Shown here: piece after piece, positions 1-32,995 of the stretch
Layout of the letters: every line of letters starts with the position of its first letter
Numbering within the stretch: position 1 is the stretch's first letter
Source: a virus
IMG/VR virus record: IMGVR_UViG_3300021087_000556
Coordinates: 1 to 32,995 of that record
DNA length: 32,995 bases
Reading direction: 5' to 3' (one strand)
Program-made: the position numbers and the translations under genes
The notes under the pieces: generated by a model
The model's database searches: none
Told to the model about the DNA's origin: nothing
Seen by the model: the letters and a program-made list of their open reading frames with translations, nothing else

Positions 1-31
1 TTATATCTTTTAGGTGTGAAAGAACATACTC

Positions 32-1300
32 TTATTTAGATAGGATAGATAGATTATTACTGCAATAGGTTATGGAGTTCTTCTCTGCATGGTTTCCTAC
101 GTTGTCTACATGGTTGAATATCTTTCTGAGTTGTTCTAGGTGTTTTATGTGTGATTGGGTATTCTCATACGCAAGGTAGTTGATTGCAAGTGTCCCTCGT
201 GTTGTGAGTCTATTCTGTATTCCTTTATAAAATTTGTTGGTGAAGGTTATATCTGAGGTTTCGGGGTCGGGGTTACCATCGCCTCCTGCAAGGTCTAGTA
301 CGATAATGTCGTAGGTCTTGGCGGGCGTGGTGTGTATCCATTGGAATGCATCGTCTATTATGACGTTTATATCTTTGGGCATATGGAAATGCGTACGGGC
401 GATGGATTCGAGTTCAGGGTTTATTTCTACCACGTCTATGTCAGTACACTTAGTGTTTTCACTGAACCATGAGGGTATGACTCCGCCACCTAATCCTAGT
501 ACCAATATACTTCTTCTCAGAGGCACTCGGTGAATGACTTCGCACAATTGTTGAACATAAGGATAATACAGTTTTGTAGGGTTTTGGTTGTCTATGATAG
601 TCTGAACCAACCAAGTGTCTCCAAATTCTAGCCAGGTATTTTGTGAATCTTTCTTTACGGTAATGGGCATACCCTCGTATTCTGTTTCGTGTAGGGTTTG
701 TGTAAAGTTTGGTTTAGGGCGTTTGATGTGTAGGAATCGTTTGTGGTCTCTCATGGGCGTTTCGTAGTGTGTGTATATGTCGAAGGCCATTGATATGCGA
801 GGGGTGGAGTGTATATTGGTTTTGACTTCGTGTTCGTGGAACATTCCGGCGACGTGGAGTGTACCTCGTTCGTTGCGTTGTGGTGTACCGTCCCAATGCG
901 TATAACTTGGGTCGATTCCGTCTAGGTAGATGGACATTGCATAGAGAGGATTTTGTTCGGTCACTGAACTATCCTCATCAGCGTGGGTGTGTGTACTTAT
1001 GGATTGGGTTTGGTGGAGTACGTTTCCCCAACATTGTATCCATAGTTCGTCTTGGTCTTTGTATATGGGTAGTTCGAATATTCTATCAGGGATATTATGG
1101 GGTCTAATATCAGGGTGGGTCAATAGATTGTAGACCGAATGTTGTTTGGTTGTACCCTGATAGAAGTTATTATTATCTTGGTTGGGTATTGCGAGTATCT
1201 TGTGTTCGTCTCGTCTGAGTATGTCTGCGATATGGAGACATTCCTCTTCAGTTAGGAAATCAGGAAACTCTGTATGCGAATGTGGGTCTAGATTATCCAT
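32..1300 (-). CDS. 2OG-Fe(II) oxygenase fused to a spermidine-synthase-like methyltransferase domain
   Basis: A 422-residue fusion. Residues about 10-180 look like an Fe(II)/2-oxoglutarate oxygenase jelly roll: H106-x-D108 as metal ligands, a probable distal H157 and a probable 2OG-binding R168 in the strand RISMAF. Residues about 205-420 look like a spermidine-synthase-type Rossmann domain: G269-L-G-G-G273 after a hydrophobic strand, E292 ending the next strand (VVEIN), DDAF at 316-319 and VLDL at 334-337. The domain calls come from motif patterns. The reaction and substrate are unknown, and aminopropyl versus methyl transfer cannot be decided. It overlaps the upstream gene by 13 bases, so the two are probably co-translated. 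Its coding strand is strongly C-rich: within 721-840 it has 42 C against 13 G. That is unlike its neighbours and suggests separate ancestry. Confidence 0.72.
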   Translation of the reverse strand: MDNLDPHSHTEFPDFLTEEECLHIADILRRDEHKILAIPNQDNNNFYQGTTKQHSVYNLLTHPDIRPHNIPDRIFELPIYKDQDELWIQCWGNVLHQTQSISTHTHADEDSSVTEQNPLYAMSIYLDGIDPSYTHWDGTPQRNERGTLHVAGMFHEHEVKTNIHSTPRISMAFDIYTHYETPMRDHKRFLHIKRPKPNFTQTLHETEYEGMPITVKKDSQNTWLEFGDTWLVQTIIDNQNPTKLYYPYVQQLCEVIHRVPLRRSILVLGLGGGVIPSWFSENTKCTDIDVVEINPELESIARTHFHMPKDINVIIDDAFQWIHTTPAKTYDIIVLDLAGGDGNPDPETSDITFTNKFYKGIQNRLTTRGTLAINYLAYENTQSHIKHLEQLRKIFNHVDNVGNHAEKNSITYCSNNLSILSK

Positions 1301-2160
1301 AGTCGTGCATACATATCCGACTTAGGGTCATCTTCACCCTCTAGGAATACGAATCGCACTTGTTTGGATACGTCTCTCCACTCATGGTCATAGGTGAATA
1401 ACGAAGCGTCCATGTCCTCGTCCATAGGTGGATACCATTCTTGTGGGAAGTAGGGACGAATCTTCTCTTCGTATTGTGCATTGAGAGAATCGTTTTTCTC
1501 TTGGTCATTCAGATAGTAAGGACTAAATTGTGCAAGTTTGGTGGGTAGAACGACTCCTTTAAAGTTGTCTTCTATGTACTTCCATACTCCACCTTTCCCT
1601 GCGTATTCTTCTACATGGTTTGGTGTGAAATTGTTTTTAATATCTTTGAGAGTGTTACCCGAATATCCCATGAACCATTCACCTTTATATTCACATGGTG
1701 ATTCTTCATTCCACCACGTCATTGGTAGTTCGATGAAGGGTAGGTTTTTGTCTTGTATCGTTTGCATGGTCGCAACGTCCATTCCATGACCATGAGGAAG
1801 TTCATGCACAGCTCCAGGCACAGGCATTGACCCAAGTATTGCAGTCTGACACAAGTCAAGAGGCATTAGTCTAGGATTCCATACCACATTCTTGGTGTGT
1901 TCTTCTGATAACATTGGGTGGTCTAAGAGTTCTAGAATGTTCCAGTCTTGGTCAGCATATCCATTCGCAGTGGTTTCATCAGTGTATTTGAGGTGGGTAA
2001 TTTGAGGTAGTAATCCTTCACCCGAACCACCGAAACAATAAAAGTTCACGTCTCCTATTTGTATTTGTTTGATACGATACTTGAGTAATCGTACAAATCC
2101 TTCGTTGATAGTTTCGGAAGAGATTCCTTCCTTTTTGTGCATAATTATGTTTGTGCTCAT
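1288..2160 (-). CDS. conserved-looking 290-residue protein of unknown function
   Basis: I do not recognise this protein. It is 290 residues, soluble, with no signal peptide or membrane segment. It is rich in Trp, Pro and acidic residues and has a His-rich stretch (HELPHGHGMD) near the middle. An AGGA ribosome-binding sequence lies 9 bases before the ATG at 2160. A host-type promoter and a hairpin lie directly upstream (2212-2248), so this gene and the overlapping oxygenase-methyltransferase fusion downstream form their own short operon. The pairing suggests a partner or substrate role for the fusion protein, but that is inference from position only. Confidence 0.8.
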   Translation of the reverse strand: MSTNIIMHKKEGISSETINEGFVRLLKYRIKQIQIGDVNFYCFGGSGEGLLPQITHLKYTDETTANGYADQDWNILELLDHPMLSEEHTKNVVWNPRLMPLDLCQTAILGSMPVPGAVHELPHGHGMDVATMQTIQDKNLPFIELPMTWWNEESPCEYKGEWFMGYSGNTLKDIKNNFTPNHVEEYAGKGGVWKYIEDNFKGVVLPTKLAQFSPYYLNDQEKNDSLNAQYEEKIRPYFPQEWYPPMDEDMDASLFTYDHEWRDVSKQVRFVFLEGEDDPKSDMYARLWII

Positions 2161-2211
2161 TATATAAATCCTATAAATGTGTGTAATGATAATATTTAGT
2201 TCTTAAAAACT

Positions 2212-2235
2212 ATACCCCTATTATACAAGGGGTAT
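2212..2235 (-). terminator. 7-bp hairpin followed by U-run, overlapping a promoter
   Basis: On the minus strand ATACCCC and GGGGTAT form a perfect 7-bp stem with a 10-base loop. Two bases (AG) and then TTTTT follow it. This is the form of a modest rho-independent terminator for transcripts coming from the genes above 2255. The loop contains the TATAAT of the promoter described next, so one element may both stop and restart transcription. Confidence 0.5.
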
Positions 2236-2248
2236 GAGTTTTCCTCAA
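2220..2248 (-). promoter_or_regulatory. sigma70-type promoter for the 2160-32 operon
   Basis: TTGAGG, a 17-base spacer and TATAAT read toward the 290-residue gene whose ATG is at 2160. The spacing equals that of the other promoters in this window. The predicted start falls in the second arm of the hairpin at 2212-2235. Confidence 0.6.
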
Positions 2249-2254
2249 GTGGTT

Positions 2255-2365
2255 TTATCTAATCATTTTGACTACTCTAGGTAGTCTACCACTCTTCATT
2301 AATGTATGGGTTTTGTCTGCGAATATCTTTAGATATAGAACAGACAATGATGCAAAATATCGCAT
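2255..2365 (-). CDS. 36-residue basic small protein
   Basis: A short frame in an otherwise empty 300-base gap. It starts with ATG at 2365, preceded by GGAGATAACA, a strong ribosome-binding sequence, and ends in TAA. The product (MRYFASLSVL at the N-terminus) begins with a hydrophobic stretch and continues into a Lys/Arg-rich tail. No family is recognised. The good ribosome-binding site and upstream promoter-like sequence argue that it is translated; its small size keeps confidence moderate. Confidence 0.5.
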   Translation of the reverse strand: MRYFASLSVLYLKIFADKTHTLMKSGRLPRVVKMIR

Positions 2366-2430
2366 TGTTATCTCCTATATTGTGTGGTGACTATCCGTGA
2401 ACTAGGACTTCGAACTTAATCTACTTACTC

Positions 2431-2450
2431 TTGTCACATAATTGTCACAT
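2431..2450. repeat. direct repeat TTGTCACAT x2, 11-bp period
   Basis: The nonamer TTGTCACAT occurs at 2431-2439 and again at 2442-2450, separated by two bases. The repeat unit therefore recurs about once per helical turn. It lies just downstream of the possible -10 box at 2452-2457, where a repressor site would sit. The function is inferred. Confidence 0.55.
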
Positions 2451-2451
2451 T

Positions 2452-2480
2452 AATATATAGGGATTACTTGCTGTCTGCAA
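2452..2480 (-). promoter_or_regulatory. possible sigma70-type promoter before the 36-residue gene
   Basis: TTGCAG, a 17-base spacer and TATATT point toward the small gene at 2365. The -35 box lies inside the end of the gene at 2464-2649. The match is weaker than at the other promoters listed. Confidence 0.35.
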
Positions 2481-2649
2481 AAAACCCAAATCTCTTTAAA
2501 CATAAACGACCTTGTGAATCTTCGGAGACTCGCAATAAATCACCTATCTTTATTTTCAATTTGTTTGAGAGGTCAGGGTCATCATCAAATGATACGTCCC
2601 CGTTCTCATTCAGATAAAATCTATAATCTATAAATGTCATCTTATCCAT
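2464..2649 (-). CDS. 61-residue hypothetical protein
   Basis: A small acidic protein containing IDYRFYLNENGDVSF and ending FGFFADSK. The ATG at 2649 is preceded by AAGGAGA, a strong ribosome-binding site 4 bases upstream (an alternative Met is at residue 4). The sequence looks like a compact beta-rich fold. No function is recognised. It lies just downstream of tRNA-Ala, with a 7-bp hairpin between them. Confidence 0.7.
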   Translation of the reverse strand: MDKMTFIDYRFYLNENGDVSFDDDPDLSNKLKIKIGDLLRVSEDSQGRLCLKRFGFFADSK

Positions 2650-2694
2650 TCCATTCTCCTTATGGATTAAAGGTAATGGGCTTTTGTTTGTTTC

Positions 2695-2714
2695 AGTCTG
2701 TACCCGAACAGACT
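2695..2714 (-). other. perfect 7-bp hairpin downstream of tRNA-Ala
   Basis: AGTCTGT and ACAGACT flank a 6-base loop. The minus-strand continuation is GAAACAAACAAAAG, with no U-run, so this is not a standard terminator. It could mark tRNA 3' processing or stabilise the transcript. Confidence 0.4.
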
Positions 2715-2733
2715 CTATCTTCTAGAATACCTA

Positions 2734-2809
2734 TGGTGGAGCTGATAGGGATCGAACCTACGACCTATTCCGTGCAAGGGAATCGCTCTCCCAACTGAGC
2801 TACAGCCCC
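2734..2809 (-). tRNA. tRNA-Ala (anticodon UGC)
   Basis: A complete 76-base cloverleaf. The acceptor stem is GGGGCTG with CAGCTCC (one G-U pair), the D stem GCTC/GAGC, the anticodon stem ATTCC/GGAAT with loop CTTGCAC, and the T arm GTAGG-TTCGATC-CCTAT. The discriminator is A and the 3' CCA is encoded in the DNA. The anticodon reads TGC (Ala). It sits between small genes in the early-type region. Confidence 0.96.
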
Positions 2810-2818
2810 ATAGAATTA

Positions 2819-3001
2819 CTATTCTTTCTTCTTAGTAGTTTTTTTCTTAGTAGTAGTTGTCTTTCTACTCTTGTAGACTCTCTTTTTTGACTCGTCTACA
2901 TCAGGTGTGGATTTATCGTCTGCAACATAACGACCTTTCTCGTCTCTTGCACGAACCCATTCAAACCCAAAGAAGTCACCAATTTTAGTGAACCATCCCA
3001 T
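2819..3001 (-). CDS. 60-residue protein with Lys/Thr-rich basic tail
   Basis: The first half contains FEWVRARDEKGRYVADD. The second half is a low-complexity tail of Lys, Thr and Arg (TTTTKKKTTKKKE). The core resembles small proteins seen in many T4-like marine phages; the basic tail suggests nucleic-acid contact, which is inference. It starts two bases after the porin stop codon, so it is probably read on the same transcript. Confidence 0.72.
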   Translation of the reverse strand: MGWFTKIGDFFGFEWVRARDEKGRYVADDKSTPDVDESKKRVYKSRKTTTTKKKTTKKKE

Positions 3002-3003
3002 GA

Positions 3004-3651
3004 TTAAAATCCTCTGTCAAAGTTATAAGTTAATGATGCGAATACTGAGTCTGCAGTTTGTCCTTCGAACACATCTGTTCCAATGTTCACACTGAAGTTG
3101 TATCTGTTTTCTGCACCAAATGATTTACCGACTTGTAATTGAGTAAAGTCATCAGACCCTTCTAGGTCATTCAAACCGTGTATCAATTTCAAATCGAATA
3201 CGTTACCGACTAACCAACCGAACTCATAAGAGACTTCTGCGTAGTTGTCGTTGGTATCTAAGTCATGATAGACAATGGTTGAAAAACCATTCACATTTAA
3301 TTGTGTGTACAGTTCTTCAAATGATTCCACCACACCATCATAGGTATATCTGATATACCCAGTGTCCAGTGAAATATTATCCGATACTTGCAAGTCATAT
3401 CCTGCATAGAAATCCACTTCCTTAGAAGTATCTTCATCACCTGAGAACTCAACTTGGGCCATATATGTACCCACATAGAATCCTAAGTCTGATAATACTT
3501 CACCTGTAAAGTGAACTGAAGGTAGTCCTCGTGATTGAGTGACTCCTCTCCAAACGTAATCTGAGTCGTAACCCACATTACCGTTTATTGAACCTGCGTA
3601 TGCAGGAATTGTTAGGACTGATAACATCAATCCAAGCATAATATTTTTCAT
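3004..3651 (-). CDS. TorF-type putative outer-membrane porin
   Basis: A 215-residue protein. A Sec signal peptide (MKNIMLGLMLSVLTIPAYA) ends in an AYA cleavage site before G20. The mature start contains GYDSDYVWRGVTQS, the hallmark of the proteobacterial TorF/TIGR02001 putative porin family. Alternating beta strands follow, and the C-terminal residue is Phe, as BamA-assembled barrels require. The length fits the family. It should sit in the host outer membrane. In a phage it may alter nutrient uptake, mask receptors or exclude other phages; none of these can be chosen from sequence. An AGGA site lies before the ATG. Family recognition is confident, function is not. Confidence 0.82.
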   Translation of the reverse strand: MKNIMLGLMLSVLTIPAYAGSINGNVGYDSDYVWRGVTQSRGLPSVHFTGEVLSDLGFYVGTYMAQVEFSGDEDTSKEVDFYAGYDLQVSDNISLDTGYIRYTYDGVVESFEELYTQLNVNGFSTIVYHDLDTNDNYAEVSYEFGWLVGNVFDLKLIHGLNDLEGSDDFTQLQVGKSFGAENRYNFSVNIGTDVFEGQTADSVFASLTYNFDRGF

Positions 3652-3675
3652 AATATATTTTCCTTTTTTATTGCT

Positions 3676-3900
3676 TTAAGCAACCTTTTCACGTCTGACC
3701 AACTCATTCATTATCTTTTGTTTGAGTTTGCCTTTCCCTTTCTTGGTTACCTCTCTTCCTAGATTGTCTGTTTCCTTACAGTTATCTAGTTCTTTGTTCA
3801 AAGTTTCTAAACTCTGACACTTCATGTAGTGGTGTTCGATGGTTACTTTCTTGGAACCTCTCTCCACCCTCTTACTTGATTCTTTTAATTTAATTGGCAT
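3676..3900 (-). CDS. 74-residue highly basic hypothetical protein
   Basis: Rich in Lys/Arg/Glu with two Cys, mostly helical, and a basic segment TKKGKGKLKQK. No family is recognised. Its ribosome-binding site GGGGAG overlaps the end of the preceding 52-residue basic gene, so the two are probably translationally coupled. It lies 24 bases upstream of the porin start. Confidence 0.7.
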   Translation of the reverse strand: MPIKLKESSKRVERGSKKVTIEHHYMKCQSLETLNKELDNCKETDNLGREVTKKGKGKLKQKIMNELVRREKVA

Positions 3901-3902
3901 AA

Positions 3903-4061
3903 TTATCTCCCCTGGCCATTATATTTTTTATGATTTCTTTTCTTATGTTTATTCATCGTAGACATGGAAATCTTTGTTTTTCTTCCCCTTCCACCGTGAC
4001 CTTGAGAAGAACATTTGGCCTTTGTATTTCTCGATGTTGCTCTTAGTCCTGACTTTCTCAT
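3903..4061 (-). CDS. 52-residue Arg/Lys-rich microprotein
   Basis: It begins MRKSGLRATSRNTKAKC and ends NGQGR, with a GGRGRKTK core. Start ATG at 4061 follows GAGGAGTA, a near-ideal ribosome-binding site, and the stop TAA is at 3903-3905. The product is extremely basic, with a Gly/Arg patch typical of RNA- or DNA-binding tails or ribosomal-protein-like peptides. No family is assigned. It sits between a 28-residue membrane peptide and the next basic gene in a chain of tightly spaced small genes. Confidence 0.65.
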   Translation of the reverse strand: MRKSGLRATSRNTKAKCSSQGHGGRGRKTKISMSTMNKHKKRNHKKYNGQGR

Positions 4062-4068
4062 TACTCCT

Positions 4069-4155
4069 CTAGGTGAATAACTGAATCACTTCTACTAATA
4101 AGATGAATGCAGTTAGGGTTGTTAAAATTTTCAATATTGTTATTTGTTTTCTCAT
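4069..4155 (-). CDS. 28-residue single-span membrane peptide
   Basis: Starts at 4155 after AAGGAAAGTAA and ends with TAG at 4069. The sequence is a positively charged start (MRKQ), then a hydrophobic span (ITILKILTTLTAFILL), then VEVIQLFT. This is the pattern of a one-pass inner-membrane micropeptide. It lies 12 bases after the oxygenase stop and 7 bases before the basic 52-residue gene, as expected for a real gene in the operon. Confidence 0.55.
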   Translation of the reverse strand: MRKQITILKILTTLTAFILLVEVIQLFT

Positions 4156-4167
4156 TTACTTTCCTTG

Positions 4168-4800
4168 TTATAATTTTAGTTGTGTCTTTGGGTGCGTAGG
4201 TGCATCTTCTTCCAAAGTGTCATACTCTGTCATACTTTCTTGTTCTTCTTCACGAGGTGGTGCGAACCATATTGAGAGTACATATCTCTCTCCTGTAAGA
4301 ATGGGTTCGACTCCATGCCACCTTTCTGTTGAATTGTTAAATGCAACCATTGACCCTGTATAAGGTGTTATTGTGTGACCGTCTAAGTGGAAGTTACCAC
4401 CAGTGAAATCTTCATTCAAATTGAAGATAACAGTTCCTGTATCTCCTTCATCTGCACTATCTTTATGCCAGTTCATGTAGGATTCCATTGGGTAGTGTAA
4501 TATTTGCATATATGCAATCGTCTCAAAGTCATCACCCCAAGGCACAAACTCATCAATCCATTCCATAATCTGATTGAAATCGGGATTAGTACCACCAATA
4601 AAATAAGAAGTAACACCACCCTCGTTAGTGAACTTAGCCTTATCTTGGTCTTCATCGTGTAAAGGGATAAAATGACCTTCGTGTTCTTCGTTTATAGACT
4701 TGAGTTCCGTGAATGGTGCTGCTTCATGCATATCAATCATTGCATCACATAAATTGATAGGAAGAGCTGCGTGTCCGATTATTAGCATTGGGTTATTCAT
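4168..4800 (-). CDS. 2OG-Fe(II) oxygenase, prolyl-4-hydroxylase-like
   Basis: A 210-residue protein with the complete jelly-roll signature: H112-x-D114, distal H162 and 2OG-binding R172 (H162 plus 10), in the order expected for the P4H-like superfamily. The strand GGNFHLDG and the MVAFNN-ERWHGVEP segment are typical. It needs Fe(II), 2-oxoglutarate and oxygen. The substrate is unknown and could be protein, DNA base or small molecule. It is the last of three consecutive oxygenases (6382-4168). The C-terminal 25 residues are an acidic, probably disordered tail. Confidence 0.82.
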   Translation of the reverse strand: MNNPMLIIGHAALPINLCDAMIDMHEAAPFTELKSINEEHEGHFIPLHDEDQDKAKFTNEGGVTSYFIGGTNPDFNQIMEWIDEFVPWGDDFETIAYMQILHYPMESYMNWHKDSADEGDTGTVIFNLNEDFTGGNFHLDGHTITPYTGSMVAFNNSTERWHGVEPILTGERYVLSIWFAPPREEEQESMTEYDTLEEDAPTHPKTQLKL

Positions 4801-4806
4801 AATTTA

Positions 4807-5499
4807 TTACCATTGTCTTGAGGGGTGTAAGAAGTTTACTTGTGAGTATCTCCAAGAATCACCTGTATATTTAGAGTAGTCATCTATCCATGCTCCATGA
4901 ATCCTATTGCCTGGAAATATGACACACCTGTTGAATTTTGCAGGGATTACCCTTCTTAATTCAAATCTATCTAACACTGGAAACAGTACATTCAAGTGTT
5001 CGTCATTAGATAACCATGTTCCTTCATAAACTGCAGTTCCACCGTCCTCTTCTTTATCCATGTAGATAATCATGTTCAAGGTGGATTCATTATCAGGTGT
5101 TGCGAGTTCTGAATCAGTGTGTGGATAGTGTTGTATCTTGTTATCAAAAACATTTAGTGTTTGGAAACAGTTAAATTCGTATATCCTATCCCAGTGATAA
5201 TCTCCTTTGTGGAAGTATTTTCTGCATAGATTTACCACTCTCTCCATTTCATTTTCATATATTCTTGTTGGGTGTGCTATTTTGTCTGTAATCCTGCAGT
5301 CATTGTAGTCAATACCATTCCTAGTGTTTCGTTCTGTGGTGTATTTCCACATAGGATAATCTCTGTTCCTGACCCACTCATAAAGTGTATCAGGGTCTTC
5401 ATAGAAATTATCTATGGTCAACACTTCACCGTCAAACTCTGCGTTTAGGGTTGCACTGAGTTTAAAAAGGTCGTCTAATATAAACGTTTTACCCGTCAT
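4807..5499 (-). CDS. 2OG-Fe(II) oxygenase-like protein (DUF6445-type)
   Basis: A 230-residue protein. The motif HYPHTDS gives H127-x-D129, GNRIHGAW gives distal H201, and R217 lies in the strand SWRYSQVNF. The layout and NFYEDPDTLYEWV near the N-terminus resemble the DUF6445 group of putative 2OG oxygenases. An excellent ribosome-binding site (GAGGAGAAC) precedes the ATG at 5499, and the frame overlaps the preceding oxygenase by 11 bases. The substrate is unknown. Catalytic residues appear intact. Confidence 0.75.
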   Translation of the reverse strand: MTGKTFILDDLFKLSATLNAEFDGEVLTIDNFYEDPDTLYEWVRNRDYPMWKYTTERNTRNGIDYNDCRITDKIAHPTRIYENEMERVVNLCRKYFHKGDYHWDRIYEFNCFQTLNVFDNKIQHYPHTDSELATPDNESTLNMIIYMDKEEDGGTAVYEGTWLSNDEHLNVLFPVLDRFELRRVIPAKFNRCVIFPGNRIHGAWIDDYSKYTGDSWRYSQVNFLHPSRQW

Positions 5500-6382
5500 G
5501 TTGTGCGTTCTCCTCTAAAAACTCATAGGACATATTATCCCCTGTTGTATTATTATCAAGGATTTCTGCGTGTTTAAGGTTAAAGGATATTGCAATGCGT
5601 TCATAATCATCTAGAATTTCATGTGCAGGTTCTACTGAATGCATAATGTAGGAAGGCCAGAATAGAAACTCACCCTCTTGTGGGTCATAATGAAATGCAG
5701 TATCACAACCTTCTACTCCGTCAAATATCATATTAGGGAATCCTTCCACTTCTTTTTCTCTATCCACTGCAAGGTGATTTGCGATTGCAGCTTGGTTTGG
5801 GTTGTAAAACTTTATTGGTTGATTTGATTTCTCTGTCTTGACATAATATGTTCCACTCATATGTGAATTGACATGATTATGTGTTGCGTGAGAATGTGGG
5901 CCGTTGTAGATACTTATCCATGCGAACAAGTGTATATCGTTTCTTGATAAATGACCTACTGGTTGTTCAAATACATTCTGACAAAATGCAATGTATGAGT
6001 CTTTGATTTGATTTGAGAATGACCTGAACCATTCCTCTTCATGCATTTTGGTTCTTATCTCTTCATTGAAATAGGTAGTGTACTCTTTGAATACGTTTCC
6101 GTCCTCTATCTCACCGACTAGGTCTCTACAACTTTGTGCGACTACTTCTACGTCTAGGTCTAAGTGTCCTCTTAGAAATGGTGTAGAGAACAAAGGCATT
6201 ACATAACCTTCTGCAGGTGCATAAGGAGTCATCATTCCTTCATACAGAATTTTTTCTTCTTTTTGAGGTTCTCCGAAGACTTTCTCTTCGTGAGCAATTT
6301 GTGGGTCGGACTTTTCTCTTCTAACTTCCTGTTCCATTTCACCCGAAAGTCCTTCGGTTTTTTCCATCACTGGTGGTTTCAT
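5489..6382 (-). CDS. putative 2OG-Fe(II) oxygenase (TIGR02466-like)
   Basis: A 297-residue protein. Residues about 60-270 match the pattern of the TIGR02466 putative oxygenase family: PLFSTPF, then HATHNHVNSHMSGTYYV (167-181), a Gly/Phe/Trp strand GEFLFWPSYIMHSV with H248, and R262 in ERIAISFN. The first metal motif reads H-x-N or H-x-H rather than H-x-D, so the ligand set needs structural confirmation. The first 55 residues are charged and probably disordered. AGAAGAGAG precedes the ATG. It is the first of the three-oxygenase run and overlaps the next by 11 bases. Confidence 0.72.
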   Translation of the reverse strand: MKPPVMEKTEGLSGEMEQEVRREKSDPQIAHEEKVFGEPQKEEKILYEGMMTPYAPAEGYVMPLFSTPFLRGHLDLDVEVVAQSCRDLVGEIEDGNVFKEYTTYFNEEIRTKMHEEEWFRSFSNQIKDSYIAFCQNVFEQPVGHLSRNDIHLFAWISIYNGPHSHATHNHVNSHMSGTYYVKTEKSNQPIKFYNPNQAAIANHLAVDREKEVEGFPNMIFDGVEGCDTAFHYDPQEGEFLFWPSYIMHSVEPAHEILDDYERIAISFNLKHAEILDNNTTGDNMSYEFLEENAQHDG

Positions 6383-6398
6383 AATAAAATCTCTCTTC

Positions 6399-6599
6399 TT
6401 ATTTAATGTTCAAATCAACATTCCCGTTTGATTCGTTAAATCTTTTAACTAACCATTTAAAATTGTTTACCAAGTATGTAGGGTAGTCGTCATAATGGCT
6501 TCCAAATGCACTATTCTCATCACAATAATCTAACCACATTCTAGTTGTGAATCCTCGAAATTTATCTGAGAAAACGTCTCTGAATGCCATGTCTTGCAT
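6399..6599 (-). CDS. 66-residue hypothetical protein
   Basis: A small acidic/aromatic protein containing MWLDYCDENSAFGSHYDDYP. It resembles small conserved proteins of T4-like marine phages, but no function is known to me. It shares its first base with the end of the upstream lipoprotein gene and lies 16 bases before the first oxygenase, so it is within the same transcript. Confidence 0.68.
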   Translation of the reverse strand: MQDMAFRDVFSDKFRGFTTRMWLDYCDENSAFGSHYDDYPTYLVNNFKWLVKRFNESNGNVDLNIK

Positions 6600-7126
6600 T
6601 ATTTTTTCACTTCTGCGACTACACCTTGAGAACCATCTTTCATGGTTACATTACGATACACTACAATTACTTCTCCAAGTTGTTTAATGTATCTCTTAAT
6701 CTCTTGGTTATTCCTTATCATAACCTTGTAATCACCAACAGTCGTTGCAACAAATACAACCTCACCGTTGTTCATGTCCTTCATGTCATCAAGGAATCTA
6801 TCAAGATATGTATATCCTTCTGTCCATTCGGGGTGTTCTTTGTCTTCCCATGCACAAGTCTTTGGTCTTTTGAATTGTTCTACACCTTCGTCATTAAACT
6901 TTTTAGGTTCAAATGAAATAGTTGCTTTACATGGATTGGCGATTCTCGCTTCAGATACCACATACCATTTTGGTGCAGTAAGGTCTAAATGACGGGGAAG
7001 TGTAGGTTGAATTATATCAATCTCTATTGGTTTACTTATTATCTCTACCTTTTTGTTTGGTAGTAACGAACAACTACTCGTTAGTATCGTCGCTAGACTC
7101 AAGATTGCTAATGTCTTTAGTGTCAT
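6599..7126 (-). CDS. lipoprotein, candidate outer-membrane spanin subunit
   Basis: A 175-residue protein with a signal sequence ending in a lipobox-like LTSSC at about residues 15-19, then a mature part with a few Cys and a compact C-terminal domain. GGGGATAG precedes the ATG. Its first 53 bases overlap the end of the upstream gene, which encodes a membrane-anchored coiled coil. That arrangement is the one seen for i-spanin/o-spanin (Rz/Rz1) lysis pairs. It is much longer than a typical o-spanin, so a different envelope lipoprotein role is possible. Confidence 0.6.
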   Translation of the reverse strand: MTLKTLAILSLATILTSSCSLLPNKKVEIISKPIEIDIIQPTLPRHLDLTAPKWYVVSEARIANPCKATISFEPKKFNDEGVEQFKRPKTCAWEDKEHPEWTEGYTYLDRFLDDMKDMNNGEVVFVATTVGDYKVMIRNNQEIKRYIKQLGEVIVVYRNVTMKDGSQGVVAEVKK

Positions 7127-7460
7127 TTTCTATCCCCTCGATTACTTCTTTTGTACCGTTATTGAATCTATTCTCCATTAATCCTGGCTTGACGGTTGCA
7201 AGTTTCTCAAAGTTATGTTTTGATAGGATTGATAGATATTTCTCTTTGTCTGCCTCAATTTCTGCGTTCTTTCGAGACATATTCTGAAGAGCTTTTGTTT
7301 GACGTTCATAATTCTCTTTGATTGCCGTTATGGTCGCCTTCTGTTCTTCGACTGCACTTTCTAATGCAATGTTATTTGCACTTAGTGTTGCGTTTTGTGT
7401 ATAAAGGTAATATGAACTTAGACCAAGTACCAATATTATCCCTATGAAAAATTGTTGCAT
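7074..7460 (-). CDS. i-spanin-like (Rz-like) membrane-anchored coiled coil
   Basis: A 128-residue protein: an N-terminal membrane anchor (about residues 4-20) followed by a long heptad-rich helix (about 25-75), then a segment KHNFEKLATVKPGLMENRFNN and an acidic tail. The topology matches inner-membrane spanins, which span the periplasm with a coiled coil and meet an outer-membrane lipoprotein. The next gene, overlapping by 53 bases, is a lipoprotein. GGAG precedes the ATG at 7460. The lysis role is inferred from topology and order. Confidence 0.66.
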   Translation of the reverse strand: MQQFFIGIILVLGLSSYYLYTQNATLSANNIALESAVEEQKATITAIKENYERQTKALQNMSRKNAEIEADKEKYLSILSKHNFEKLATVKPGLMENRFNNGTKEVIEGIENDTKDISNLESSDDTNE

Positions 7461-7461
7461 A

Positions 7462-7695
7462 TTATAACTCCACTATTCGATAATCAAGACCGTTTGAACT
7501 TCTCAGTTCCACAACCTTCTTATCTGTATCTAAAAATTTAAGGTGTTTTTCTTTCTGAATGAGGAGTTTCTTTGAGACGTATTCGTCCTTAAACACATTC
7601 CCTGTTAGGTCTTGTGTTCTGAAAACTGTTATTTTATATTCAGGTCTAAACCAATATTTGATATTGTTCCAAATCTTTCTAAGTCGTGATTTCAT
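7462..7695 (-). CDS. 77-residue basic hypothetical protein
   Basis: The ATG at 7695 is chosen because AGAGGAATATT precedes it. A longer frame starting at 7719 would run through the terminator hairpin. The product starts MKSRLRKIWNNIKYWFRPEY, then a beta-rich part with EYVSKKLLIQKEKHLKFLD. No family is recognised. It ends one base before the spanin-like gene. Confidence 0.7.
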   Translation of the reverse strand: MKSRLRKIWNNIKYWFRPEYKITVFRTQDLTGNVFKDEYVSKKLLIQKEKHLKFLDTDKKVVELRSSNGLDYRIVEL

Positions 7696-7710
7696 AATAT
7701 TCCTCTTACA

Positions 7711-7736
7711 AATAGACACCCCGAAGGGTGTCTATT
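7711..7736 (-). terminator. 11-bp UUCG hairpin terminator
   Basis: On the minus strand AATAGACACCC and GGGTGTCTATT form a perfect 11-bp stem closed by the very stable C(UUCG)G tetraloop. The trailing U-run is short (TTTG). It sits 23 bases after the winged-helix gene and before the next ribosome-binding site. It should stop or attenuate transcripts there, or protect their 3' ends. Confidence 0.75.
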
Positions 7737-7759
7737 ATTTAGTCAACTAAAAAGTTCTC

Positions 7760-8017
7760 TTAGCTGTCATAAGTGAATAATGACCCACCATTTACTGCGG
7801 CTTGACCTGCGGCCAAGATTGCAGCTGAAGGACTTCCTATTCTATAGAAAGTTCCTGCTGGAGTCACATTCGTGTAGATGACATGACCTTGAGACTGTAA
7901 CTTACCAATAGTTCTTGCTGGTGAAGTTAAATCGAAACGATTTCTCAAAGTAGACCATGCTACGTTTTTACCTTTTGAAAGTAGGTTTAACACTTTTTGC
8001 GTTTTGGATAAAGCCAT
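7760..8017 (-). CDS. small winged-helix-like DNA-binding protein
   Basis: An 85-residue protein. MALSKTQKVLNLLSKGKNV, AWSTLRNRFDL and the following helix look like a helix-turn-helix, and GTFYRIG fits a wing. The C-terminal part is Ala/Gly-rich (AAILAAGQAAVNGG). Similar proteins occur widely in T4-like marine phages. A role as a regulator or DNA-binding protein is inferred. AGGAG lies 8 bases before the ATG; the UUCG hairpin follows the gene. Confidence 0.7.
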   Translation of the reverse strand: MALSKTQKVLNLLSKGKNVAWSTLRNRFDLTSPARTIGKLQSQGHVIYTNVTPAGTFYRIGSPSAAILAAGQAAVNGGSLFTYDS

Positions 8018-8068
8018 TATATATTCTCCTATATAAGCGATGGTACTTTCCCAAGTCCACCTTTTGTA

Positions 8069-8086
8069 TTCAACTTAATTGTTGAA
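8069..8086. other. 6-bp hairpin after the deoxyribonucleotidase gene
   Basis: TTCAAC, a 6-base loop and GTTGAA lie just past the stop codon at 8092. No clear U-run follows on the minus strand. It may be a weak terminator or a transcript-end structure. Confidence 0.3.
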
Positions 8087-8091
8087 GTCTG

Positions 8092-8598
8092 TTAAGAAAC
8101 TACGGTAAATCCGTTTCTTAGTTTCTTTAATTCTTTTATAGTAGTGGCAGCACTAGTGTGGAGTATTCCTGTTCCACCGTTCGCTTCCCACGCCTCTATG
8201 TTCTTAGGTCTGTCGTCAATGAGGACACTTCCCTCAAATGCAAACATACCTTTTTGACTACCAGTCATTGTGCAAGTGACAACAACAGAAGGACTAACGT
8301 ATTCCTTAATCCATTCGTTCTTATCAAACACTACCAATTCTCTGTTAATAACCCCTGCGGCTGTTAGTATTTCCCAAGGCAATCTTGTGTGTCTAACATA
8401 TGCAACTAAGTCGTGCATATCGTCCATAGGTGGTAAGTTTCTGAATAGTCTTTTGTTGGTGAGTTCTTCTTTCCTCTCATCGTAGTCGTTTCTTCCAACT
8501 TCGTTGTTAGGAAAAGGGTCTCCTGTTAAGGTCTCAACCCCAGTGTTAAAATCGGCGAGGACTCCGTCCATGTCGATAAATATTCTTTTCACATTCAT
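8092..8598 (-). CDS. 5'(3')-deoxyribonucleotidase, HAD superfamily
   Basis: A 168-residue protein. Motif I is D9-x-D11 in FIDMDGVLADF, motif II is the Thr in EILTAAG, and motif IV is VLIDDRPKNI. This set is typical of the NT5C-type deoxyribonucleotidases, which remove phosphate from dNMPs and help balance deoxynucleotide pools. The length fits. It has its own host-type promoter (8625-8654) and GGGGGA before the ATG. A cytoplasmic nucleotide-metabolism role agrees with the RNR genes nearby. Confidence 0.84.
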   Translation of the reverse strand: MNVKRIFIDMDGVLADFNTGVETLTGDPFPNNEVGRNDYDERKEELTNKRLFRNLPPMDDMHDLVAYVRHTRLPWEILTAAGVINRELVVFDKNEWIKEYVSPSVVVTCTMTGSQKGMFAFEGSVLIDDRPKNIEAWEANGGTGILHTSAATTIKELKKLRNGFTVVS

Positions 8599-8624
8599 AA
8601 TTAATAATCCCCCATTACGTTAAT

Positions 8625-8654
8625 AGCTTACCATAAAACAGGGGTCGTTGTCAA
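8625..8654 (-). promoter_or_regulatory. sigma70-type promoter of the deoxyribonucleotidase gene
   Basis: A perfect -35 TTGACA, an 18-base spacer and TAAGCT. It lies about 27 bases upstream of the ATG at 8598, in the short gap after the preceding gene. Confidence 0.6.
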
Positions 8655-8658
8655 GCTT

Positions 8659-8850
8659 TTAAGCAATAAAATCTCTAGGTTCTATAAGGTGTTTAGTGAA
8701 TTCGGTCTGTAAAAATCTAAGATTTTCTCCGTGATTGACATATTCATCGACTGATTCATATGTGTCTTGACCATGTTGTCGTCTCTCATGACAGTTCTCA
8801 CCGTACATATGAGCGCAATATTCTTCAAATGTCATCATACTTTTTCTCAT
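8659..8850 (-). CDS. 63-residue hypothetical protein
   Basis: A small His/Glu-rich protein with FEEYCAHMYGENCHERRQHG. Two Cys and several His could bind metal. Starts at 8850, 8838 or 8835 are possible. The first would leave almost no leader if the promoter at 8861-8889 is used; GAGAAAAAG precedes the later ATGs. No family is recognised. Confidence 0.65.
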   Translation of the reverse strand: MRKSMMTFEEYCAHMYGENCHERRQHGQDTYESVDEYVNHGENLRFLQTEFTKHLIEPRDFIA

Positions 8851-8860
8851 TTATAGTACC

Positions 8861-8889
8861 ATTATACACTATAATGAGGGTCTTTGTAA
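8861..8889 (-). promoter_or_regulatory. sigma70-type promoter (TTACAA-N17-TATAAT)
   Basis: TTACAA, a 17-base spacer and TATAAT read toward the gene at 8850. The stretch TAGTGTATAAT and an upstream CCTCA in the spacer are shared with the promoter at 31748-31776, so the two look like members of one phage promoter family. Confidence 0.72.
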
Positions 8890-8898
8890 AGGGGTTTT

Positions 8899-9351
8899 TT
8901 AAATAAATTTGTCTCTTCCTACCCAAAACATATTGAAGATTTGAGACTCCATTTTGTATGCTTCTTTCTCCCATGGCTGACGGGAATATGGTGTTTTTCC
9001 ATGATATTTTCTCTTAAATCTTTGCAATTTAGGTGATAATTCACCCTTAATGAACTGTTTTGCATGGATTAATTCGTGTGCGAGGTTCAACATCATTTGG
9101 TCATGCGTGAATTTACTCCCATCTTCGTCCAATCTGTTCAATTCTATGTCCACTACCCCCACATTTCCTGAACAAGTTGCGTAAGTATAGTCGCCCAGTT
9201 CGATGGGTCGTGACACTATGTGTAATGATAAGTCAACATTACGTCTTAATCTTGGGTGTAAGTGGTAGATGACATCAGTAACGTAGTTATAAATGTCTTG
9301 TTTTCGTGCAATTTGACCCGAAATGTCTATGTTTACCATGTAGTATTTCAT
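8899..9351 (-). CDS. zinc metallopeptidase-like protein (HExxH)
   Basis: A 150-residue protein. H92-E-L-I-H96 is the zincin signature, and E130 in PWEKEAY is a possible third ligand about 34 residues later. The layout resembles SprT-like or minimal gluzincin peptidases. No signal peptide is visible, so it should act in the cytoplasm or virion. Substrate unknown. It starts at 9351, 18 bases after the zinc-ribbon gene. Confidence 0.68.
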   Translation of the reverse strand: MKYYMVNIDISGQIARKQDIYNYVTDVIYHLHPRLRRNVDLSLHIVSRPIELGDYTYATCSGNVGVVDIELNRLDEDGSKFTHDQMMLNLAHELIHAKQFIKGELSPKLQRFKRKYHGKTPYSRQPWEKEAYKMESQIFNMFWVGRDKFI

Positions 9352-9369
9352 CCTAAATTTAATACTCTT

Positions 9370-9531
9370 TTATTCTGTTTCAACCTCATCTATAAATTCT
9401 ACTTCATCTTCAGTTCTTTCTTCTCCACAAAAAGGGCAAAATTCAATATTATATTGATGTGAATCCATTTCATGATGAACTTCACTCTCACTCTTGCAAC
9501 CATTACAATGTACTCTATAAATCCGTATCAT
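9370..9531 (-). CDS. 53-residue zinc-ribbon protein
   Basis: Starts MIRIYRVHCNGCKSE and carries two knuckles, C9-x-x-C12 and C32-P-F-C35-G, 20 residues apart, then a strongly acidic tail. This is the pattern of a zinc ribbon. GAGAGAAATT precedes the ATG at 9531. The start lies 17 bases inside the upstream gene, as is common here. A nucleic-acid-binding or protein-adaptor role is likely but not shown. Confidence 0.68.
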   Translation of the reverse strand: MIRIYRVHCNGCKSESEVHHEMDSHQYNIEFCPFCGEERTEDEVEFIDEVETE

Positions 9532-9769
9532 GTAATTTCTCTCCTAATATTTCTTCCCATGCATTATCAAATGATTTCTTTTTACCGTCAATGGTAATGA
9601 AGGGGACTTGGTGGTTTGGGTGAAGTGCGGCTTTCTGAAAATCCTCTCCTTGTGTATAGATACGAATTTCATTCTCTACAATATCAAGTGTCTTCAACAG
9701 GTGAGTGATTCTCATATCTTCTATTCCCTGTTTTGATTTGGGATTTAAGTATGCGTGGATTTGTTTCAT
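9515..9769 (-). CDS. glutaredoxin-fold protein without the CxxC
   Basis: The start at 9769 gives 84 residues and an ATGA overlap with the upstream gene; a longer frame to 9859 would overlap it by 94 bases. MKQIHAYLNPKSKQG occupies the place of the redox motif, and QVPFITIDGKK resembles the cis-Pro strand of glutaredoxins. No Cys is present at the active-site position, so thiol redox activity is unlikely. It sits two genes below a normal glutaredoxin. The fold call is by pattern only. Confidence 0.55.
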   Translation of the reverse strand: MKQIHAYLNPKSKQGIEDMRITHLLKTLDIVENEIRIYTQGEDFQKAALHPNHQVPFITIDGKKKSFDNAWEEILGEKLHDTDL

Positions 9770-10044
9770 AACTTCACTGCGAGTAGTATAAAGATACCCA
9801 TTAATATTACAGTCATAAGGAACATAAGACCTGCGAGTATAGTGTGATACCATATCCACCTTGTCTTATATGCATTTTCAATTGTTAAATCATCAGGGTC
9901 AGGCGATGCAATTTCATGTTGTTTTAGATTAATTGAATCCACAACTTTGTTTGCAATCCTATCCTCGTCTTTCTTTAATGCAATTTTCTGTTCGAGTTCT
10001 TTCTCTTCTTTAGAGACCCATAATATTTGATACCATTTCTTCAT
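9766..10044 (-). CDS. 92-residue C-terminally anchored membrane protein
   Basis: A charged helical N-terminal part (KEEKELEQKIALKKDEDR) is followed by one long hydrophobic region at about residues 66-91 that could form one or two spans. It overlaps glutaredoxin and the next gene by 4 bases each. No family is recognised. Confidence 0.68.
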   Translation of the reverse strand: MKKWYQILWVSKEEKELEQKIALKKDEDRIANKVVDSINLKQHEIASPDPDDLTIENAYKTRWIWYHTILAGLMFLMTVILMGIFILLAVKL

Positions 10045-10319
10045 TCGTAATCTCGCTCTATATCTGATGGATTATCTTCGTAATCATCTATTCTTCGTGT
10101 GTTGTTATTCCAAGCTTCAAATTCTGTATAACCACCGATATATTCATCGTCTGAAATAATTTGTGGAAATGTTCTTGCGTTAGGAAATTTCTCAAAGAGT
10201 TCTTCTCTTGTAAAGTCAACGTCTAACTGTAGGTATTCGTAATTGTATCCTTCTCTCTCTGCAAGTGCTTTTGCTCTATCACAAAAAGGACATTGTGGTT
10301 TTCCATATATCTTTATCAT
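10041..10319 (-). CDS. glutaredoxin
   Basis: A 92-residue protein with the active site C10-P-F-C13, the cis-Pro segment RTFPQI and the GGY motif of glutathione-binding glutaredoxins. The tail DDYEDNPSDIERDYE is acidic. It overlaps nrdB by four bases (ATGA). It probably reduces the C-terminal Cys pair of NrdA, as T4 NrdC does for the T4 enzyme. Confidence 0.88.
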   Translation of the reverse strand: MIKIYGKPQCPFCDRAKALAEREGYNYEYLQLDVDFTREELFEKFPNARTFPQIISDDEYIGGYTEFEAWNNNTRRIDDYEDNPSDIERDYE

Positions 10320-11413
10320 AATTTAAATCCTTCGAATGTGTCGTCTCTAACATCTTGTTTAATACCACCAATGACGTACGACTCAATCTCTGTCTCTTGT
10401 GGTGCATTCTGTAATCCTCTACTGTTGAACCAGTGTGTAGTCCAAGGCAATGGATTGTTAGTCGAACTTCTGTCATATATAGGGTTCAGTCCGATTGCAC
10501 GGAGTCTCTTGTTTGCAATGAACTCAACGTAGTATCCAAGTAAGTGTGTGGATAAACCAATCATTGAACCATGTTTGAATAAGAAAGTGGCCCAATCTTT
10601 TTCTTGTTTAACTGCATCTTCATACATTTCATAAACTTCTTTTTCACAATCTTTCATGACCTTTAACATGACTTTATCTTTCTCATGGTTCTGATAACAC
10701 TTCAATATGTGTTGTGTAATTGCAAGGTGTTGTGCTTCATCTCTTGCAATCAATGATATGATTTTTGCACTCCCTTCCATAAGTTTCGCTTCCCCGAATG
10801 CGAATGAACACGCAAAAGAAACGAAGAATCTGATACCTTCTAAGATGTTAACTGATACTAGTGCAAGGTAAAGTGCCTTATATAAATCGTAATCGTCAAT
10901 TTTATGACCCATTTGTTTACGTCTTCCTATATCAATAAACTCATCATATTTTTGTGTAACCGATTCTGCACGAGTGATAATTGCTGGTTCGTCAAGTATA
11001 GTGTCAAAGACATCACTAGGGTCTGAATAAATGTTCTTAATGATATGAGTGTAACTCCTTGAGTGGATTGTCTCCATAAAGTCCCATGTGATTATACATG
11101 ATTCTAATTCAGGGATTGTTACGAATGGTAGGAATGCGATTGCAGGAGCACGTCCTTGAACACTATCGAGTAGTGTTTGGTATCTTAGGTTTGATGTAAA
11201 AATGTGTTTTTGTGCTTCTGTTAGTGTTTGATAATCACTTCTATCTTTCTGTAAAGACACCTCTTCGGGTCTCCAAAAGAATCCCAACTGTCTCTGCGTG
11301 AGTTTATCAAATATAGGATACTTGAACTCGTCAAATCGTTGTGTGTTTAATTCTTCTCCAAAAAAGATTTTCTCTTTTGTAAAATCTACTTTCTTTTTAT
11401 TAAATACCGTCAT
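10316..11413 (-). CDS. nrdB: ribonucleoside-diphosphate reductase class Ia, beta subunit
   Basis: A 365-residue protein. All residues of the diiron-tyrosyl radical site are visible by alignment to the E. coli pattern: D83 (LLDS), E114, H117 and radical Y121 (ETIHSRSY), E192 (LEGI), E226 and H229 (DEAQH). It makes the radical that NrdA uses to reduce ribonucleotides. It overlaps the fused oxygenase-methyltransferase gene upstream and glutaredoxin downstream by ATGA. Unusually, nrdA is not adjacent: the 580-residue fusion separates them. Confidence 0.95.
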   Translation of the reverse strand: MTVFNKKKVDFTKEKIFFGEELNTQRFDEFKYPIFDKLTQRQLGFFWRPEEVSLQKDRSDYQTLTEAQKHIFTSNLRYQTLLDSVQGRAPAIAFLPFVTIPELESCIITWDFMETIHSRSYTHIIKNIYSDPSDVFDTILDEPAIITRAESVTQKYDEFIDIGRRKQMGHKIDDYDLYKALYLALVSVNILEGIRFFVSFACSFAFGEAKLMEGSAKIISLIARDEAQHLAITQHILKCYQNHEKDKVMLKVMKDCEKEVYEMYEDAVKQEKDWATFLFKHGSMIGLSTHLLGYYVEFIANKRLRAIGLNPIYDRSSTNNPLPWTTHWFNSRGLQNAPQETEIESYVIGGIKQDVRDDTFEGFKL

Positions 11414-13152
11414 GTTTCCTCACCTTGTCTTAATCCCCAATGAGAAATAGGTAAATGATTTGATAATACATGATTGTTATCGAAAGATAATTTCCAACCA
11501 AGATAGTTTTCTACTTTATGATGTTTCAAATCTCTAATATGTCCTTCCCATATAATTTTTTTATCTTTTATTTTATTTTTGTATATACTATTGTGCATAA
11601 GATTACCATAGTAATCTTCTAAAAACTTTTTAGAGTATTTAGAATGAGAAGGTATATCTATATCTGCCCATTCTGTTATAGATTCTCCGTCTATATCTGA
11701 TAACTCTACCATGTTGGGATATAACTTATCTATAAAATCATTCTTCTTTGCATACTCTACTAAATCTAGTATGTGGCCAACTTCTAACTCCTTATCTCCT
11801 TCTTGATAAAATCTTCTAAGAAATCTTTTCTCATTCCAAAATTCTGATGTTAACCATTCGTGTAAATATATGTCACATTTAGGTAATTCTGTTTCAAGTA
11901 AATCACCATGAATATACTCTACACTATCTCCTAGAGTCTCTTTCATTCTATCGATAAGTTCACCCCTTCTTTCTAATGCATATACTTTCTTTGCACCATA
12001 CTTGACTGCAAGGTAACATAATATGCCTGAACCTGCACCTAAATCTATAACTACTTTGTCTTTAACATTCTTTGAAATCCAATCTTCATATGATTTGTTT
12101 CTCTGAGAATCAGTAAAACAATATGCAGTTTTAAAGAATCCTAATGATTCATTATCTTTTAGATATAATTTTTTCTCTCTTTCCGATAACTCTACATCTT
12201 CAATGTGGGAATAATTATTGATAAACTCTTCAGGGTTAAACCAATCGTGCATTCCCTGACTCCACTCATTCCAAAATTTCATTGCTTCAGTAAAATAGGG
12301 TTGTTGGTCTTTACTTGCGTGGTAACGACTTAGTCTACCATCATATGCAAAAGTACTCGTTGTTCTGTGGTCACTACTTCCTTGATTCTTTACACCATAG
12401 TGATCTGTAGTAAACTTATCAAGGGTCGTTATTCTACCATTATGATTAACAAAATGTAAAAACATATGGTAAGAGTAATCTCCTAAGAAGGTATCTCTCC
12501 AATGTGGTGCATTAGGGCCTTGATAAAGTAACACATCACCAACTTCTAGTGATACTGGTGTTCCTGTTCTTTCGTGGTGTGGGATATTCTGCATTTCTTC
12601 AAAGAATTTATCTTGACCATTACCTCGTGCAAGATTAACATAATTTTTATCACTTTGTACCCAAATCTTCCAAGGCGTATTATCGTCTGACTTATACTTA
12701 AGACAAATTGTTGCACTGACTTCGCATGAAGGTCGGTCACTATGTGCTTTTAGATATGCACCTCTATCATATTTTCTTGAGTATGAATAAGTCTCCACTA
12801 AGTCCATATCAATAACGTTAGCTAGATTATCTCTTAACCATCTATGTAATGCAACTGCAGGTGGGAAGGTATGACAACCCTGACTTTTTTCTAGGGATTC
12901 TTTAGGTGAATCATGAATAATATCATGTTCTCTTTCAAAAATTGTATCATTCCACTCTTGATTATGTTCTATGGTCTTCCAATTATCCATAGTCATATCA
13001 ATGATTACTTTAGGAATAAAGTTTCTTAGAATAACATAACCCTGAGTCTGAAACTCTCTAGTTAATTCGTTCGTCCAACCTGTTACTGGTTTTGGGTCAT
13101 CGCCGTCAAACTGTTTTGTTTTGAAAGTTTTATCTTCATATCGCACAGGCAT
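11410..13152 (-). CDS. 2OG-Fe(II) oxygenase fused to a PRMT-like methyltransferase
   Basis: A 580-residue fusion. Residues about 30-240 resemble a 2OG oxygenase: H137-x-D139 in LKAHSDRPS, a downstream SLEVGDVLLYQGP strand and distal H217 in APHWRD. The 2OG-binding basic residue is not obvious. Residues about 340-580 resemble protein arginine methyltransferases: VIDLGAGSGILCYLAVKYGA (motif I), E394 ending the next strand, HEWLTSEFWNE like the double-E loop, and HWG near the C-terminus like the THW loop. It lies between nrdA (12-base gap) and nrdB (4-base overlap). Parts of the methyltransferase half are very AT-rich, unlike nrdA. Substrate unknown; a protein target is plausible. Confidence 0.74.
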   Translation of the reverse strand: MPVRYEDKTFKTKQFDGDDPKPVTGWTNELTREFQTQGYVILRNFIPKVIIDMTMDNWKTIEHNQEWNDTIFEREHDIIHDSPKESLEKSQGCHTFPPAVALHRWLRDNLANVIDMDLVETYSYSRKYDRGAYLKAHSDRPSCEVSATICLKYKSDDNTPWKIWVQSDKNYVNLARGNGQDKFFEEMQNIPHHERTGTPVSLEVGDVLLYQGPNAPHWRDTFLGDYSYHMFLHFVNHNGRITTLDKFTTDHYGVKNQGSSDHRTTSTFAYDGRLSRYHASKDQQPYFTEAMKFWNEWSQGMHDWFNPEEFINNYSHIEDVELSEREKKLYLKDNESLGFFKTAYCFTDSQRNKSYEDWISKNVKDKVVIDLGAGSGILCYLAVKYGAKKVYALERRGELIDRMKETLGDSVEYIHGDLLETELPKCDIYLHEWLTSEFWNEKRFLRRFYQEGDKELEVGHILDLVEYAKKNDFIDKLYPNMVELSDIDGESITEWADIDIPSHSKYSKKFLEDYYGNLMHNSIYKNKIKDKKIIWEGHIRDLKHHKVENYLGWKLSFDNNHVLSNHLPISHWGLRQGEET

Positions 13153-13164
13153 TTTTATATCTCA

Positions 13165-15477
13165 CTAGATAGCGCAAGCATCACAATCTTCCTCACTATC
13201 GGGACTATCCAACATAGGTGGAATGTAATCATTCATTGCTGAATTTTCATCCTTTACTACGTCTTCTGTTTTCCCGTCCATTGTATTTTGATAATATGAT
13301 GTCTTCCAACCATACTTAAAGGTCTTCAACATATCACCTGCAAGTATTGATACAGGAACTTCACCATCTACAAACTTTTCGGGATTGTAAGACCAATTCC
13401 CACTGATTGCTTGGTCAAAGAACTTCTGCATTACTGCAAGTGTCTTTATATATCCATCGTTACTTTCCATATCCCATAGTAGGGTATAGAAGTTCTTGAG
13501 GATACTGTATTGTGGAACCACTTGTTTAAGTGTTCCTTTCTTACTCTTCTTGACTGAAAGGTAGTCTCTAGGTGGTTCAACACCATTTGTTGCGTTAGAA
13601 ACGACTGAGGAACTCTCAGACGGCATTTGTGCAGTCAATGTGGAGTGTCTTAGACCATGTTCTTTAATCCTAGTTCTAAGACTTTCCCAATCACATTTTA
13701 AATCATTAGGGGTGATTTCATCAACGTCCTTCTTATAGTGGTCAATAGGTAGTTTACCTTCTGAATACTTAGTTTTATGAAAGTAATCACAAGCACCCTT
13801 TTCTTCTGCAATAGTATTAGAGGCACATAGAAGTTCATACTGGAACTTTTCTGTAAGTTCATGAACTAGTCTATGTGCTTCAGGGTCTTCATACTTAACC
13901 TTGTTCTTCGCAAGGAAGTGTGCAAGACCGATATATCCAATACCTAACGACCTTCGTGCTTTGGTCGAGCGTTTTGCAGCTTCTACAGGGTACTGTTGGA
14001 AATCTATAAGTTCCTCAAGTCCTCTCACTGCGAGGTCGCATAGGTTGGATAATTCTTCTAATTTAATTGTACCAACATTGATTGCAGATAGAATACAAAG
14101 TGCAATCTCACCGTCTCCGTCTATATGTGTAAGTGGGTCTGTTGGTAGTGTAATCTCTTGACATAAGTTACTCATGTATACTTTATCAGTAAATGAACTA
14201 TGGGTGTTACAGTGGTCTATATTCATGATATAGATACGTCCAGTCTCTGCACGTTCTTTTAACATATCAGTAAACAAATCTCTTGCACTTACTTTTGTTT
14301 GTGGAATAGAATATGCACGTTCATACTTCTCGTATAATTCATCAAATTCTTTTGTCCCAAATGCCTCATATAGTCCAGGCACATTGTGTGGACTGAATAG
14401 TGTAATGTCTTCGTTATTAATGAATCTCTGATAAAAGAGTTGTGATATCTGAATACTGTAATCTAGTTTTCTGACTCTGTTGTCTTCTGTTCCCTTATTG
14501 TTTTTAAGTACGAGGATATCTTCGATTTCTTGGTGCCAAATTGGGAAATGGACTGTTGCGCTTCCACCTCTGACTCCGTTTTGGGTGCAACTTCTAACCG
14601 TTGCTTCAAATTTCTTAAGAAAAGGGATAACTCCTGTATGTTGAACCTCTCCGCCTCGTATTTTAGAACCAAGTCCTCGTATTCTTCCTGCGTTAATTCC
14701 AATTCCAGCTCTTTGTGCAACGTATCTTCCGATTGCCATGTCACTCGTAAAGATTGAATCAAGGGAATCGTCTGAGTCCACGAGTACGCATGAAGCGAAT
14801 TGTCGTAAGGGTGTTCTGACACCTGCCATGATTGGTGTTGGGATATTGATTTTATGGGTTGATATTGCATCGTAGTATCTTTTGACATAATCTAGTCTCC
14901 TCTCTTTGTCATAATTGTGGAATAGAGTCATTGCAATTAACATATACATGAATTGGGGTGTTTCAAATACTTCTCCATTACTTCTATCTTGGACGAGGTA
15001 TTTGTCTACAATTTGTTGTAGTCCTGCGTATGTAAATGTTATGTCTCTTGAGTGTTTAATGTACCTGTCGCATTGTGCAACCTCTTCTTCAGTGTACATA
15101 TCAAGAATTGCAGGGTCATAGACCTTCTTATCAATGTTTCTTTGTATTATATCAAATAAAGGTGGATAGATTTCTGAGTCTTTCCACTTAGTGTTGAACA
15201 CTTGTTTCTGAATACGATATAATAGTAGTCGAGCTGCGACAAATTGGTAATTGGGATTTTCTAGTGTGATTAAATCTGATGCAGATTTTACTAGAATTTG
15301 TTGAATATCTTTTGTTGTAATTCCGTCATAAAATTGAAGACCACTATTCATTTCGACTAAGGATTCTGATACCCCTGCAATCTTCTTACACGCCTTATGA
15401 ACCATTTTATGAATCTTATCCAAGTCAATATTTACTTTTGAACCGTCTGACTTAACTACTAACATTGGTGAGTTCAT
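13165..15477 (-). CDS. nrdA: ribonucleoside-diphosphate reductase class Ia, alpha subunit
   Basis: A 770-residue protein. An ATP-cone-like N-terminus (VVKSDGSKVNIDLDKIH) precedes the barrel. Active-site residues fit the E. coli pattern: C230 and C461 as the reducible pair, N437/C439/E441 in SNLCQE, and the YY pair in SYYQN. The C-terminal C-x-x-C (CDACAI) is the shuttle that glutaredoxin reduces. It overlaps primase by four bases. The enzyme supplies dNDPs for phage replication. Confidence 0.96.
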   Translation of the reverse strand: MNSPMLVVKSDGSKVNIDLDKIHKMVHKACKKIAGVSESLVEMNSGLQFYDGITTKDIQQILVKSASDLITLENPNYQFVAARLLLYRIQKQVFNTKWKDSEIYPPLFDIIQRNIDKKVYDPAILDMYTEEEVAQCDRYIKHSRDITFTYAGLQQIVDKYLVQDRSNGEVFETPQFMYMLIAMTLFHNYDKERRLDYVKRYYDAISTHKINIPTPIMAGVRTPLRQFASCVLVDSDDSLDSIFTSDMAIGRYVAQRAGIGINAGRIRGLGSKIRGGEVQHTGVIPFLKKFEATVRSCTQNGVRGGSATVHFPIWHQEIEDILVLKNNKGTEDNRVRKLDYSIQISQLFYQRFINNEDITLFSPHNVPGLYEAFGTKEFDELYEKYERAYSIPQTKVSARDLFTDMLKERAETGRIYIMNIDHCNTHSSFTDKVYMSNLCQEITLPTDPLTHIDGDGEIALCILSAINVGTIKLEELSNLCDLAVRGLEELIDFQQYPVEAAKRSTKARRSLGIGYIGLAHFLAKNKVKYEDPEAHRLVHELTEKFQYELLCASNTIAEEKGACDYFHKTKYSEGKLPIDHYKKDVDEITPNDLKCDWESLRTRIKEHGLRHSTLTAQMPSESSSVVSNATNGVEPPRDYLSVKKSKKGTLKQVVPQYSILKNFYTLLWDMESNDGYIKTLAVMQKFFDQAISGNWSYNPEKFVDGEVPVSILAGDMLKTFKYGWKTSYYQNTMDGKTEDVVKDENSAMNDYIPPMLDSPDSEEDCDACAI

Positions 15478-16511
15478 ACTTTCTTATACTCCATAAATTT
15501 CGCTTTCGCTGAGAGTCCTGAGAAAGAACACTCGTTAATTATACTTACTATTTCTTCTGTTGGTATCCCATTAGATACCATATCATTAATATCTTTCAAA
15601 TCACCGACTCTTCTATCATTCCAAATGCAAACTTTCCAACCTTCATTGATAACGTGTTCAATCTTCTTAAGGATTTCCACATTTCTTGGTTCGTTGTCAT
15701 AGACTAGAACTGCATTTTCTTTAATGCTGTCGTCCAGTTTGGTGAAGTCACTACCTGCAACTGCGATTGCGTTGGGTAGGAATAAGGAATCAATTGGCCC
15801 TTCTGTCACATAGATAGTTTTCGATTTATCTACTGTATGTAGGTTGAAAATAAGAGGTTGGTCATCGTGAAATTTCATGGTCATATATCGCAATGGACTG
15901 TTGTTCACTGCACGACCACTTAATCCAATCAACTGATTCTCCTCGTTATAAAATGGGATGATGATTCTTGGGTCTGTACCCAAAACTCTGTCCTTATACT
16001 TCTCCGATAACATCGATAAACTTTGAGGTGTTGCAGTATACCATAGGTCTTTATGATGGACTTCGGGTATCATCCTTTCGTTCAGATAATCTCGAGCAAC
16101 AGAAACCTCAGAACAAGGCTTCATCAGAAACTTCAAGTTATCGACTGTCATAATATTACTTGTATTTAGAGATTCTTCTTTCGCTTGAAACTTGAATTTA
16201 CTAGAACTTGGCATCTTTTTTTTCTTCGGTTTGAGTCCTTTTTCAGTTAACCACTCTTTCATGTATTCTTTATGAATAATAGGAAAATGTTCTTTTAAAA
16301 AGTTGATTGTTGAGGTAGATTTACCACAATTATGACACTTATAGACATAACTCTGCTCTATGACAAAGTGATAGCCACGTGCTTTATGTTGATTTTTTTG
16401 GGAATCCCCACAATAGGGACATCGGTGATTAAGGGTTGTATCCCCTTTCCATTTGGCCACGTCCAAATGGGACACGACCATAGATAAGTATTTTTTCTCT
16501 AACCAAAGCAT
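15474..16511 (-). CDS. DNA primase, T4 gp61-like
   Basis: A 345-residue protein. The zinc-binding domain has C31-P-Y-C34 and C59-H-N-C62, with KARGYHF between, as in T4 gp61. The TOPRIM part shows TEGPID (236-241) and VYDNEP (270-275). It makes RNA primers on the lagging strand with the gp41 helicase. The start at 16511 keeps the N-terminal helix seen in T4; GGAG lies 5 bases before it. A sigma70-type -10 box almost touches the ribosome-binding site. Confidence 0.9.
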   Translation of the reverse strand: MLWLEKKYLSMVVSHLDVAKWKGDTTLNHRCPYCGDSQKNQHKARGYHFVIEQSYVYKCHNCGKSTSTINFLKEHFPIIHKEYMKEWLTEKGLKPKKKKMPSSSKFKFQAKEESLNTSNIMTVDNLKFLMKPCSEVSVARDYLNERMIPEVHHKDLWYTATPQSLSMLSEKYKDRVLGTDPRIIIPFYNEENQLIGLSGRAVNNSPLRYMTMKFHDDQPLIFNLHTVDKSKTIYVTEGPIDSLFLPNAIAVAGSDFTKLDDSIKENAVLVYDNEPRNVEILKKIEHVINEGWKVCIWNDRRVGDLKDINDMVSNGIPTEEIVSIINECSFSGLSAKAKFMEYKKV

Positions 16512-16518
16512 ATCTCCT

Positions 16519-16547
16519 ATTATACAGGAAATATGCGTTTTTTACAA
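16519..16547 (-). promoter_or_regulatory. sigma70-type promoter of the primase-RNR operon
   Basis: TTGTAA, a 17-base spacer and TATAAT end about 7 bases before the primase ATG. The expected start site falls at or inside the GGAG ribosome-binding sequence, so a transcript from here would be nearly leaderless. It would drive primase, nrdA, the fusion, nrdB and glutaredoxin. Confidence 0.68.
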
Positions 16548-16553
16548 GGGGTT

Positions 16554-16769
16554 TTAAGCGTCTATTAGAGCTTGTACTTCTGCGATTTGTGCTGTGTTTG
16601 TTGTTACACTACCATCGTAAGCAACTTTCTGAGCGTCGTCTGAAGCCATGGAATCGTAACCTGAAGGTTTAACGGGTTTTCCGTCTCCTGTTTCGAACCA
16701 TGTTTTTCTTCCTGCCAAGTTATCTAAGCCTGGGATTGTAGGTGTATCATATCCTTCGGGTGCAGCCAT
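16554..16769 (-). CDS. 71-residue probable virion protein
   Basis: A small acidic protein starting MAAPEGYDTPTIPGLDN and ending IAEVQALIDA. AGGAGAACAAC precedes the ATG, and a T4-type late box (CATAAATA) lies 32 bases upstream. The late promoter and the Gly/Pro/Thr-rich composition suggest a structural role. No family is assigned. Confidence 0.66.
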   Translation of the reverse strand: MAAPEGYDTPTIPGLDNLAGRKTWFETGDGKPVKPSGYDSMASDDAQKVAYDGSVTTNTAQIAEVQALIDA

Positions 16770-16778
16770 GTTGTTCTC

Positions 16779-17987
16779 CTAATTTTGAGGGTTTATAGGT
16801 TTATTTATGCTATCCATGTTCTTGATTCGAGTCTTTGGCACCTGTAAAACGTATCTTTTTTCAATTACTGGTGGTTTTTTCTCTTCTTCTTCGACTCTAC
16901 CTCTTGCAACCTGTCCTACACTACTAATCAATAGAAGCACTGCAAGTGGGTCAAACACGAAAATTAACATATAAATGACCCATCTAACTGCGTTGTCAAG
17001 GTACTTGACACTGTCCTCTTGACCGTATATTACCTCTGCAATGTACTTAATTGGCCCAACTTCACGTTCTAGTGTAAGGATAATTTGTTCTGAGTCAAAC
17101 TTTTCTAACTTTAACTCATCTATTGTATCATATGTTTCGTCTATTAGTAAGTTGTATTCATCAGTTTTTGCAATTATTTCGTCTGCATCACCAGTTGACG
17201 CTTGTTGCAATCTTTTGATTTCTGCGTTTGCATCATTTATAGTGTCTTGTGCTTGTCTTCTATACCTATCAATATTGTCTGTTTGCACTTTAATATCTGC
17301 ACGGATTTGTTCTCTTTGTTCTTTCTGTTGTTCAAAGAGTGTATTCGCTTGTGCAACATAATCTATTGTTTCAGTCTCTGCACCCTGAAACACTCCACCT
17401 TCATCTGTAGTAATAACTTCTACACCTTTGTCTCTTAGACTATTAACTGCAGAATCCAGTGTTGTGATTTGTCCTCTTAAACTTTGTATTTGTCCTTGTG
17501 CGTAATCAATATCACCTTGAACTCTATCCCACGCACCATCTCTAATTTCTTCTTGTTGGGAAATTGAACCTGATACATCTACTTTTGCAACACCTAGTGT
17601 ACCAATACGGCCTTCGTAAGTTTCAATTTTATTTTCTTCCCGTGCAATCAGGTTATCAATTCTTGTAACTACTGATTGTGCTTGTGCAGTATCACCTGTT
17701 TGTTCTGAATGTGCTTTTGATAGGTATCCAAATATACCCAATGATGTGATTAACATAAGGACAACGACCATTAATGCCATTATCCATTTTTGATAATTGA
17801 GTCTTTCCCAAAAGAGGTGGAGATAAGCTGCAGTAATGATTTTACCGAACTCTAATGAACCTGCCATAATAACAATGCCCATAAATGCACCTGCAAATAT
17901 TGTTGCAAGTCCAAGTACTGAGAAATATGCGGCTATACCTGCAATTCCCACCGATGTTATCAGTGCAAGATAATTCAAAAATTTCAT
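16779..17987 (-). CDS. coiled-coil membrane protein, unknown function
   Basis: A 402-residue protein. Three hydrophobic spans (about residues 5-24, 27-45 and 70-90), with SLEFGKIITAAYLHLFW between the second and third, resemble the N-terminus of a protein conserved in T4-like marine phages. A long helical region (about 95-330) with heptads follows, then another membrane span (about 334-356) containing FDPLAVLLL, then a basic tail. Both ends appear anchored with a large coiled-coil domain between. The role is unknown. Confidence 0.76.
   Translation of the reverse strand: MKFLNYLALITSVGIAGIAAYFSVLGLATIFAGAFMGIVIMAGSLEFGKIITAAYLHLFWERLNYQKWIMALMVVVLMLITSLGIFGYLSKAHSEQTGDTAQAQSVVTRIDNLIAREENKIETYEGRIGTLGVAKVDVSGSISQQEEIRDGAWDRVQGDIDYAQGQIQSLRGQITTLDSAVNSLRDKGVEVITTDEGGVFQGAETETIDYVAQANTLFEQQKEQREQIRADIKVQTDNIDRYRRQAQDTINDANAEIKRLQQASTGDADEIIAKTDEYNLLIDETYDTIDELKLEKFDSEQIILTLEREVGPIKYIAEVIYGQEDSVKYLDNAVRWVIYMLIFVFDPLAVLLLISSVGQVARGRVEEEEKKPPVIEKRYVLQVPKTRIKNMDSINKPINPQN
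16802..16809 (-). promoter_or_regulatory. T4-type late promoter box CATAAATA
   Basis: The minus-strand octamer CATAAATA is one mismatch from the T4 late consensus TATAAATA. It lies 32 bases before the ATG of the 71-residue gene, which has a clear ribosome-binding site. The same 32-base distance recurs at 29128-29135. Confidence 0.6.
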
Positions 17988-17990
17988 AAT

Positions 17991-18257
17991 TTATTTGTTT
18001 CTTTTTAAAACCTCGTATGCATCATCATACATACCTTTCTTCTTTTTCTTCCTTACTATTGGTTTATCTGTTGCGACAGCACTACCTGTTGCGTTCATTG
18101 GTGCATCTTCCCACACCTTAAGAGTCTTTTTCATCTCTTCGTTTTTGTTCCTCTTAAATTGTGCCCAAAAGTCAGCTCTCGCTTTCTTAGACATTTTTGC
18201 TCTATCTTCCCATTCAGAAGGTTTTAATTTCATTCTGCTTTCTTTAATATAAGTCAT
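17991..18257 (-). CDS. 88-residue basic hypothetical protein
   Basis: A highly charged helical protein (SKKARADFWAQFKRNKNEE) with a Lys-rich patch VRKKKKKG near the C-terminus. It overlaps the upstream gene by 14 bases; a start at residue 9 (18233) is also possible. No family is recognised. DNA binding is possible from charge alone. Confidence 0.66.
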   Translation of the reverse strand: MTYIKESRMKLKPSEWEDRAKMSKKARADFWAQFKRNKNEEMKKTLKVWEDAPMNATGSAVATDKPIVRKKKKKGMYDDAYEVLKRNK

Positions 18258-18804
18258 CGCCAGTTACCAGTACCCTATCGTTTTCACAAAATCCTACATA
18301 AACTGTTAGTCCAAACACCATGCTGTGTTCTGCAACTATTGTTACTTCAGATTTTGGAAGATAGGTTTTTTTGTTTTGTTCTTGTAATTGTCTTTTAAGA
18401 CGGTATATATGTCCTACTTCTAAACTAGGAATGTTAGTAGTTTCAGTAATCATATCAGGGTGTAAAAGACCTTCTGACTTGAGATGTCTATAGAATTTTT
18501 CACACAATTCGTCCATTTGGTCTTCGTCTAAGTGTGTTTCCTCTTTGAGTAACAACAGTGCGACAGCGTAAGATGCAAATGCAGTCTTACCAAACGGAAC
18601 CTTGTTTAGTATTCTCTTAAGGTTGAATACTAACCTATGGAGTAAAGTATAAGAGCTCTTTTCCTTTGTACCGTCAGGTTTTTTCTCTTTGATTCTCATA
18701 CCTTTATCGTCTATAAGACCATATTTGTATGCATCAAACTTTTTCCAAGGCGTTGTCAACATCTTTAGAATACGAAATATAATTAATGTATCTACTATCC
18801 TCAT
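18244..18804 (-). CDS. 186-residue protein conserved in T4-like phages, function unknown
   Basis: Contains TPWKKFDAYKYGLIDDKG, SSYTLLHRLVFNLKRIL and VPFGKTAFASYAVALLL, a pattern I associate with a conserved protein of T4-like marine phages found near virion genes. The C-terminal third is beta-rich. CTAAATA lies five bases before the ATG, one of several such starts in this window, and there is no ribosome-binding sequence. It is directly downstream of tRNA-Thr. Confidence 0.76.
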   Translation of the reverse strand: MRIVDTLIIFRILKMLTTPWKKFDAYKYGLIDDKGMRIKEKKPDGTKEKSSYTLLHRLVFNLKRILNKVPFGKTAFASYAVALLLLKEETHLDEDQMDELCEKFYRHLKSEGLLHPDMITETTNIPSLEVGHIYRLKRQLQEQNKKTYLPKSEVTIVAEHSMVFGLTVYVGFCENDRVLVTGDDLY

Positions 18805-18809
18805 ATATC

Positions 18810-18816
18810 TATTTAG
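18810..18816 (-). promoter_or_regulatory. CTAAATA box 5 bases before a start codon
   Basis: CTAAATA-GATAT-ATG. The box resembles a late promoter -10 element and has the same 5-6 base distance to ATG as five other genes here. There is no ribosome-binding sequence between them. It is either a late promoter giving a leaderless transcript or a translation-linked motif. Confidence 0.4.
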
Positions 18817-18835
18817 GTCAATAAAACCCTCTAAC

Positions 18836-18912
18836 TGGAGCTCCGAGAGGGAATCGAACCCCCGACATCTTCATTACAAGTGAAGCGCTCTGGCCTGCTG
18901 AGCTATCGGAGC
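18836..18912 (-). tRNA. tRNA-Thr (anticodon UGU)
   Basis: A complete 77-base cloverleaf: acceptor GCTCCGA/TCGGAGC (perfect), D stem GCTC/GAGC, anticodon stem CTTCA/TGAAG with loop CTTGTAA, T arm GGGGG-TTCGATT-CCCTC. The discriminator is U and CCA is encoded. Anticodon TGT reads Thr codons ending in A, and by wobble others. Confidence 0.96.
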
Positions 18913-19284
18913 TTATAAATCTCTCAGTTTTTGTGCAAGGACATCGTTAATTGGAACTTCTGTATTCCATGATTCATCGATGTACCCTAAGTATAAAAGC
19001 ATTGTTTTAATGGAAGTCCAATAAGACTGTTCAGTGATTTTGAAATCTAACATTCTCATTGATGCATCATATCCAAAGACATTGAATATGGTAATAAGGT
19101 GATTTAACATGAGACGTTCTCTTAACTCACCTGCCTCATGATAACGGTGTAGGAGTCGTTTAAGGTATCTAAACCTTCTTAAATCTTCTTGGAACTCCTC
19201 TAAGTCTGCACATTGAGGGTCATCATAGTTTTGCAGTGCGAATGCACTAAAATTTTTTACAGTGAGTTTGTCGAATAGACCCAT
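18913..19284 (-). CDS. 123-residue conserved phage protein (DUF7207-like), unknown function
   Basis: The central stretch FRYLKRLLHRYHEAGELRER, then LNHLITIFNVFG, is a pattern I associate with a conserved phage/prophage family (DUF7207-like; the name is from memory). It is all-helical, about family length, with no membrane segment or signal. It ends directly at the tRNA-Thr acceptor. The gene lies just downstream of a 9-bp palindrome. Confidence 0.74.
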   Translation of the reverse strand: MGLFDKLTVKNFSAFALQNYDDPQCADLEEFQEDLRRFRYLKRLLHRYHEAGELRERLMLNHLITIFNVFGYDASMRMLDFKITEQSYWTSIKTMLLYLGYIDESWNTEVPINDVLAQKLRDL

Positions 19285-19308
19285 ACGTTTTCCATAATAT
19301 AATTAAAT

Positions 19309-19331
19309 CTAAAAGTATTTAGTACTTTTAG
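19309..19331 (-). other. perfect 9-bp hairpin with late-box-like loop
   Basis: CTAAAAGTA and TACTTTTAG form a 9-bp perfect stem with the 5-base loop CTAAA, so the loop and arm include CTAAATA. The hairpin spans the stop codon of the 19328-19726 gene. All-AT arms with few following U argue against a classic terminator. Confidence 0.5.
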
Positions 19332-19726
19332 ATAGAGCCGTATACTTTAAAAGAACCTGTTTCTAATTTCTCCACTCTAAGGTTTAGTGTAACGACTTCT
19401 GTTTTTTCATCAAATTCGTCATGTGGAGTGTCTACGGATTTACCGAATTGGTCTCCATATCTTTTCATACTAACTTGATAATCACCCGATTCAGTAATTT
19501 CAGGGTGTTTATCAAGTGCGAGACCAAGTTGTCCTAGTTTTGCATCGATTTGACCGACAGCAGCACTAGGATTTAAAAATTCACTAACTGCACAATGTCC
19601 AAGAATGGCATTAATTCTTGATTTGACTTCAGGGTCGTTTATGTCATGGGGAACGTGTTGACTTTCTAAACCACCTACTTGTGTATGTGAATGAGTTTCT
19701 GCTATAAATTCTGCAAATTTTTTCAT
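19328..19726 (-). CDS. 132-residue protein with a T4-like capsid-targeting leader
   Basis: The N-terminus MKKFAEFIAE-THSH is very close to the T4 internal-protein capsid-targeting sequence MKTYQEFIAE, which directs proteins into the prohead and is cut after the Glu by the gp21 protease. The rest contains FGKSVDTPHDEFDE and a beta-rich C-terminus LNLRVEKLETGSFKVYGSI. This suggests an internal head protein; the enzymatic role, if any, is unknown. It follows two small virion-like genes. The leader match is seen directly; packaging is inference. Confidence 0.74.
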   Translation of the reverse strand: MKKFAEFIAETHSHTQVGGLESQHVPHDINDPEVKSRINAILGHCAVSEFLNPSAAVGQIDAKLGQLGLALDKHPEITESGDYQVSMKRYGDQFGKSVDTPHDEFDEKTEVVTLNLRVEKLETGSFKVYGSI

Positions 19727-19730
19727 GTTA

Positions 19731-19994
19731 TTATCCTATTATTCCAACTTTCACTGCAAGTACTTCTGCGTGAGCAGCGAATACTTCGTCTGTTGGGTTT
19801 TTTGAAATTATTTCTGTACCACCACCAGCAAGTGTAAATGTTCCGATTAGAGCATTCGCACTTGTTTCTACTGATACCAATCTTGCAGTTGTTCCACTAT
19901 TGTGAACTCTCACTGCAGTTGAAGTACCAAAGTTTGAACCGTTAGTTGTGCTCGTAGCACAAGCTGCTTCTGTTCCTAGTACATTTAATTTCAT
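19731..19994 (-). CDS. 87-residue small virion-like protein
   Basis: A Thr/Ser/Ala/Gly-rich beta protein (MKLNVLGTEAACATSTTNG; TFTLAGGGTEIISKNPTDEVFA). The pattern is typical of small structural proteins of T4-like marine phages. TAAGGTAGG precedes the ATG. It lies 11 bases after the Ig-like gene at 20006-20572. No specific name can be given. Confidence 0.72.
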   Translation of the reverse strand: MKLNVLGTEAACATSTTNGSNFGTSTAVRVHNSGTTARLVSVETSANALIGTFTLAGGGTEIISKNPTDEVFAAHAEVLAVKVGIIG

Positions 19995-20005
19995 TTTAAC
20001 CTACC

Positions 20006-20572
20006 TTATGCAACAACTGTCAATGTTCCAGCAGAAGTTCCGATACCAGCAACAGAAGTAATGGTTGCGTTACCACCACCAACTGTATCTACTATTGTTG
20101 AACCACCTGCGTGAGCGACAGCATTTGCACCAAAACTTAACACATCATCTGCATTTGTAGCGGCGTTTGCAGCTGCAATTGCTAATGTGAAGGTGAGTTG
20201 GTTAGTTGTTGAACCTGATGCGTATACAAGAACGTGTGGGCCTCTGCCTGAACCTGAACCCTGATTACCGTTAGTTACGGATAATGTAGGTGAACCTGTT
20301 ACTGTTACGTTTTCGTTATAACTTACAGTTGCAGAAAGTGTAAATCCAGCAGATTTATCTGCTGTTGTTGTTACCCAATCTATCGCCGTAATGTCTGCCT
20401 GTCCAATACTTGTTGCAAGACCGTTAGCTGCGACTAAAACTTCCTCTAGGGTTCTTGCCCCTACAGTTTTTCTTAGCACCCAACCAGCTGCCGTAGCAAA
20501 TGTATTTGATTTGTCTGTTGCTGATAACCACTTAGGTTTTGATTCATCAGCGTCTGATACTCCCCATAATGC
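20006..20572 (-). CDS. 188-residue virion protein, Ig-like repeat type
   Basis: The start at 20572 (MALWGVSDADESKPKWLSA) is chosen because GAGAGGAAAAT precedes it; an upstream in-frame ATG at 20605 overlaps the preceding gene. MALWGVSDADESKPKW resembles the start of structural proteins in T4-like marine phages. The remainder is Thr/Ser/Ala/Gly-rich with alternating strands, like an Ig-type or fibre/decoration fold. The exact location in the virion is unknown. Confidence 0.76.
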   Translation of the reverse strand, partial: ALWGVSDADESKPKWLSATDKSNTFATAAGWVLRKTVGARTLEEVLVAANGLATSIGQADITAIDWVTTTADKSAGFTLSATVSYNENVTVTGSPTLSVTNGNQGSGSGRGPHVLVYASGSTTNQLTFTLAIAAANAATNADDVLSFGANAVAHAGGSTIVDTVGGGNATITSVAGIGTSAGTLTVVA

Positions 20573-20588
20573 CATTTTATTTTCCTCT

Positions 20589-21137
20589 CTATTGTTTATT
20601 GGCAAATTTTAGTATGCCATTAAAATTGGTTTTGAAAGACCTAATGTCTTTCTGTAATAATATAAGGTATTTAGACCGTTCAGGTGTCTTAAGTCGCATC
20701 AAAATGTCGTGAACTTTCTCTGCATCCTTCCACTTAACCTTCATCTTCTTCATGTCGTCTGTTCTAATGTCTTGGTCTCTCTTAGTATCAATCAACTTTT
20801 TGAGTTGCATTAAAACATTCGCATCGGGTCTATGTTGCATTCCTGATGCTTCTGAACCCATTGCCCAAATCGCTCTTTGGATAACTTCATCTTCACCAGC
20901 CTCTGCGTACTTACCTTTTGCCATTGAGGATATTTTATCCAACATGGCTCTCAATTCTTTTTCGTTTTTTGCTTTCGCAACGGCACGTGCAACCTTTTGA
21001 TTACCTGCATCGGACATCATTCCGAAGTCTGCAACCTTTTCCATGACTTGTGCGACTTTCTTCGCCTCTCCCTTCATGTAACCTAACTTTTTAATCTTCT
21101 CCTTAAAAGTTCGGTATCTAGCGTCTATTCTGTCCAT
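20589..21137 (-). CDS. 182-residue basic helical protein
   Basis: Rich in Lys, Met and Ala (FKEKIKKLGYMKGEAKKVAQ). Predicted all-helical. It overlaps the stop of the upstream gene (TAATG). It is the last gene of a run of charged proteins (22276-20589) in the inferred head-interior block. No family is recognised; a DNA-associated head protein is one possibility. Confidence 0.68.
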   Translation of the reverse strand: MDRIDARYRTFKEKIKKLGYMKGEAKKVAQVMEKVADFGMMSDAGNQKVARAVAKAKNEKELRAMLDKISSMAKGKYAEAGEDEVIQRAIWAMGSEASGMQHRPDANVLMQLKKLIDTKRDQDIRTDDMKKMKVKWKDAEKVHDILMRLKTPERSKYLILLQKDIRSFKTNFNGILKFANKQ

Positions 21138-21451
21138 TAGAATGACTTATATATTTCGTCATAGTTGGAATATTGACTTTTAGCTTTCGATAACATAGCG
21201 TCCAAAAGACCTTTTCTGATATTTACCATATCAGTCGTCATATGACCTTCCACTTTGTGCATTTGAGATAATAATTCCATCATTTTCTTGGCACTTTTTT
21301 CATTCATTATTTTAGCTAAATGTAAAACACTACCATTATGGTCATTTCTATCTGTCATTTTTTCTAACTTAACAATTTCTGATTGTGGTATCTCTTTCTT
21401 CTCATTAAGAGAATCTTCCCACATTGCACGAATAGTATCAAACTGATTCAT
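21137..21451 (-). CDS. 104-residue helical hypothetical protein
   Basis: The start at 21451 comes one base after the upstream stop. An alternative ATG at 21478 would overlap by 26 bases. The product begins MNQFDTIRAMWEDSLNEKKE and is helical and Met-rich. No family is recognised. It belongs to the same tightly packed run of charged proteins. Confidence 0.64.
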   Translation of the reverse strand: MNQFDTIRAMWEDSLNEKKEIPQSEIVKLEKMTDRNDHNGSVLHLAKIMNEKSAKKMMELLSQMHKVEGHMTTDMVNIRKGLLDAMLSKAKSQYSNYDEIYKSF

Positions 21452-21452
21452 A

Positions 21453-21947
21453 CTAAGCTTTTCTTCTGAAATCGACATCTTTAGGTTCTCTAATTCTCAA
21501 TTTCTTTAGAGTATCTTCAATTGCCTTTACAGTTTTATTTTGGTCTTTGATATTAGTAATGAACAAACTTGTATCTCCGTCTTCCATTGTAGAAAAACCA
21601 ACCTTTTTTTCAATTTTCTCTAGTTCTTTCTTTAACTTTGTATAGTTAGATGGTTTCAAATCCATCAATACGATTTCTTCGTTTACTTCAGATTTTTTTT
21701 TTGCTTCTTCTTCAGTTTCTTCTTTCTTACCGTCTTTACCTTTTTCGGATTCACCATTCCAATTTGCATCGATGTAATCAAAGAATTCCTTCTTCTTTTC
21801 ACCGTCTAATTCTTCAGGAGACGTGACGTTAAATTTCTTCAATACTGAATCAAAGAATTTTTTGTATTCTGCAGATGACTCGATAACTTTTTTAGACGCT
21901 TCTAATAGGTCGTCTGACAACCCTAGTTGAAATCCTGTAAAACTCAT
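21453..21947 (-). CDS. 164-residue charged protein, probable head-associated
   Basis: An N-terminal helical domain (SDDLLEASKKVIESSAEYKK; EFFDYIDANWNG) is joined by a low-complexity Lys/Glu linker (about residues 75-92) to a small alpha/beta domain. LLEA and VNEE look like prohead-protease-type sites. The KKKEFFDYIDANW segment is typical of proteins in T4-like marine phage structural regions. It overlaps the upstream gene by four bases. Confidence 0.68.
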   Translation of the reverse strand: MSFTGFQLGLSDDLLEASKKVIESSAEYKKFFDSVLKKFNVTSPEELDGEKKKEFFDYIDANWNGESEKGKDGKKEETEEEAKKKSEVNEEIVLMDLKPSNYTKLKKELEKIEKKVGFSTMEDGDTSLFITNIKDQNKTVKAIEDTLKKLRIREPKDVDFRRKA

Positions 21948-22276
21948 TGTTCTAACTCTCCTGATTCGAAATAATCGAATAATTTTTGTTTGTTTTCTTC
22001 GTTAAGAGACATTGATTTCGCAAGTCTACCTAACATATTTTTCTCTGTTAACTTATCAACAGAATGAGATTCTTCATCTGATTCTTCAACAACCTCTTCA
22101 ACAGGAGCTTCTTCAGTTACTTCCTCTGAAGGTTCTTCCATTTCATTAAGAAGAGCATCAATCTCTTCATTGATTAACTCCTCTTCAGTCTTTTCTACAA
22201 CAGGTTCGTTTGCCTCTTTCAGACCTTCTCGAACCCTTAAAAGAGCCTCTTTCCAGTTTTCTGTTTTTAGTGTCAT
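21944..22276 (-). CDS. 110-residue very acidic protein
   Basis: After MTLKTENWKEALLRVREGLK comes a Glu-rich, probably disordered centre and a helical end KNMLGRLAKSMSLNEENKQK. LKEA near residue 20 fits the (I/L)-x-E-A pattern. CATAAATA lies five bases before the ATG and no ribosome-binding sequence is seen. Acidic internal proteins are common in T4-type proheads; here that is inference. Confidence 0.66.
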   Translation of the reverse strand: MTLKTENWKEALLRVREGLKEANEPVVEKTEEELINEEIDALLNEMEEPSEEVTEEAPVEEVVEESDEESHSVDKLTEKNMLGRLAKSMSLNEENKQKLFDYFESGELEQ

Positions 22277-22281
22277 ATCTT

Positions 22282-22289
22282 TATTTATG
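22282..22289 (-). promoter_or_regulatory. late box CATAAATA 5 bases before a start codon
   Basis: CATAAATA-AAGAT-ATG. It overlaps the stop codon of the upstream gene. The T4 late start site normally lies 5-7 bases after this box, which would put it at the ATG. Confidence 0.5.
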
Positions 22290-22536
22290 TTAATTGGATT
22301 CTAACCACCAATTCATCTACTCCCCTTTCTAGGTTTCCTTTCATTCGGTATTCTTTACCCAGTTCTAATTCAATTGGCATATAACCTCGTTCTCTCATAC
22401 ACCACCCATTACCACTTAGAATATGCATGGTAGTTTTCATACCATTTTTTAATTCCAAAGGCACCGAATCAGTAAATGTCCTGATTAAGTATTTAATTCC
22501 TGTCCCATGTTGTTCCGTAAGAACATCTTTGGTCAT
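22285..22536 (-). CDS. 83-residue hypothetical protein
   Basis: A beta-rich small protein (GIKYLIRTFTDSVPLELKNG; GNGWCMRERGYMPIELELG). GGGAAGG lies just before the ATG. It separates the acidic gene from the 775-residue gene. No family is recognised. Confidence 0.7.
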   Translation of the reverse strand: MTKDVLTEQHGTGIKYLIRTFTDSVPLELKNGMKTTMHILSGNGWCMRERGYMPIELELGKEYRMKGNLERGVDELVVRIQLT

Positions 22537-22557
22537 TAACCTTCCCTATATTTAGTA

Positions 22558-24885
22558 CTAACTTTTAATAGATTTTATGAAGTCTCTTTTACCTGCTTTG
22601 TACATTTGCACAACACCACTATGGTCTGTTATCATGTACATTGACTGGATTGCTTCTAATTCTTTTGGTTTTAACCCTTTAATCTCTTTATTCCAGTAGT
22701 TCGCAATGTTCTTGTTAACTCCTTTCTTCTGAGGTATATATTGGTCGCCTTCAAGCTTTATATCACCTGCAATTGGTGAGTTTTCTTTGAACATGAATCC
22801 TACTTCAGGAACCTTTTGTTCTGTTCCATAGTTTGCATAGTTAAGTGCTTTTACAACGTCCTTATTCTTTGAGAGACCTTTCTTCATCTTCTCAATACCT
22901 TTGATTGCGTAGGTCATTGCGCCGCCATGGTCGAGTGCGAACTCAACTGCTTTTCTTACTTGTTTATCTCTGACCTTATGTCTTCGGAAGTATACTGAAA
23001 TTTCTTGTCCAGTAAGTTTAGAACCGTCCATTTTACCTTCTTTGATACCCAACTCTTTCATTTTTGCTTTAATGATAGGTCTTGCATCACCTTTTGGATT
23101 TTTCTGACCTGCTTTATATAAGTCATCAAACAAACCATCATCACCAATAAGGTCATACAGTTTGTCAGAGGCATCATCACCGTCTTTACCTAAGACAACT
23201 GGTTTCTTCAACAAGTCTTTTAATTCTTTCTTTTGTTTAGAAGTCTTTGGTAATGCCCATGTTCCTTCACTAATTGATTCACCGTCATGTTCAACATGAG
23301 CATAATCAACTCCAGGCTTTCCGTATTTCTTCTTAATCTTTTCTACTTTTTTGGCTAAAGGATTAAGACCTAAATCTTCATCTGATTCAATACCTACAGA
23401 AAAACCACTCTTACCACCTCTGAATTTTTCTTGGTCTATCGTAACATTTTTTGTTACACTTTTGATATATGGGTCTTTAAGGAAATTGTCTAAAGATTTC
23501 TTATTATAGAATACAAATCCCCAATTACTCTCACTAATTGATTCTTTGATTTTACCTTTCATTATATCGTCTAAATCTCTGTCTAACCAATCAATAAAAT
23601 CATCAGGGTCATCGGTGTTAACTTCACCATTATCCATTGCCCATTGCATTAAGTCGGCTTCTAATTTTTTGGATAGTTCTAGATTACCACTTCTTTGTAC
23701 TTTCTGAAGTTCTCTTTTGTGTTTACGAACGATGTCTTTCATCTTCATAGACCTTTCGTTTAAAGTTTCTTCTTTAACACCCATTACTTTATGTGCAATG
23801 TGTACTAGAGTTTGAATGTTTGATTTCTCCATTTTACCTTTGTTTTGGTCGTTTACTTTATCGTAAACTGTTAAAATCATAGATGCAGTGAACATATCTA
23901 ACATGATTCCACCAACTTTTGTTGCAGATTTAGTATCCACAATCTTTTTGATATCTGGCATTAAGTCTTTTGCTTCAAGTAATGAATCATAGTTTCTAAG
24001 AATTTCTTCACCCATTTTCATAGGTTTCTTCTTTTGACTGTAGTAATCTTTAAGAAATTCTTTTGCTTGTGCAATTGAAACTGGATAGTCTCTTGCGATT
24101 TCTTTTGCTGTCGCACCATTTTGAATGTCTTGGAATAGTTCACCCATTTTACCTTCTTCGAGGTCGTCATTGATTGATTCTGTAATACCAAGTTTTTTCA
24201 TCTCTTTTTCAATCTCTTTGTTGATTGATTTAAGAGCATTTAATGAAGGATTTGCAACCCCTGACTTGTTTTGAGCTTTGTCAATTGCTTGCATCTCTTT
24301 TGCTTTCTTCATTAGTAAGTCTGAGTATTTTGCATACTTACCTTCTTCTATTTCAACAGACTCACCCAGTACTTTAATTCCTTTACTCTTAAATTTTTTC
24401 AGAACTTCAAGACCAACTTTACCAGCATCATCACCTTGTATATACATATCTCCGTCCGACCAACTACTCATTCCACTACCTGTTATTTGGTCAGCATCAA
24501 TGTCTTCTATATCTAGTCTATCAGATACATCTTTGGTAAAATTAAAGATAGCATATGCATCCTTTTTCTTTATATTTCTAACAACAACATCATAATGATT
24601 CTTTTTTACAGGTTTATAGTTAGGTCTGCTTGCTTCTGATACAGTTTCTTCTAGGGGTTTAACGAAGTTATCGTCAAGTTCTTCATTGTAAGGGAAACCT
24701 TTAAGGGGATTTTGGAATACCTGCATGAAAGACTTTTTCTGTTTGTCTTTCTTCTCTTCAATCACTTCTTTGATACCTGCAAGATACTTCTCTACACTTT
24801 GGTTAGGTGTATCCTCTTGGTATGCCTTCAAAGTTTCAGGAGTTCCAACTTCGTGGACTCCATTATTGTGTTTATTTCCTGCCAT
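22558..24885 (-). CDS. 775-residue multi-segment virion-region protein with repeated protease-type sites
   Basis: The start at 24885 (MAGNKHNNGVHEVGTPETLK) is chosen because AAAAAAGGGGATAAT precedes it and the upstream gene ends at 24890. The protein is a string of small Lys/Glu-rich domains. Their joints carry (I/L/V)-x-E-(G/A/S): VSEA 82-85, IEEG 179-182, LEEG 242-245, LLEA 302-305, ISES 450-453, ISEG 538-541 and IKEG 614-617. T4 gp21 prohead protease cuts at such sequences. No enzyme domain is recognised. It may be a head-interior polyprotein cut into about eight pieces; processing is inferred. Confidence 0.74.
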   Translation of the reverse strand: MAGNKHNNGVHEVGTPETLKAYQEDTPNQSVEKYLAGIKEVIEEKKDKQKKSFMQVFQNPLKGFPYNEELDDNFVKPLEETVSEASRPNYKPVKKNHYDVVVRNIKKKDAYAIFNFTKDVSDRLDIEDIDADQITGSGMSSWSDGDMYIQGDDAGKVGLEVLKKFKSKGIKVLGESVEIEEGKYAKYSDLLMKKAKEMQAIDKAQNKSGVANPSLNALKSINKEIEKEMKKLGITESINDDLEEGKMGELFQDIQNGATAKEIARDYPVSIAQAKEFLKDYYSQKKKPMKMGEEILRNYDSLLEAKDLMPDIKKIVDTKSATKVGGIMLDMFTASMILTVYDKVNDQNKGKMEKSNIQTLVHIAHKVMGVKEETLNERSMKMKDIVRKHKRELQKVQRSGNLELSKKLEADLMQWAMDNGEVNTDDPDDFIDWLDRDLDDIMKGKIKESISESNWGFVFYNKKSLDNFLKDPYIKSVTKNVTIDQEKFRGGKSGFSVGIESDEDLGLNPLAKKVEKIKKKYGKPGVDYAHVEHDGESISEGTWALPKTSKQKKELKDLLKKPVVLGKDGDDASDKLYDLIGDDGLFDDLYKAGQKNPKGDARPIIKAKMKELGIKEGKMDGSKLTGQEISVYFRRHKVRDKQVRKAVEFALDHGGAMTYAIKGIEKMKKGLSKNKDVVKALNYANYGTEQKVPEVGFMFKENSPIAGDIKLEGDQYIPQKKGVNKNIANYWNKEIKGLKPKELEAIQSMYMITDHSGVVQMYKAGKRDFIKSIKS

Positions 24886-24889
24886 TTTA

Positions 24890-25783
24890 TTATCCCCTTT
24901 TTTGATTTGCATAATAGGCTGCAACTGCCATTTTTTTAATTTCTTCTGCACTTTGGTTTTTAAACTGAGGTGCATCTGAACTTTTGAAATCGTTTATAAA
25001 ATCTTTTATCGATGCGTTTTTACTTAACTTCTCTCTAAGTCTAGGTTCTGTTCTGTTATACTTCTGAGATACAACCGATAAATTACCCTTGTCATTATTT
25101 AATGGATTATTGTCCTTATGATGAACATCTTTCTTATCAAAAGGTTTTACCTTTCCTTCTTTTTCTAATGCTCTTCTTGCTCTTTTACGAGCTGCATTTT
25201 TTTCCATTTGTTCTGGCCTAGAATGATAGTTTGCTCTTTCTTTAGCATAGTTCCTACCTTCTTCTATATCATCACCAAACTTAAGGAACAACTTTCCTTT
25301 TTCTTGTTTCTTATCTGTAATCTTCGCACCAACAAATGACCCTAAAGTATTTAACATACCAAGACCTTTCTCTTGGTTCCTTGTAATCTCTTTACCAACT
25401 TGGTTATTAATCTTTTTCATAACCGTATCAATGATGTGTTGGATGTCTGAGACTAATTTACCTTCTTCAACAGACTCATTTGCAGATTGTTTCTCTGATG
25501 CTTTTCTTTCTGCATCACGTTTCTTTTTAATTGCAGTATCTACAGTTTCTTTCTCTTTTGCGCCTGCAAGTCTTTCATTTTCTCTATCATGTTCATCTTG
25601 AAGTGCTTCGACTTCTTGTTCATGTTTCGCTTTAAGTCTTTCCATTTCCTCAACTTGTTTCGCTTTTGCAAGTGCAGTCTGCACTGCAACGTTGTCTTCT
25701 TCTGCAAATAAAGACTTAAAGTTCTCTACTTTATCATCACGAGAACCTTTTTGTGCGTTAAGTATTTGGTTTAAAATATCCAT
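24890..25783 (-). CDS. coiled-coil protein with C-terminal HNH nuclease-like domain
   Basis: A 297-residue protein. Residues 1-100 form a charged coiled coil. VEEG (105-108) and IEEG (173-176) flank a middle segment. The C-terminal part has HSRPEQ and then DVHHKDNNPLNNDKGNLSVV (219-238), the His-His/Asn/Asn pattern of HNH endonucleases. Similar HNH segments occur in T4-like marine phage proteins. The HNH part starts just after the second protease-type site, so cleavage would free it. CATAAATA lies six bases before the ATG. Confidence 0.72.
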   Translation of the reverse strand: MDILNQILNAQKGSRDDKVENFKSLFAEEDNVAVQTALAKAKQVEEMERLKAKHEQEVEALQDEHDRENERLAGAKEKETVDTAIKKKRDAERKASEKQSANESVEEGKLVSDIQHIIDTVMKKINNQVGKEITRNQEKGLGMLNTLGSFVGAKITDKKQEKGKLFLKFGDDIEEGRNYAKERANYHSRPEQMEKNAARKRARRALEKEGKVKPFDKKDVHHKDNNPLNNDKGNLSVVSQKYNRTEPRLREKLSKNASIKDFINDFKSSDAPQFKNQSAEEIKKMAVAAYYANQKRG

Positions 25784-25788
25784 ATAAT

Positions 25789-27090
25789 CTATTTATGCTT
25801 TTTAGCAATTAACTCCTGTTCTTTCCATGCGAGAGCAACCTTATTAGTGGGGAATTTAGTACACCAAGTCATCATTGCACCATATAACTTAGACGCTTTA
25901 CCCTGTAATGATTGAACAGTATCGTCATTAACGATTTCTATAAAGTCCTTTTTAAATATTCTCTTGAATATATCTGCATTTTTCTCTACTGCCTCATGTT
26001 CTTTCACTAGAATCTCAGGTGGTAGTGTTCTTGCTCTCATTGAATTGAGTCGTTGTGCAAGGTCTAGACTTGTTTTAACAAATACCATTTTATACTCATA
26101 TCCTAATGCATCTAGATTCTTCTTATACCCCTGAATCTTACCTGCTTTTGCACTTGTAGTGTCAAAGATTAATCCCAGTCTTGCAGGAACATGGATATCC
26201 ATTTGTTTGGTTGCAATACCTTTTGCCTTTGCACGAAGTTTATCTCTTTCGGGGTTGACTGTTCCACTACCAGTCTTAGTCATTTTCATAGACATTTTTG
26301 CATCTTTCATAAGTCGTTCAAAGTGAGTGTCACTATTGATTGTTTTAAGTCCTAGTGCCTTAAGTGAGAGTGCATCAACCACTGTTGATTTACCTGAACC
26401 TGGCCCACCCATTAAGAAAACTGCTTTGAATATGCCTGGGTCGTAAACACCTTCTTGTAATAGGTCTTCAAACATATAGTTAGGCATTGTTTCTTCTTTA
26501 ATACCCATACCACTTCTAACTTCTTTGTATAGTAGTTCTTGGTCTCTCAAGTTATTAGATGCAACACCTGTTTTAAATGATTCAAAGTCACCCTCTTCTG
26601 CGGCTGCTCTCATTTTACTTGCAGACATTCCTGATACTCCTTCTGCATCAGGGTCTCTTTGACCTGCACTAATAATCTCTATTGAATCAAATTTATAATA
26701 CCCGTGTCTTCCTTTAGAACCATTGTATTTTTTGATAAGAGTTTCAAACTCTCTGACTCGGTCTGAACCTGCAACCATACGAAATTCTCTATACCCTTGA
26801 TTGTATAATTCTGTAACTATTTCAAAAATTGTTCTTGCAGGTGTTTTTACAATTCCCACCTTTTTACCAAAGAATTTTTTCATCCATTTTTGTTTTGTAT
26901 TATAGTCTAATGGATTTGATTTTTTATCATTTGAGTGAGACATAAACACTAGAGGTTTAAAACCACCACCTGTTGCCTTAACAACTTTCTCTACCAATGC
27001 ACCATGTCCAATAGTAGGTGGATTAAATCGACCAAAGGCTATTACTACCTTTTGGGTTGAACTTTCATTAAATTTTCTAAACGTTTTCAT
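25789..27090 (-). CDS. cytidylyltransferase-like (NMNAT-type) domain fused to a P-loop kinase
   Basis: A 433-residue fusion. Residues about 13-180 are a nucleotidyltransferase of the cytidylyltransferase/NMN adenylyltransferase fold: GRFNPPTIGHG (20-30) for HxGH and MSASKMR (155-161) for the ISSTxxR motif. Residues about 220-430 are a P-loop kinase-like domain with GGPGSGKS (228-235). The order recalls NadR, so NAD synthesis is one possibility. LLQEG (210-214) sits exactly between the domains. The N-terminus MKTFRKFNES resembles the T4 capsid-targeting leader. It overlaps the upstream gene by 14 bases. Confidence 0.8.
   Translation of the reverse strand: MKTFRKFNESSTQKVVIAFGRFNPPTIGHGALVEKVVKATGGGFKPLVFMSHSNDKKSNPLDYNTKQKWMKKFFGKKVGIVKTPARTIFEIVTELYNQGYREFRMVAGSDRVREFETLIKKYNGSKGRHGYYKFDSIEIISAGQRDPDAEGVSGMSASKMRAAAEEGDFESFKTGVASNNLRDQELLYKEVRSGMGIKEETMPNYMFEDLLQEGVYDPGIFKAVFLMGGPGSGKSTVVDALSLKALGLKTINSDTHFERLMKDAKMSMKMTKTGSGTVNPERDKLRAKAKGIATKQMDIHVPARLGLIFDTTSAKAGKIQGYKKNLDALGYEYKMVFVKTSLDLAQRLNSMRARTLPPEILVKEHEAVEKNADIFKRIFKKDFIEIVNDDTVQSLQGKASKLYGAMMTWCTKFPTNKVALAWKEQELIAKKHK
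25790..25797 (-). promoter_or_regulatory. late box CATAAATA 6 bases before the HNH-protein start
   Basis: CATAAATA-GATTAT-ATG, overlapping the stop codon (TAG) of the fusion gene. No ribosome-binding sequence intervenes. It has the same layout as at 22282, 32478 and 32968. Confidence 0.5.
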
Positions 27091-27271
27091 CTTGTTTCAT
27101 TATCCTAAACTTTAATAGTGGTCTACCATTAATTGTAATATCCCCTTTCTCATTTTTCTCTATTGTTTTAACAACCATTTTTTTGTTTTTAAACTTACCA
27201 CCAAGAACTACATCACCTATACTAATAGGAATGTGAATAGTTTCTGTCATATGTTCCTTAAATGATTTCAT
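27077..27271 (-). CDS. 64-residue protein with capsid-targeting-like leader and small beta barrel
   Basis: MKSFKEHMTE-TIHI is similar in spacing and residues to the T4 leader MKTYQEFIAE. After it, IGDVVLGGKFKNKKMVVKTI looks like a KOW/SH3-like barrel. GGAGCATT precedes the ATG. It overlaps both neighbours. A head-interior or nucleic-acid-associated role is inferred. Confidence 0.7.
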   Translation of the reverse strand: MKSFKEHMTETIHIPISIGDVVLGGKFKNKKMVVKTIEKNEKGDITINGRPLLKFRIMKQDENV

Positions 27272-27360
27272 AATGCTCCATAAGCTATTATTCCAAGAAA
27301 AACAAACTCATCAAGTAACATTATTCCTACAAATATTTTAAATAGTAATAACTTCATCAT
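27268..27360 (-). CDS. 30-residue membrane micropeptide
   Basis: MMKLLLFKIFVGIMLLDEFV, then FLGIIAYGAL: two short hydrophobic stretches around an Asp-Glu pair. ATG at 27360 overlaps the stop of the ligase-like gene (ATGATG), and its TGA overlaps the next ATG. Such precise packing with both neighbours supports a real gene. Confidence 0.6.
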   Translation of the reverse strand: MMKLLLFKIFVGIMLLDEFVFLGIIAYGAL

Positions 27361-28562
27361 TTGTCCCATGCCTTAGCGGCGTTAAAATTGTTTTGACTGA
27401 ACTCCATTCTATCCACAAGTTTTACTGCAGAACCGTCTGAGTCGATTGCAACATAACCTTCGGGGTTTACAACCTTGAATCCTTTATCAGTCTTTACAAA
27501 AGTTCCTATACTCTTTACTCTATTTAGAGCAGTCACAATCAATGATTTTGAATCTATCAAATGTCCTTGAAATTTTGCAAGGTTGTCTACCATTTTTGAA
27601 ATTGTTCTTAAGTCTCTCATGATATCTTTACCAATCTGTATCTTGATATCTTTAGTCTTTTGTGTTTTAACTTTTGCGACTATTTTATCCTTCCAGTAGT
27701 TCTCAACGTGTGTAAGGTAGTCTTTTCCATTGGGATTCCATTTATTATTACGGATAAGGGTGTTAGTGTATGTTTTGTACGATGCACCTGCAGCTCCTTT
27801 TGAATTAAGAACTCCCTGTACGTCATTGAACTTTTTGAGGTCTTTCCCAGTGATACCATGAAATGCTTTACCTGTATTAGTAAGTGCTTGTGTAAGTTTA
27901 AGTGTTTCTTGTGCAGTCATGTTTCCATAACCAGTAGTGTCTTTGTAAGTTGCATCGTCTTGCCAAACCTTAGACGATGAAGGTGGAAGTTTTGCACCGA
28001 ATGATGCAGACAAACCTTCGATTGTTGAACCCTTGTAAGTTGTGTGCCAAACTACACCTAGTGTCGCACTTCCTATTTCTTTTCCTAACTTCGAGTCTTT
28101 CTGAACTGCGTACATAATTGTGTTTGGTTGGAATGTAATGTACTCCTTTCCGTCCATTTTAGTATTACTTTTATCTCCCGAAGTAAACATTAAGTCTCCT
28201 TGCAGGATTTCTTTCATTCCGACACCTGAAAAGGCGTTGAATGCTTCAGTGAATTTTGTTTTGAGTGTACCGTTTAAGTCGGAAGTGTCATTGATTTCTT
28301 TTATACTAGAATAGTACAATGCACCACCTTTATTGAATAGTGATTTCTTTGCGATAAAGAATTTTCCTGTTTCGGGGTGAGGGCCACACCAAATTGCAGG
28401 AGCACCGTCCCACTTAACAGTCATGTTGACACGACCTGATGCATTACCTTTCATCATATCTCTTAACTCTCTTAAGAAATTGATTGATGCACGACCACCT
28501 GCGATGCCATAGTTAATGATTTCGTCTTCGAGGTGTTCTAAATGTAAGTTCTTTCCAGCCAT
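27357..28562 (-). CDS. covalent nucleotidyltransferase (RNA/DNA ligase-like) protein, DUF6267-type
   Basis: The ATG at 28562 (MAGKNLHLEHLEDEI) is used; a TTG at 28580 could extend it by six residues. It is 401 residues. Ligase-type motifs appear in order: K50-W-D-G53 (motif I, lysine attacked by NTP), QGDLMF at 121-126 (motif III-like), EGYVA at 368-372 (motif IV-like) and VKLVDR at 380-385 (motif V-like). The KWDGAPAIW segment is characteristic of a phage family I know as DUF6267. The activity is unproven; it may seal or cap RNA or DNA ends. It has its own promoter region and sits between virion-type genes. Confidence 0.72.
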   Translation of the reverse strand: MAGKNLHLEHLEDEIINYGIAGGRASINFLRELRDMMKGNASGRVNMTVKWDGAPAIWCGPHPETGKFFIAKKSLFNKGGALYYSSIKEINDTSDLNGTLKTKFTEAFNAFSGVGMKEILQGDLMFTSGDKSNTKMDGKEYITFQPNTIMYAVQKDSKLGKEIGSATLGVVWHTTYKGSTIEGLSASFGAKLPPSSSKVWQDDATYKDTTGYGNMTAQETLKLTQALTNTGKAFHGITGKDLKKFNDVQGVLNSKGAAGASYKTYTNTLIRNNKWNPNGKDYLTHVENYWKDKIVAKVKTQKTKDIKIQIGKDIMRDLRTISKMVDNLAKFQGHLIDSKSLIVTALNRVKSIGTFVKTDKGFKVVNPEGYVAIDSDGSAVKLVDRMEFSQNNFNAAKAWDK

Positions 28563-28594
28563 AAGTTTAGTCTGTTGCAATTAATTATATTGTA

Positions 28595-28623
28595 AGAATA
28601 CCATACTATTTATACATTTGCAA
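28595..28623 (-). promoter_or_regulatory. sigma70-type promoter of the ligase-like gene
   Basis: TTGCAA, a 17-base spacer and TATTCT. The spacer contains the late box at 28607-28614, so the gene could be read both early and late. It directly follows the terminator at 28635-28659. Confidence 0.5.
28607..28614 (-). promoter_or_regulatory. T4 late promoter box TATAAATA
   Basis: An exact TATAAATA on the minus strand, about 44 bases before the ATG at 28562, within the intergenic space between the terminator and the ligase-like gene. Confidence 0.6.
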
Positions 28624-28634
28624 GCACTAATGCC

Positions 28635-28659
28635 AAAAAAAGGGTCTATACGACCCTTT
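28635..28659 (-). terminator. rho-independent terminator
   Basis: AAAGGGTC, a 5-base loop and GACCCTTT form an 8-bp stem followed by TTTT on the minus strand. It ends the transcript of the 137-residue gene at 28682. It is the clearest terminator in the window. Confidence 0.88.
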
Positions 28660-28681
28660 AAAAACGATAAAGTTTTTAGAA

Positions 28682-29095
28682 TTAATCTACTGTTGCAAGC
28701 ATTTCCACATGAGTTGCTTTCATTACATCTAAATCTGTTTTAATTTGAGCTGCATCTGTATTGTATTGTGAGTTCTGATTGGTATAGTAATTCCATTGGT
28801 CATATGGGTAGGTGTCAAAATTATTTTGTACCACAGCTGTCACATCGGGGTTAGCCGTTCTCCACGCAGGATAAAAACCATCAGCACCTGCACCTGTGTA
28901 GTCATCACCATCTACAGGATTAGAAAAATCTGACCCATCATAATCATAGGTGTGTAACGTATAAGTCTTAGTGACCCCAGTCATCCATTCCCATTCTACT
29001 TCCAATGCGTTTGTCTCTGCAAGATATGAATCACACTCTGCTTGTGTGAATACTATTCCGTCTGTAATGTGGGTATTTCCTGATGTAGCTGCCAT
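28682..29095 (-). CDS. 137-residue probable virion protein
   Basis: An acidic, Tyr/Thr/Asn-rich protein starting MAATSGNTHITDGIVFTQAE with no Cys-rich or membrane feature. TTAGGAAACT precedes the ATG, a TATAAATA box lies 32 bases upstream and a strong terminator lies downstream. It is therefore a single late transcription unit. A structural role is likely. Confidence 0.72.
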   Translation of the reverse strand: MAATSGNTHITDGIVFTQAECDSYLAETNALEVEWEWMTGVTKTYTLHTYDYDGSDFSNPVDGDDYTGAGADGFYPAWRTANPDVTAVVQNNFDTYPYDQWNYYTNQNSQYNTDAAQIKTDLDVMKATHVEMLATVD

Positions 29096-29127
29096 AGTAG
29101 TTTCCTAATTAAGTGCGTTAATATGTT

Positions 29128-29135
29128 TATTTATA
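29128..29135 (-). promoter_or_regulatory. T4 late promoter box TATAAATA
   Basis: Exact consensus, 32 bases before the ATG at 29095, overlapping the stop codon of the 58-residue gene. The start has a normal ribosome-binding site. Confidence 0.68.
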
Positions 29136-29307
29136 TTTTTTGCAAAGGTGTCGAGGACAATTTAGTGTCTATTTTATCAATTTTTTTGGATAAAGTCTTA
29201 ACATCTTCTTCGTTGTGTTCTTTTTTTGCATCTCTTAATGCAATTTTTAACTCAACTTTTCTTGTTAATTCATCAAGTACTTCATTCGATTTCAAATTCT
29301 TCTTCAT
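29131..29307 (-). CDS. 58-residue charged coiled-coil protein
   Basis: MKKNLKSNEVLDELTRKVEL continues as an alternating Lys/Glu/Leu helix to ...STPLQKI. ATG at 29307 and TAA at 29131. CTAAATA lies five bases before the ATG. It fills most of a 226-base gap after the helicase gene. No family is recognised; a small accessory protein to replication is possible from position. Confidence 0.66.
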   Translation of the reverse strand: MKKNLKSNEVLDELTRKVELKIALRDAKKEHNEEDVKTLSKKIDKIDTKLSSTPLQKI

Positions 29308-29312
29308 ATTAC

Positions 29313-29319
29313 TATTTAG
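29313..29319 (-). promoter_or_regulatory. CTAAATA box 5 bases before a start codon
   Basis: CTAAATA-GTAAT-ATG, with the same spacing as at 18810-18816. No ribosome-binding sequence lies between box and start. Confidence 0.4.
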
Positions 29320-29321
29320 GT

Positions 29322-30713
29322 CTATACTTTGAAATCTCCGTATTTTTCTGACTTCCCTCTATCGAAAACTGGTATTGAATCGTCCTGTTCTATTGCAGAA
29401 TCAACCAACTCTTCTTGTGCTTCTTGTTCACAATCATACAATTTCATTCTTGCACGGTCTACACCGATAACAAATCTCTTAAAAACTGTTGGGTCATTGT
29501 ATCTATTCTTTAACTGTTTGACTACCATTTGGTCTAATTCGTCCAATTCTTCAGATGTAATCAATGCAAACATAAAATCTGCAGTTGCAGGAAGTCCAAA
29601 TGACTCTGAAGTATCTGTAAGTTCAATATCTGTTGAACCATATCCACTTCGTGTAGTCTGAGTCGCACTCATAATTGGTAAGTCAAACTCTACTGCAAGT
29701 CCTCTTAACTCTTCTGCAATTGACTTAACAAGTGTGTATGAGTTTGCACCAGCACCTGGCTTGATTCTATGACTTGCACATATGTTTAGGTAATCAATAA
29801 AGATAATATCAGGTTTGAAATCTTTCTTGATATTCAACTCTTGTAATAGATGTCTGAAGTGACCCACATGAGCAGATGCAGTAGGATACTCTTTGACAAT
29901 CAATTTACCTTTTGTTTTGTTTTTAAGTTTATCAACTTTTTTACCAAACATATTCTTGGTGATATCACTTAAATCTTGGATAGGAACATTCATGGTGTTT
30001 GCATCGATTCTCTCTGCAATCTTTTCTTCACTCATTTCAAGTGTAATGTAAAGAACATTCTTGTTCATCATTAAATGACTTGAAGCCATATGACACATGA
30101 ATAATGATTTACCAACACCAGTTCCTGCGAGACAAATGTTTAAAGTCTTATTGGGTAATCCACCCTTAGTAACTTTATTGAAATACTCCAAATCAAATGG
30201 GATTTTCTCCTCTTCCGTATGATAAAATTCCCACCTGTCTTCTGCATCTTCTAATTGGTCATGACCAATATGCGTATCGAAAGACACGGAAAGTGCATCC
30301 TTTAAAAGTTCAGGTATATCACCTCGTGACCGTTGAGACTTCTCATCAAGCACCTCTATAGAGTCCATGACAGCGATGTAGATAGCCCTATCTTTGCACC
30401 ATTTTTCTGCCTCGTCTATTAACCAATCTTGTGGGGTTTCGTCTTGATGAGAACCAACTTCCTTTACAATAGTTTTAGAGGATTTTACAACACCATCTTG
30501 TAGATTAGTATTGTTCTCTAAATTTATGAGAAGTGCCTCTATTGTAGGAGTCTTGGTGTATTTTTCAAAGTAAGTATTTACTTCTTCAAATACAGTCTTT
30601 TCATCGGTCTCAGTGAAGTACTCTGCCTTTAAAAAAGGAAGCACTTTCCGTGCGAACGACTCACTCTGAATCAGATTCTTCAGTATCGTCTGTTCTATTC
30701 TCGCTTGTTCCAT
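29322..30713 (-). CDS. replicative DNA helicase, T4 gp41 / DnaB-like
   Basis: A 463-residue protein. The N-terminal helical domain (about 1-150) is followed by a RecA-type ATPase with Walker A GTGVGKS (197-203), the conserved [12 protein letters not shown] and Walker B IIFIDYLN. Length and layout match T4 gp41, the hexameric helicase that works with gp61 primase. The first 53 bases lie inside the end of uvsX. Translational coupling to uvsX is likely. Confidence 0.93.
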
Positions 30714-31719
30714 ACTTAAAATATCCTTGTGCGTGTGTCTCTAGTTGTTCCATTACATCGGGTGTAAAGAACTTTTCGGGGTTGTTATTAATCGTTTTAC
30801 CGAATTCTGTTTTACCAGTAGGTAGTTTAACACGAGTTCCCTCTTTTGTAAAGACATTAAATGCTAATGCCATATCGAGTAACCCGTAATATCTATCCAA
30901 CCCTTTATCATAAGATAATCTGACATCTACCATTCTGTTTTCGACTGTCATTCTTGACTTGGCGTTTTTACAGTGAATGATATTACCAATTATCTCTGTA
31001 CCCTCTTTTTCTTTCTTCTTAGATAAGAATATAATAGAGGAAGCAGCGTACTTGAGTCCACTACCACCACCCATTTCTTTCTGAGGGAACATAGAACCAA
31101 TCACATCATATGTGTGATTTGTCACAATCATTGGAATCCCAACTCTACCCAATTTCAATGTCAAGACTCTGAATGCACCTTTGGTGATTTGAGCTCTTGT
31201 CATATCTTTAGTCTCTTTACCTTCTGCAGTGTCTTCGATTTCTTTAGTAGTTGATAACATACCAAGTGAATCCAAGACAAACATCATTTTAGGACGTTTG
31301 GATTTTGGAGTTTCAGCGAATTTATCCAGTATGGATATTGCTTGATTTCTGAACTGTTGAACTGTCACAACTGGTACAATTACAACCCTTGAGGAATCAA
31401 TTCCTCTTGATTCAATCATATCCTTCGATAATGCAGATTCAGATTCAAAGTAGAATACTGCAGAATCGTTATGGTCTTCCAAAAACTGTTTAACCATTCC
31501 TAATGCGAAATAGGTTTTACCAGTTGCTGATTCTCCTGCGATTGCAGTAATTTTATTTGAAGGTAGTCCACCGTATAGTGAACCACTTAGAAGTGCGTTG
31601 AATATGTGGGAACCAGTATCAATAAACTCGTCCACATCTCCAGCAGCTACTCCTTCGGAAACTAAATTTGCGTATTCGTTTCCTGAGGCCTTAATAAGGT
31701 CTTTTAATATGCTTGTCAT
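30661..31719 (-). CDS. uvsX: UvsX recombinase (RecA-like)
   Basis: A 352-residue protein. Walker A is GESATGKT (62-69), and Walker B is MMFVLDSLG. The L1/L2-type region with [11 protein letters not shown] and an acidic C-terminus ([10 protein letters not shown]) are typical of T4 UvsX. It performs strand exchange in recombination-dependent replication. AGAGGTG precedes the ATG, and a strong TTACAA-N17-TATAAT promoter lies about 30 bases upstream. Confidence 0.94.
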
Positions 31720-31747
31720 AATTTACACCTCTCATAATGTATACTCT

Positions 31748-31776
31748 ATTATACACTAATTGAGGTTATCTTGTAA
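31748..31776 (-). promoter_or_regulatory. sigma70-type promoter of uvsX-gp41
   Basis: TTACAA, a 17-base spacer and TATAAT. The -10 region TAGTGTATAAT is identical to that at 8861. It should drive uvsX and gp41 early. Confidence 0.76.
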
Positions 31777-31957
31777 GGTGTTTTTTGTTGTTTTTAGAAG
31801 ATAAATCTTTAAGGGATTCATCTTTATGCAATCTCACGTCTATGTAGTCATTAACAAGAGATTTAAGGGAATGTATCTGCATTTCTATGATTACTAACCC
31901 TGAGACTATTAGTCCAATCATAAAGATATAGAAACAGTCCATAGGTGTTATAATCAT
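31766..31957 (-). CDS. 63-residue single-span membrane protein
   Basis: A hydrophobic span (about residues 8-28, FYIFMIGLIVSGLVIIEM) is followed by a charged, probably cytoplasmic helix and a Lys/Asn-rich tail. Its start overlaps the nuclease stop by four bases (ATGA). The last 11 bases overlap the uvsX -35 region. No family is recognised. Confidence 0.66.
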   Translation of the reverse strand: MIITPMDCFYIFMIGLIVSGLVIIEMQIHSLKSLVNDYIDVRLHKDESLKDLSSKNNKKHLTR

Positions 31958-32472
31958 GACACTTTATCAATCTGTTCTTGAGTAACAGTTCCCCTCTCTA
32001 ATAAAATTTGTCTATGTTCTAAATGTCTTGCAGTAGTTGTATCTTTGTTTTCACCAGTGTATTCTACTGCGTGTGAGTCGTTAATCATTTGTTGGTTAAC
32101 TGATACTCTATTTTGTGCTTCGAATGTTTGGTGTCCTTCTGATTCGTCCATCCAATCTTCGTCTGACTCAGGAGATACAAATAATTCACCAAGTATCCTG
32201 CCGAATTTTCCTTTGTCGTGAGATACAAGTGTTATATCACCCTCTGAAAGAAGGTATTTTAAATGTTCTTTGGAAGCTTTACCAAATAGTTTCTCGACCT
32301 TGTCTCTAGTTCTAGACTCAGGAGTGTCGATTCCCATTAGGCGAACTCTCTGTTTTTTAAGAACTGTGGAGAAGCCTAAATCAATATCAACGTCAACTGT
32401 GTCGCCGTCTACGATTTTACTTATTGAAACGTGAAATTCTGCTTGTTTAAAAACTTTCTTTTTCTTACCCAT
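31954..32472 (-). CDS. staphylococcal-nuclease-fold (TNase) protein
   Basis: The ATG at 32472 (MGKKKKVFKQAEF) is preferred because it follows the IscU stop; a start at 32526 would overlap IscU by 50 bases. It is 172 residues. IVDGDTVDVDIDLG, QRVRLMGIDTPESR and GKFGRILGELF are the core strands and active-site segments of the SNase fold, with Arg and Asp residues in place. No signal peptide is seen, so it should act inside the cell, perhaps in host DNA degradation or recombination. TATAAATA lies five bases before the ATG. Confidence 0.82.
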   Translation of the reverse strand: MGKKKKVFKQAEFHVSISKIVDGDTVDVDIDLGFSTVLKKQRVRLMGIDTPESRTRDKVEKLFGKASKEHLKYLLSEGDITLVSHDKGKFGRILGELFVSPESDEDWMDESEGHQTFEAQNRVSVNQQMINDSHAVEYTGENKDTTTARHLEHRQILLERGTVTQEQIDKVS

Positions 32473-32476
32473 GAAA

Positions 32477-32899
32477 TTATTTATACTGGTTATGCTTTCT
32501 ATGAGAAGTTTTTTCGTCATAATCAATCATCGCTTTCTGAATTGCATCTTCAGCTAATACACTACAGTGTAATTTGATTGGTGGTAAGTCTAGTGCATCT
32601 GCAATATCCTTATCTTTGATAAGTTTTGCTTCGTCTATTGTCTTACCCATCATCATATCTACGAACATTGATGAACTTGCGATTGCACTTCCACAACCAT
32701 AAGTCTTAAACTTTACGTCAATGATTTTTTCATCGTCATTTAATAATAATTGTAGTTGCATTACATCACCACAAGCTGGAGCGCCTGCGAGTCCTGTTGC
32801 AACATGAGGATTATCTCTGTCGAGAGAACCAACTGAGTGTTTTTTCGGGTCATTGAGTACTGATTCAAATCGTTGTACTACTTCTTTACTATATGCCAT
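32477..32899 (-). CDS. iscU: IscU-type iron-sulfur cluster scaffold protein
   Basis: A 140-residue protein with the full cluster-assembly set: C43-G-D45, C69 (TYGCGSAIASSS), H111 and C112. LPPIKLHCS (105-113) contains the LPPxK motif bound by the HscA chaperone in bacterial IscU. It would be an auxiliary metabolic gene acting in the host Isc pathway. It starts right after the 20-residue membrane peptide (TAA followed by ATG). There are no signs of damage. Confidence 0.92.
   Translation of the reverse strand: MAYSKEVVQRFESVLNDPKKHSVGSLDRDNPHVATGLAGAPACGDVMQLQLLLNDDEKIIDVKFKTYGCGSAIASSSMFVDMMMGKTIDEAKLIKDKDIADALDLPPIKLHCSVLAEDAIQKAMIDYDEKTSHRKHNQYK
32478..32485 (-). promoter_or_regulatory. late box TATAAATA 5 bases before the nuclease start
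   Basis: An exact TATAAATA followed by ATTTC and ATG, overlapping the end of iscU. There is no ribosome-binding sequence. Confidence 0.55.
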
Positions 32900-32962
32900 T
32901 TACCATAATGCCCATACCGTTAATGAAAAGACAATGAGTACGAGGGCTTGTTCTATTGTCAT
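32900..32962 (-). CDS. 20-residue membrane micropeptide upstream of iscU
   Basis: MTIEQALVLIVFSLTVWALW, then TAA directly abutting the iscU ATG. The sequence is one hydrophobic helix. GATAAATA lies five bases before its ATG. The exact TAA-ATG junction suggests a coupled leader or a real one-pass peptide. The short length limits confidence. Confidence 0.5.
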   Translation of the reverse strand: MTIEQALVLIVFSLTVWALW

Positions 32963-32967
32963 ATAAC

Positions 32968-32975
32968 TATTTATC
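32968..32975 (-). promoter_or_regulatory. late box GATAAATA 5 bases before the micropeptide start
   Basis: GATAAATA-GTTAT-ATG. Same layout as at 32478-32485 and 22282-22289. It could drive iscU late in infection. Confidence 0.48.
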
Positions 32976-32995
32976 CGAAAAATGAATCTAAACTT

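Follow-up and report, generated by a model that had tools for sequence, protein, structure and literature searches.

The N-termini of three unrelated proteins encoded on a virus contig are best explained, taken as a whole and with high probability, as T4-type capsid-targeting sequences, by which the proteins would be docked in the prohead, cut and delivered to the next cell. The window, as the whole stretch of 32,995 nucleotides analysed here is called, is a 33-kb contig fragment without head genes and hence without the gene for the prohead protease gp21. Late in infection, the 9-10 residue leader would dock its cargo onto the scaffolding core of the prohead. An activated gp21-type prohead protease would then cut after the leader Glu and free the mature protein inside the head, where DNA would be packaged around it, and the cargo would enter the next cell with the DNA. 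We infer the docking on the core, the injection and what the cargo would do in the new host.

The gene order of the window (uvsX, gp41, DUF6267, small protein, nucleotidyltransferase/kinase, modular proteins, primase, nrdA, nrdB) is the same as in two phages recorded as Kyanoviridae, Pelagibacter phage HTVC008M and Methylophilales phage Melnitz. The leader genes are placed between gp41 and the primase gene (Table 1), and the start of the 433-aa gene overlaps the end of the 64-aa gene by 14 nt. The window has six copies of HATAAATA, a sequence that resembles the T4 late promoter. Every copy is on the coding strand, and for five the gene downstream begins 13-40 nt away. The sequence-only reading had called this region a late block. 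The strand and position of the six sites fit that description and are suggestive of late transcription; their number lends it nothing, lying below the chance mean for the window (6 vs 10 expected).

Table 1. Positions of the leader genes and associated features in the window (↓, predicted protease cut)
Feature	Position	Strand	Detail
132-aa protein	19328-19726	(-)	starts MKKFAEFIAE↓THSHTQ
Leader 1, MKKFAEFIAE	19697..19726	(-)	predicted cut E10↓T11
83-aa protein, uncertain member	22285..22536	(-)	minimal leader-like start, MTKDVLTE↓QHGTG
805-aa string of small modules	22558..24975	(-)	no leader; 10 [LIVF]xE↓[AGS] sites
433-aa enzyme	25789-27090	(-)	starts MKTFRKFNE↓SSTQKV
Predicted second protease site, LLQE213↓G214	26449..26463	(-)	interdomain linker
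Leader 2, MKTFRKFNE	27064..27090	(-)	predicted cut E9↓S10
64-aa small protein	27077-27271	(-)	starts MKSFKEHMTE↓TIHIPI
Leader 3, MKSFKEHMTE	27242..27271	(-)	predicted cut E10↓T11
Late-promoter-like site, TATAAATA	28607..28614	(-)	upstream of the gene run from 28580 through 27271 to 27090

The leaders and the proteins that carry them

All three open reading frames to which the sequence-only reading had assigned T4-like leaders are present on the minus strand, at exactly the coordinates it gave. A regular expression for the leader, M[KRQTNS]x[FLYI]xx[FWYHML][LIMFVN]x?E, matches at just these three of the 103 N-terminal Met positions in the 51 ORFs of the window and at none of its 237 internal Mets. 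With a chance rate taken from the internal Mets of 125 related contigs (5/7056), 0.07 leaders are expected in the window (Poisson P(≥3) ~6e-5), and the related contigs themselves hold 96 leader ORFs vs 1.9 expected. The T4 record reads MKTYQEFIAE↓AR for IPII, MKTYQEFIAE↓AS for IPIII and MKTFKEFTSTTTPVSTITE↓A for IPI (longer N-termini: MKTYQEFIAEAR, MKTYQEFIAEAS and MKTFKEFTSTTTPVSTITEA, respectively). Leader 1 fits the core MK-x-(F/Y)-x-x-F-(I/L)-x-E fully, which bears out the proposed likeness to T4; leaders 2 and 3 have N or H/M substitutions, and two of the three leaders have Thr at P1'. That the leaders ride on unrelated proteins likewise holds: the three show no mutual resemblance, and only the 433-aa protein has a recognised domain, the 132-aa and 64-aa proteins being without a match in Pfam or PHROG.

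The 433-aa enzyme is composed of its leader, a nucleotidyltransferase of the PPAT/NMNAT fold (residues 12-198) and a P-loop kinase (residues 218-412), with matches to CTP_transf_like and AAA_33 in Pfam and to cytidyltransferase in PHROG. E9 does not vary among 24 homologues of 56-84% identity, and M1, K2 and F4 are conserved to at least 90%; MKTFNNFISE↓A, MKSFNKFLTE↓A, MKKFKDFLDE↓S and MKTFKNFLNE↓D are typical leaders. The leader is a separable module, as shown by two homologues that lack it and begin with the enzyme domain. Residues 1-10 are unstructured in the AlphaFold model, and the first strand begins at residue 13. The nucleotidyltransferase half matches PPAT/NMNAT folds with Z ~14, while the kinase half resembles O-phosphoseryl-tRNA (PSTK) and polynucleotide kinases with Z ~15. 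The enzyme is NadR-like in that a nucleotidyltransferase and a P-loop kinase share one chain, and NadR 6gye_A is among the fold matches over both domains, at a low TM-score. NadR proper was rejected, the equivalog TIGR01526 scoring 19.7 bits vs a cut-off of 341; the nucleotidyltransferase alignment, searched against PDB sequences, returned nothing at E ≤ 0.01. The modelled folds would best fit a cargo role in nucleotide-cofactor metabolism of the NAD or CoA type, and possibly one in counter-defence.

The smaller proteins keep their leaders as well. Identity among 20 homologues of the 132-aa protein falls to 31%, with M1, K2, F4 and E10 invariant throughout, and the 19 columns after the leader average 56% gaps, as in a gap-rich linker. 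A lower-confidence model of this protein depicts the leader as a short helix, with a disordered linker after it. Its orthologues are HTVC008M gp139 (MKSFKDFQNVNE) and Melnitz_27 (MKNFKNHIAE). Leaders are degenerate in HTVC008M, where the nucleotidyltransferase starts MKTLKELLRKKVG, without the Glu, and the leader expression found no match in an ORF scan. All 8 members of the 64-aa family carry a leader, and residues 10-56 of the 64-aa protein are homologous to part of HTVC008M gp128.

Virion proteomics and the head protease

Proteins described as NMNAT-like or cytidylyltransferases have been reported in virions of S-SM1, S-CREM2, S-SCSM1, S-SZBM1 and S-CBWM1. These virion cytidylyltransferases of cyanophages are homologues of the 433-aa enzyme, and the papers that described them gave no loading mechanism. 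The leader itself was checked in S-SM1, S-CREM2 and S-SZBM1, and in all three a leader-bearing homologue is present in virions according to published mass spectrometry (MS). The protein detected in S-SM1 is T4-GC190 (PMC3037559), which starts MKKFSAFLNE↓A; that in S-SZBM1 is S-SZBM1_140 (PMC9146016), with the leader MRFRQFIIE↓A.

S-CREM2, with 52 MS-detected virion proteins (table 3 of PMC10665884), offers a broader view. Under a first expression set from T4 and the window, 5/8 leader proteins were detected, against 21/176 of the other non-canonical proteins (p = 0.0016); over the full protein set, p = 0.02. A looser pattern, chosen after the S-CREM2 N-termini had been seen, gave 6/8 vs 20/176 other non-canonical proteins (p = 1e-4). 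The bearers are an annotated SAM hydrolase (MKDFDSFLEE), an APH-like kinase (MKRFDAFLTE), a small neighbour (MKDLHSFLTE), gp136 (MQTFSMFFSE), the cytidylyltransferase (MKNFSSFLTE↓A) and a putatively annotated Cas9 with an internal RFASFMAE↓A. The authors of the S-CREM2 study considered contamination possible; the common leader argues for specific loading rather than contamination. The enrichment was not replicated in the shallow proteome of S-SZBM1, with 1/2 detected under the loose pattern (p = 0.23) and 0/3 under the strict expression (p = 1); two small leader proteins are absent from its detected virion set. Packaging by a T4-type capsid-targeting leader, as the sequence-only reading had proposed, is well supported by the virion data of homologues together with sequence: the conservation and spread of the leader and a cut site like that of the capsid point the same way.

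Four near-complete, leader-bearing relatives (114-151 kb) encode gp21 with 59-62% identity to that of HTVC008M, and their major capsid proteins read LSE↓AAP or LEE↓AAP at residue 52. The equivalent sites are FLSE↓AAP in Melnitz and LLTE↓AP in S-CREM2. These major-capsid propeptide sites resemble the cargo leaders FLSE↓A and FLTE↓A, and on such sequence grounds we infer that the leaders are removed. The relatives also have a gene of ~100 aa between portal and protease whose product starts MKTFASISKELNE↓AK, MKTFSSISNELRE↓AK or MAKTWDQITTILNE↓AK, which places leader-like starts within the head operon itself.

Judged from its homologues, the 433-aa enzyme is probably also cut at LLQE↓G, between nucleotidyltransferase and kinase. 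E213↓G214 is the only other invariant [LIVMF]xE↓[AGS] site in the 24 homologues, where it takes the form (L/I/V)xE↓G between the two domains, and it adjoins an interdomain linker (residues 200-211) with pLDDT < 50. The kinase of HTVC008M is a separate ORF that starts MIPFILKE↓GLYDPG, and in L136 the kinase domain stands alone behind its own full leader, MKRFSFFLQE. The invariant linker site and these stand-alone kinases suggest that the fused protein would be split in the head.

Two neighbouring genes may be weaker members of the set. The 805-aa protein is a possible protease-cut internal polyprotein, its 10 candidate sites comparing with 2.6 in shuffles (p < 0.001). This reading is less sure because the enrichment is weaker in homologues (p ≤ 0.05 in 13/40). 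The proteins most enriched in [LIVF]xE↓[AGS] sites in S-CREM2 are gp21 and gp22, both of which are substrates of the protease in T4. Site enrichment was dropped as a general virion marker, since the proteins that pass in S-CREM2 are limited to gp21, gp22 and a single non-virion protein (p = 0.18). Homologues of the 83-aa protein start MEKYLKDILTE↓QHGTG and MTNPYTEKVLE↓QHGTG.

Other roles for the leader

The alternative that survives best keeps the leader as a prohead-targeting signal and changes its fate: it would stay on, or be removed only in some cargo, and the Glu would belong to a docking helix. The variable P1' of the 132-aa family (T, G, S, Q, D, N) speaks for this, as does the non-universal processing of packaged proteins in giant phages, as given in the available text of PMC5694885. 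The Glu, however, is unchanging and marks the point at which the linker or the folded domain begins; the nucleotidyltransferase family has Ala or Ser at P1', and the site resembles that of the major-capsid propeptide. Retention is unlikely, and removal after the Glu is the preferred reading.

A destination other than the head is considerably less probable. The leader would then be an assembly signal for some other compartment, such as the tail, the baseplate or an intracellular complex during infection; in favour of this, the virion MS does not distinguish heads from tails. Against this stand the near identity of the leader to the T4 head-targeting sequence, the leader-bearing small protein between portal and prohead protease in the relatives, and the nature of the recognised bearers, which are enzymes and not tail parts.

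It is more improbable still that the common N-termini have no function in the protein and are a by-product of gene shuffling or of translation start context. Gene starts are, as a matter of general knowledge, plausible recombination points, but M, K, F and E are invariant in the protein while codons vary, positions 5, 6 and 9 are unconstrained, and the leader is associated with detection in virions. The synonymous variation of the F and E codons (TTT/TTC, GAA/GAG) led to the rejection of a start-context artefact. Finally, chance resemblance, which a short motif might invite, is refuted by the counts in the window alone and in the related contigs and is left with next to no probability.

Spread of the tag and comparison with known systems

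The reach of the leader was gauged with a DNA pattern, ATGAAAN3TTTN6TTTNTN4GAA, scanned in IMG/VR alongside a control in which the F and E codons were swapped; the fixed codons bias this sample, and its contigs are not independent. Among the matches listed, 112/119 for the pattern lie at the start of an ORF of at least 45 codons, as do 30/120 for the control, and T4-type hallmark genes are present on 98/119 tag contigs vs 29/120 controls. With 11 residues removed, the 112 tagged proteins among the matches listed form 51 groups without BLASTP links, the largest of which may be linked via repeated modules. Pfam names among these listed proteins include adenylate kinase, RimK ATP-grasp, DnaJ, SET, HAD phosphatase, HNH, CTP_transf_like, AAA_33/zeta and DUF6267. 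At P1', the same listed ORFs have 34 Ala and 23 Ser (together 57/112), in line with T4 IPII and IPIII, and Thr is uncommon (6/112).

A wider proposal, which we hold to be somewhat favoured, is that a single portable head-loading tag, MK(S/T)FxxF(I/L)xE↓A, is common to marine and freshwater T4-type phages. This tag would deliver a large repertoire at infection (nucleotidyltransferase-kinases, adenylate kinase, RimK ligase, DnaJ, SET, HAD, HNH and many unknowns), with fused cargo split by the same head protease. If so, the injected effectors of uncultured phages could be predicted from their genomes, a 10-residue pattern serving as the predictor of proteins delivered with the DNA. The conserved leader would also supply the loading mechanism for the metabolic enzymes that several papers describe from cyanophage virions, where contamination had been left as a possibility. 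For uncultured ocean phages, whose late genes are mostly nameless, the tag points to candidate effectors of the first minutes of infection, including nucleotide-cofactor enzymes that could counter NAD-depleting defences. A search of the open literature found no report linking the T4 leader to cyanophages or pelagiphages, and none that contains the exact leader strings.

According to the available text on the giant phages phiKZ and SPN3US, their packaged head proteins likewise have propeptides cut after Glu (SxE / AxE) by a homologous protease; those propeptides are often longer than 100 residues, and an MKxF leader is not seen there. The T4 protein Alt, an ADP-ribosyltransferase that is packaged and injected, is a similar case of a head-carried enzyme delivered with the DNA, although the cargo here consists of a nucleotidyltransferase-kinase and other proteins.

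The closest counterpart is the capsid-targeting sequence of T4 IPI, IPII and IPIII, reportedly the subject of work by Mullaney and Black in 1996. The two leaders are alike in length, in the MK.(F/Y)..F(I/L).E core, in having Ala or Ser after the Glu in many homologues, in their modular use on unrelated proteins and in the T4-type head operon with gp21 of the relatives. They differ in that the phages here are marine and Kyanoviridae-like rather than Straboviridae, Phe replaces Tyr at position 4, and P1' is Thr in 2/3 window leaders. The bearers differ as well: the 132-aa and 64-aa proteins showed no similarity to IPI-III beyond the leader in the Pfam and PHROG comparisons, and the bearers include multi-domain enzymes. 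The mechanism is known from T4; new, as judged from the open literature, is that it extends to Kyanoviridae-like ocean phages and serves so large a range of cargo.

Predicted internal cleavage of two late proteins

The 805-aa protein is built of small modules in series and contains ten [LIVF]xE|[AGS] sites (the bar marks the predicted cut), with its linkers holding such sites as IEEGK, LEEGK, ISESN and ISEGT. This protein looks like a processed polyprotein and is a candidate for that class. In the leader-bearing nucleotidyltransferase-kinase, an invariant LLQE|G separates the two domains, and this fused cargo is probably cut internally at this predicted site.

Fold match and other genes of the window

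In BFVD, the predicted fold of the 132-aa leader-bearing protein finds a partial counterpart in a 1134-aa phage protein whose annotation is anti-CBASS Acb1 (E 9e-4), a model-based match that hints at a counter-defence association. Elsewhere in the window, the phage encodes a NifU/IscU-type iron-sulfur scaffold (PF01592, E 2e-38), and nrdA and nrdB flank a 580-aa protein with a methyltransferase domain at its C-terminal end.

Coordinates of features in the window and in S-CREM2
Feature	Position	Remark
tRNA-Ala(tgc)	2734-2809	
580-aa protein	11410-13152	
tRNA-Thr(tgt)	18836-18912	adjoins late block
132-aa protein	19328-19726	
805-aa protein	22558-24975	
LLQE|G	26449-26463	
NifU/IscU-type scaffold	32477-32899	
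S-CREM2 gp12	7704-10313	on L008

Leader-like sequences in other phages

In four relatives' contigs (L390, L391, L392 and L393), a small gene without a Pfam or PHROG match lies upstream of the prohead protease gene (gp21), between it and the portal gene, and its product begins with a leader-like MKTFASISKELNE|AK or MAKTWDQITTILNE|AK. In cyanophage S-CREM2 (L008), PHROG gave no confirmation of the Cas9/Csn1 annotation of gp12, a virion protein whose leader, RFASFMAE|A, is internal and lies at about residues 18-25.

Follow-up and report, generated by a model that had tools for sequence, protein, structure and literature searches.

Is a 775-residue protein of an uncultivated marine T4-like virus a string of small proteins, meant to be cut apart at recurring (I/L/V)xE(G/A/S) motifs? 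The question arises at one locus of a 33-kb uncultivated virus record (32,995 nucleotides), the whole of which is here called the window. Its gene order is uvsX, a gp41-like helicase, DUF6267, a cytidylyltransferase, the polyprotein locus, an S-layer-like protein, a gp61-like primase, nrdA and nrdB. Three T4-like marine phages, S-SM1, HTVC008M and Melnitz, have a matching order.

Ten motif sites in a 775-residue protein

The minus strand of positions 22558-24885 carries a gene of 775 codons for a protein of 775 residues, with its stop codon at 22558-22560. A plus-strand reading of the same interval was dropped on account of its many stops. An upstream in-frame ATG would extend the open reading frame to 805 residues. 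The 775-residue form is the likely one: AAAAAGGGGATAATAAA and the stop codon of the preceding gene lie just ahead of ATG 24885, and homologues begin at the same residue.

The original prediction had listed seven (I/L/V)xE(G/A/S) motifs, numbered by their first residue, and each is present at its place. Three additional sites have the same form: LGE|S (P1 Glu 175), ITE|S (236) and IKE|S (448). The P1 Glu residues of the ten sites are 84, 175, 181, 236, 244, 304, 448, 452, 540 and 616. Composition-preserving shuffles contained 2.3 ± 1.5 such motifs, and none of 5000 reached ten. Control motifs stayed at background, whether the last position was changed ([ILV]xE[not GAS], 8 observed and 9.7 shuffled), Glu was replaced by Lys ([ILV]xK[GAS], 6 and 4.5) or Asp ([ILV]xD[GAS], 0 and 2.5), or the motif was reversed (3 and 2.3). 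No other protein of the window was as enriched. These counts favour the proposal of protease sites over chance in a Glu-rich protein. The spacing, which had been called regular, is so only loosely: three doublets lie 4-8 residues apart (175/181, 236/244 and 448/452), and the other gaps range from 55 to 159 residues.

The modules and joints lie along the gene as follows.

22558..24885, minus strand: modular polyprotein gene, with an SD-like AAAAGGGGAT before ATG 24885 and with homologues
24634..24885, minus strand: module N, residues 1-84, GNKHNNGVHEVGT..TPNQ (TPGQ in homologues)..NPLKGFPYNEE; proposed core-targeting module
24631..24642, minus strand: joint VSE|A, P1 Glu 84
24361..24633, minus strand: module I, residues 85-175, NHYDV...KVLGE
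24358..24369, minus strand: joint LGE|S, P1 Glu 175, a doublet with 181
24340..24351, minus strand: joint IEE|G, P1 Glu 181; in other contigs, homology to module C at the DNA level begins 3-9 nt away
24178..24342, minus strand: module C, residues 182-236, KYAKYSDLLMKKAKEM...; 22 loci found, many in other contexts
24175..24186, minus strand: joint ITE|S, P1 Glu 236, a doublet with 244
24151..24162, minus strand: joint LEE|G, P1 Glu 244; a homology breakpoint lies within about 10 nt
23974..24153, minus strand: module D, residues 245-304, KMGELFQDIQNGATAKEIA...
23971..23982, minus strand: joint LLE|A, P1 Glu 304; homology begins 1-4 nt away in L013, L127, L200, L209 and others
23755..23973, minus strand: module E, residues 305-377, KDLMPDIKKIV...; ends VKE|E (372) and LNE|R (377), with breakpoints at nt 1204 and 1227 of the 805-residue frame
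23542..23754, minus strand: module A, residues 378-448, MKMKDIVRKHKREL...; 86 relatives in viral contigs
23527..23550, minus strand: double joint IKE|SISE|S, P1 Glu 448 and 452; the DNA homology of most relatives stops exactly at nt 1434, at IKE|S
23266..23529, minus strand: module F, residues 453-540, NWGFVFYNKKSLDNF...
23263..23274, minus strand: joint ISE|G, P1 Glu 540
23038..23265, minus strand: module G, residues 541-616, TWALPKTSKQKKELKDLL...
23035..23046, minus strand: joint IKE|G, P1 Glu 616; homology begins 0-7 nt away in more than 20 contigs
22561..23037, minus strand: modules B (KLTGQEISVYFRR...) and H (QKKGVNKNIANYWNKEIKGL...), residues 617-775, with no site between B and H

Module N comes first in 47 multi-module proteins and last in 9. 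Module B has 234 relatives, and in the B/H region the breakpoints, at nt 2150 and 2207, lack a joint. The predicted cut products are module fragments of about 6-18 kDa and spacers of 4-8 residues; the N-termini predicted for fragments include GKYAK, GKMGE, AKDLM, SNWGF, GTWAL and GKMDG.

Viral contigs carry the 775-residue protein at 34 loci. It had no match among annotated phage records, and no isolate in that collection has it. Sequence searches of Pfam, PHROG and PDB gave no match either, and we found no relation to known families; in other members of the family, DUF5824 in module Q and some PHROGs of unknown function were about all that matched. In a sequence search of solved structures with module A, the three matches below E=0.01 were designed repeat proteins aligning over short helices, and were rejected.

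Shuffled modules and the prohead protease of relatives

Homologues of the protein do not align end to end. Instead, the same modules recur in different orders, in other proteins and, rarely, alone; in uncultivated relatives they are about 45-110 residues long. Scored with 18 module profiles, the proteins that have at least two modules number 154 and fall into 70 architectures. The window protein reads N-I-C-D-E-A-F-G-B-H, and relatives read N-A-E-D-B-H, N-E-A-K-D-B-H, N-D-E-A-B-H, N-G-P-E-C-A-D-B-H or B-A-L-J-K-C-P. Module A has 14 different upstream partners. Module proteins of other phages reach 1179 residues (L181:5947-9483 and similar) and have long stretches outside the 18 profiles, so the repertoire is larger than described here.

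Which protease might cut such proteins? T4 gp21 cleaves after L/I-X-E, and in T4 IPIII an Asp in place of this Glu abolishes processing (PMC9026906). Twelve related contigs that carry the modules encode a gp21-type peptidase S77 together with gp23; both were seen in relatives only, as neither lies in the window, which is a fragment. At the T4 cleavage position, just before mature gp23, these relatives have LEE|A, LDE|A, LGE|A, ISE|A or LNE|T, and their gp22 starts with VLE|A, LLE|A or IQE|A. Small proteins beside gp21 start MKSFASMSRELYE|AK or MKTFSSISNELRE|AK, resembling T4 targeting peptides. When the open reading frames of Melnitz were ranked by the motif, gp21 came first and gp22 second. 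Among the S-SM1 frames examined, which leave out about 25 kb, the cytidylyltransferase GC190 came first and gp21 third. In HTVC008M gp21 was again first, and the proteins of the locus were not among the most enriched.

The motif of the joints is thus the one expected of the relatives' gp21-type protease, and their gp23 carries it where cleavage is expected, in line with the protease-site reading of the original prediction. With ten sites at module borders in the window protein and the same motif before mature gp23, the joints are, as far as sequence can tell, very probably real gp21 sites. We infer cleavage after the joint Glu because both motif and position agree with gp21 sites.

A gp21 substrate could also be a part of the prohead core, scaffold-like as are gp22, gp67 and gp68, which gp21 would cut at many sites and whose fragments would exit the head, with no role after ejection. 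The gp22 of this clade is itself rich in the motif (70 against 28 after shuffling, over eight partly overlapping gp22 frames), and cleavage in T4 likewise divides core proteins into many pieces (PMC9026906). However, while the scaffold gp22 of the same phages shares the motif and has many sites, it is long and unshuffled, belongs to the head gene cluster and has sites throughout the protein. Here compact conserved modules swap whole, most with several partners, and the motif, common inside gp22, is nearly absent within them (0.04 per 100 residues, against 2.8 in linkers). The gene also lies in a replication-side cluster with the cytidylyltransferase, DUF6267 and HNH genes rather than beside gp20-gp23; the protein has no PHROG match, is encoded at a different locus from gp21 and gp23, and the clade has its own, separate gp22. 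We consider a core role unlikely.

Joints at module borders

A comparison of homologues had been suggested as a check on the sites. It came out in their favour: linkers and neighbouring modules differ between relatives, while the module borders retain an (I/L/V)xE joint. We counted 141 motifs over 184 distinct linkers, against 21 ± 5 after each linker was shuffled; linkers of related phages are not independent and z-scores overstate the significance, so the figure by pair type is safer, with the motif present on average in 65% across 79 module-pair types. As the seed modules had been cut by eye at joints, this linker test is partly circular. So is a test of spacing in 320 upstream flanks, where [ILVMF]xE was found in 92% (47% shuffled), and both [ILVMF]xxE (47% and 44%) and [ILVMF]E (44% and 50%) stayed at background. 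The P3 residue in these flanks was Leu in 38%, Ile in 30% and Val in 21%.

The linker test was rerun on 83 linkers, which come from 44 types of module pair that do not occur in the seed proteins. [ILV]xE[GAS] was present in 69% of them, against 11% after shuffling, and [ILV]xE in 99%, against 54%. [ILV]E[GAS] and [ILV]xK[GAS] were not raised, and [ILV]xxE[GAS] and the reversed motif rose only about twofold. In about 30% of linkers, [ILV]xE is followed by N, K, D, E or R instead of G/A/S. Breakpoints defined by BLAST, and hence blind to the motif, gave a similar picture: 69% of sites lay within 8 residues of one, against 23% at random, and the Lys and Asp analogues did not (22% against 24%, and 14% against 22%). 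On the 775-residue gene, DNA breakpoints agree with the joints (p about 0.001-0.014, depending on support level) and with none of the controls, and many fall within a few bases of a joint. The linker rerun and the BLAST test replaced a breakpoint test over the whole mosaic superfamily, which was noisy because Glu-rich linkers lift all Glu controls. Sites inside modules numbered 10 where 56 were expected, a depletion that is weak evidence, as the reversed motif is low there too (17 against 53).

Might the joints instead be sites of DNA-level recombination or homing, or mere Glu-rich flexible linkers in a protein that is never cut? DNA homology does stop near the joints, and an HNH gene adjoins. 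The linkers are indeed Glu-rich, and Glu-containing control motifs, reversed and shifted ones among them, are mildly enriched as well. However, the enrichment needs the exact P3-P1 spacing, and Glu rather than Lys or Asp. The Ile, Leu or Val at P3 is encoded by many synonymous codons and P2 is free; the constraint therefore acts on the amino acid, at the level of the protein. The joints also match the clade's own gp23 and gp22 junctions. An uncut protein is in our judgement improbable, somewhat more so than a core component.

Proposed processing and cargo

We favour a polyprotein that is processed by the prohead protease into packaged modules, as a variant of the T4 internal proteins, and give this reading a probability of roughly 0.74. 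About ten small modules bound for the head would be made from a single gene as one polyprotein. Module N would carry the precursor into the prohead core, perhaps by means of its TPGQ tag, and during head maturation the gp21-type (S77) protease would cut after the Glu of each (I/L/V)xE joint. The released fragments would remain in the head with the DNA and probably be ejected into the host, where they may act in takeover or counter-defence. Since each module would end at a cleavable joint, recombination could change the order of modules, or remove or insert some, and leave the adjacent ones intact, which would explain the shuffling between phages. Taken separately, packaging and cutting of the polyprotein are probable on present sequence evidence; that the fragments are ejected effectors is an evenly balanced proposition. 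We lean slightly towards a general form of the idea, in which each marine T4-like phage strings its own selection of small cargo proteins into polyproteins, from a rapidly reshuffled array. Cutting in the prohead by the head-maturation protease would then let a single targeting signal load many effectors in equal amounts.

The original prediction had likened the fragments in size to T4 internal proteins. Fragment size and the probable route fit. The short N-terminal capsid-targeting peptide of T4 type does not: the protein starts MAGNKHNNGVHEV, its first site is at residue 84, and no peptide of about ten residues ending in a gp21 site is present. T4 IPI, IPII, IPIII and Alt are small proteins that are packaged and ejected, mature through gp21 cleavage after L/I-x-E and differ from phage to phage; the predicted fragments would resemble them in these respects. 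The neighbours of the polyprotein gene do encode T4-like N-terminal peptides (MKTFRKFNE|S and MKKFAEFIAE|T). In T4, though, there is one gene and one targeting peptide per protein, whereas here about ten modules share a precursor.

In the giant phages SPN3US and phiKZ, a protease related to gp21 cleaves head ejection proteins after Glu, in some of them at more than one site (PMC10052503). There, however, the multiple cuts break down N-terminal propeptides and a single mature protein remains, and no shuffled module array has been described. Polyvalent proteins of phages and plasmids (PMC5512222) are likewise long and multidomain and occur in many domain combinations; for them, too, packaging and processing into functional units has been proposed. 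Their domains include known enzymatic ones and often a metallopeptidase of their own, whereas no known domain was found in the present protein; the scissors proposed here are a shared prohead protease acting at joints. Several recognisable effector domains would mark a polyvalent protein, and the 775-residue protein, like most other modules, had no match. That it is packaged and ejected intact as a polyvalent-type single chain, as whole ejected multidomain proteins such as the N4 virion RNA polymerase are (PMC5512222), is very improbable, as this leaves the near-universal protease-type joints and the doublets unexplained, and sequence domain searches found no known polyvalent domain or built-in peptidase.

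We found no earlier report of a polyprotein of the proposed kind in the open-access literature. If the cuts happen, a tailed phage would be using a viral polyprotein strategy, with many cargo proteins loaded by one signal, and module shuffling at protease sites would have a clear selective reason. Dozens of unknown protein families of abundant ocean phages would then be candidates for proteins ejected for takeover or counter-defence, and their exact termini would be predicted.

Three genes upstream of the polyprotein belong to the same cluster.

24890..25783, minus strand: HNH-nuclease neighbour of the same mosaic family, with a coiled-coil N-terminus, module O after VEE|G and HNH (PF13392 HNH_3) after IEE|G
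25789..27090, minus strand: cytidylyltransferase with a P-loop kinase/zeta-toxin-like domain; N-terminus MKTFRKFNE|S, like a T4 capsid-targeting peptide
27357..28580, minus strand: DUF6267 protein (PF19782, E=6e-92); order matches Melnitz, HTVC008M and S-SM1

In other phages, the O module of the HNH gene adjoins modules A, L, N, Q and R. Because modules are exchanged in this way with those of the polyprotein, the HNH protein is possibly a packaged nuclease. GC190, the S-SM1 relative of the window's cytidylyltransferase, also has a T4-like targeting peptide at its N-terminus (MKKFSAFLNE|A), and others found the protein in S-SM1 virions that had been purified (PMC3037559). A cytidylyltransferase, ORF154, was also found in S-CREM2 virions, where the authors note possible carry-over (PMC10665884).

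In most homologues module N contains GT(D/E)xxRxxYxxxTPGQ, with TPNQ in the window protein. In Melnitz, HTVC008M and the S-SM1 regions read, TPGQ/TPGE is confined to proteins of this locus, GC190 included. The pattern makes TPG(Q/E) a candidate head-targeting tag, and our guess that module N may bring the precursor into the core comes from it. The wider motif G(T/E)xELTNxY/GTDxxRxxY...TPG(Q/E) occurs in L246:14914-16866, L245:38257-39420 and L041:10218-13179 as well as in module N of the window gene.

Other genes of the window were noted in passing. A 132-residue protein at 19328-19726 (minus strand) starts MKKFAEFIAE|T, very like a T4 internal-protein targeting peptide. Downstream of the polyprotein, 21944-22276 and 21453-21947 (both minus strand) encode small acidic proteins with an early gp21-like site (LRVRE|G and DDLLE|A), and these may possibly be processed likewise. 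The T4-like late-promoter core CTAAATA has 12 matches in the window, a number not above that in shuffles; all are on the coding strand, and those at 22549, 19316 and 18810 lie just ahead of genes.

What the first reader, a model, noticed from the sequence alone, without database searches (positions are those of the whole stretch)
25789..27090. A nucleotide-metabolism enzyme pair may be virion cargo, split at LLQEG
The protein joins an NMNAT-like nucleotidyltransferase to a P-loop kinase, recalling NadR. It has a capsid-targeting-like leader, and its interdomain linker carries LLQEG, a prohead-protease-type site. If both are used, the phage would inject two separate enzymes at infection, perhaps acting on host NAD(P) or on nucleotide pools before any phage gene is expressed. 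Packaging an NAD-type enzyme would be unusual.
Basis: partly seen in the sequence, partly recalled or inferred. Interest (0 to 1): 0.8.

Follow-up and report, generated by a model that had tools for sequence, protein, structure and literature searches.

The report
Phage-packed enzyme pair, probably protease-split
This marine T4-like phage gene joins two enzymes in one chain and carries both a packaging tag and a conserved cut site like those phage T4 uses to load proteins into its head, so the phage probably packs both enzymes, cuts them apart and delivers them with its DNA.

Summary
The 433-aa protein (25789-27090, minus strand) is an adenylyl/cytidylyltransferase (residues ~12-199) plus a P-loop kinase (~219-433). 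The linker is predicted disordered and holds L211-Q-E213|G214. One such motif is expected by chance in this protein; conservation makes the case. P3 is L/I/V and P1-P1' is E-G in 81/81 fusion-set sequences and 78/78 stand-alone kinases, with P2 variable. Most stand-alone kinases start 6-16 residues before that site (MKTFKALIQE|G), so the "linker" is the leader end of a once-separate protein. The transferase family carries a T4-type capsid-targeting leader (typically MKSFFQFLSE|A) in about 77 of 80 distant relatives. Published virion mass spectrometry detects leader-bearing relatives in S-CREM2 and S-SZBM1, and family members in S-SM1 and S-SCSM1. The operon lies behind a conserved late-promoter-like site. 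Corrections: packaging of this transferase family was already reported for cyanophages; NadR identity is not supported (kinase nearer AAA_33/zeta/PNK/PSTK); and this sequence's own leader end (F-N-E|S) departs from L/I-X-E. Best reading: a T4-type virion cargo built as a two-enzyme polyprotein cut by the prohead protease. Packaging and cutting are inferred, not shown for this phage.

The parts
25789..27090 (-). Gene for the 433-aa nucleotidyltransferase-kinase fusion
27064..27090 (-). Residues 1-9, MKTFRKFNE: capsid-targeting-like leader (F4, F7); possible cut after E9 (F-N-E|S, weak match to L/I-X-E)
   Evidence: alignment with relatives (MKTFNRFLSEA etc.) and T4 IPII/IPIII MKTYQEFIAE|A; pLDDT <50
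26494..27057 (-). Residues 12-199: HIGH-superfamily nucleotidyltransferase (GRFNPPTIGH, SASKMR), PPAT/NMNAT-type fold
   Evidence: Pfam PF01467; VIA Z up to 14 to PPAT and 13.3 to NMNAT
26428..26493 (-). Residues 200-221: interdomain linker with an internal leader-like segment (MPNYMFEDLLQEGVYDPGIF)
   Evidence: residues 201-218 pLDDT <50; end matches leaders of stand-alone kinases
26449..26460 (-). Residues 211-214, L-Q-E|G: conserved prohead-protease-type site
   Evidence: 81/81 fusion-set and 78/78 stand-alone sequences keep [LIV]-x-E|G
25792..26448 (-). Residues 215-433: P-loop kinase (GGPGSGKS; AAA_33/Zeta/PNK/PSTK-like)
27077..27271 (-). 64-aa ORF overlapping the start of the fusion gene; starts MKSFKEHMTE
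   Evidence: no PHROG match
27357..28562 (-). DUF6267 (PF19782), first gene of the presumed operon; RNA-ligase-like motifs K50-W-D-G, P-E-G, V-K-L-V-D-R
   Evidence: Pfam 309 bits; invariant motifs; ligases prominent but at low Z, 4.5-5.6
28607..28614 (-). TATAAATA, T4-late-promoter-like, 45-52 nt upstream of the DUF6267 ATG
   Evidence: [TCG]ATAAATA within 120 nt upstream in 25 of 29 distinct relatives; 0.0375 expected per 120 nt

Best explanation
The gene encodes a head-cargo polyprotein of a T4-like marine phage. It is probably transcribed late, with DUF6267, from a TATAAATA-type promoter (inferred from a conserved motif). The N-terminal leader targets the chain to the prohead core, as T4 IPIII residues 4 and 7 do (inferred from leader similarity; family members detected in virions by published MS). 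The gp21-type prohead protease then cuts at L-Q-E213|G214, and perhaps after E9, releasing a nucleotidyltransferase and a kinase that enter the cell with the DNA (cutting inferred from comparison; delivery inferred by analogy with T4 internal proteins). What they act on is open. The kinase resembles enzymes acting on RNA/DNA ends, tRNA or nucleotides; the transferase resembles NMNAT/PPAT.
For: Site: [LIV]-x-E|G in 81/81 fusion-set and 78/78 stand-alone kinases with P2 free. Most stand-alone kinases start 6-16 residues before it with variable leaders (MKTFKALIQEG, MKVNSFIQHLSEG, MKTYDQIRYLEEG); Melnitz MKTFAELQEG, Atu_ph07 SEVTEG inside a large protein, Cronobacter S13 MNFKEFCQLDEA, HTVC008M MIPFILKEG. 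Sites travel with domains: in L207 (1181 aa) four of the five [LIV]xE[AGS] motifs precede the kinase, PAP2, NTP_transf_2 and CTP_transf_like domains. Leader: T4-type in about 77 of 80 distant transferases, mostly ~100 aa or more before the fold; T4 IPII/IPIII MKTYQEFIAE|A and gp23 FLTE|A (cut position per PMC9958956); T4 gp21 cuts after L/I-X-E and CTS residues 4 and 7 direct targeting. MS: S-CREM2 transferase (MKNFSSFLTEA) and S-SZBM1 transferase (MRFRQFIIEA) in virions; also S-SM1, S-SCSM1. A leader matrix trained without S-CREM2 ranks 8 virion proteins in its top 10 (p = 2.4e-4), among them SAM hydrolase, APH kinase and Cas9. Genomes carrying the fusion encode Peptidase_S77 and Gp23, with LEE|A in the capsid protein near the T4 cut position. 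Linker disordered. Late-promoter-like site.
Against: No proteomics of this phage; all MS evidence is from relatives, whose authors allow for carry-over in CsCl purification (PMC10665884, PMC9602691). No published peptide shows a cut at the linker. The stand-alone or fused kinase has not been seen in a virion. This protein's own leader end is F-N-E|S, outside L/I-X-E. HTVC008M's transferase has a degenerate leader (MKTLKELLRKK) and two fusions (L076, L077) lack one. E-G-V-Y-D-P-G is conserved beyond the site, so part of the conservation could be structural. The top-k choice was not fixed beforehand (p from 0.09 at top 5 to 0.0002 at top 10; rank test 0.006).
Confidence: 0.72

Rival explanations
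1. It is packaged but stays one bifunctional chain: E-G-V-Y-D-P-G-I-F is the structural N-cap of the kinase and is not cut.
For: Conservation continues past the site (V215 Y216 D217 G219 F221 K222 invariant).
Against: Upstream residues keep only a hydrophobic P3 and E while P2 is free; the equivalent point ends variable leaders in stand-alone kinases; Cronobacter S13 has L-D-E|A at a different spacing; linker disordered.
Confidence: 0.15
2. It is not cargo: a soluble late enzyme made for nucleotide or NAD metabolism in the infected cell; virion detection of relatives is carry-over.
For: Authors of the MS studies raise carry-over (PMC10665884, PMC9602691); two fusions lack the leader.
Against: A T4-type leader is near-universal in the family and separate from the fold; the same leader marks other non-structural virion proteins of S-CREM2; family members detected in several independent proteomes.
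Confidence: 0.12
3. On function: the cargo repairs RNA. The kinase is a 5'-end or tRNA kinase working with the ligase-like DUF6267 protein of the same operon, as T4 Pnkp and Rnl1 repair cleaved tRNA (compatible with the packaging model above).
For: Kinase matches AAA_33, PHROG polynucleotide kinase (E 5e-7), PSTK (E 2.5e-10 for HTVC008M gp129) and PNK folds; DUF6267 has KWDG, EG and K motifs, and T4 Rnl1 is the top Foldseek row (E 0.054), with many ligases at Z 4.5-5.6.
Against: Fold ties: dephospho-CoA, adenylate and other kinases score alike; the ligase match is below significance; the transferase has no obvious role in RNA repair; DUF6267 has no leader in this clade.
Confidence: 0.3
4. On function: the pair makes or salvages a cofactor, NadR-like (NR kinase + NMNAT) or CoA-synthase-like (PPAT + dephospho-CoA kinase) (compatible with the packaging model above).
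For: Transferase fold PPAT Z 14.2, NMNAT 13.3; kinase aligns to dephospho-CoA kinase Z 12.8; S-x-S-x-x-R motif as in NMNAT-type enzymes; published annotation as NMNAT.
Against: TIGR01526 19.7 against 341, TIGR00482 17.2 against 112, dephospho-CoA kinase 13.2 against 65; NadR aligns with inconsistent domain placement (rmsd 12).
Confidence: 0.25

Closest known systems
T4 internal proteins IPI-IPIII and Alt (CTS cargo cut by gp21)
   Same: Short N-terminal leader with aromatic residues 4 and 7; L/I-X-E sites; relatives found in virions.
   Different: Here the cargo is a metabolic-type enzyme pair, and the conserved site lies between two folded enzymes rather than only at a terminus.
Cyanophage cytidylyltransferase / NMNAT-like virion protein (T4-GC190)
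   Same: Homologous transferase domain, same leader type, detected in virions by MS (PMC3037559, PMC9602691, PMC9146016, PMC10665884).
   Different: Cyanophage forms read here (S-CREM2, S-SZBM1) lack the kinase; the window's clade fuses it behind a cut site.
NadR (NMNAT + ribosylnicotinamide kinase)
   Same: A HIGH-type transferase followed by a P-loop kinase.
   Different: Far below the NadR model cut-off; kinase of another subfamily; no targeting leader or cut site is part of NadR.
T4 Pnkp / PSTK / AAA_33 kinases
   Same: Walker A, the N-[ST]-D segment and the R-x-R ... P lid-like segment; AAA_33 over cut-off.
   Different: Substrate unknown; no activity shown.
Giant-phage head proteins cut by gp175/gp245 (phiKZ, SPN3US)
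   Same: Ejected head proteins processed after Glu by a gp21-like protease (PMC10052503, PMC9026906).
   Different: There the reported sites remove propeptides; release of two folded enzymes from one chain was not described in the passages read.

Membership tests
T4-type CTS cargo | Aromatic residues at leader positions 4 and 7 | tested here: met
   MKTF4RKF7; T4 MKTY4QEF7; role of 4 and 7 from PMC9026906
T4-type CTS cargo | L/I-X-E at the end of the N-terminal leader | tested here: not met
   F7-N8-E9|S in the window; met in most relatives (FLSE|A, FLTE|A). S-CREM2 ORF15, a virion protein, has the same F-N-E-S
T4-type CTS cargo | L/I-X-E site at the start of a mature folded product | tested here: met
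   L211-Q-E213|G214 before the kinase
T4-type CTS cargo | gp21-type protease encoded by the same phage | tested here: inconclusive
   Window is a 33-kb fragment in which no head genes were seen; two longer contigs with the fusion have Peptidase_S77 (E 3.5e-39, 1.3e-38)
T4-type CTS cargo | Present in the virion and delivered to the cell | not testable with these tools
   Only published MS of relatives
NadR | TIGR01526 score over 341.15 bits | tested here: not met
   19.7 bits, residues 14-76 only
NMNAT | GxFxPxHxGH-type and SxTxxR-type motifs | tested here: met
   GRFNPPTIGH and SASKMR, largely invariant, in variant form
NMNAT | TIGR00482 score over 112.45 bits | tested here: not met
   17.2 bits
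NMNAT | Adenylylation of NMN or NaMN | not testable with these tools
   needs an assay
AAA_33 / PNK-type kinases | PF13671 over gathering score | tested here: met
   41.8 against 27
AAA_33 / PNK-type kinases | 5'-OH polynucleotide kinase activity | not testable with these tools
   needs an assay
Covalent ligase-type nucleotidyltransferases (for DUF6267) | Motif I KxDG and motif IV/V-like EG and K | tested here: met
   K50-W-D-G53, P367-E-G369 and K381 invariant in 28 sequences
Covalent ligase-type nucleotidyltransferases (for DUF6267) | Ligase fold | tested here: inconclusive
   T4 Rnl1 top in Foldseek at E 0.054; ligases at Z 4.5-5.6

The most novel reading that the evidence does not exclude
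Marine T4-like phages build modular enzyme polyproteins for head delivery: folded enzymes are joined with an L/I/V-x-E site before each, swapped and reordered between phages (transferase-kinase here; kinase-PAP2-nucleotidyltransferase-transferase in L207; adenylate kinase-kinase in L228), loaded through one leader, and cut into separate injected enzymes by the prohead protease.
Probability: 0.5. Interest if true: 0.78.

Novelty: new variant of a known kind. Interest (0 to 1): 0.62.

Why it matters
It gives a sequence rule (T4-type leader plus L/I/V-x-E sites) that links a near-universal, puzzling cyanophage virion enzyme to a known packaging route, and predicts further injected enzymes in abundant marine phages, including published but unexplained virion proteins (Cas9, SAM hydrolase and kinases of S-CREM2). 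If the cut is used, the prohead protease acts as a polyprotein processor that delivers several host-modifying enzymes before any phage gene is expressed.

Tried and rejected
Motif counting in the single protein: one site found, 0.99 expected, so no evidence alone. Loose regex tests of leaders in S-CREM2 gave weak or no significance (p 0.03, 0.24, 0.08); the matrix test did better. TATAAATA in the window is not enriched as a count (3 found, 3.2 expected); the case rests on conserved position and strand bias (265 against 2). NadR membership rejected by score. phmmer of DUF6267 against the PDB found nothing. No paper in the library ties a capsid targeting sequence to cyanophage enzymes; the one hit is the T4 review. 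No paper mentions DUF6267. DUF6267 as co-cargo in this clade: no leader, though many relatives beside stand-alone kinases have one (MYSFKQYLNE|A). In S-SZBM1 the matrix ranks genes 191 and 192 above the detected transferase; neither is in its shallower proteome list. HTVC008M's transferase leader scores poorly.

Full report
What is there. The window is a 32,995-base virus record; no head genes were seen among its translated ORFs. Its relatives include Pelagibacter phage HTVC008M and Methylophilales phage Melnitz (Kyanoviridae). The minus-strand ORF 25789-27090 encodes 433 aa. Residues 17-116 match CTP_transf_like and 224-355 AAA_33, both over Pfam's cut-offs. Eighty IMG/VR loci hold relatives of the fusion; the 27 others in a 28-sequence alignment are 54-90% identical to it.

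Is the site more than chance? In the single protein, no: [LIV]xE[AGS] occurs once against 0.99 expected. Across relatives, yes: in 81 fusion-set sequences and in 78 stand-alone kinases P3 is always L, I or V, P1-P1' always E-G, while P2 takes at least eight residues in each set. T4 gp21 cuts after L/I-X-E (PMC9026906).

Where the site comes from. In HTVC008M the two enzymes are separate genes; the kinase starts MIPFILKEGLYDPGIFKA. Melnitz has MKTFAELQEGVYDPNIFKA. The stand-alone kinases found in IMG/VR mostly start 6-16 residues before the same E|G, with leaders of varied sequence and length. The linker of the fusion therefore looks like the leader end of a once-independent protein. Other fusions repeat the pattern: L207 joins kinase, PAP2, a nucleotidyltransferase (NTP_transf_2, below cut-off) and the transferase in one 1181-aa chain, and four of its five [LIV]xE[AGS] motifs fall before those domains; L228 has adenylate kinase, then FITE|G, then the kinase; Atu_ph07 has SEVTE|G before the kinase in a larger protein.

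The leader. T4 IPII and IPIII start MKTYQEFIAE|A, and gp23 has FLTE|A at residue 65 (cut position PMC9958956). In T4, residues 4 and 7 direct targeting and 8 and 10 processing (PMC9026906). Fusion relatives start MKTFNRFLSEA, MKSFNKFLTEA and the like; about 77 of 80 distant transferases start with MKSFFQFLSEA-type leaders, usually about 100 residues or more before the fold. The window's protein keeps F4 and F7 but reads F-N-E|S at the leader end, so N-terminal trimming is less sure than the linker cut.

Link to virions. Published MS found the transferase family in virions of S-SM1, S-SCSM1, S-SZBM1 and S-CREM2. The S-CREM2 and S-SZBM1 proteins bear the leader (MKNFSSFLTEA, MRFRQFIIEA). A matrix trained on T4 and IMG/VR leaders only, applied to S-CREM2, puts 8 of 52 virion proteins in its top 10 of 213 (p 2.4e-4; rank test p 0.006), among them the transferase, APH kinase, Cas9 and SAM hydrolase. 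Authors caution that such proteins could be carried over in purification.

Protease, structure, expression. Two longer contigs with the fusion encode Peptidase_S77 and Gp23; their capsid proteins carry LEE|A near the T4 cut position, and HTVC008M and S-CREM2 have FLGE|I and LLTE|A there. AlphaFold2 shows two folds with leader and linker under pLDDT 50 (mean 73.6). A [TCG]ATAAATA site lies within 120 nt upstream of DUF6267, the presumed first gene, in 25 of 29 distinct relatives (0.0375 expected); the motif is 265 to 2 in favour of the gene strand. Part of that bias could come from codon use.

What the enzymes do. The transferase fold ties with PPAT and NMNAT (Z about 13-14), the kinase with PSTK, PNK, dephospho-CoA and other kinases. 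NadR and NMNAT models score far below their cut-offs. Upstream DUF6267 has invariant ligase-type motifs and weak ligase fold matches. An RNA-end role is therefore as open as a cofactor role; neither is shown.

Verdict. Shown here: ORF, domains, predicted-disordered linker, conserved site and leader, co-occurring protease in relatives. Shown by others: transferase family in virions. Inferred: packaging of this fusion, cutting at 213/214, delivery, substrates.

Noticed in passing
L088/L084 (S-CREM2 ORF6, 12, 13, 14, 15, 136, 154): Published virion proteins incl. SAM hydrolase, Cas9 (LRFASFMAEA at residues 17-26) and APH/ChoK-like kinase carry T4-type capsid-targeting-like leaders.
   Followed up: partly
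L207:1069-4653: 1181-aa chain: kinase, PAP2, pol-beta-type nucleotidyltransferase, HIGH transferase, with L/I-x-E sites between domains.
   Followed up: partly
window 22558-24975 (-): 805-aa protein without Pfam match has 10 [LIV]xE[AGS] motifs against 2.3 expected; may be a multi-cut core or cargo protein.
   Followed up: no
window 19328-19726 (-): 132-aa protein starting MKKFAEFIAETHSHTQ, a clear T4-type leader; the family repeats it in many relatives.
   Followed up: no
L228:15-1259, L236:3-1133: Adenylate kinase fused ahead of the phage kinase with FITE|G or YLNE|G between.
   Followed up: no
L093:758-4590 (Atu_ph07): Two neighbouring proteins with YRGM...STS-type segments that recall ADP-ribosyltransferases (by eye only); one also contains the kinase behind VTE|G.
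   Followed up: no
L076:2013-2732, L077:5534-6253: Where the fusion lacks its leader, an overlapping upstream 240-aa gene with an IIDGHHR (ParB-like) segment carries one (MQTFKYFISEA).
   Followed up: partly
L262:22311-23125 (S-SZBM1 genes 191, 192): Beside head genes; the strongest leaders of that genome (MKSFKSFLSES, MKTFKQYITEA), but not in its proteome list.
   Followed up: no
window 28607-28614, 25790-25797, 22282-22289, 29128-29135 (-): [TCG]ATAAATA late-promoter-like sites on the gene strand just upstream of several ORFs; 7 on the minus strand, 1 on the plus strand.
   Followed up: partly
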